The notes under the pieces are model-generated. The model worked only from the letters and a program-made list of their open reading frames with translations, made no database searches and was not told the DNA's origin. From positions 1 to 32,572 of the forward strand of contig RDYP01000027.1 in assembly GCA_004293445.1 (NCBI GenBank): DNA of 32,572 nt. Reading direction: 5' to 3'. The DNA is from Verrucomicrobiota bacterium. GTDB lineage: Bacteria; Verrucomicrobiota; Verrucomicrobiia; Verrucomicrobiales; Akkermansiaceae. Positions 1 through 32,572 of the stretch are shown one piece after another. A program made the position numbers and the translations under genes. Each line of letters begins with the position of its first letter. Within the stretch, counting starts at the first letter, position 1.

Positions 1-268
1 TTTCCGTGGCCCATCAGTGACTGGACGGTCCGTATGTCCATCCCGGACTCGAGAAGATGGGTCGCGAAGCAGTGTCTCATGGTATGGCAGGTGACCCGCC
101 TCGAGACTCCCGCCTCGCACACGGCGTCCTTGAACTGGCGCTGCATGGAGCTTTCGTGGAGATGGTGGCGGAGGCGAAGAGGTATTGCCATGCCAATTCC
201 CGGGTCGCATTCGGCCATTTGCGGAGCAGCGCTTCCGAGCAGCTCAAACTGCCCGGCACTCTCCACAG
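1..268 (-). pseudogene. intI: Integron-type tyrosine recombinase remnant (C-terminal part, frameshifted)
   Basis: Read on the minus strand, two frames together give the C-terminal catalytic half of an integron integrase. The frame from about 259 down to 170 reads [18 protein letters not shown]. The reading then shifts frame and continues with [17 protein letters not shown] and, nearer the window edge, [15 protein letters not shown] and [12 protein letters not shown]. The second block contains the HxxR box and the start of the GH box; the tyrosine would lie beyond base 1. The LAWQY...RHHLHES region is characteristic of integron integrases rather than XerC/D. About a dozen residues that normally separate these two motifs are missing at the frame change (near 169), and nothing resembling the N-terminal half is seen upstream, where a stop occurs at 311-313. 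It is therefore read as a decayed copy. No cassette array is visible in the window. Confidence 0.8.
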
Positions 269-433
269 AACTTTGCAGGTATTGAGCGTTCCCCTCTTGG
301 GTAAATTGCTCTAAATGAGCTACTTATGGAATTCGATCTCAGATCTCGCATGGGTCCTGATCCTAACCGGTTGAATTTGTTTTAGTTACAACCGGACGCC
401 CGTGAAAGACGCTATGAAAGATACATAATCGGC

Positions 434-499
434 GAGTCGTGATAAGGTCTGAACCTCTCGCGGTTTGAAAAAGCACCTTAGGACTAGAGTCACGACTCT
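434..499. repeat. Inverted repeat built on GAGTCGTGA
   Basis: GAGTCGTGA at 434-442 is repeated as its exact complement TCACGACTC at 490-498. The second arm is itself inside a short palindrome, AGAGTC-ac-GACTCT (486-499). The same 11-mer AGTCACGACTC recurs at 32222-32232 in front of the L,D-transpeptidase gene. Function is unknown; a promoter or regulator site is possible. Confidence 0.4.
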
Positions 500-580
500 G
501 ACATCGCATTTCGTGCATCCGGTGGTTGCTGTTGGCTTTGCGAAATACTGAAAACCAGTCATTTGTGAAATTAGGGGAGA

Positions 581-638
581 GGTTTAGGCGCTCTGGTGGT
601 CCCGTCTGATGTCGGGTCGCCAGTTGTGCGCTGAAGCC
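581..638. repeat. Imperfect stem-loop with bulges near integrase remnant
   Basis: An interrupted hairpin. CTGGTG (593-598) pairs with CGCCAG (618-623) with one wobble, CCCG (601-604) pairs with CGGG (613-616), and GCGC (588-591) pairs with GCGC (628-631). Weaker pairing continues outward between GGTTTAG and CTGAAGCC. The bulged, extended shape recalls an attC recombination site, but the conserved RYYYAAC/GTTRRRY ends are not convincingly present. It could equally be a small RNA or a decayed repeat. Confidence 0.3.
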
Positions 639-741
639 CCTAAGCCTGCCGATTAGCGAGTCCGCAACCAGAGCTACGGGTACCGTGCCTATGGACGATC
701 CTCCGGCGTCAATGTCGGTCCGTGCGTCATAGCCGAATTCT

Positions 742-852
742 GATGTGAAGTGGGACGGCCCGGCGGTCCATCCCTACCATTTTTTGGGGGATTTGGGTGA
801 TGGGATGCGAAGTGGGACGGCCTGGCGGTCCATCCCTACCGTTTTTGGGGGG
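742..852. repeat. Tandem pair of ~50-bp units, 62-bp period
   Basis: Two nearly identical units begin at 742 and 804. Both contain GAAGTGGGACGGCC, then (after one variable base) GGCGGTCCATCCCTACC, followed by a T-run and G-run; they differ at only a few positions. The core has complementary GGAC/GTCC arms. The layout, a non-coding pair just upstream of a housekeeping gene, is typical of a dispersed chromosomal repeat family. Whether copies exist elsewhere cannot be seen from this window. Confidence 0.7.
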
Positions 853-940
853 AAGGCTTGGTTTGTGGATGCCGATGCCCTCGACAGGGGATTGTGGGGC
901 GCGGTAGTTTTCCGGGGCGGGCGGGGATGCCTGGAAATTC

Positions 941-1990
941 ATGGACGCGATGATGCAACATTTGGAAGAGGGGCAGGAGCTTTCCGCGGCGGAGGTCCGG
1001 GTTGCGGCGGAATTGCTGCTCGATCCTGCGGTGGCAGAGGGCGAAAAGGCTGCGTTGTTGGAGGCCTTGGCGGCGAAGGGAGAGACGCCGGCGGAGATCG
1101 CGGGCTTCGTGGAGGTGTTTTTGGAGCGCGCGGTCGACCCGGAGGTCGGGAGTCTGGATCTCGATGCGCCGACGATCGATGTCTGCGGCACGGGTGGCGA
1201 CAAGCTGGACCTTTTCAATGTGTCGACGACTTCGATGTTCGTGGTCGCGGCGACGGGGGCGGTGGTGATGAAGCACGGGAATCGTGGCATCACTTCGAAG
1301 AGTGGCGGGGCGGATGTCTTGGAGGCGCTGGGGATTCGGATCGATCTCCCGCCGGAGGGTTTCCGGGAATGTCTGGAGCGCGCGGGCGTGGGCTTTTTGT
1401 TCGCGCCGGCCTATCATCCGGCCTTCAAGGCGGTGGTGGGGGTCCGGCAGGGCTTGGCGAAGAAGGGGGTGCGTACGATTTTCAACCTGATCGGTCCTTT
1501 ACTGAATCCCGCGAGGCCGCAGTGCCAGTTGGTCGGCGTGTTCGAGCCCGCGATGTGCGCTGCCTTTGCCGAGATCCTCCAGCGGCTGGGCCGGGAGAGT
1601 GTCTGGGCGGTGCACGGGACGACGGGGGATGGGCGCTGTGTCGACGAGCTGAGCCTCATGGGGCCGACTCGGGTGTGCAAGGCGGGGAGGTATCGGGAAT
1701 TCCAAGACGACGAGGTGAGGCCCGGGGATTTCGGGCTGAAGCTGGCCGCGGTCGAGGACTTGAAGGGCGGGGATGCCGAGGTGAATGCGGCGATTCTCGA
1801 AGCGATTTTGAGCGGCAAGGAGACGGGGGCGAAGCGCGATATGGTGCTGCTGAATGCCGGCGCGGCGATCGCATGCTGCGGTCTGGCGGATGATATCGGG
1901 GATGGGATCGAGATCGCGCGCGGTCTGATTGACGACGGCAGCGCCTTGGCGCGACTTCGTCTGCTCCAGGAGGTGGCGAGGCGTCCGTGA
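941..1990 (+). CDS. trpD: Anthranilate phosphoribosyltransferase
   Basis: Transfers the phosphoribosyl group of PRPP to anthranilate, the second step of tryptophan synthesis, in the cytoplasm. The 349-residue protein has the family length. The N-terminal helical domain (about 1-75) is followed by the PRPP-binding CGTGGD motif (82-87), NVST (93-96), KHGNRG (111-116) and a FAPAYHP segment (154-160), where most homologues have FAPxxHP. RTIFNLIGPLLNP (178-190) is also well conserved. The start at 941 is the first plausible ATG; in-frame ATGs at 950 and 953 are alternatives, and no strong ribosome binding site decides between them. No other trp gene is adjacent, so it stands alone here. It converges with hslO, 30 bases away. 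Confidence 0.95.
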   Translation: MDAMMQHLEEGQELSAAEVRVAAELLLDPAVAEGEKAALLEALAAKGETPAEIAGFVEVFLERAVDPEVGSLDLDAPTIDVCGTGGDKLDLFNVSTTSMFVVAATGAVVMKHGNRGITSKSGGADVLEALGIRIDLPPEGFRECLERAGVGFLFAPAYHPAFKAVVGVRQGLAKKGVRTIFNLIGPLLNPARPQCQLVGVFEPAMCAAFAEILQRLGRESVWAVHGTTGDGRCVDELSLMGPTRVCKAGRYREFQDDEVRPGDFGLKLAAVEDLKGGDAEVNAAILEAILSGKETGAKRDMVLLNAGAAIACCGLADDIGDGIEIARGLIDDGSALARLRLLQEVARRP

Positions 1991-2020
1991 TCGGTGCCCG
2001 GTTTCGGGCCTGGGTGGGCG

Positions 2021-2800
2021 TCAAATCATGTCGCGTGTGACCTCGTAGCGCGCGGCGCAGCGAGGGCACTGGACGGTGATGGCTGCGGCGCCTTCGAAGA
2101 GCTGGTCGGGTCGATCCCGCCAGGTGCCAAGCACGGGGAGAATTTTCGCGAGATCGCAACCGCAGTGGAAGCGGAAGCGTCGGGTCTCCAGCAGCCGTGT
2201 TTCTTCGTTTTCCTCGATCCTCTCCGCGGCATCCGCGTCGAGGGCGTGGAGCCATTCCTCGTCGCAGTCGGGTTGGGCGGTGACGAGGGTGAAGAGCTCG
2301 TCGTCGTGACGGAAGATCCGCGCGGGGCGTTGCTCCGACTGGGCGTAATAGCGTTCGACCCAATGGAGCGGGTCGCGGTCATCGACCTCGAGGGTGGAGC
2401 GTCGGGGTTCGCTTTGTTGGCGGGTGATGACTTGTGAGTAGAAGAAATTCCGGTCGGGTTCGCGGACGTCTTCGGTGAAGATGCGGCCGGTGACGGTTTC
2501 CTCAATCGAGCCGGCGGTGACGAAGATGTTCACTCGCGGGGCGCGGAGGTTCACGGTCCAGGCGATGGTTTCCGCCCAGGGGCGGGCGACGGCGTGGAGG
2601 GTGATGGCGGCGAGGCTGTCCTTCAGCATCTGGTCGAGCTCGCCGGGGTGCCGGATGCCGTGCTGCATGAGGTGCAGGTAGTAGTCGGTGTAAATCGGCG
2701 CGAATTTCGCGCGGAGCACGAGGGCGTTGCGGTGGCGAACGAAGATCGACTCGACCTTCACGAATTCGGCAATGTTTTCGATCTGCTCCAGTTCCGGCAC
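2021..2800 (-). CDS. hslO: Hsp33-family redox chaperone
   Basis: Probable Hsp33, a cytosolic holdase chaperone activated when oxidation releases zinc from four cysteines. Of 259 residues, the N-terminal two thirds match the Hsp33 substrate-binding fold. GSIEETVTGRI (98-108) and YYAQSEQRPARIF (151-163, family pattern YxxQSEQxPT) are the most telling segments. The C-terminal redox switch is visible as CGC (C213, C215) and CPRC (C245, C248), the expected CxC and CxxC pairs. The N-terminus is divergent from the Escherichia coli protein. It lies 71 bases downstream of pdeM on the same strand, so cotranscription with the repair pair is possible. An acidic linker (about 178-202) precedes the zinc domain. 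Assignment rests on the motif set; the overall sequence is distant. Confidence 0.85.
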   Translation of the reverse strand: MPELEQIENIAEFVKVESIFVRHRNALVLRAKFAPIYTDYYLHLMQHGIRHPGELDQMLKDSLAAITLHAVARPWAETIAWTVNLRAPRVNIFVTAGSIEETVTGRIFTEDVREPDRNFFYSQVITRQQSEPRRSTLEVDDRDPLHWVERYYAQSEQRPARIFRHDDELFTLVTAQPDCDEEWLHALDADAAERIEENEETRLLETRRFRFHCGCDLAKILPVLGTWRDRPDQLFEGAAAITVQCPRCAARYEVTRDMI

Positions 2801-2871
2801 GGGGTGAGGCTAGGGGGTGGATGGAGGGCGCGCAACGTCGCAGGTGGATGATCCGCGCCGGGTGGCCGGCC

Positions 2872-3519
2872 TCATCGTAGCAAGGCGTGCGGGACCTCGA
2901 TCACGCGTTCGCCGGGAGCGACGAAGACCCGGTCGTGGGCATCGGGCGCGATCGGAACTCCACCGGTGAAGCTGCCGAAGGCGGGGAGGACCAAGGTGGG
3001 GCCGCGGAGCAGGAAGCAGGGGAGTCGGAGGCGGCTGCGTTTGCCATCGGCGATGCGCGCGACGGGGTGCCAGTGGGCGGTGATCGATGCTTCGCCGGGC
3101 GGGGCGTCTGCGGGATCGTGCACGATGGTGAAGCCGGCCGCTTCCATCGAGGTGACGGGCTGGAGAGCGGGGGGGATCCCGCGAATGGAGCGGTCGTGAT
3201 TGCCGAGGATGAGTGTCACCGGGATGGGCATGGCAGCGAGCCAGTCTTCGAGCAGCCATTTGACCTCGGGGCTGAGGCCTGCGGGAGAGTGGAAGAGGTC
3301 GCCATTGATGAGGAGGCGCGAGGCGCCGCTTTGCTGGCAGAGGATGCGGGCTCGTTCGAGATCGGCGGCGCTGTCGCCCTCGGGGATGGCGAGGCCGTGG
3401 GCTTGGAAGGCGCTGGCCTTGCCGAGGTGGAGGTCGGCGATGATCAGGCTGCCATCGGCCAGTAGCGCGGCCTTTTCCGGGAAGAGGGTGATGCTGTGGT
3501 GGGAGTGGGAGATCTTCAC
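2872..3519 (-). CDS. pdeM: Ligase-associated DNA damage response metallophosphoesterase PdeM
   Basis: A 215-residue calcineurin-like phosphoesterase of the PdeM type, which accompanies a DEXH helicase and often an ATP-dependent ligase and a beta-lactamase-fold exonuclease in a bacterial DNA repair cluster. Metal-binding motifs are all present: ADLHLGK (28-34, D29 and H31), NGDLFH (72-77), GNHD (106-109) and the HWHP pair (149-152). Its own substrate in vivo is not established for the family. The start is a GTG at 3519; GTGA at 3516-3519 overlaps the helicase stop, so the two genes are translationally coupled. The usual ligase and exonuclease genes are not next to it in this window. Confidence 0.9.
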   Translation of the reverse strand: MKISHSHHSITLFPEKAALLADGSLIIADLHLGKASAFQAHGLAIPEGDSAADLERARILCQQSGASRLLINGDLFHSPAGLSPEVKWLLEDWLAAMPIPVTLILGNHDRSIRGIPPALQPVTSMEAAGFTIVHDPADAPPGEASITAHWHPVARIADGKRSRLRLPCFLLRGPTLVLPAFGSFTGGVPIAPDAHDRVFVAPGERVIEVPHALLR

Positions 3520-5945
3520 AGACGGGCGGCGCGGTTGAGCTCGGCGAGCATTTGTTCGAGGCGCGTGGCGGCATCGCCTGCGGGGAGCAGGGCGGAGAGT
3601 CGGTCGGCCCAGAGGGGGAAGGCCATGGGGGTGAGGCGTTCGGTTTCGACGAGGTGGATGGGGCGCTGTTGGAGATCGATCAGGGCATGGCGGAGTCGGC
3701 TGAATTCGAGTTGTTTCTCGAGGATTTCACGCTGGGACTGCTGGAGGAGCAGGTTGTCGGGATCGTAGCGTTCGAGCACCTCGAAGAGCAGTCGGGCGCT
3801 GGATTGGAGTTCCCGTTGACCTCGTTGCTGGCGGCCTGGGAGCGGTTGGAGCACGAGGCCGGCGACGCGGGCGACCTCGCGGAACTGGCGGCGGGCGAGT
3901 TCCGCGGTGTTGAGGCAGGCGACGAGATCTTCGAGCAGGTTTTCGACCGAAAGATTCGAACGGATGCTCTTTTCGTCGAGATGAAGGCCGCGTCGTGCGC
4001 TGAGGCAGAAGCCGTAGTCGTTTTGCGTCACGGTGACATCGTCCTTCAGTTGCAATCGGTAGGCCATGAGGGCGCCGAGTCCTTCGTGCACGAGGCGCCC
4101 GGACATGGGGTAGAAGAAGAGGTGTTCCGCATCGCGGGAGCGGGTGTGCTCGACGAGCAGGCTGCGATTGTCGGGCAGGGTCGACCAGCGGCGTTGGATG
4201 GCGAGGATGGGGTCGATGGCCTTCATTTCGGGCGTCGGTGTTCCCTCGCCGCGGAGGCGGGCGGCCATGGCGTTTGCGAGTTCGCTGGAGAGCGGCATTT
4301 TGCTGCCGCCCCAGATGGCGACCTGGCCGTTTCCGTCGCGTCGAGCCGGGCGTACGGTGGCGATTTTCTGGTGGAAGCGGACGAGCTCGAGTTTGCGTCC
4401 TGCGAAGATCAGGAGGCTGCCGGGCTTGAGGCGGCTGACGAAGCCTTCCTCGACGCTGCCGAGGTTTTGGCCGTTGGCGAAACGGACGCTGACTTGGGGG
4501 TCGGCGGAGATGGTGCCGATGGAGAGCCGGTGCTGTTGGATCAGGCGGGGATCGTCGACGGTGAAGCGACCGTTTTCGAGTCGGGCTTTTTGATAGCGGG
4601 GGTAGGCGGCGAGGGCTTTGCCACCGTTTGAGATGAAGTGGATGGCCCAGTGCCATTCGGTGTCGTCTAGGCTGTGGAAGGCGTGGGTGGAGCGGATTTC
4701 GCGGAGCATTTCGGCGGGGTCGAAGGCTTCGCCGATGGCGCAGGTGACGAGGTGTTGGACGAGGACGTCGAGGGGTTTGAGGAGTGGCGGGCGGGTTTCG
4801 AGGTCGCGGGTCTGCGCGGCGTCGCGGGCGGCTGCGAATTCCACCAATTCGAGAGCGTGGGTGGGGACGCCGAGGAGGCGCGAGCTTTTGCCGGGCTGGT
4901 GGCCGGAGCGGCCGGCGCGCTGGAGGAGGCGGGCGACGCCCTTGGGAGAACCGACTTGGATGACTTGGTCGACGGGTGAGAAATCGACGCCGAGGTCGAG
5001 GGACGAGGTGCAGACGACGCAGCGCAGGGTGCCGTCGCGCAGGCCTTGTTCGACGGCCTCCCGCTCGGTGCGATCGAGCGATCCGTGATGCATGGCGAGG
5101 CGGTCTTTCCAAGCCGGGCGGAGGGCGAGGAGCTCTTGGTGCCAGATTTCGGTCTGCGAGCGGGTGTTGGTGAAGACGAGGGTGGTAGCGGACTTTTCGA
5201 TTTCGGCGACGACTTGGGGAGCGAGGCGCGTGCCGAGGTGACCGGCCCAAGGGAAGCGGTCGATCTCCGGGGGGATGAGGGTTTCGATGCGGAGGTCTTT
5301 TTTGAGGTCGGCGGAAAGGGTGATGGCGTGGGCGGATTGGTCGCCGAGGAGGGCATCGCGGGCTTGGTCGAGGTTGCCGAGGGTGGCGGATAGTCCCCAG
5401 ATGCGGAGTCCGGGGAGCCAGGCGCGGAGGCGTGCGAGGCAGAGTTCGGTCTGGACGCCGCGTTTGGTCGCGAGGAGTTCGTGCCACTCGTCGACGATGA
5501 CGGACTTGAGGCCTGCGAGATGTTCGCGGGTTTCCGGGTGGGTGAGCATCAGTGAGAGGCTCTCTGGAGTGGTGATCAGCGCGAAGGGGAGCTTTTTGCG
5601 GAGTCGTGCGCGGATCGCGGCGCTGGTGTCGCCGGTGCGTGCCTCGACTTTCAGATCGGGCGCGAGGAGTTCGAGCGGTTCGCGAAGGGCGCGTAGGGTA
5701 TCGTGGGCGAGGGCGCGCAGTGGCGTGATCCAGAGGACGGAGCAGGGGGTGGGGCTGGTGTGGGTTCGCGCGACGAGGTGCTCGATGAGTGGGCCGCCCC
5801 AGACGGCGAGGGTTTTGCCGAGGCCGGTAGGGGCGTGGAGGAGGCCGGATTTTCCGGCGGCGTGGGCGGCCCAGGTTTCTTTCTGGAAGGGAAAGGGTTT
5901 CCAGCCGCGCTGGCGGAAGAAGGGCTGGAGTGGGTGGGTTGGCAT
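3516..5945 (-). CDS. Ligase-associated DEXH-box (Lhr-like) DNA helicase
   Basis: An 809-residue superfamily 2 helicase of the Lhr group that is typically encoded beside PdeM. Motifs in order: Q-like FPFQ (18-21), Walker A APTGLGKT (38-45), TPLRALA (74-80), TTPESL (125-130), motif II DEWH (152-155), SATLG (186-190), VFTNTRS (257-263) and motif VI QRAGRSGH (342-349). The C-terminal half carries the winged-helix and Lhr-specific beta-barrel regions. Such proteins are ATP-dependent 3'-5' translocases on DNA or DNA:RNA hybrids, with a role in repair. It is the first gene of the lhr-pdeM pair and is transcribed away from the aldo/keto reductase across a 147-base divergent region (5946-6092). Confidence 0.92.
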   Translation of the reverse strand: MPTHPLQPFFRQRGWKPFPFQKETWAAHAAGKSGLLHAPTGLGKTLAVWGGPLIEHLVARTHTSPTPCSVLWITPLRALAHDTLRALREPLELLAPDLKVEARTGDTSAAIRARLRKKLPFALITTPESLSLMLTHPETREHLAGLKSVIVDEWHELLATKRGVQTELCLARLRAWLPGLRIWGLSATLGNLDQARDALLGDQSAHAITLSADLKKDLRIETLIPPEIDRFPWAGHLGTRLAPQVVAEIEKSATTLVFTNTRSQTEIWHQELLALRPAWKDRLAMHHGSLDRTEREAVEQGLRDGTLRCVVCTSSLDLGVDFSPVDQVIQVGSPKGVARLLQRAGRSGHQPGKSSRLLGVPTHALELVEFAAARDAAQTRDLETRPPLLKPLDVLVQHLVTCAIGEAFDPAEMLREIRSTHAFHSLDDTEWHWAIHFISNGGKALAAYPRYQKARLENGRFTVDDPRLIQQHRLSIGTISADPQVSVRFANGQNLGSVEEGFVSRLKPGSLLIFAGRKLELVRFHQKIATVRPARRDGNGQVAIWGGSKMPLSSELANAMAARLRGEGTPTPEMKAIDPILAIQRRWSTLPDNRSLLVEHTRSRDAEHLFFYPMSGRLVHEGLGALMAYRLQLKDDVTVTQNDYGFCLSARRGLHLDEKSIRSNLSVENLLEDLVACLNTAELARRQFREVARVAGLVLQPLPGRQQRGQRELQSSARLLFEVLERYDPDNLLLQQSQREILEKQLEFSRLRHALIDLQQRPIHLVETERLTPMAFPLWADRLSALLPAGDAATRLEQMLAELNRAARL

Positions 5946-6092
5946 GGGCTGGGCTGATCAAGAGCGGGGAATGCGAGTGTGCAACGGGAGAATTGCGTGG
6001 GGCAGTGGGAGTGATGGTCATTTTCTTCCTGAAGCCGCGCGGATCTTGCGTGTCGGTTGACCGCGGCGGCTTGCCGCTTTAGGAATCGCGGC

Positions 6093-7202
6093 ATGGATCT
6101 CACCACCACGGCTTATGGAACTTGGAGCGGCGGCCGCTTCATGCATTTCGGCGAAACTTTGCCGGAGGATCGCTTCGTCTCCAGCATTCGGACCGCTTGG
6201 GAAGCGGGGATGCGGACGTTTGTGACGGCGGATGTGTATGGCAATGGCAAGGCCGATGAGTTGCTGGGGGTGGCCTTGGAAGGGGTTCCGCGCGACGAGT
6301 ACTGCCTGGTCGGGATGATCGGCCATGACTTCTACGAAGGGCAGCGGCAGGGGGCGCGTGGCTATCCGCGCTTCACGGAACTGCACGAGGCGGGAAAATT
6401 CCGCGATTACATCCGGGTGGCGACGGAGAAGTCGCTGGAGCGCTGTCGGAGTGACCGCTTCGATTTGTTGATGCTGCACAATCCGGACGAGACGGGTTAC
6501 ACAAGCGAGGCGGTTTGGGATGGGCTGCGGGCGGTGAAGGCGGAGGGCCTGACCGATCGTTTGGGTCTCGCCCCGGGGCCGGCGAATGGTTTTACCTTGG
6601 ATATCATCGATTGCATCGAGCGTTTCGGCGCCGATATCGACTGGGCGATGTTGATCCTCAATCCGCTGGAGCCTTGGCCGGTCGGTTTGGCACTGCCGCT
6701 TTGCGAGCAGCATGGGGTGAAGGTGATGACGCGGGTGGCGGACTACGGTGGCTTGTTTCACGGGGACATGAAGGCGGGGCACGTGTTCAAGCCGGGAGAC
6801 CATCGCGCCTATCGGGCCGAGGGTTGGGTGGAGCACGGGCTGGCGAAGATTGAGAAGATGAGGCCGATCGCGGAGAGGCACGGCTTGAGTTTGATTCAGT
6901 TCGCGGCGATCTGGAACCTGAGCCAGCCAGCCGTGGAAAGCGTGGTGCCGACCTTCATTCAGGAAGCGGGCGAGGGGGTGCGTTCGATTGAAGATCGCAT
7001 CCGCGACTTCGCCGCGCTGCCGGAGCTCCGGCTGAGCGCGGAGGAGGTGGAGCAGGTGCGTGCGATCGGCGACAACACGGGCTGCATGACCTTGAAGGGG
7101 GCCAGCAAGCGGCATGAGGTGAGCGAGCGTCCGGACGAGTGGCCGATGCGTGAGGACCTGCTGGCATTGGCGGGTCGGCACGGTCTGGGCACGGACTGGT
7201 GA
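6093..7202 (+). CDS. Aldo/keto reductase family protein
   Basis: A 369-residue TIM-barrel protein of the aldo/keto reductase superfamily, which reduces carbonyls or oxidises sugars with NADP(H). Barrel landmarks include the opening TTTAYGTWSGGRF, the TADVYGNGKADELLG segment (46-59, with D47 and Y49 of the usual catalytic set), the FDLLMLHNPD strand (123-132, H129) and a C-terminal cofactor-binding part around SIEDRIRDF. At the place where active members have a lysine, in a TK dipeptide after the third strand, this protein reads LVGMIGHD (72-79), so the standard tetrad looks incomplete. Start at 6093 is preferred over an upstream TTG at 6057, because the family N-terminus begins here and AGGAAT precedes it. 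Substrate unknown. Confidence 0.85.
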   Translation: MDLTTTAYGTWSGGRFMHFGETLPEDRFVSSIRTAWEAGMRTFVTADVYGNGKADELLGVALEGVPRDEYCLVGMIGHDFYEGQRQGARGYPRFTELHEAGKFRDYIRVATEKSLERCRSDRFDLLMLHNPDETGYTSEAVWDGLRAVKAEGLTDRLGLAPGPANGFTLDIIDCIERFGADIDWAMLILNPLEPWPVGLALPLCEQHGVKVMTRVADYGGLFHGDMKAGHVFKPGDHRAYRAEGWVEHGLAKIEKMRPIAERHGLSLIQFAAIWNLSQPAVESVVPTFIQEAGEGVRSIEDRIRDFAALPELRLSAEEVEQVRAIGDNTGCMTLKGASKRHEVSERPDEWPMREDLLALAGRHGLGTDW

Positions 7203-7222
7203 GGGTGCCGGTAGAATCAAAG

Positions 7223-7259
7223 AAAACAGCCCGCGCGGAGGATTCCGGCGGGCTGTTTT
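7223..7259. terminator. Bidirectional intrinsic terminator
   Basis: A perfect 12-bp stem: AAAACAGCCCGC (7223-7234) and GCGGGCTGTTTT (7248-7259) around a 13-base loop. It sits between the convergent aldo/keto reductase and Nudix genes, and has a T-run on each strand, so it can end both transcripts. Confidence 0.9.
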
Positions 7260-7286
7260 CGTGCGAGAGGGTCGAGCCGTGGTCGG

Positions 7287-7904
7287 CTACAGATTCGCGA
7301 TGTCCCGGATCACGTGCTGCGACCATGTTTCAAGGCGTGGGAAAAGGCCGCCTTGGAGTTCGGCGAGCTCGCTGAAGCGAAGTTCGCAGAGGGCGTCCTC
7401 GCGCGAGGCGATGCGGGTGTTTTCGACATCGATGACGTGGACGATGCCCAGATGGACGCGGCCGACCTCGTTGCTGTCGTCATTGAGCAGGGCGGCGATG
7501 CGGTTCGTGTGGGTGCTGTCGAAGACGAGCTCCTCGCTCAGTTCGCGTTCGACAGCGGCGAAATAGGCTTCCCTGCCGGTGCGGCCGTTGCCGGTGTCGA
7601 CGGGGTTGATATGGCCGCCGACGCCGACAGAGAGCTTGGCATGGAGTCGATCTTCGCCGCCGGACTTGCCGCGCGTGTAGTGGAGGATAGAGCAGCCCTG
7701 GCGGATGAGGCAGTAAGGAATGAGTTGCTTGTGGGTGGGGTCCTCTTCCGCCTCGGCGCGGTCCATGAAGAAATGGTTCGCAGGGTCGAGCAGGCGGTCG
7801 ATGGCGGCTTGCAGTTCGTGGGTGCGGATGCCCTGGAAGCTGCCGATGGCATCGAAGAGGGCGCGTGGGACTACGAGGACTTGTTCGCCGGCGTATTTTG
7901 ACAT
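7287..7904 (-). CDS. Predicted phosphoesterase, Nudix superfamily (COG4112-like)
   Basis: A 205-residue protein resembling the predicted phosphoesterase branch of the Nudix superfamily. Family landmarks are the N-terminal EQVLVVPRALFDAIGSFQG (7-25), IPYCLIRQGCSILHYTRGK (62-80), SVGVGGHIN (92-100), a loose Nudix box REAYFAAVERELSEELVF (111-128), and the highly conserved LLNDDSNEVGRVHLGIVHV (139-157). LETWSQ closes the fold. The Nudix box contains the REL.EEL core that coordinates metal. Substrate is not established for the family. The ATG at 7904 is chosen because it gives the conserved MSKYAGEQ start; the open frame further upstream is the antisense of msrA. It follows msrA by 59 bases on the same strand and may share its transcript. 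Confidence 0.85.
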   Translation of the reverse strand: MSKYAGEQVLVVPRALFDAIGSFQGIRTHELQAAIDRLLDPANHFFMDRAEAEEDPTHKQLIPYCLIRQGCSILHYTRGKSGGEDRLHAKLSVGVGGHINPVDTGNGRTGREAYFAAVERELSEELVFDSTHTNRIAALLNDDSNEVGRVHLGIVHVIDVENTRIASREDALCELRFSELAELQGGLFPRLETWSQHVIRDIANL

Positions 7905-7963
7905 GGGAGGAAGAGACCAGAATCGCGAATCGGGAGGCCAGACAAATTCCCGAGAGGGCGGGG

Positions 7964-8596
7964 TCAGTGGTCGAGTTTGAGTTTCTTGAGTTTCGGCGTG
8001 ATGACCGCGCGGCAATAGCCGTTCTTGGACTTGTTTTGGAAGTAGTAGTCTTGGTGGTAGTTTTCGGCCGGGTAGAAGGTTGAGGCTTTGGTGATTTCGG
8101 TCACGATGGGGTCCTTGAAATTCGCTGAGGCGGCTTTTTTCGAGGCTTCGGCGAGGGCTTTCTGGGAATCGTCGTGGTAGAAAATCGCGGAGCGGTATTG
8201 GGTGCCGACGTCTGCGCCTTGGCGGTTGAGCGTGGTGGGATCGTGAAGATCCCAGAACCAGGCGAGGATTTTTTCGGCGGAGATTTTTGTGGGGTCGAAG
8301 ACGACTTGGACCACTTCGGCGTGGCCAGTGCCGCCGGTGCAGATGTCGTCGTAGGTCGGGTTGGCGAGGGTGCCGCCCATGTAGCCTGAAACTGCGGCGT
8401 GGACGCCATCGAGCTGGCGGTAGGCGGCTTCGATGCACCAGAAGCAGCCGGCGCCGAGGGTAATGACTTGGGAACCGGCGGGCACCTTCGGGGCGGGAGC
8501 GGGGAGTTTGGCGTCGGAGGTCATGGTCTTTTCGGGTTCGCAGGAGGCGAGGCTGGGGATGGTGAGGAGGAGGGCGAGGAGCTGGCGGCGTTTCAT
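7964..8596 (-). CDS. msrA: Peptide-methionine (S)-S-oxide reductase, lipoprotein form
   Basis: Repairs oxidised methionine by reducing the S-sulfoxide. The catalytic motif GCFWC lies at 50-54 (nucleophile C51). Also present are GYMGG (71-75), HAEVVQVVFDP (92-102), QGADVGTQYRSAIFY (126-140) and the C-terminal YHQDYY/GYC segment, with C195 a likely resolving cysteine. The first 19 residues form a lipoprotein signal, hydrophobic stretch followed by LASC (16-19), so the enzyme is probably exported and membrane-anchored, acting on envelope proteins. The 210-residue length fits MsrA plus signal. The start at 8596 is the only one that supplies the signal peptide; the open frame continues upstream but is the antisense of ubiE. 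It is divergent from ubiE across 120 bases. Confidence 0.95.
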   Translation of the reverse strand: MKRRQLLALLLTIPSLASCEPEKTMTSDAKLPAPAPKVPAGSQVITLGAGCFWCIEAAYRQLDGVHAAVSGYMGGTLANPTYDDICTGGTGHAEVVQVVFDPTKISAEKILAWFWDLHDPTTLNRQGADVGTQYRSAIFYHDDSQKALAEASKKAASANFKDPIVTEITKASTFYPAENYHQDYYFQNKSKNGYCRAVITPKLKKLKLDH

Positions 8597-8716
8597 GGCG
8601 ACTGGTGGATCTGGGTGGCTTTGGCGATGAGGATAGCACCCGGGGAGGCAGAGGCCAGAGGCAAAGCGTGGGACTCGGGGCTTGGCAGGCGGGGAATCCG
8701 GGTTACGGGTTGGCCC

Positions 8717-9406
8717 GTGGGAGCTGGAACCATTCAAGATCCGTCGTATGTGCGCGAGGCTTTCGCCCGCATTGCTGACCGTTACGTGACGACCAATCAT
8801 GTGCTCAGTCTGGGCACGGACATTTTGTGGCGGCGGAAGGTCGCGAGGATGGTCCGGCGGTGGAAGCCGGGTCGGGTCCTGGATGTCGCGACTGGCACGG
8901 GGGACTTGGCTTTGGAGATACAGGATGCCTGTCCGGGGGCGGAGGTGATTGGCAGTGATTTTTGCGCGGAGATGCTGGCGCATGCGGGTCGGCGCGGCTT
9001 GGCGAAGACCTTGGTGGCGGATGCTTTGGCGCTGCCTTTCGGAGACGGGGAGTTCGACGTGGTGACGGTGGCCTTCGGCCTGCGGAATATGGCCGACTAT
9101 GCTGCGGCGATCCGTGAGATGCGGCGGGTTTTGAAGCCCGGTGGTCACTTGTTGGTCCTCGATTTTTCCTTGCCGGAGGGCCCTTTGAAGATTCCGTACC
9201 GTTGGTATCTCCATCATGTGTTGCCGCGGATGGCGGGGTTTCTGACGGGGCAGACGGATGCCTACGAATACCTTGGCGGATCGATCGAAGAGTTCCCGCG
9301 GGGGCGGTCGATGTGTCAATTGCTGGAGCGGGAAGGCTTCTCGGACGCGGAGGCCTTGGCGCTGAGTTTCGGCGTGGCGGCGGTGTATATCGGACGTGCC
9401 TCTTGA
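8717..9406 (+). CDS. ubiE: Demethylmenaquinone/ubiquinone C-methyltransferase (UbiE/MenG)
   Basis: SAM-dependent C-methyltransferase for the last step of menaquinone synthesis (or ubiquinone, depending on the organism). 229 residues from a GTG start at 8717, close to family length. Motif I is VLDVATGTGDLA (54-65). Other signatures are VREAFARIADRYVTTNHVLSLG near the N-terminus, VADALALPF (100-108), VAFGLRNM (118-125), RVLKPGG (137-143) and the C-terminal AYEYLGGSIEEFP segment, all typical of UbiE. The GTG is selected because it precedes the conserved N-terminal helix; the open frame further upstream overlaps the opposing msrA gene. It converges with aguA, 16 bases away. Confidence 0.93.
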   Translation: MGAGTIQDPSYVREAFARIADRYVTTNHVLSLGTDILWRRKVARMVRRWKPGRVLDVATGTGDLALEIQDACPGAEVIGSDFCAEMLAHAGRRGLAKTLVADALALPFGDGEFDVVTVAFGLRNMADYAAAIREMRRVLKPGGHLLVLDFSLPEGPLKIPYRWYLHHVLPRMAGFLTGQTDAYEYLGGSIEEFPRGRSMCQLLEREGFSDAEALALSFGVAAVYIGRAS

Positions 9407-9422
9407 GGTGGCGCGCCGGATT

Positions 9423-10469
9423 TCAGGCGGGTTGCTGCTGTGAGATGCAGTGGAGGGTGCCTCCTTCCTCGACGAGGTCGAGGCAGTCGATGCCGGTCAC
9501 TTCGCGGCCGGGGAAGAGCTCGCGGAGGAGGCCGAGGGCGTGGTCGTCGTTGCGTGTTTGCCGGAAGGTGGGGACGAGGAGGCCGCCGTTGACGATGAGG
9601 AAATTGACGTAGGAAGCGGGGAGCAGGGGGAGTCGCCAGCCGGGAACGGCACAGGCTTCGGGGAGAGCGATTTCGACGACATCGAAGGGCCGATCCTTGG
9701 GGCCTGCGAAGTCGCGGAGGCGGCGGAGATTGTCGGCGAGCACGGCGTGGTTGGGGGATTCGCGGTTTTTCTCGACGCAGGCGACGATCGTCGTGTCATC
9801 GACAAAGCGCGCGAGATCATCGATGTGGCCATCGGTATCATCGCCTTCGATCCCTTGCTTGAGCCAGAGGATCTCGTGGACGCCGAGGGTGTCGCGGAGT
9901 TTTTGTTCGATGTCGCGGCGGGAGAGTTGCGGGTTGCGGTTGGGATTGAGCAGTACGGCCTCGGTGGTGAGGAGTTGTCCGAGGCCGTTGATTTCGATGG
10001 CACCGCCTTCGAGGATCATGCCGCCTTCGAAGCGAGGCAGCTTGAGGGATTCGGCGACGGCGCGCGGGATGGAATTGTCGAGATCGAAGGGCGGGAACTT
10101 GCCGCCCCAGGCGTTGAATTCCCAGTCGCTGACCGCGAGTGCGCCGCTTTCGCGGTGTTTGAGGAAGATCGGGCCGTGGTCCCGGCACCACACGTCGTTG
10201 TGGGGGTGGTCGAAGAGTTCGACGCGTTCCGGCACGGCCTTGGCGCGGTTGCAGAGTGAGCGGATGGCGTCGTGCTCCTTGCCGGGGGCATTGATTCGGA
10301 CCGTCTCGTGGCAGCTGATGGCGGCGGCGATTTCGGCGAACTTGGCGTGGATCAAGTCGCGCTTGGCACCGCCCCAGTGGCGTGGATCGTCGACCGGCCA
10401 GGACAGCCAGACGGCATCCTGGGTGGACCATTCGGGAGGCATCGCGTAACCGAGAGCGGAGGGAGTCAT
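9423..10469 (-). CDS. aguA: Agmatine deiminase
   Basis: Hydrolyses agmatine to N-carbamoylputrescine and ammonia, the first committed step of the plant-like putrescine route in bacteria. The 348-residue protein has the five-bladed guanidino-modifying fold: NDVWCRDHGPIF (91-102), GGMILEGGAIEI (149-160), EGDDTDGHIDDLARF (208-222) and the C-terminal nucleophile motif GGTLHCISQQQP (336-347) with C341. Acidic and histidine residues expected around the guanidinium are in these motifs. A carbamoylputrescine amidase gene (aguB) usually accompanies it but is not seen here. It lies 55 bases downstream of the EamA transporter on the same strand, so it could be the last gene of the fur-xerC run. Confidence 0.95.
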   Translation of the reverse strand: MTPSALGYAMPPEWSTQDAVWLSWPVDDPRHWGGAKRDLIHAKFAEIAAAISCHETVRINAPGKEHDAIRSLCNRAKAVPERVELFDHPHNDVWCRDHGPIFLKHRESGALAVSDWEFNAWGGKFPPFDLDNSIPRAVAESLKLPRFEGGMILEGGAIEINGLGQLLTTEAVLLNPNRNPQLSRRDIEQKLRDTLGVHEILWLKQGIEGDDTDGHIDDLARFVDDTTIVACVEKNRESPNHAVLADNLRRLRDFAGPKDRPFDVVEIALPEACAVPGWRLPLLPASYVNFLIVNGGLLVPTFRQTRNDDHALGLLRELFPGREVTGIDCLDLVEEGGTLHCISQQQPA

Positions 10470-10524
10470 GGCGGGAGTGTGAACGGAGGAGAGGGCGGGT
10501 CCAAGATCGAAGCTGCGCCTTGCC

Positions 10525-11478
10525 TCAGGGCATGGGCGAAATGGCGGGCGGGTGGGGTGGGCGTCGCCATTGCACGATGAGATTTGCGGTGAGGATGAGC
10601 GCGCCGCCGATGAGGGAGGAACTCGTGAGGGATTCGTTTTCGCCGCCGGAGCCGGTCATCAGGGCGAGCCAGGCGGGGAGGAAGAGGGCGAAGAGCGCGG
10701 TGAAGACCGGCTCCATGGTGTAGATGAGTCCGGCCTCGGTCGCGGAGACTTGTGGTTGCCAGGTATTCATCAGGCTGAAGGCGGCGACGGAGCAGAGCAG
10801 GGCGAGCCCGGTGATCAGCAGCAGGACGGGAGCGCTGCGTCCGGCATCGAGCATCGCGTGGGGATTCGGAGCGAGGATGGCCGCTATCGGAAAGAAGATC
10901 AGTGCGATGAAGGAGCACATCACGAAGGTCACGACGATGCCTCGGTTCCCCTGATGGCGCGGGTTTTCCAGCGTGAGGATCTGGAAGGTGAAGACGAAGG
11001 CGGCGAGGAGGGTGAGGGTTTCGCCTTTGCCGAGCTGGAATCGACCGGGGTGGACGCCGGAGAGAATGGCGACGCCGCCGAGCACGAGCGTCGTGGCGGC
11101 GAGGGTGCGCGCGGTGGGGAGGCGTCGCGATTTCAGGCAGGCGACCAGTGGGAGGAAAACGCAGTGGGCTTGGGTCAGGAAGGCGGAGGTGGAGGCCGTA
11201 GTGAAGGCGAGTCCCCATGCTTGCAGGGCCATCCCGAGGCCTCCCCAGAGGGCGAGCCATGCTCCTTGGGTGAGCTCGCGGCGGTTCGGGCGAAGGTGGA
11301 TCATGAGCGGACTCATGATGAGGGCGGCGAGGCCGAAGCGGGCCGATTGCAGCCAGGCGGCGAGAAATTCTTTTGATGCGTGGGGCAGTCGTTCCGACTG
11401 AACGAGATCGAGCGCCTTGATGATGGGGAAGCTCAATCCCCAGAGGACGCAGGCGAGGACAAGAAGTGCTGCGGGCAT
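10525..11478 (-). CDS. EamA/DMT-family membrane transporter
   Basis: A 317-residue inner-membrane protein of the drug/metabolite transporter superfamily with two EamA halves and about ten predicted membrane helices. The first half starts ALLVLACVLWGLSFPIIKAL (3-22); the second half has the WQPQVSATEAGLIYTMEPVFTALFALF segment that is typical for helices 8 and 9. The substrate cannot be inferred. The start at 11478 lies only 4 bases beyond the xerC stop, and it gives the characteristic N-terminal helix directly. A longer in-frame extension overlaps xerC and is low-complexity, so it is rejected. Adjacent aguA raises the possibility of amine or amino acid export, but this is only contextual. Confidence 0.88.
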   Translation of the reverse strand: MPAALLVLACVLWGLSFPIIKALDLVQSERLPHASKEFLAAWLQSARFGLAALIMSPLMIHLRPNRRELTQGAWLALWGGLGMALQAWGLAFTTASTSAFLTQAHCVFLPLVACLKSRRLPTARTLAATTLVLGGVAILSGVHPGRFQLGKGETLTLLAAFVFTFQILTLENPRHQGNRGIVVTFVMCSFIALIFFPIAAILAPNPHAMLDAGRSAPVLLLITGLALLCSVAAFSLMNTWQPQVSATEAGLIYTMEPVFTALFALFLPAWLALMTGSGGENESLTSSSLIGGALILTANLIVQWRRPPHPPAISPMP

Positions 11479-11482
11479 GGCG

Positions 11483-12376
11483 CTACTTGGCTCGTGGGTG
11501 AGCGCTGTCGTAGGCGTGGCGGAGGCGTTCTTTGGTGACGTGGGTGTAGATTTGGGTGGTGGAAAGGGAGGCGTGGCCGAGGAGGGACTGGACTGAACGG
11601 AGGTCGGCACCCGCGTCGAGCAGGTGGGTGGCGAAGCTGTGGCGAAGTTTGTGGGGGGAAATCTGGAAGGGGATGGAGCTGAGCTTGAGGTACTTTTTCA
11701 GCAACTGGTCGATCGCCTGTTGGGTGATGCGGGTGTGATTTTTGCCGAGGAAGAGCGCGCCTTGGGTCACGGCGGCTTCGCGTTGGTAGCGCTGGAGGGC
11801 GGAGAGGGCGGGGCTGCCGATGGGCACGATGCGTTCCTTGGCACCCTTGCCGAGGACACGGACGTTTTCGCCGAGGAAATCGAGGTCTTTGACATCGAGC
11901 CCGCGGAGTTCGGCGATGCGGAGGCCGCAGGAGTAGAAGAGTTCGAGGATGGCCGCGTCCCGCAGTGGCATCCACGGTTTGGTTTGCTTGTGGAGCGGGA
12001 CTTGGAGGGGGAGGGCCAGGAGCTCGTCGATCTGGGCGAGGTTGAGGACGACGGGGAGTTTCTTTTCGGGCTTGGGGAGCTGGACTTCGGCGACGGGGCT
12101 TTTGGGGTGGCCGCGGCGGTGGACGAGGAATTTGTAGAAGGATCGGACGGCGGCGAATCGGAGTCGGATGGTGGCCTTGGACAGGCCCTGCTTCATCATG
12201 TCGAAGAGCCAGCGGCGGAAGTCGTCGGCCGTGGTGTCGCGCCAGCCGAGGAAGGATCCGCCGAACCAGGTGCGGCAGTTTTCGAGGGCGAGGCGGTAGT
12301 TGACGAGGGTGCGCGGCGAGGCGCTGCGCTCGACTTCCATGAAGCGGAGGAAGTCGTTCTCGAGAGCGTCATCCAT
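11483..12376 (-). CDS. xerC: Tyrosine recombinase XerC/XerD
   Basis: A 297-residue site-specific tyrosine recombinase of the Xer type, which resolves chromosome dimers at dif. The N-terminal SAM-like core-binding domain covers about 1-95 (ENDFLRFMEVERSASPRTLVNYRLAL). The catalytic domain shows R153 in CGLRIAEL, lysine in LGKGAKERIVPIG (175-187, K180 likely), H242 and R245 in PHKLRHSFATHLL, H268 in LLGHASLSTTQ and nucleophile Y277 in IYTHV. All catalytic residues are present. Which of XerC or XerD it is cannot be decided without the second copy. Its ATG overlaps the stop of the small membrane protein gene upstream by 8 bases, and the EamA gene follows after 4, implying one transcript. Confidence 0.93.
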   Translation of the reverse strand: MDDALENDFLRFMEVERSASPRTLVNYRLALENCRTWFGGSFLGWRDTTADDFRRWLFDMMKQGLSKATIRLRFAAVRSFYKFLVHRRGHPKSPVAEVQLPKPEKKLPVVLNLAQIDELLALPLQVPLHKQTKPWMPLRDAAILELFYSCGLRIAELRGLDVKDLDFLGENVRVLGKGAKERIVPIGSPALSALQRYQREAAVTQGALFLGKNHTRITQQAIDQLLKKYLKLSSIPFQISPHKLRHSFATHLLDAGADLRSVQSLLGHASLSTTQIYTHVTKERLRHAYDSAHPRAK

Positions 12377-12602
12377 CGGTGCTCGATTTTTTCCGCGCGC
12401 GGATGAGGGCGGTGATGATGAGGCTGAGGCCGGCGAGGAGCATGAAGCCGGTGATGCCGATGCCGATGAGGGCCATCCGTTGTTCGGCGGCGGCTGCGAT
12501 TTCGTTCATGCTCTTGGCGCGTTCGAGGCGCTGCAGGACGAGGAAGATCAGGATGCTGGCCGAGGCGAAGAGGGTGACGGCGATGCGGACGAGGCGGTTC
12601 AT
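12369..12602 (-). CDS. Small two-helix membrane protein, unknown
   Basis: A 77-residue protein with two predicted membrane segments, about 5-24 and 44-67, separated by a short charged stretch (RLERAKSMNEIAAAAEQR). The ends are basic (start MNRLVR, end RARKKSST), which suggests both termini lie in the cytoplasm. I do not recognise a family. The gene is real by context: its ATG overlaps the fur stop in ATGA (12599-12602), and its own stop overlaps the xerC start by 8 bases. It is thus wedged in a tightly coupled operon. A role in metal homeostasis or envelope function would be guesswork. Confidence 0.75.
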   Translation of the reverse strand: MNRLVRIAVTLFASASILIFLVLQRLERAKSMNEIAAAAEQRMALIGIGITGFMLLAGLSLIITALIRARKKSSTDG

Positions 12603-13024
12603 GGGCAGGCGGGGCAGGTGCCGAAGAATTCGAGTTCGTGATAGAGGTTCTTGAAGCCGGTCTTGCGGCGGATTTCTTCTTCGAGCTCGTGGACGGGGCA
12701 GGGGGCTTTGACGGGTTCGATGCTGCCGCAGCCGGTGCAGATGAGGTAGTCCTGGTGGCGGCCCGGGACGAGGAGGGTGAAGTAGGCGGCGCGTTCGTGG
12801 AGGCCGAGGCGGCGGGCGATACCGTGGCCGGCGAGGCGCTGGAGGAGGCGGAAGACGGTGGCCTTGTCGCATTGGTCGCGCAGGCGGGGGGAGGCGGCGA
12901 GTTCGCCGAGGGTCATGGGCCGCGGGGAGTCGAGCAGGGTGGTGATCAATTCCTCAAGCGCCTTGGTCCGGCGGAGACCTGCGGCACGGCATCGGTCGAT
13001 GGTTTGGGCGACGAGTTCTGACAT
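12599..13024 (-). CDS. Fur-family metal/redox-responsive transcriptional repressor
   Basis: A 141-residue Fur superfamily regulator (Fur, Zur or PerR not decided). The winged-helix domain is about 1-82, with recognition-helix segment CDKATVFRLLQRLAGHGIARRL (family pattern ATVYRxLxxLxxxGLI). The dimerisation domain begins with HQDYLICTGCGSIEPV (90-105). Structural zinc cysteines are C96, C99, C137 and C140. The usual HxHLIC cluster is changed to HQDYLIC, so one regulatory-metal histidine is replaced. The ATG at 13024 gives a standard N-terminus; a long upstream extension overlapping ruvB is low-complexity and rejected. It heads the fur, small membrane protein, xerC, eamA, aguA run. Confidence 0.9.
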   Translation of the reverse strand: MSELVAQTIDRCRAAGLRRTKALEELITTLLDSPRPMTLGELAASPRLRDQCDKATVFRLLQRLAGHGIARRLGLHERAAYFTLLVPGRHQDYLICTGCGSIEPVKAPCPVHELEEEIRRKTGFKNLYHELEFFGTCPACP

Positions 13025-13124
13025 CCGCGGGGAGGCTAGATGGGAAAGCGGGGAATGAGAAATGGGAAAAGTGGGAGAGTGCTGTGGGGTTTCTTGTGGA
13101 TGGTGGAGGCTTTTTTGGGGTGGG

Positions 13125-14150
13125 TCAGAGGAGTGTGGGTTGGCCGTCGGTGGGTGGGGGCATGGTGGCGCCGATTTTGGTGTAGGCGGCGGGGAGGGCG
13201 GTGCGGCCGCGGGGGGTGCGCTGGAGGAATCCCTGGAGGATGAGGAAGGGTTCGTGCACCTCTTCGAGCGTGGCGGCGTCTTCGCCGACCGCGACGGCGA
13301 GTGAGCCGACACCGACGGGGCCGCCGTTGAATTTGTAGATGAGGGCTTCGAGGATGCGTTTGTCCATTTCGTCGAGGCCCTGAGCGTCGATTTCGATCAT
13401 GGCGAGCGCCGCATCGGCGAGGGGGCCGGTGATGGTGCCGTCGCCTTTTACCTGAGCATAGTCGCGTACCCAGCGGAGCAGGGCGTTGGCGACGCGCGGG
13501 GTGCCACGGGAGCGGGCGGCAATGCCTAGCGCGCCTTCGTGGAGGATCGGAATGTCGAGTAGGCCGGCGGAGCGTTCGATGATTTGGGCGAGCTCGTCTT
13601 GGGTGTAGTAATCGAGGCGATTGACCAGGCCGAAGCGGGAGCGGAGGGGAGCGGTGAGCATGCCGGAGCGGGTGGTGGCTCCGACGAGGGTGAAGCGTGG
13701 TAGATTGAGTTGGATCGAGCGAGCGGAGGGGCCGGAGTCGATGATGATATCGAGTCGGAAATCCTCCATCGCAGGGTAGAGGTATTCTTCGATCGCGGGG
13801 TGGAGGCGGTGGATCTCGTCGATGAAAAGGACGTCGCCTTTCTGGAGGTTCGTGAGGACGCCGGCGAGGTCGCCCGCTTTTTCGATTTGGGGGCCGGAGG
13901 TGACGTGGAGTTGGGATCCGGTGGCGCGGGCGATGATGTTGGCGAGGGTGGTTTTGCCGAGGCCGGGAGGGCCGGAAAGAAGAACGTGGTCGAGGACATC
14001 GCCCCGGCGACTGGCGGCTTCGACCATGAGTAGGAGGCGGTCCTTGATTTTCTCCTGCCCGATGAATTCGGAGAAGACGGGAGGGCGCAGGGAGACGTCG
14101 AAGGACGTGGTCGGCGCGGTGGTCGTTTTTTGATAAAAGTTTTCGCTCAT
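13125..14150 (-). CDS. ruvB: Holliday junction branch migration ATPase RuvB
   Basis: AAA+ motor that drives Holliday junction branch migration with RuvA, in recombinational repair. 341 residues from the ATG at 14150, the usual length. Visible are the N-terminal [19 protein letters not shown] (21-39), Walker A GPPGLGKT (60-67), [15 protein letters not shown] (83-97), Walker [10 protein letters not shown] (108-116), sensor [18 protein letters not shown] and the winged-helix C-terminal part with [16 protein letters not shown] and [17 protein letters not shown]. An upstream GTG at 14192 would add 14 unconserved residues and is not preferred. It is divergent from rpmJ and lies 100 bases upstream of fur on the same strand. 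ruvA and ruvC are not adjacent. Confidence 0.97.
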
Positions 14151-14300
14151 CCGGGCGGGGGAATCTGACCACGGCAGAGCTCGGGTGAACACTATTTTTC
14201 GCGACTGCCGGACTTCGCGGGAAATTCGGGTGAGAATCGGCTTTACAAGCCATTCGGGTTACCTACTTTCCGCGGCCCGCCACCAAGCGACCATTTTGCC

Positions 14301-14465
14301 ATGAAAGTTCTTTCCTCTCTCGCCTCCGCCAAGCGCCGCCACGCCGACTGCCAAGTCGTGAAGCGCAAGGGCACGCTCTACGTGATCTGCAAGAGCAATC
14401 CGAAGTTTAAGGCCCGTCAGGGTGCGACGAAGGGCACGCGCCTTTCGAAGCAGGGCGTCAAGTGA
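14301..14465 (+). CDS. rpmJ: 50S ribosomal protein L36, zinc-independent (YkgO/bL36B) type
   Basis: A 54-residue basic protein that matches the YkgO-type L36: [20 protein letters not shown] at the start, then [14 protein letters not shown]. Canonical zinc-ribbon L36 has four metal ligands, CxxC...C...H. Here only two cysteines (C17, C30) remain, so zinc is not expected to bind. A short tail, [14 protein letters not shown], extends beyond the usual end. In Escherichia coli the corresponding gene is Zur-repressed and replaces the zinc form under zinc shortage; here it may simply be the main copy. The 150-base divergent region with ruvB holds its promoter. A strong terminator follows at 14528-14551. 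Confidence 0.93.
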
Positions 14466-14527
14466 GGTCCTGACCGAAGGTTCCGGCCGTTGGTTTGTCC
14501 GACGGCGAATGCATTCGATCTAAAAAG

Positions 14528-14551
14528 AGGCGACCTGAGGGTCGCCTTTTT
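14528..14551. terminator. Bidirectional intrinsic terminator
   Basis: Perfect 8-bp stem AGGCGACC (14528-14535) and GGTCGCCT (14540-14547) with a TGAG loop, preceded by five A and followed by T residues. It lies between convergent rpmJ and radC and has T-runs in both directions. Confidence 0.93.
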
Positions 14552-14584
14552 CGTGTTCCATGGCGTTCGGTGGAATCGAGGTTT

Positions 14585-15280
14585 TCAGGCGATAATCCCG
14601 GATTCGCGAAACGAGTAGTAGGGACTGCGGCCTGCGTCGGGGCGGCCGATGATGAGGTGGTCGAGGAAGCGGAGTTGGAGGAGGTCGGCGGCTTCGACCA
14701 TGCGACGGGTGAAGATTTGGTCCTGGCGGCTGGGCGAGGGGTCGCCGGAGGGGTGATTGTGGATGATGATGAAGCCGTAGGCTCCGCGGGTGATCACGGG
14801 GCGGAGGATTTCGCGGGGGTGGGCTGAGGTTTCGGTCAGGCTGCCGGAGCTGACTTCGATGGTGCCGGCGTGGCGGAGGCGGGTGTCGAGCAGGGCGACG
14901 AGGAGCTTTTCCTGACGGAGCCAGGCGAGTTGGGGGGCGAAGAAGTGGTGGATGAGCTCCGGGGAGTCGAGGGCAGTTTGGTGGATTTGTTCGCGGGCGG
15001 CGCGGGTGCCGAGTTCGAAGGCGGCGACCAGTTGGCAGGCTTTGGCAAGGCCGAGGCCGGGTTGTTTGGCGAGTTCACCGACTCCTGCGCTGCCGAGGGA
15101 TCCGATCGAGCCATAGTGGCGGAGGAGGTCGCGGCCGATTCGGATCGCGCTGCGACCTTTGGTGCCGGTGCGTAGGAAGAGGGCGAGTAGTTCCGCGTTG
15201 TCGAGGGCGGCGGCACCGAGTTGGGCGAGCTTTTCGCGGGGGCGTTCCTCGAGGGGGAGGTCGGAGATGCGGTCGATCAT
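14585..15280 (-). CDS. radC: RadC-family JAB/MPN-domain protein
   Basis: A 231-residue protein with an N-terminal helix-hairpin-helix region (about 1-95, including LGSAGVGELAKQPGLGLAKACQL) and a C-terminal JAB/MPN metalloprotease-like domain. The JAMM signature is complete: HNHPSGDPSPSRQD (174-187), with H174, H176 and D187 as metal ligands. Despite the historical name, a role in DNA repair is not established for the family; it is often a marker of mobile or competence-related DNA but is also common in core genomes. It starts at an ATG (15280) 63 bases downstream of the oppC stop on the same strand. Confidence 0.95.
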   Translation of the reverse strand: MIDRISDLPLEERPREKLAQLGAAALDNAELLALFLRTGTKGRSAIRIGRDLLRHYGSIGSLGSAGVGELAKQPGLGLAKACQLVAAFELGTRAAREQIHQTALDSPELIHHFFAPQLAWLRQEKLLVALLDTRLRHAGTIEVSSGSLTETSAHPREILRPVITRGAYGFIIIHNHPSGDPSPSRQDQIFTRRMVEAADLLQLRFLDHLIIGRPDAGRSPYYSFRESGIIA

Positions 15281-15315
15281 GCTTCGAGTGAAGCGATGCC
15301 GCGTTGGATTGGCGA

Positions 15316-15349
15316 GACTGAAGTTTGTTCTTTTGAACAGTTTTCAGTC
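15316..15349 (-). terminator. Candidate hairpin at end of oppABC operon
   Basis: Inverted repeat GACTGAA (15316-15322) and TTCAGTC (15343-15349) with an inner GTTC-TTTT-GAAC hairpin (15327-15338). It covers the oppC stop codon. No T-run follows on the minus strand, so it may be a partial terminator, an RNA stabiliser or only a chance repeat between oppC and radC. Confidence 0.35.
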
Positions 15350-16315
15350 TTTCGCTGCTTTGGGGTCGGTGGCGTCGCGGAGTCCGTCGCCGAGGAAGTT
15401 GAGCGAAAACAGGGTGAGGGAGAAGAAGAGGGCGGGAAAGAGGAGTTGGAGGGGATTGGTAAGCATGAAATTGGCACCTTCCTGGATGAGGACTCCCCAG
15501 GAGCTGTTGGGTGCCTTCACGCCGAGTCCGAGGAAGGAGAGGGTGGCCTCGAACATCATCACGCCCGGGATGGTGAGGGTGGTGTAAACGATGATGGGGC
15601 CGAGGGTATTGGGCAGGATGTGGCGGAAAAGGATGCGAAAGTGGCCGAGGCCGAGGGAGCGGGCGGCTTCGACAAAATCGAGGCTGGCGACGCTTTGGAC
15701 CTGGGCTCGGACGATGCGGGAGACGGTGAGCCAGGAGAGGGCGCCGATGGCGATGAAGACGGGGACGAGGGTGGTGAGGGGTTCGACCCAGTTGCGGGTG
15801 CTGACGAGTTGTTTGGTGTCGGCGTTTTCCCCTGCGACGAGGTGGACGGTGGACTCGGTGAGTTGGTCGGTGAGGGGTTCGAGGATCTTGCCGAGAAGGA
15901 TGATGACGACGAGGAAGGGAAGGGCGTAGAGGATATCGACCACCCGCATGAGGAAGGCGTCGGTGCGGCCTCCGACGTAGCCGGCGATCGCACCCCAGAC
16001 GATGCCGATGGTGACGGAGACGAAGGTGGTGATGAGGCCGACAGCGATGGAGATCCGGCCACCGAAGATGACGCGGGAAAAGAGGTCGCGGCCGAGGTGG
16101 TCGGTGCCGAACCAGTGTTCTGCGCCGGGTTTGAGGTTGCGGTGGACGAGGTCGGTTTTGTTCGGGTCTTTGAGGAAATCGGTGAGGGCGGGGAGGAGGA
16201 TGCAGGAGCTGCCGATGAGGATGAGTAGGAAGAGGCCGACCATGGCGGCTCGATTGCGGCGGAGGCGCAGCCAGGCATCGAGCCAGAGGGAGGAGCCTTT
16301 TTCGTCGGAGTTCAT
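15344..16315 (-). CDS. oppC: Oligopeptide ABC transporter permease, OppC/DppC type
   Basis: A 323-residue inner-membrane permease subunit of a peptide/nickel ABC importer. The N-terminal OppC motif (WLRLRRNRAAMVGLFLLI, 15-32) leads into helix 1; the periplasmic part has HWFGTDHLGRDLFSRV (67-82), as in nearly all OppC/DppC proteins. The EAA loop that docks on the ATPase is FVEAARSLGLGHFRILFRHILPN (214-236). A somewhat long periplasmic loop (about 145-180) is present. The ATG at 16315 is chosen because it gives the standard cytoplasmic lead; the open frame extends further into oppB. It is the last gene of an oppA-oppB-oppC set that has no ATPase genes of its own. Confidence 0.93.
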   Translation of the reverse strand: MNSDEKGSSLWLDAWLRLRRNRAAMVGLFLLILIGSSCILLPALTDFLKDPNKTDLVHRNLKPGAEHWFGTDHLGRDLFSRVIFGGRISIAVGLITTFVSVTIGIVWGAIAGYVGGRTDAFLMRVVDILYALPFLVVIILLGKILEPLTDQLTESTVHLVAGENADTKQLVSTRNWVEPLTTLVPVFIAIGALSWLTVSRIVRAQVQSVASLDFVEAARSLGLGHFRILFRHILPNTLGPIIVYTTLTIPGVMMFEATLSFLGLGVKAPNSSWGVLIQEGANFMLTNPLQLLFPALFFSLTLFSLNFLGDGLRDATDPKAAKD

Positions 16316-16346
16316 GGGAGAATGATGGGTCGGAGCGGGAGGGTGC

Positions 16347-17273
16347 TCATGCCGCCTTGCGCAGGCGTGGATTGAGCCAGATGCCGGCGAGGTCGGTGAG
16401 GAAGTTCGCGGTGATGACGAGTGCGCCGTAGAGCATGGTGACGCCGAGGATGACGGGGGTGTCGCGCGTCTCGATGGACTTGATGAAATGGCGTCCGAGT
16501 CCTGGGATTTGGAAGACGCTTTCGATGACGAGGGAGCCGGAAACAATGCCGGCGAAGGCGGGGCCGATGTAGGCGACGGCGGGGATGAGTCCGCCGCGGA
16601 GGCAGTGACGAACGAGGATACGCCAGCCCGGAACGCCCTTGGCGCGTGCGGTGCGGACGAAGTCCTGGGAGAGGGTTTCGAGCATTCCCGCGCGGGTCAG
16701 GCGGGACAGGTAGGCGGCATAGGCGAGGCCGAGGGTGAGGGCAGGGAGGAACCAGGTGGCGGGCTTGGCGGGGTCCCATCCATAGGCGGGAGCAAGTTTC
16801 AGGGCGCGGCCCAGCCATTCGGCGAGGATGGGTCCGGTGACGAAGGACGGGAGGCAGATGCCGATCATCGCGATGGACATCGAGAGCGTGTCAAGGAGCC
16901 CGTTTTTTCTCGCAGCGGCGATGCAGCCCGCTGGGATGCCGATGGAGACGGCGATGGTCATCGCGATGACGCCGAGTTGGAGGGAGACGGGGAAGGCCTG
17001 GCCGATGATTTCGGCGACGGGTCGGCCTTCGAGGCGGAAGGAGAAGCCGGGATCGCCTTGGAGGAATTTCGAGAGTTGGCGGGTGTATTGTTCGAGCGGG
17101 GATTGATCGAAGCCATAGTAGGCTTCGCGTTTGGCCATGATGTGGGGGGGCATGGCTTTGTCACCTTGGAGCGGGTTGCCGGGGAGTGCTTTGACGAGGA
17201 AGAAGGTGATGGTGTAGAGGACGAACATCACGAGGATGCTCTGGAAGAGGCGGCTGAGGATGACCTTGAGCAT
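16347..17273 (-). CDS. oppB: Oligopeptide ABC transporter permease, OppB/DppB type
   Basis: A 308-residue permease partner of OppC. Typical start LSRLFQSILVMFVLYTITFFLVKALPGNP (6-33), a GDPGFSF periplasmic segment (73-79), and six predicted membrane helices. The EAA loop is DFVRTARAKGVPGWRILVRHCLRG (204-227). FQIPGLGRHFIKSIETRD and the YGALVITANFLTDLAGIWLNPRLR end are family hallmarks. The ATG at 17273 lies 12 bases after the oppA stop and oppC follows after 31 bases, so A-B-C form one operon. Confidence 0.94.
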   Translation of the reverse strand: MLKVILSRLFQSILVMFVLYTITFFLVKALPGNPLQGDKAMPPHIMAKREAYYGFDQSPLEQYTRQLSKFLQGDPGFSFRLEGRPVAEIIGQAFPVSLQLGVIAMTIAVSIGIPAGCIAAARKNGLLDTLSMSIAMIGICLPSFVTGPILAEWLGRALKLAPAYGWDPAKPATWFLPALTLGLAYAAYLSRLTRAGMLETLSQDFVRTARAKGVPGWRILVRHCLRGGLIPAVAYIGPAFAGIVSGSLVIESVFQIPGLGRHFIKSIETRDTPVILGVTMLYGALVITANFLTDLAGIWLNPRLRKAA

Positions 17274-17285
17274 GGGTGGGGTGGG

Positions 17286-18896
17286 TCAGGGTTCGAGAGA
17301 GAGGGCGCCCCAAGGGTGGTTGTCGAGGAGGAGGGGATGCCAATTTTTTACTTCGGGTCGGAGGAGGTAGTTGCGGCCGCGGAAGGAAATGGGGAGGACG
17401 GGTTGTGCCTCCATGAAGAGACGTTCGGCCTGTTTGAAAAGGGCGAGGCGCTGGGCGGGGTTGGACTGGTGGGCGGCTTCTGCGAGCAGGTTTTCGTATT
17501 CCTCGCTGTGCCAGCCGGTGTTGTTGTTCCCGTTGTCCTTGGTCCACATGAGGAGGAAGGTGGAGGGGTCGAGGTAGTCACCGGTCCACGCGGCGAGGGA
17601 GATGTCGAAATCGAGCTTTTGTTGTGAGCTGATGTAGGAGCCCCAGTCCATCGGCTGGACATCGATCATGACGCCGAGGGTCTGTTTCCACATGGCTTGG
17701 AGTGCCTCGACGGTGCCGCGGCTGCCGGAACTGCTCATGAGGATTTTGAAGCGTGGAAAGCCTTTGCCGTCCGGGAATCCGGCTTCGGCGAGTAGGTCTT
17801 TGGCTCCTTGGGGATCGTAGCTGACGATGTGGTCGGGCTGGTAATCGCCCATGTCGGGGGTGATGGTGCCACAAGGGGTGTTGCCTTGCAGGATGTGGTC
17901 GCAGAGGAGCTTGCGGTCGATGGCTTTCGAGAGGGCCATGCGGACCTTGGGCTGGTCGAGAACGGGTCGGGTGGTATTGATGCGGATGAAGTCGGTGGCG
18001 ATGTAAGGCTCCTGACGAACGAACTCGGGGTGTTCGGCCTTCAATTTATCGACGAGCGGGGGGGGGAGTTGGTAAGTGGCGTGCAGCTGGCCGGCGAGGA
18101 AACCGCGGGTCTCGGTGTAGAAGTTTTCGACGGGAACGAAGCGGACGCCGTTGAGCTTCACGTTGGCGGCGTTCCAGTAGCGGGGGTTTTTGGCGGTTTC
18201 GATTTTGTCGTTGAAGCGCCATTCCTTGAGGATGAAGGGGCCGTTGCCGACGAGGTTGCCGGCATCGCTCCAAGGAGTGAAGCGGTCGCTGATGGTGTTG
18301 CCGTTTTTGCTGAAGCGCAGGACGACGTGGCGGGGGATAGGGAACCAGGTGTAGTGGCGGGTGATGTCGGGGAGGAAGGGGACGGGTTCCTTGAGAGAGA
18401 TGTGCAGGGTGTGGTCGTCGATGGCCTTGGCACCGACTTGGTCGAAGTCGGTGATTTCGCCCCGATTGAAGGCTTCGGCGTTTTTGAGGAAGTAAAGCAT
18501 CTCGGCATAAGGGCCGGCCAGATCGGGGTGGAGGAGGCGATGGTAGGCGAAGACGAAGTCGTGCGCGGTGAGTGGTGTGCCATCGGACCATTGGCCATCG
18601 TGCCGGAGGTGGAAGGTCCACTCGGTGAATTCCGGGTTGTGTTCCCAAGAAGTCGCGGCACCGGGTGGGTAGGCGTTGTCGGTTTTCGGGTCGTCGGCGA
18701 CGAGGCCTTCGAGCAGGGCGCGGATGATGTTGCTTTCGATGACCCCGGTGACGAGGTGGGGATCGAGGGATTTGGGATCGGTGGAATTTCCGACGATGAG
18801 GATTTTGTCCCGGTTCGCCTTTTCGACCTGGGTTTCCCGCTGGCAGCCGGCGAGGCAGAGGAGGAGGCAAAGCAGGGAGAGGGCGCGGCGGATCAT
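17286..18896 (-). CDS. oppA: Peptide ABC transporter substrate-binding lipoprotein, OppA type
   Basis: A 536-residue SBP_bac_5 family protein that captures oligopeptides outside the cytoplasmic membrane and delivers them to OppB/OppC. The signal peptide RRALSLLCLLLCLAGC ends in lipobox LAGC (C18). The mature part starts with the family pattern ILIVGNSTDPKSLDPHLVTG, followed by IIRALLEGLV, WTFHLRHDGQWSDGTPLTAHDFVFAYHRLL and RMALSKAIDR, all standard. The ATG at 18896 starts the signal peptide; the open frame continues 35 codons upstream without a signal. It is first in the operon and faces yejB across 185 bases of divergent control region. Confidence 0.94.
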   Translation of the reverse strand: MIRRALSLLCLLLCLAGCQRETQVEKANRDKILIVGNSTDPKSLDPHLVTGVIESNIIRALLEGLVADDPKTDNAYPPGAATSWEHNPEFTEWTFHLRHDGQWSDGTPLTAHDFVFAYHRLLHPDLAGPYAEMLYFLKNAEAFNRGEITDFDQVGAKAIDDHTLHISLKEPVPFLPDITRHYTWFPIPRHVVLRFSKNGNTISDRFTPWSDAGNLVGNGPFILKEWRFNDKIETAKNPRYWNAANVKLNGVRFVPVENFYTETRGFLAGQLHATYQLPPPLVDKLKAEHPEFVRQEPYIATDFIRINTTRPVLDQPKVRMALSKAIDRKLLCDHILQGNTPCGTITPDMGDYQPDHIVSYDPQGAKDLLAEAGFPDGKGFPRFKILMSSSGSRGTVEALQAMWKQTLGVMIDVQPMDWGSYISSQQKLDFDISLAAWTGDYLDPSTFLLMWTKDNGNNNTGWHSEEYENLLAEAAHQSNPAQRLALFKQAERLFMEAQPVLPISFRGRNYLLRPEVKNWHPLLLDNHPWGALSLEP

Positions 18897-18971
18897 GAGT
18901 CGACCGAGGAGTAGCGTTTCCGGAGGGTGGATTGCAGGGAAATTTTGCGGCAATCGGTCGTCTTTGGCGGC

Positions 18972-19004
18972 TTGGTCAATTTTGGCGGGTGCTTTGGTCA
19001 AAGC
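18972..19004. promoter_or_regulatory. Candidate operator: TTGGTCAA direct repeats in shared divergent region
   Basis: TTGGTCAA occurs at 18972-18979 and again at 18994-19001, exactly 22 bases apart (about two helical turns). The second copy lies in a palindrome GCTTT-ggtc-AAAGC (18991-19004). Position between oppA (-) and yejB (+) suits a regulator controlling both peptide-transport operons. The complementary strand reads TTGACC, which could also serve as a -35 element for oppA. No regulator gene is adjacent. Confidence 0.35.
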
Positions 19005-19081
19005 GTGGTCTTTTGCCGTCGGGAGCTTGCAAGGGTGGGTGGTCGAGCTAGAACCTCCGGGGCCTCTTCCCTCCGCGAGCT

Positions 19082-20383
19082 TTGAAAGCGTATTTCCTTC
19101 GCCGTCTTCTGCTGATCCCTTTCACTTTGCTGGGGATCACGGCCTTGGTGTTCGCGGTGAATCGTTTGGCCCCGGGCGGGCCGATGGAGCAGAGTTTGTC
19201 GTCGCTGGTCGGTGGCGAGGGGCAGGCGAAGCGCTCCCGCGCGGAGTCGGGCTTTTCCTTGAGCGCCAGCCAAGTGCTGGAGTTGGAAGAGAAGTTTGGC
19301 CGCGACAAGCATGCGTTCCGTTCTTATCTGGAGTGGCTGGGTGTGCTGCCACGGGACATTGCCAGCAAGAAGGCGGGCAAGGAGTTTCCGGCGGGGAAGA
19401 TGCGGGTTGAGGTCGCGGTGCCCGGGACGGTCAAGGTGGCGACGATCGAGCGCGACGAATCGGGTGGGGCGAGGATTGTGCCGGAGCCGGGCTTGGATAT
19501 GGCGGGTTGGCAGGTGCGTTTGCGAACGCCTGAGGAGCAGGCGGCGCGCTGGGCGAAGTGGGTGAAGGGAGTGGAATTGCCGGAAAAGCCTGGCTATCGT
19601 GCGGTGCTCTACCAGTCGCGCCGGGAAGGCTTGCTGCAGGGGAGTTTGGGTGACTCGACGAAGTATCAGGATCCGGTGTGGACGATGATTTTCCAGCGGA
19701 TGCCGGTGTCGCTCTATTTCGGTTTGGTCAGCATGGTGGTGATTTACGGCGTTTGTTTGCCGCTGGGGATTGCCAAGGCGATCCGGCATCGGACCTGGTT
19801 TGACAATGCCAGCTCGGTTGCGGTTTTCGCCGGCTATGCGATTCCCGGTTATGCGCTGGGTTCTTTGCTGGTGGTTTTTCTAGGCGCGAAGCTCGGGTGG
19901 TTTCCTTTGCGGGGTTTTACCGGAGATGACTTCGACCGATTGTCGTTCTTCGGGAAGGTCCGGGATGTGGTTCACCACACCGCGATGCCCTTGGTGTGCT
20001 ACTTGATCGCCAGTTTCGCCTTCATGACGATGCTGATGAAGAATAACCTGATGGATCATCTTGCCGCCGATTACGTCCGCACGGCGGCGGCGAAGGGCGT
20101 GTCGTTCCCGCGGGCGGTCTTCAAGCATGCGTTCCGGAATTCGATCATTCCGATTGCGACGACCTTCGGGAACAATATCTCGCTGCTGGTTGCGGGCTCG
20201 ATGTTGATCGAGCGGGTTTTCGATATCAACGGCTTCGGGCTTTTGCAGTTCAATGCGATTTACGAGCGGGACGAGCCCTTGATCATGGGGGTGGTGTTTT
20301 TCTCAGCGGTATTGATGTTGGTCGGCAATGTTTTGTCCGATCTGTGCGTGGCATTGGTGGATCCCCGGGTGAGTTACAAGTGA
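19082..20383 (+). CDS. yejB: Peptide ABC transporter permease, YejB type, with enlarged periplasmic domain
   Basis: A 433-residue permease whose ends match YejB of the YejABEF peptide/microcin C importer: start MKAYFLRRLLLIPFTLLGIT and NRLAPGGPMEQ (27-37), then SLYFGLVSMVVIYGVCLPLGIAKAIRHRTWFD (210-241), FPLRGF (274-279), and the EAA loop YVRTAAAKGVSFPRAVFKHAFRNS (331-354). The C-terminal DINGFGLL and LSDLCVALVDPRV are also diagnostic. E. coli YejB is about 364 residues; here about 90 extra residues (about 93-186) sit in the first periplasmic loop. The start is a TTG at 19082, chosen because it gives the conserved first residues and no nearby ATG does. yejE begins one base after its stop. Confidence 0.9.
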   Translation: MKAYFLRRLLLIPFTLLGITALVFAVNRLAPGGPMEQSLSSLVGGEGQAKRSRAESGFSLSASQVLELEEKFGRDKHAFRSYLEWLGVLPRDIASKKAGKEFPAGKMRVEVAVPGTVKVATIERDESGGARIVPEPGLDMAGWQVRLRTPEEQAARWAKWVKGVELPEKPGYRAVLYQSRREGLLQGSLGDSTKYQDPVWTMIFQRMPVSLYFGLVSMVVIYGVCLPLGIAKAIRHRTWFDNASSVAVFAGYAIPGYALGSLLVVFLGAKLGWFPLRGFTGDDFDRLSFFGKVRDVVHHTAMPLVCYLIASFAFMTMLMKNNLMDHLAADYVRTAAAKGVSFPRAVFKHAFRNSIIPIATTFGNNISLLVAGSMLIERVFDINGFGLLQFNAIYERDEPLIMGVVFFSAVLMLVGNVLSDLCVALVDPRVSYK

Positions 20384-20384
20384 C

Positions 20385-21992
20385 ATGAACTTCGCGCGCA
20401 AAGTCGGATTGCTTTTGCTGCTGGTGGCCGTCGTTGCGGTGCTGGCGTGGCGGGCGGAATGGTCCTTGCCCTCGTTGCGATGGTTTTTCTCTTTCGGTGC
20501 GACGCCGGAGCAAATCGCAGAGGCCGAGGTGACGCGGGTGCTGGGGGTCGAAATGGATCTGCCTTGGTGGCGGGAGCAGCAACGTGAGGTTGTCGGGTAT
20601 GCGATGTGTGGGTTGATGGCCTTGGTCGGAAGCTGGCTGCTGGCGTGTGGTGGGAGCTTTCAGTGGAATCCTTTAACGGTGCGGCGTTTCGCGCGGTTTC
20701 GTTCGATTGGCCGTGGTTGGCTTTCGTTCCGTTTGTTCCTGCTGCTGGTGCTGTTGGCGATGTTGGATCAGGCTTTGGTGGGCAAGCGGGCACTGGCGGT
20801 GAGGTATGCGGGTGAGTGGTATTTTCCTGCGTTTCGTGAGCGGGCTTACAGCGATCGCGATTTCGGGGGGACTGAGGAGCAGGAGGCGAATTACCGGAAA
20901 ATGCGTGCGGCTTTTCGTGAGCGGGCTTCGGGGGATCTGGTGATTTTGGCACCGATTCCTTGGGATCCGACTTTTGATTCGGACGAGGTGAGTCGGCGGG
21001 CTTTGGTCGAGCGCGATGGGAAATGGTATCGTCCCGGCGGGAGGCTCGCTTACGACGGGCAGGCGACGCAGTTCCGTGGTGAAGATGCCTCCGTGCCCTT
21101 GCGGACGGCGCGTTTCCGAAAGGGTCTGCGGGATGGCACGACTTCGCTGTTTGATGCGCGGGGCGAATTCGCGGGGCGCGAGGAATGGCGTGCGGGGAAT
21201 TTGGTGGAATCCGGCGTGATCGGCGATGCCGGGGAGGCGTTAGGGGGAGCTTGGCAAGAGCTGATCTATCCGCCCGCGCCACCCTCATTCGGATCTTGGG
21301 AGCGGCTGCACGTGTTGGGGACGGATTCCAAAGGCTGGGACATCGCGGCGCAGGTTTATGGGGGCCTGCAGGTGATCCTCAAGGCATCGGTCCTGTTTGT
21401 CGTGTTGACCTACGGTATAGGCATCGCGATCGGCTGCATGGAGGGCTATTTCGGCGGATGGTTCGACATCGTCAGCCAGCGATTTTCGGAAGTGCTGAGC
21501 AATGTGCCATTCCTGCTGATCGTGATGATTCTGACCGCAAACATCGGGCTGGATAAGATCTCGCTGGGCACGGTGCTGCTGATCTTCTGCTTGTTTTCTT
21601 GGATGGGGGTTTCGATCTACCTGCGGAGTTCGACCTATCGTGAGAAGGCGCGGGACTACGTGGCAGCGGCGCGGGTTCAGGGTGCCGGCACGTTTCGTGT
21701 GATCTTTCGGCACATCCTGCCGAATGCGGTGTCGACGCTGGTGACTTTGTTGCCTTTCAGCATCGCGGGCTTGGCGACTTCTCTGACGGCGCTGGATTTT
21801 CTCGGTTTCGGTTTGCCGGATCGATATCCGAGTTGGGGGCGGGTACTGGATGACGGGACTCAGAATCTTTCCTCGCCATGGATCGTCAGCTCGGTGTTCG
21901 GGATGATGGTCGGCGTGTTGCTTCTCATCACCTTCATCGGCGAGGCGGTTCGCGAGGCCTTTGATCCGAAGAAATTCACGACCTACCAATGA
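20385..21992 (+). CDS. yejE: Peptide ABC transporter permease, YejE type, with N-terminal extension and MORN-like insert
   Basis: A 535-residue permease; E. coli YejE has about 341. The YejE core starts near residue 94 (NPLTVRRFARFR), then has VRYAGEWYFPAF (139-150), DFGG (159-162), LGTDSKGWDI (311-320), the EAA loop DYVAAARVQGAGTFRVIFRHILPN (424-447), and LDFLGFGLP with GEAVREAFDPKKF at the end. Two additions stand out. Residues 1-93 add two predicted membrane helices (about 6-22 and 70-88). Residues about 205-295 form an extra soluble segment whose centre, RFRKGLRDGTTSLFDARGEF followed by AGREEWRAGNLVESG (243-277), resembles MORN-type YwqK repeats. Its last codon overlaps the yejA start. 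Confidence 0.9.
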   Translation: MNFARKVGLLLLLVAVVAVLAWRAEWSLPSLRWFFSFGATPEQIAEAEVTRVLGVEMDLPWWREQQREVVGYAMCGLMALVGSWLLACGGSFQWNPLTVRRFARFRSIGRGWLSFRLFLLLVLLAMLDQALVGKRALAVRYAGEWYFPAFRERAYSDRDFGGTEEQEANYRKMRAAFRERASGDLVILAPIPWDPTFDSDEVSRRALVERDGKWYRPGGRLAYDGQATQFRGEDASVPLRTARFRKGLRDGTTSLFDARGEFAGREEWRAGNLVESGVIGDAGEALGGAWQELIYPPAPPSFGSWERLHVLGTDSKGWDIAAQVYGGLQVILKASVLFVVLTYGIGIAIGCMEGYFGGWFDIVSQRFSEVLSNVPFLLIVMILTANIGLDKISLGTVLLIFCLFSWMGVSIYLRSSTYREKARDYVAAARVQGAGTFRVIFRHILPNAVSTLVTLLPFSIAGLATSLTALDFLGFGLPDRYPSWGRVLDDGTQNLSSPWIVSSVFGMMVGVLLLITFIGEAVREAFDPKKFTTYQ

Positions 21993-24043
21993 TTCGCCGC
22001 CTACTGATTTCTGTCGCGGCCCTGGTGCTGGCGCTGCTTCCGTCGTGCGACCGCGCGCCGGACTTCGAGCCCTATGACAACAGCGCGGAGCGCGAGGCTT
22101 TCTATCAACGCTACAATGCGGAGGTGGCGGAGAAGTTGCAGGCTCGCAAGGTCGGGTTGGAGTCGGAGTTGGCCGGCGATTTGGCGGAGGAGTTGCGGGA
22201 GGCGAAGCGTCAGGAGTACGACGACTTGCTGCGACGCTTGCAGCGACCGGACTTTTTCGAGATTCGCGAAGAGTCTGATTTGCCGGCGGGGTTGGAGTGG
22301 ACGACAAATCTGGATGAGCCGGAGCTCGGTTCGCCCGAGGCGAAGAAGGGCGGCACTTTCCATAGTTACATCCCGGGCGGTGGCTTCCCGCCGAACCTCC
22401 GCTGTGTGGGACGAGAGGCGAACAATTCATTTCGCAGCTACCACTGGGATGACATCGAGCTCAGCCTGACCGGCTTCCACCCCGAGACGGGTAAGGTGAT
22501 TCCTGCCTTGGCCGACCGCTGGGCGGTGGCTGCCGACGGGCAGACGATTTATTTCCACATCGACGACGATGCGCGCTGGTCCGATGGCAAGGAGGTCACC
22601 TCCGGGGACTGGCTGATGAGCATGTATGTTTATCTGTCGCCTTACCTTACCGAGGCGTTTTATCGGGCATACTACGGCGAGCAGTTCTGGGGGATTGCGA
22701 CGTATGGTGACGATTATCTGTGCGTCCGTCTTGCCTTTCCGAAGCCGATGGCGGCGGGTTTCGCAGGGATCGTCCCCTTTCAACAGGACTTTTACCGCGA
22801 GTTCGGGCCGGACTTCGAAAGCCGCTACAACTGGCGTCCTCGGCCGACCACGGGGGCTTATCTGATCCGTCCGGAAGATATCCAGAAGGGGCGCTCGATT
22901 GCACTGACTCGGGTGAAGGACTGGTGGGCGCGGGACAAGAAGTACTATCGATACCGTTTCAATCCGGACCGCATCGAATATCTCCAAGTGCGGGACGAGG
23001 AAAAGGTCTTCCAACTTTTCCTCCGCGGAGAGATCGACACCTACCTGCTGGGCGATGCCAAGAAGTGGTATGAGAAGACCGAAGTTCCGGAGGTTTTCAA
23101 TGGTTACATCGAGAAGTCGGTCTTCTACAACGAGTATCCCGCCGTGTCGCGTGGGCTCTATTTCAATCTCAGTCGGCCTTTGCTGGACCAGCTCGACATC
23201 CGCATCGGTCTTCAGCATGCGAGCAACTGGCAGAAGGTCATCGACCTCGACCTGCGTGGCGACGGCGAGCGATTGCATATCCTGAATGCCGGCTACGGCG
23301 AGTTTTCGCATCCCTCGCTGCGAACCCGTCCTTTCTCGGTCAAGCTCGCGCGGGAGGCCTTTGCTCGCGCTGGTTTCTCTGAGCCTGGGCCGGATGGAGT
23401 TCTGCGCGATGGCGAGGGGCGGCGGCTGTCGTTCACGATTACTTATCCGCGGAACCCGGCTGCGGATCCGATCTTGCTGCGCATCAAGGAAGAAGCCCGC
23501 CGCGCCGGGGTGGAGTTCAAGCTGGAGGCGATGGATCCCACTGCGTCGTTCCAGAAAGTGTCGCGCAAGGAGCACGAGATCGCTTTCTCCGGTTTCCAGA
23601 ATCAGCTCCCGTTTCCGGACTACTACCAGCAGTTTCACTCCAAGGACGCCTTCGAGCCTGGCACTCGGAAGCCGCGGCCGATGACGAACAATATCAGCAT
23701 TTTTGCCGATCCCGAGGTGGACGAGATCCTTGAGGAGAATCGCAATGCCCGCTCGCTCGACGTGATCCGTGAGACCAGTCATCGGCTGGAAGAGATCATG
23801 CATGAGCGCGCCGTTTGGGTGCCTGCGTTCTATCGGCCTTTTTACCGCGCGGGTTCGTGGCGTTGGATTCGCTGGCCGGAGAATTTCAATGTGCGCCTCG
23901 GCAATGAGCCCGAGATGAGCCATGTCCATTGGATCGATCCCGTCATGAAAGCGGAGACCCTGGAGGCGAGAAAGGAAGGTCGCGCTTTTCCGGAATCCAG
24001 CCGGATATTCGATCAGCATCGACCTAGAAACCCCGAGAACTGA
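21989..24043 (+). CDS. yejA: Peptide ABC transporter substrate-binding lipoprotein, YejA type
   Basis: A 684-residue SBP_bac_5 protein, longer than usual (YejA is about 604). A signal peptide ends in LPSC (lipobox, C20). The mature protein then has a highly charged helical segment (about 28-85, rich in E, R, K, L; likely coiled coil) before the binding fold. The fold opens with SPEAKKGGTFHSY and includes FHPETGKVIPALADRWAV, DDARWSDGKEVTSGDWLMS, TTGAYLIRPED and RGLYFNLSRPLLDQLDIRIGLQHASNW, as in YejA. C-terminal FYRPFYRAGSWRWIRWP is also typical. The ATG overlaps the yejE stop (ATGA at 21989-21992), indicating coupled translation. Substrate is probably oligopeptide. Confidence 0.9.
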   Translation: MIRRLLISVAALVLALLPSCDRAPDFEPYDNSAEREAFYQRYNAEVAEKLQARKVGLESELAGDLAEELREAKRQEYDDLLRRLQRPDFFEIREESDLPAGLEWTTNLDEPELGSPEAKKGGTFHSYIPGGGFPPNLRCVGREANNSFRSYHWDDIELSLTGFHPETGKVIPALADRWAVAADGQTIYFHIDDDARWSDGKEVTSGDWLMSMYVYLSPYLTEAFYRAYYGEQFWGIATYGDDYLCVRLAFPKPMAAGFAGIVPFQQDFYREFGPDFESRYNWRPRPTTGAYLIRPEDIQKGRSIALTRVKDWWARDKKYYRYRFNPDRIEYLQVRDEEKVFQLFLRGEIDTYLLGDAKKWYEKTEVPEVFNGYIEKSVFYNEYPAVSRGLYFNLSRPLLDQLDIRIGLQHASNWQKVIDLDLRGDGERLHILNAGYGEFSHPSLRTRPFSVKLAREAFARAGFSEPGPDGVLRDGEGRRLSFTITYPRNPAADPILLRIKEEARRAGVEFKLEAMDPTASFQKVSRKEHEIAFSGFQNQLPFPDYYQQFHSKDAFEPGTRKPRPMTNNISIFADPEVDEILEENRNARSLDVIRETSHRLEEIMHERAVWVPAFYRPFYRAGSWRWIRWPENFNVRLGNEPEMSHVHWIDPVMKAETLEARKEGRAFPESSRIFDQHRPRNPEN

Positions 24044-24045
24044 AG

Positions 24046-25023
24046 ATGGAAGAACCGCTGCTCCAGGTCCGCGATTTGATCACTGCCTTTGATACGGAGG
24101 GCGGCTTGATTCGTGCTGTCGATCAGGTATCTTTCGACATTGCCCGCGGTCGGACCTTGGGGATTGTCGGCGAGTCGGGATGCGGAAAGAGCGTGACCGC
24201 GATGTCGCTGGTCCGTCTTTTGCCGCAGCCTGCGGGGAGGATCTTGCAGGGTGAAGTGCGCTTCAAGGGGCGAGACCTTTCGCGGCTCAGGTCTGACGAA
24301 TTGCGCAAAGTCCGCGGCAACGAGATCGGCGTGATTTTTCAGGAACCGATGACGGCCTTGAACCCGGTGCAGAGAATCGGCAAGCAGCTCGCCGAATGCT
24401 TCCTGCTGCACAAGGGGATGAATCGGCGGCAGGCGTGGGAGGCGGGAGTTGAGATGTTGCGGTTGGTAAAAATTCCTTCACCCGAGCTGCGTGCAGGGGA
24501 CTATCCGCACCAGCTTTCCGGCGGGATGCGGCAGCGAGTGGTCATTGCGATGGCTCTGGCGTGCAGGCCCGATCTGGTGATTGCGGACGAACCGACGACG
24601 GCTCTGGATGTGACGGTCCAGGCGCAGATTCTCGACTTGATGAAGCGCTTGCAGGCGGAACTGGGGATGTCGGTGATTCTGATCACCCACGACCTTGGTG
24701 TGATTGCGGAGACCTGCGACGAAGTCTTGGTTATGTATGGTGGTCGGGTCGTCGAGCGTGCGCCGGTCCGTGAAATTTTCGCTCGTCCGCGGCACGCTTA
24801 CACCAAGGGCTTGCTGGCATCGATTCCGCGCTTGGAGACTCCACGCAAGTCCCTGCTTCCGGTGATTCCGGGCATGGTGGCTTCCTTGCGGGACTTCGTG
24901 CCGGGCTGCCGATTTTGCCAAAGGATGGCTCGCGAGGGGCCGACGCTGCGGGAACGCCCTCCCTTTCTCGAAGTCTCGCCCGGTCATTGGGTTGAGGCCT
25001 GTCCCATCTGTCACGTCCCATGA
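24046..25023 (+). CDS. oppD: Peptide ABC transporter ATPase, OppD/DppD type (N-half of YejF)
   Basis: A 325-residue ATP-binding subunit. Walker A GESGCGKS (42-49), Q-loop FQEP (98-101), signature LSGGMRQR (157-164), Walker B LVIADEP (177-183) and H-loop THD (214-216) are all present. The C-terminal oligopeptide-transporter tail has [14 protein letters not shown] (250-263), then GCRFC (287-291) and ACPIC (318-322). The four cysteines C288, C291, C319 and C322 make two CxxC pairs, a possible iron-sulfur or zinc site; such tails bind [4Fe-4S] in some DppD homologues. In E. coli YejF, this and the next gene are a single fused protein; here they are separate with a 4-base ATGA overlap. Confidence 0.93.
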
Positions 25024-26045
25024 AGCCGATCCTTGCTGTCCGCGATCTTAAGGTTCACTTCCCGCTGGCGGGGGGGCTGTTCATGCGTCGGATGGGGGCG
25101 GTTCGCGCGGTGGATGGCGTGTCCTTTGATATCGCGCCGGGGGAAACTTTGGGGCTGGTGGGCGAGTCGGGCTGCGGGAAGTCGACATTGGGGAAGGCGA
25201 TCGTCCGCCTGACGGATGCGAATGCGGGAACGATTCACTTCGACGGTCGCGACATCACAAAGCTCGGTCGTCGCGAGATGCGTCCACTGCGTCGGGATAT
25301 TCAGATGATTTTCCAAGATCCTGTCGAGTCGCTCAACGCAAGGCACAGCGTGCGTGAGATCCTCGAGGAGCCTTTGATCATCCATGGGATCGGCTCGGCG
25401 ATGGATCGGCGCCAACGGGTGGACGAAGTGCTGGAGCGGGTGGGACTTCAGCGATCTGCGGCGGAACGTTATCCTTTTGAGTTTTCCGGTGGTCAGAGGC
25501 AGCGGATTGGTATCGCCCGCGCCATCATACTGCGGCCGAGGCTGATCATTTGCGACGAGCCGGTTTCAGCATTGGATGTTTCGGTGCAGTCGCAGGTGCT
25601 CAATCTTTTGTTAGAGCTGCAGCGGGACATGGGCCTCTCCTATCTTTTCATCGCCCACGATCTGGCGGTGGTGAAGCATATCTCTGATCGGGTGGCAGTG
25701 ATGTATTTGGGAAAAATCGTCGAGCTTGCCGGAGCCGATGCGATTTATCGGAGGCCGAGGCATGCGTACACCAAGGCTTTGTTATCGGCCATTCCGGAGG
25801 CGGATCCAACTCGTGCCAAAGAGCGAATTCTGTTGGAGGGAGACGTGCCGTCGCCGATCGATCCACCTGCGGGAAGTGCCTTTGGGCACCGGATCGCTCA
25901 TCCGCGTTATGGGGAAACGGTGGGTCTGGATCTTTCGCCGCGGGAACTTGAGCCCGGTCATTGGATCGCTCCGGATCCTTGTTGTGTGGAGTCGGAGGAG
26001 CTGGCGAGACTTGGGATCAATGGCCCTCCGAAAGCTGGTTCTTGA
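25020..26045 (+). CDS. oppF: Peptide ABC transporter ATPase, OppF/DppF type (C-half of YejF)
   Basis: A 341-residue second ATPase. Walker A GESGCGKS (48-55), Q-loop FQDP, signature [15 protein letters not shown], Walker [13 protein letters not shown] and H-loop AHD are intact, so both sites of the heterodimer should be functional. The extra N-terminal segment [22 protein letters not shown] is typical for OppF. After PSPIDPPAG, most OppF proteins have a cysteine-containing CxFxxRC tail; here it reads [15 protein letters not shown], with the cysteines lost, and a CC pair appears only later (PDPCC). Its ATG overlaps the oppD stop. The last 29 bases overlap the end of cca on the other strand. Confidence 0.94.
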
Positions 26046-27342
26046 TCCAGGCAAGTGCTGATTCGCGATGGTTCATGCGCCCTTCGAGCTGTTCGGTTTG
26101 GAGAAAGTCCAGTAGCTCCCGGAAGCGGGGCCCGGGTGTCAGGCCGAGTTCGATCAGGTCGCGACCGGTGACCAGAGGCGTGGGAATGAGAGGCGCGGAG
26201 GCAAATTCGGTGCGCTTCGCGAGGACGAAATCGAGGTTGTCGAGGCAGCCGTTCGACGAAGCGCAGTCGACGCGGTGGAGTTCGAGTTCGAGCGGGAAGG
26301 TGCTCGCCGCCATGAAGCGTTTGAGCGTGGCGACGCGCATGTGTCGGACGTTCATGAACTGCATGTGGCGGGAGACCATGAAGCTCACGTCGTCGATCAC
26401 TTGGTTCGGGTAGCGCAGGCGATTGAGGATGTCGCGGGTCATGGTCGCGCCTAGCGCCTCGTGGCCGTTGAAGCGGATGCGCCCGGTGTCGGCATCGCGA
26501 GTCTGGGTTGGTGGCTTGGCGATGTCGTGGAGCAGGACGGCAAGGCAGAGTTCGAGAGGTGCTTCCGCGGGCAGCATGGCCAGCATGATCTTCGTGTGGA
26601 TGAAGACGTCGCCTTCCGGGTGCCATTCCGGTGGTTGTTCGCAGCCGATCAAGGCCATGATTTCGGGGAGGAAATGGTGGATCAGGCCGGAGCGGACGAG
26701 CATTTCGAGGGCGCGAGCGCGGGCAGGGAGGGTGATGATGCGTGAGAATTCGTCACGGATTCGTTCGGCGGCGATGCGGCGCAGGCCGTCGGCATGGTCG
26801 GTGATCGCGGACCATGTGGCGGGTTCGATTTCGAAGTCGAGGGTGACGGCAAAGCGCAGCGCGCGCAGCAGTCGCAGCGAGTCTTCCGCGAAGCGCTCGG
26901 CTGGCGTGCCGATGGCCCGGAGGATGCCTGCTTCGAGATCGGAACGGCCTCCGACGTAGTCGATCACGTCGCCGTTCTCCGGGTCTTCGAAGAGACCGTT
27001 GATCGTGAAATCACGACGTCGGGCATCGTCCTCCGGAGACGAGTAGGTGACGCTTTCCGGGCGTCGACCATCGCGATACGAGCCGTCGGTGCGGAAGGTG
27101 GCGATTTCGACCGCGTGGCCGTGGGACTTGGCGATGACCACGCCGAAGTGCGCGCCGACTTCGTTGGCACCGGGGAAAATCCGCAGGACCTCGGCCGGGG
27201 TGGCGGAGGTGGCGATATCGTAGTCTTTCGGATCCTTGCCGAGCAGCCGGTCGCGGACGCAGCCGCCCGCAAAGTAGGCGAGATGTCCGGCGTCGCGGAG
27301 GCGGCGGGCCATGGCGATGGCGGTTTGGCGGGCGTCGGTCAC
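26017..27342 (-). CDS. cca: CCA tRNA nucleotidyltransferase (class II, polyA polymerase family)
   Basis: Class II nucleotidyltransferase that adds or repairs the 3' CCA of tRNAs (or, in lineages with split enzymes, only CC or A). The N-terminal head carries GGCVRD (26-31), DYDIAT (40-45) with the metal aspartates, RRRDFTIN (108-115) and [13 protein letters not shown] (153-165). A C-terminal HD-type region follows ([10 protein letters not shown] 241-250, LLHDIAKP 270-277). It is a close match to bacterial CCA/polyA family proteins of 440-470 residues. Start: the frame is open to a GTG at 27435, but that codon abuts the pnp terminator; the GTG at 27342, just before [18 protein letters not shown], is preferred. 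The local tRNA-Thr gene has no encoded CCA, so such an enzyme is needed. Confidence 0.92.
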
Positions 27343-27435
27343 GATGTGGTCGTAAGCGAGAGGCCGGGTGGGGGCAAGGACTGGGTTGGTGGGATCGGGT
27401 GAGAGAGAGGGGCGATGGGTGAGAGTAGTAGGCAC

Positions 27436-27470
27436 GAAAAAGCCCGGTCTCCCTTTTGGAAGACCGGGCT
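27436..27470 (-). terminator. Intrinsic terminator of pnp
   Basis: AGCCCGGTCT (27441-27450) and AGACCGGGCT (27461-27470) form a perfect 10-bp stem with a 10-base loop. On the minus strand it is followed by TTTT (27440-27437). It lies 17 bases past the pnp stop and directly before the cca reading frame. Confidence 0.93.
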
Positions 27471-27486
27471 GGGAATGGGATGCGGA

Positions 27487-29634
27487 TCAGGCTTGGGCTT
27501 CGGCGGGTTCGCCTTCAGCGGCCTTGGCCTTTTCGTCGCGGAGCACCGCACGGCGGCTCATCTTGACGCGGCCCTTTTCGTCCACGCCGAGGCACTTGGC
27601 GGTGATGATGTCGCCCTTCTTGACGACGTCTTCGACGTTTTCGGTGCGGCCTTCGGCCAGTTCGGAGACGTGGATGAGGCCGTCCTTGCCTGGAAGAACT
27701 TCCATGAAGGCTCCGAAGTTGGTGATGCTGACCACCTTGCCGGTGTAGACCTTGCCGACTTCGATTTCCTGGAACATCCGGTCGATGAGTGCCTTCGCGC
27801 GCTCCAAGCCTTCTTGCTTGGCGGCGTAAATGTGCACGGTGCCGTCATCCTCGATGTTGATGTCGGCGCCGGACTCGGCCTGGATGCCCTTGATGTTCTT
27901 GCCGCCAGGTCCAATGAGTTCGCCGATGCGGTCAGCGGGGATCTTGACGGAGACGATGCGTGGGGCGTGGGCGCTGAGCTCCTGAGGACCGGAGACGGCC
28001 TCGGTCATCTTGGCGATGATGGTGGAGCGGGCGGCCTTGGCCATGTGGATCGCTTCTTCGAGGATCGCCATCGGTAGGCCGGGCAGCTTGAGATCGAGCT
28101 GGTAGCCGGTGACTCCGGCTTCGGTGCCGCAGAGCTTGAAGTCCATGTCGCCGTAGAAATCCTCGGAACCGATGATGTCGAGGAGGGCCTTGTGGGCCTT
28201 CATCGTGCCGTCATCGTTCCACTCGGTGACGAGGCCGACGGAGATACCGCCGACGGGAGCCTTGAGCGGGACACCGGCGCAAAGCAGCGACATGGTGCCG
28301 GCGCAGACGGTCGCCATCGAGGTGGAGCCGTTGGATTCCATCACTTCCGACGAGACGCGCATGGCGTAGGGGAAGTCCTCGACGTCCGGGATGACCGGTG
28401 CGATCGAGCGTTCGGCAAGGGCGCCGTGGCCGATCTCGCGGCGATTGAGCCCGCCCATGCGGCCAGTTTCGCCGACGGAGAAGGGAGGGAAGTTGTAGTG
28501 GAGGATGAAGCGCTTGCTGTCCTCGCCACCGGCGTAGTTGTCGAAGAACTGCTTCTCGTCGGCAGGTGCGAGGGTGCAGATGCCGAGAGCCTGGGTTTCG
28601 CCGCGGGCGAAGATGGCGGAACCATGAACGCGAGGGAGGCTGTTGGCTTCGGCGAAGAGCGGGCGGAGATCGCCGACTTTGCGGCCATCGGCGCGGACGC
28701 CTTTCTCCATGATGGAGATGCGGAAGGCCTTCTTCTGGATGTATTCGAACACTTGCTCGACATCGAAGTCGGTCGACTCGGGGTAGCGGGCCTTGATGGC
28801 GGCTTCGACTTCGTCGCGAAGGACGCCGACCTTCTTACCGCGCTCGACCTTGGAGGCGGCGTAAATGGCCTCTTCGATCCGGCTGCCGGCGATTTCGTAG
28901 CCGACTTCGAGGAGTTCGTCTTTGGCGACGGTCAGGGTGTAGTCGCGCTTTGGCTTGCCGGCGAGGCGAACGAGTTCTTCCTGAGCTTCGACCAACTTCT
29001 GCACGGCGGCTTGGGCGAAATGCAGTGCCTTGATGAAGTCTTCCTCGGGGAGCTCGTTGGCGGCGCCTTCGATCATGATGACGTCGGTCTTGTTACCGAC
29101 GTAGATCAGGTCAAGGTCGCTCTGTTCGCGGTCTTCAAAGACCGGATTGATGACGAACTCGCCATTGACGCGACCGACTCGCACCGCGCCGATGGGGCCG
29201 GCGAAGGGGATGTCGGAGATGGCGAGCGCGGCCGAGGCTCCGTTCATTGCGAGAATGTCGGAGTCGTTGACTTGGTCTGCGGCAAGGAGCAGAGCGACGA
29301 TTTGGGTATCGTAGAGGTAGCCCTTGGGGAAGAGCGGGCGCAGGGGCCGATCGGTCATGCGCGAGGTGAGGATTTCCTTCTCGGTAGGGCGACCTTCGCG
29401 CTTGAAATAGCCTCCAGGGAACTGACCTGCGGCCGAGGCCTTTTCCTTGTATTCGACGGAAAGCGGGAACCAGGTTTGTCCGGCTTTGACCTTGGTTTGT
29501 GAAACGGCGGTCACGAGGACCACGGTTTCTCCGCAGGTGACGACGACGGCGCCGTCTGCGAGTTTGGCGATTTTCCCCGTTTCAAAGGTGATGGGGTTGG
29601 AGCCGACCTGGCTCGTGACGTTGTGGATATTCAT
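27487..29634 (-). CDS. pnp: Polyribonucleotide nucleotidyltransferase (PNPase)
   Basis: Phosphorolytic 3'-5' exoribonuclease and RNA-tailing enzyme of mRNA turnover. 715 residues, the usual size. Two RNase PH domains (roughly 10-145 and 325-460) flank the helical linker; [32 protein letters not shown] is in the first, and [25 protein letters not shown] in the second. A KH domain ([23 protein letters not shown], with GPGG loop) and an S1 domain ([33 protein letters not shown]) end the protein, then a short acidic and alanine-rich tail. The ATG at 29634 gives the conserved MNIHNV start. It follows rpsO as in many bacteria, with 194 bases between, and has its own terminator. Confidence 0.98.
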
Positions 29635-29784
29635 CTTGTCTATCTTTCGGTGTGGATGCCATCGGCGACATGCCGGTGGCGGTGTTTGGTTCCGGAACAG
29701 TCTTTTCTCTCGCCAGGGCGAATGAAGGGAAGATGTCCGGCGGCGGAGGGGAAAACGTTTCCCGGTGCCCGCCGTTTCAAGCGC

Positions 29785-29812
29785 GACGGCCACGGGGTGA
29801 ACCGTGGCCGTC
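29785..29812 (-). terminator. rpsO-pnp intergenic hairpin
   Basis: GACGGCCACGG (29785-29795) and CCGTGGCCGTC (29802-29812) pair perfectly around a 6-base loop, beginning 16 bases beyond the rpsO stop on the minus strand. No T-run follows. In Escherichia coli the same interval carries an rpsO attenuator and an RNase III stem-loop that governs pnp; this hairpin could act as either. Bases 29635-29784 hold the pnp leader. Confidence 0.75.
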
Positions 29813-29828
29813 GGAGGAAAGGGATTGC

Positions 29829-30089
29829 TTACTTACGGAGATTCAGGCCTTGGAGGAGCTTCTGATATCGCTCTTCGGAATTGGCGCGAACGTAATCAAG
29901 GAGTTTGCGGCGCTGGGCGACCAGCTTGAGGAGGCCCCGACGCGAAGAAGTGTCTTTTTTGTGCAGCGCGAGGTGGGCGGTCAGGTGGACGATCCGTTGG
30001 GTCATCAGTGCGACCTGATAATCGGCGCTGCCGGTGTCGGTGTCGTGGAGTTTGAAGTCCGCGAGATTGATGGAATTGCTTTCGCTCAT
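29829..30089 (-). CDS. rpsO: 30S ribosomal protein S15
   Basis: An 86-residue uS15 protein, which binds the central domain of 16S rRNA in the small subunit. The core DTGSADYQVALMTQRIVHLTAHLALHKKDTSSRRGLLKLVAQRRKLLDYV (17-67) is unmistakable, including the HKKDTSSRRGL rRNA-binding part. The start is the ATG at 30089; the longer frame upstream is not conserved. A strong hairpin after the stop leads on to pnp. Divergent from the DUF2809 gene across 215 bases; no clear promoter elements were identified there. Confidence 0.98.
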   Translation of the reverse strand: MSESNSINLADFKLHDTDTGSADYQVALMTQRIVHLTAHLALHKKDTSSRRGLLKLVAQRRKLLDYVRANSEERYQKLLQGLNLRK

Positions 30090-30304
30090 GTTCTTATTCT
30101 GTTCAGTCCCGCCAACTTGACCGGTCTGCCCTTGTTCGGGACCGCGGAAGAAAGCGGAAACGCCGGGCTTTGCAAGCACGGAATGAGAGAGCGTGTGAGA
30201 CGGCATCGCGTCCCATGCCATGGCGGTTCCCGCATTTTTCGGGGAGGTGAGCAAGTTTGCTTGGGGGTGCTTGTGTCTCCTGTGGGAGTCGTGGAGGATC
30301 GGGC

Positions 30305-30721
30305 ATGAGACGGAATCGGTGGGTGCAGGCGAGCGGGGTGGCCTTGATCATCGGTGCCGGTTTGGCGTCGAGGTCGGCGCTTGTCGGGCCTTTGCCGAAG
30401 GCGGTGGGGCTTTATGCTGGCGATGTTTTATGGGCATGGATGCTGTTTTTGATCTTGGGCTTTTTCTTTCCATCCGCTCGGACCCTGCCCCTTGCGTCGC
30501 TGGCTCTGGGTGGTGCTTTTGCGGTCGAGTTCAGCCAACTCTTGGATTTCGAGTGGCTGACTTGGCTCCGCAGAACGCGGCTTGGTGCCTTGGTGCTAGG
30601 GAGGGGGTGGGTGGCCACGGATTTGCTCTGCTACGCTGCCGGGGTGGGTCTCGGAATGTTGGTCGAGACCGCGGCGAGCGGCCTGCGGGGTATCGGCGAA
30701 CGCCGCCGCCATGCCCGGTGA
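30305..30721 (+). CDS. DUF2809-family small membrane protein
   Basis: A 138-residue inner-membrane protein with about four predicted helices. It fits the DUF2809 pattern: AVGLYAGDVLWAWMLFLILGF (about 33-53), then VEFSQLLDFEWLTWLRRTRLGALVLGRGWVATDLLCYAAGVGLG, where the E..QL, LR...LG.LVLG and DL.CY positions are the conserved ones. Function of the family is unknown. GGAGG about 8 bases before the ATG at 30305 supports this start over an in-frame ATG at 30257. It stands alone between rpsO and dtd, both on the other strand. Confidence 0.8.
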   Translation: MRRNRWVQASGVALIIGAGLASRSALVGPLPKAVGLYAGDVLWAWMLFLILGFFFPSARTLPLASLALGGAFAVEFSQLLDFEWLTWLRRTRLGALVLGRGWVATDLLCYAAGVGLGMLVETAASGLRGIGERRRHAR

Positions 30722-30770
30722 TTCAGAGCGGAGGATTTAGAAAGGCGGGTGAGTCTCGCGGAAATTTGCG

Positions 30771-31223
30771 CTACTCACGATTTTTGGTATCGATGACGAT
30801 GGTGACAGGTCCGTCGTTCACGAGAGTGATTTGCATGTCCGCTCCGAAGCGGCCGCGACCGATGGGCAGAGCGAGTTCTTGTTCCAAAGCGTGGCAAAAT
30901 GCCTCGTAGAGAGGTTTTGAAATTTCCGGGCGGGCAGCCTTCAGAAAGGAGGGGCGGTTGCCTTTCTTTGTCGATGCGTGGAGGGTGAACTGGCTTACGA
31001 CGATGGCATTGCCGCCGGTGTCGCCGAGGGCGAGATTCATCAGGCCTGACTCGTCGGGAAAAATTCTCATGCGCGCGATTTTTGGCGCGAGCCAGGCGAT
31101 GTCATCGGGTCCATCGCTGTCTTCGATGCCGATCAGGATCAGCAGGCCGCATCCGATTTCGGCGACGGTCCTGTCTTCGATCGCGACTGCGGCGGAGGCG
31201 ACGCGTTGTATGATGGCGCGCAA
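30771..31223 (-). CDS. dtd: D-aminoacyl-tRNA deacylase
   Basis: Removes D-amino acids (and glycine mischarged on tRNA-Ala) from tRNAs, a proofreading step in the cytoplasm. The 150-residue protein has the family length and both active-site motifs: SQFTLHASTKKGNRPSF (77-93) and the NDGPVTIVIDT segment near the end (Gly-cisPro dipeptide). The start codon is TTG at 31221-31223, deduced because the conserved MRAIIQRVASA start begins there. It lies 21 bases after the rhodanese gene on the same strand, so it is probably the third gene of the ldt-rhodanese-dtd operon. Confidence 0.95.
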   Translation of the reverse strand: MRAIIQRVASAAVAIEDRTVAEIGCGLLILIGIEDSDGPDDIAWLAPKIARMRIFPDESGLMNLALGDTGGNAIVVSQFTLHASTKKGNRPSFLKAARPEISKPLYEAFCHALEQELALPIGRGRFGADMQITLVNDGPVTIVIDTKNRE

Positions 31224-31244
31224 GGAGCGTGAGGGGAGGGGGCT

Positions 31245-31583
31245 TCAATAAAGGGGGATCGCGGGATCCACTTCCGTCGACCAACGATGGATGCCGCCCG
31301 TCATCGACCAGACTTGGGAATTGCCACGGGAGCGCCAGTAGTTCGTTGCGCGCATGGACCGCATGCCGTGGTGGCAGTAAATGATGGTCGGGCCCGTGGG
31401 AACCGGGGCGCTGGCGAATCCGGAGAGGGGAACAAGGCGTGCGCCGGCGATCCGGTTGAACTGCCACTCGTCATCCTCGCGGCAGTCGACGAGAGTGATT
31501 TCGCCGCGGCTGATGGCCGGGAGCAAATCGGCCACCGTGGCGGGGCTCACTTCGAGGTCTTCGATGGCTGGGAGCGGAGTCAT
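31245..31583 (-). CDS. Single-domain rhodanese-like sulfurtransferase
   Basis: A 112-residue rhodanese domain. Visible are SPATVADLL (13-21), TLVDCREDDEWQFNRIAGARLVPL (30-53) with the CREDDEW strand-turn, and active-site loop CHHGMRS (70-76) with C70 as the sulfur carrier. GGIHRWSTEVDPAIPLY forms the end. Such proteins move sulfane sulfur, but a specific partner cannot be named. The ATG overlaps the ldt stop (31580-31583), and dtd follows, so it is cotranscribed. Confidence 0.93.
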   Translation of the reverse strand: MTPLPAIEDLEVSPATVADLLPAISRGEITLVDCREDDEWQFNRIAGARLVPLSGFASAPVPTGPTIIYCHHGMRSMRATNYWRSRGNSQVWSMTGGIHRWSTEVDPAIPLY

Positions 31584-32197
31584 CGCTCGACGATGACCGG
31601 GGTGCCAACGGCCGCGTTGTCGAAGAATTTCTGGGCCATGCCGTCTGGCATTCGCACGCAGCCGTGAGAGGCGGCGTAACCGGGAAGATAGCCGGTGTGC
31701 ATGCCAATTGAAGGGGCGAAGTTCAGATAATTGAACATCGGTGCGCCCTCATAGTAGCAGCCTGGTGGCACGGGTTCGTTGTGGGCTTCGGCATTGTCGT
31801 CGACGATGCGGTCGGTGCCTCTTTCTTTGAAGACGCCGTAGCTCGACGAGCGGTGGTTTTTGATTTTCCGCATCACCTTGTAGTTGCCGGATGGGGTACC
31901 GTTGCCTTCTTTGCCGGTGGAAATGCGGGAAACGCCGGCAAGGTGCCCGCCCTTGTAGAAGAATGCCTTTTGCTGGGTGATGTTGATCCGAATCAACGGC
32001 GAGCCCGTCAAGTGGTCACCATCCCAGTAAGAAACGTCATCGGGGATCGGGCTGGATTTCCAATCGTGTTCCCGCTTGCCATTGAAGCCGCTGAGATAGC
32101 GCGATTCGCCGCGCATGCTGGCCATGGTGCCATCGAGTTCGGCGCAGGATGCCGCGAACAGCGTGAGCAGCGCGGCGGAAATTCGGAAGACGTTCAT
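31580..32197 (-). CDS. L,D-transpeptidase (YkuD) lipoprotein
   Basis: A 205-residue YkuD-domain protein that makes L,D-crosslinks in peptidoglycan or attaches proteins to it. The first 18 residues are a signal with a plausible lipobox, AASC (C18), implying an envelope-anchored protein. The catalytic domain begins IRINITQQKAFFYKGG (69-84), then GNGTPSGNYKVMRK (98-111), and ends in the catalytic GMHTGYLPGYAASHGCVRM (165-183), with H167, H178, C180 and R182. The ATG at 32197 starts the signal peptide. It heads an operon with the rhodanese and dtd. A GAGTCGTGA motif occurs on this strand 27 bases before the start. Confidence 0.94.
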   Translation of the reverse strand: MNVFRISAALLTLFAASCAELDGTMASMRGESRYLSGFNGKREHDWKSSPIPDDVSYWDGDHLTGSPLIRINITQQKAFFYKGGHLAGVSRISTGKEGNGTPSGNYKVMRKIKNHRSSSYGVFKERGTDRIVDDNAEAHNEPVPPGCYYEGAPMFNYLNFAPSIGMHTGYLPGYAASHGCVRMPDGMAQKFFDNAAVGTPVIVER

Positions 32198-32221
32198 GGT
32201 GTGACGGATGGGTGGACCATT

Positions 32222-32232
32222 AGTCACGACTC
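32222..32232 (-). promoter_or_regulatory. Candidate promoter element GAGTCGTGACT before ldt
   Basis: On the minus strand GAGTCGTGACTAAT lies about 25-35 bases before the ldt ATG. The same GAGTCGTGA motif occurs at 434-442 and, on the minus strand, 490-498. The spacing to a start codon would suit a promoter -10 region or operator, but this is a recurrence argument only. Confidence 0.3.
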
Positions 32233-32393
32233 CCGAATGGGTCAAGGGCGAGGGAATCGTCCTTGGGCGCATCCGAGGGAGAGTTTTGTGTCGTGGGAAA
32301 TGAGCGTGGCGCGATCGGCCTGCGGTCTCGGGAAATCCGCTTGCGGTGAATCCTGCGGTCTGTTTGAGTCTCGCCCGTTCCTTCAGGAATCCC

Positions 32394-32465
32394 GCCGCTG
32401 TAGCTCAGGGGTAGAGCAGCTCATTCGTAATGAGCAGGTCGTCGGTTCAAATCCGACCAGCGGCT
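32394..32465 (+). tRNA. tRNA-Thr (CGU anticodon)
   Basis: A complete cloverleaf of 72 bases. The acceptor arms GCCGCTG (32394-32400) and CAGCGGC (32458-32464) pair perfectly, with T as discriminator. The D arm has GCTCAGGGGTAGAGC, the anticodon stem GCTCA/TGAGC encloses loop TTCGTAA (anticodon CGT), and the T arm GTCGG-TTCAAAT-CCGAC is standard. CCA is not encoded, so cca must add it. Confidence 0.97.
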
Positions 32466-32572
32466 TTCGATAAATGGGTCTACACCAAAGATTGGGGAGG
32501 AGGCGATTTTTTGGTTTCAGCGAGTGGGTTGATAGCTGGGGTTCATCCGCACTGGGCGATCACGCGCAGGCG

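Follow-up and report, generated by a model that had tools for sequence, protein, structure and literature searches.

Organization of the yej locus

The window analyzed here is a stretch of 32,572 nucleotides (contig RDYP01000027.1 of assembly GCA_004293445.1, forward strand) from a Verrucomicrobiota bacterium of the family Akkermansiaceae. It contains the gene set expected of a peptide ABC importer, namely the B subunit, the C subunit, the binding protein, and two ATPases (Table 1). Facing the yej genes head to head is a divergent opp-like set (15344-19001, minus strand), and the yej-side ATPases may be shared with it, because they are the only oligo_HPY-type ATPases on the contig. In 14 of 17 other genomes of the same genus, there is likewise a second permease match some 5 kb away on the opposite strand.

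Table 1. Genes and features of the yej locus and the adjoining opp-like set (window coordinates)
Feature	Position	Strand	Basis
OppC of the opp-like set	15344-16546	-	NCBIfam
OppB of the opp-like set	16347-17273	-	NCBIfam
OppA of the opp-like set	17286-19001	-	NCBIfam
YejB-like permease (B subunit), 433 aa	19082..20383	+	NF011712 7e-70, below cut-off
YejB insert, ~95 aa (residues 88-182), after the region corresponding to the DppB scoop	19343..19627	+	Sequence comparison
YejE-like permease (C subunit, oligopeptide-type ABC importer), 535 aa	20385..21992	+	Pfam, NCBIfam, model alignment
N-terminal extension (residues 1-91) with two additional predicted helices (3-23, 59-91)	20385..20657	+	Predicted model
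Insert, residues 199-288, TM1-TM2 segment (periplasmic by homology)	20979..21248	+	Alignment with insertless relatives
Predicted cap at the N-terminus of the module, residues 203-224 (short strands 203-206, 208-210, 213-215)	20991..21056	+	Predicted strands; common to MORN_2 proteins
Putative MORN_2-type repeat 1, residues 225-250 (strands 225-231, 238-245)	21057..21134	+	Predicted strands, profile comparison
R245-x-G247, both invariant	21117..21125	+	79/79 inserts
Putative MORN_2-type repeat 2, residues 251-274 (strands 251-256, 262-269)	21135..21206	+	Predicted strands, profile comparison
Family-5 substrate-binding protein (YejA-like, lipobox-like LPSC), 684 aa	21989..24043	+	SBP_bac_5 1.6e-39
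OppD-type ATPase	24046..25023	+	Pfam, NCBIfam
OppF-type ATPase	25020..26045	+	Pfam, NCBIfam

The C subunit gave a BPD_transp_1 match of 3.4e-28 in the Pfam scan. Its best NCBIfam model was NF011596 (YejE; 4.8e-58, 196.8 bits), of whose 341 positions 114-339 aligned to permease residues 297-530; since the score falls below the curated cut-off of 439 for the E. coli-type YejE, the protein is best named YejE-like. When the full AlphaFold2 model was compared with known structures, residues 91-530 aligned with 280 of the 282 residues of the OppC chain 8j5s_C (Z 25.9, 2.9 A), and 13 OppC/DppC entries, 8z21_B and 8z1v_B among them, aligned over 272-286 residues with Z 21.8-25.9. With its BPD_transp_1 domain and predicted OppC/DppC fold, the protein belongs to the OppC/DppC/YejE type of ABC permease.

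The alignments with the OppC/DppC chains began at permease residues 89-98, and both the insert described below and the two-helix N-terminal extension fall outside the aligned chains. In comparison with the OppC fold, the window permease also has a longer YejE-type periplasmic stretch before the insert, which is common to the insertless relatives. A similar-looking N-terminal extension occurs in the relative L224 (genome G162), yet that permease carries no such insert.

Relatives were compared as 80 named loci, which are the best 80 of 564 confirmed matches and thus biased to close relatives. The nearest of these to the window permease were from a MAG (L077, 80%) and Luteolibacter marinus (L061, 64%), which places the window in the Verrucomicrobiales. 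Within the same 80 loci, yejB adjoined the permease gene in 75 and the binding protein gene lay downstream in 78, the misses being at contig ends; the order yejB-yejE-binding protein was kept wherever the contigs allowed.

Extent and placement of the insert

A preliminary description of this DNA had placed about 90 added residues at 205-295 (20997-21269) of the permease. The addition was confirmed, and its bounds were moved to residues 199-288. The reference for the insertion was a set of seven YejE relatives that belong to other families and lack the insert (L030, L216, L217, L218, L221, L222, and L224), to which the window permease was aligned. The insert comprises 90 amino acids, give or take a few, and is flanked by '..PIPWDPTFD' and 'AWQELIYPPAPP..LGTDS', whereas in the insertless relatives '..P(I/V)P(W/F)' is followed almost at once by '..P.PP...LGTD'.

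The insert sits between predicted TM1 (109-126) and TM2 (320-356) of the OppC/DppC-type fold. The segment before TM1 (92-108) contains four K/R but lacks D/E, a composition typical of the cytoplasmic side. For DppBCDF, the TM1-TM2 region is reported to be periplasmic in both subunits, and a scoop of DppB in this region is described as binding DppA and sealing the outward cavity (PMC12136057). Because the TM1-TM2 region of DppC is reported as periplasmic and positive charge precedes TM1 in the window permease, the insert is predicted from topology to lie on the periplasmic side, where the binding protein docks. The insert and the scoop are alike in being elements of the periplasmic TM1-TM2 region. 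The reported scoop, however, belongs to the B subunit, is made up of a loop and two short helices, and contacts the binding protein, whereas the window module is a predicted beta module in the C subunit for which such a contact is conjectural.

Relationship of the insert to MORN_2 repeats

The preliminary description had also recognized a MORN/YwqK-type module in this segment. A direct profile search did not bear this out: the Pfam MORN and MORN_2 models gave no match to the whole permease at E<=10, the MORN models of Pfam and NCBIfam matched none of 29 inserts searched singly at the same threshold, and Pfam matched none of five further inserts. The window insert thus scores below the curated cut-off of PF07661 (29.6 bits). 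The repeats have diverged too far to be detected by the MORN_2 model, which has 22 positions, when taken one sequence at a time, and from the profile comparisons that follow the insert appears to be a diverged relative of the MORN_2/YwqK family, not an annotated member of it.

A profile built from 49 inserts only (A3) was searched over 141 genomes of the class. It retrieved 23 permeases at E<=1.4e-17, followed by other genes from E 2.4e-11. Among the latter were L031, L032, and L033, which lie at loci unrelated to the transporter and had earlier been found by PF07661 alone at E<=10. Whole-protein Pfam scans placed MORN_2 above the 29.6-bit cut-off in L031, L037, L038, L189, and L193, and below it, at 23.1-27.8 bits, in L032, L033, L035, and L188, of which L188 was the top match outside the permeases; MORN_2 was the top or only repeat match, Sel1 aside, in these nine proteins. 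Non-permease matches other than L188, L189, L193, L031-L033, and the repeat-mapped proteins were judged by score and frame length only. Most of these MORN_2 proteins were matched by the insert profile several times, at successive repeats. Compared directly, the window insert and L188 showed 26% identity over 66 residues (E 7e-4 for a single comparison).

The profile-profile comparison gave the same picture. Using hhalign, the insert profile aligned to a profile of 21 MORN_2 segments with a probability of 99.05 and a score of 86.7, against scores of at most 16.3 for 200 column-shuffled decoys and 8.7 for the reversed version. The 21 segments had been chosen with the insert profile, and five full proteins found by PF07661 alone, three of them above the Pfam cut-off, served as an independent check. 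They scored 33.8-49.1, whereas 40 shuffles of each reached at most 14.4-21.4 and five unrelated proteins of the window scored 10.4-17.7.

In the reciprocal search, a profile made from MORN_2 proteins only was run on 115 permeases and 690 decoys, the best decoy reaching 5.4 bits. Of the permeases, 106 scored higher than this, a count that is not of independent species, as several records are present twice (e.g., L006/L061, L002/L077, and L017/L064). The window permease scored 24.0 bits over residues 206-273. The nine permeases that did not exceed the best decoy were the seven insertless relatives and the diverged inserts of L016 and L223; the record L064/L017 scored just above it.

Conservation within the insert was counted over 79 sequences, namely the window and 78 named loci from the best 80 of 564 confirmed matches. 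R245 and G247 were invariant, and the repeat-start and other glycines were conserved to varying degrees (G225 in 78, G251 in 76, G271 in 75, and G260 in 68 of 79). By eye, the position of R245 was not invariant in the 21 MORN_2 segments. The two repeat-start glycines were 26 residues apart in 71 of 79 inserts, 27 in four, 24 in three, and 38 in one, which is a little over the 23 residues of the MORN_2/YwqK repeat; the predicted strands 225-231/238-245 and 251-256/262-269 supply one beta-hairpin per repeat of that approximate length. The MORN spacing first noticed at residues 243-277 is real and more than chance, as shown by this conservation and by profile scores far above those of shuffled controls; the module is longer, extending from the cap at 203-224 to a strand ending at about 278. 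Canonical MORN repeats are reported to start with a GxG motif (PMC7725318), which is absent from the window insert: the first glycine is kept and the second is absent (G225-Q-A and G251-T-T).

Taken together, the profile-profile comparison, the insert-only profile, the reciprocal search, and the confidently predicted hairpin sheet indicate that the insert very probably consists of two diverged MORN_2 (YwqK-type) repeats preceded by a cap, and the original proposal of such a module within a YejE-type permease is upheld to this extent. It resembles the MORN_2 proteins (PF07661, YwqK-type; L031, L037, L189, and L193) in a colinear arrangement of cap and hairpin repeats over 60-70 residues. These are separate proteins, mostly with more repeats, whereas the window has about two diverged repeats inside a membrane permease.

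PF07661 searched over 19 relative genomes gave no match at E<=0.001, nor did it in 14 control genomes. At E<=10, matches appeared in 15 of the 19 relative genomes, none over the cut-off in that search; when six of the proteins concerned were scanned whole, three passed it. The insert profile searched against PDB sequences returned only rows at E 0.3-2, including the MORN stretch of SET7/9, and these are not evidence by themselves. Four proteins of about 480-520 aa in related genomes (L032, L034, L036, and L039) have a weak MORN_2 match near the C-terminus, following an uncharacterized region; L032, the one scanned, was below the cut-off. Two genomes of family f22, G067 and G162, are rich in insert-profile matches (16 and 27 at E<=0.01). 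In two proteins checked, the neighboring domains were Sel1 (L188) and GYF_2 (L189).

Predicted fold of the module

The insert alone was modeled by AlphaFold2 with 70 aligned sequences, and the mean pLDDT was 91.6. In the full protein, the same strands were predicted with block means of 77-86 over residues 201-280. The strands form a cap (203-215), two hairpins (225-231/238-245 and 251-256/262-269), and a last strand (272-278), whose start is overlapped by repeat 2. As predicted, the module is a small, independently folding sheet of MORN-like beta-hairpins in a single layer. In MORN proteins, each repeat is reported as strand-loop-strand (PMC7725318).

Structural searches with the insert model gave no Foldseek match at E<=0.001; MORN1 of P. 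falciparum (6t4d) ranked fifth (E 0.37, prob 0.85). By VIA-align, the top Z was 6.0, below the 7-8 that is typical of models without a clear match, and SET7/9 (1mt6), further down, aligned with Z 4.5 at 2.3 A over 56 residues. The likeness to the canonical MORN proteins (MORN1 6t4d and 6t69; SET7/9), which appear among the Foldseek and VIA matches, lies in a predicted sheet of hairpins, with structural scores that are not significant. OspA and TarM/SdgB/GtfA-type proteins scored similarly in the same lists.

Distribution and evolutionary history

The insert was found in 29 of the first 30 relative loci, L030 being without it, and in all 78 readable named loci among the best 80 of 564 confirmed matches, which are the closest relatives; L102 and L130 were left out because the frame was cut or broken. 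The insert is thus conserved in close relatives. Among the 141 genomes of the class, 35 had a match to permease residues 86-201, and in 23 of these the module followed directly. Of the remaining 12, ten lacked the insert, one (G164) had a different insert, and one (G133; L223) had a diverged, MORN-looking insert.

In a phylum sample of 240 genomes, in which matches were judged by score and frame length (E<=1e-5), the strong matches in permease-length frames all belonged to f1 and f4, two families of the order of the window organism. This confinement agrees with the earlier view that a MORN module in a permease is unusual. The insert also occurs in relatives of families f2, f5, and f6.

A tree of 52 permeases was built with the insert columns excluded. 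The 37 rows labeled MORN lay on one side of a single branch (100/95). One of them, L223, had been labeled by eye; its insert lies at the same site but has a profile score of -0.3 bits, and it grouped with the MORN clade on a long branch (1.59), so its placement is unsure. Without L223, the 36 MORN rows were set apart by a branch of 96/88. Since the tree needs a single change, the most likely history of the module is one gain in an ancestor of the Verrucomicrobiales followed by retention. L234, L238, and L239 carry another insert at the same YejE site and form a branch of their own (100/99); this insert is larger and by eye has no resemblance to MORN. One YejE site has thus received two different inserts.

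The insert of the neighboring YejB subunit appears to be older than, or independent of, that of YejE, because loci of families f3 (L231 and L232) and f22 (L230) carry the YejB insert without the YejE insert. A joint origin of the two inserts was also considered and is countered by these loci.

Among 17 proteins of the same genus, the mean identity of the insert was 0.43, the lowest of four regions, against 0.48 for the N-terminal extension and 0.75 for the transmembrane domain. Across nine pairs, the insert gave pN/pS values of 0.25-0.62, while the transmembrane domain gave 0.09-0.21 and the N-terminal extension 0.44-0.62; all are rough since dS is near saturation. The insert is under purifying selection. 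Its lowest identity fits a lineage-specific partner, and also a spacer.

Possible role of the module

The module may be an added protein-docking surface; this is the favored reading, though a tentative one to which we give slightly less than even chances. After a single gain in the TM1-TM2 segment of a YejE-like permease, the hairpin sheet would lie in the periplasm on the docking face for the binding protein and would dock a protein there. The first candidate is the cognate lipoprotein substrate-binding protein, possibly together with the neighboring YejB insert, and such docking could help to hold or orient the binding protein during peptide release into the channel. We infer both the docking and the choice of partner from four points: MORN repeats reportedly serve in protein-protein interaction (PMC7725318), the module is placed beside the presumed docking site, the TM1-TM2 scoop of DppB is reported to bind DppA (PMC12136057), and the order yejB-yejE-binding protein is kept. 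Counted against docking are the occurrence of the YejB insert in loci without the YejE insert, the low identity of the module, and the N-terminal tether of the binding protein, which by eye did not track the YejE insert in 7 + 12 = 19 loci.

Alternatively, the MORN_2 module could be a passive spacer that binds nothing and is tolerated as an insertion making the TM1-TM2 loop longer or stiffer. That the insert is less conserved in sequence than the core would suit such a role, as would the larger, different insert of the L234, L238, and L239 clade, which indicates that the site tolerates insertions. However, the retention of the module in every readable named locus (all close relatives), the invariance of R245 and G247, of which the first is by eye not invariant in the 21 MORN_2 segments, and the purifying selection on the insert all argue against it, and we consider a spacer rather unlikely.

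It is less probable still that the module recruits some other partner, which could be an enzyme of the periplasm, a different lipoprotein, the cell wall, or the lipid headgroups on the membrane face. The name MORN reportedly goes back to a proposed membrane association, and the repeats are described as protein-binding, but the same source re-evaluates lipid binding in favor of protein-protein interaction (PMC7725318). A Yej-type importer of Agrobacterium is reported to take up peptidoglycan fragments (PMC9790009), which would accord with a partner of this kind; the conservation of genes was surveyed for yejB and the binding protein only, a scope within which a partner gene was neither found nor excluded.

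A quite improbable alternative to docking is a gate or lid that sets which peptides, or how large, may pass. In its favor are the tentative conclusion that the peptides handled by Yej are 7-13 residues long (PMC10924461) and the reported sealing of the outward cavity by the DppB scoop (PMC12136057), but the present analysis gave no link between the insert and the substrate, and insertless verrucomicrobial relatives exist. That the insert is an unrelated beta-meander with chance spacing, as the lack of a Pfam match and the similar structural scores of OspA and the TarM/SdgB/GtfA-type proteins might suggest, is hardly credible in view of the hhalign score with its independent five-protein check and the E 2.4e-11 match outside the permeases.

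Extending the docking reading, it is conceivable, if doubtful, that the Yej-type importer of much of a Verrucomicrobia order, Akkermansia included, has a built-in docking platform, in which the MORN_2 module of the C subunit, possibly with the insert of the B subunit, would capture the binding lipoprotein (or a periplasmic partner) and couple its delivery to transport. Such a platform would amount to a solution distinct from the DppB scoop and, to our knowledge, to the first MORN repeat with a role in an ABC importer; docking of the binding protein by the module would bear on how binding proteins find their translocators.

A literature search on MORN with permease or YejE, thin in its coverage of subscription papers, found no paper on the combination. 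The parts are known; we are aware of no earlier account of their combination, of its apparent single origin, or of its retention. Through profile comparison, a loop without annotation in Pfam and NCBIfam becomes recognizable as a probable interaction-type module with an invariant R245. Related Yej-type permeases that carry the module, that lack it, or that have a different insert in its place form a natural comparison set, and the relatives that carry the insert include three of Akkermansia (L113, L107, and L132), a gut genus of wide interest.
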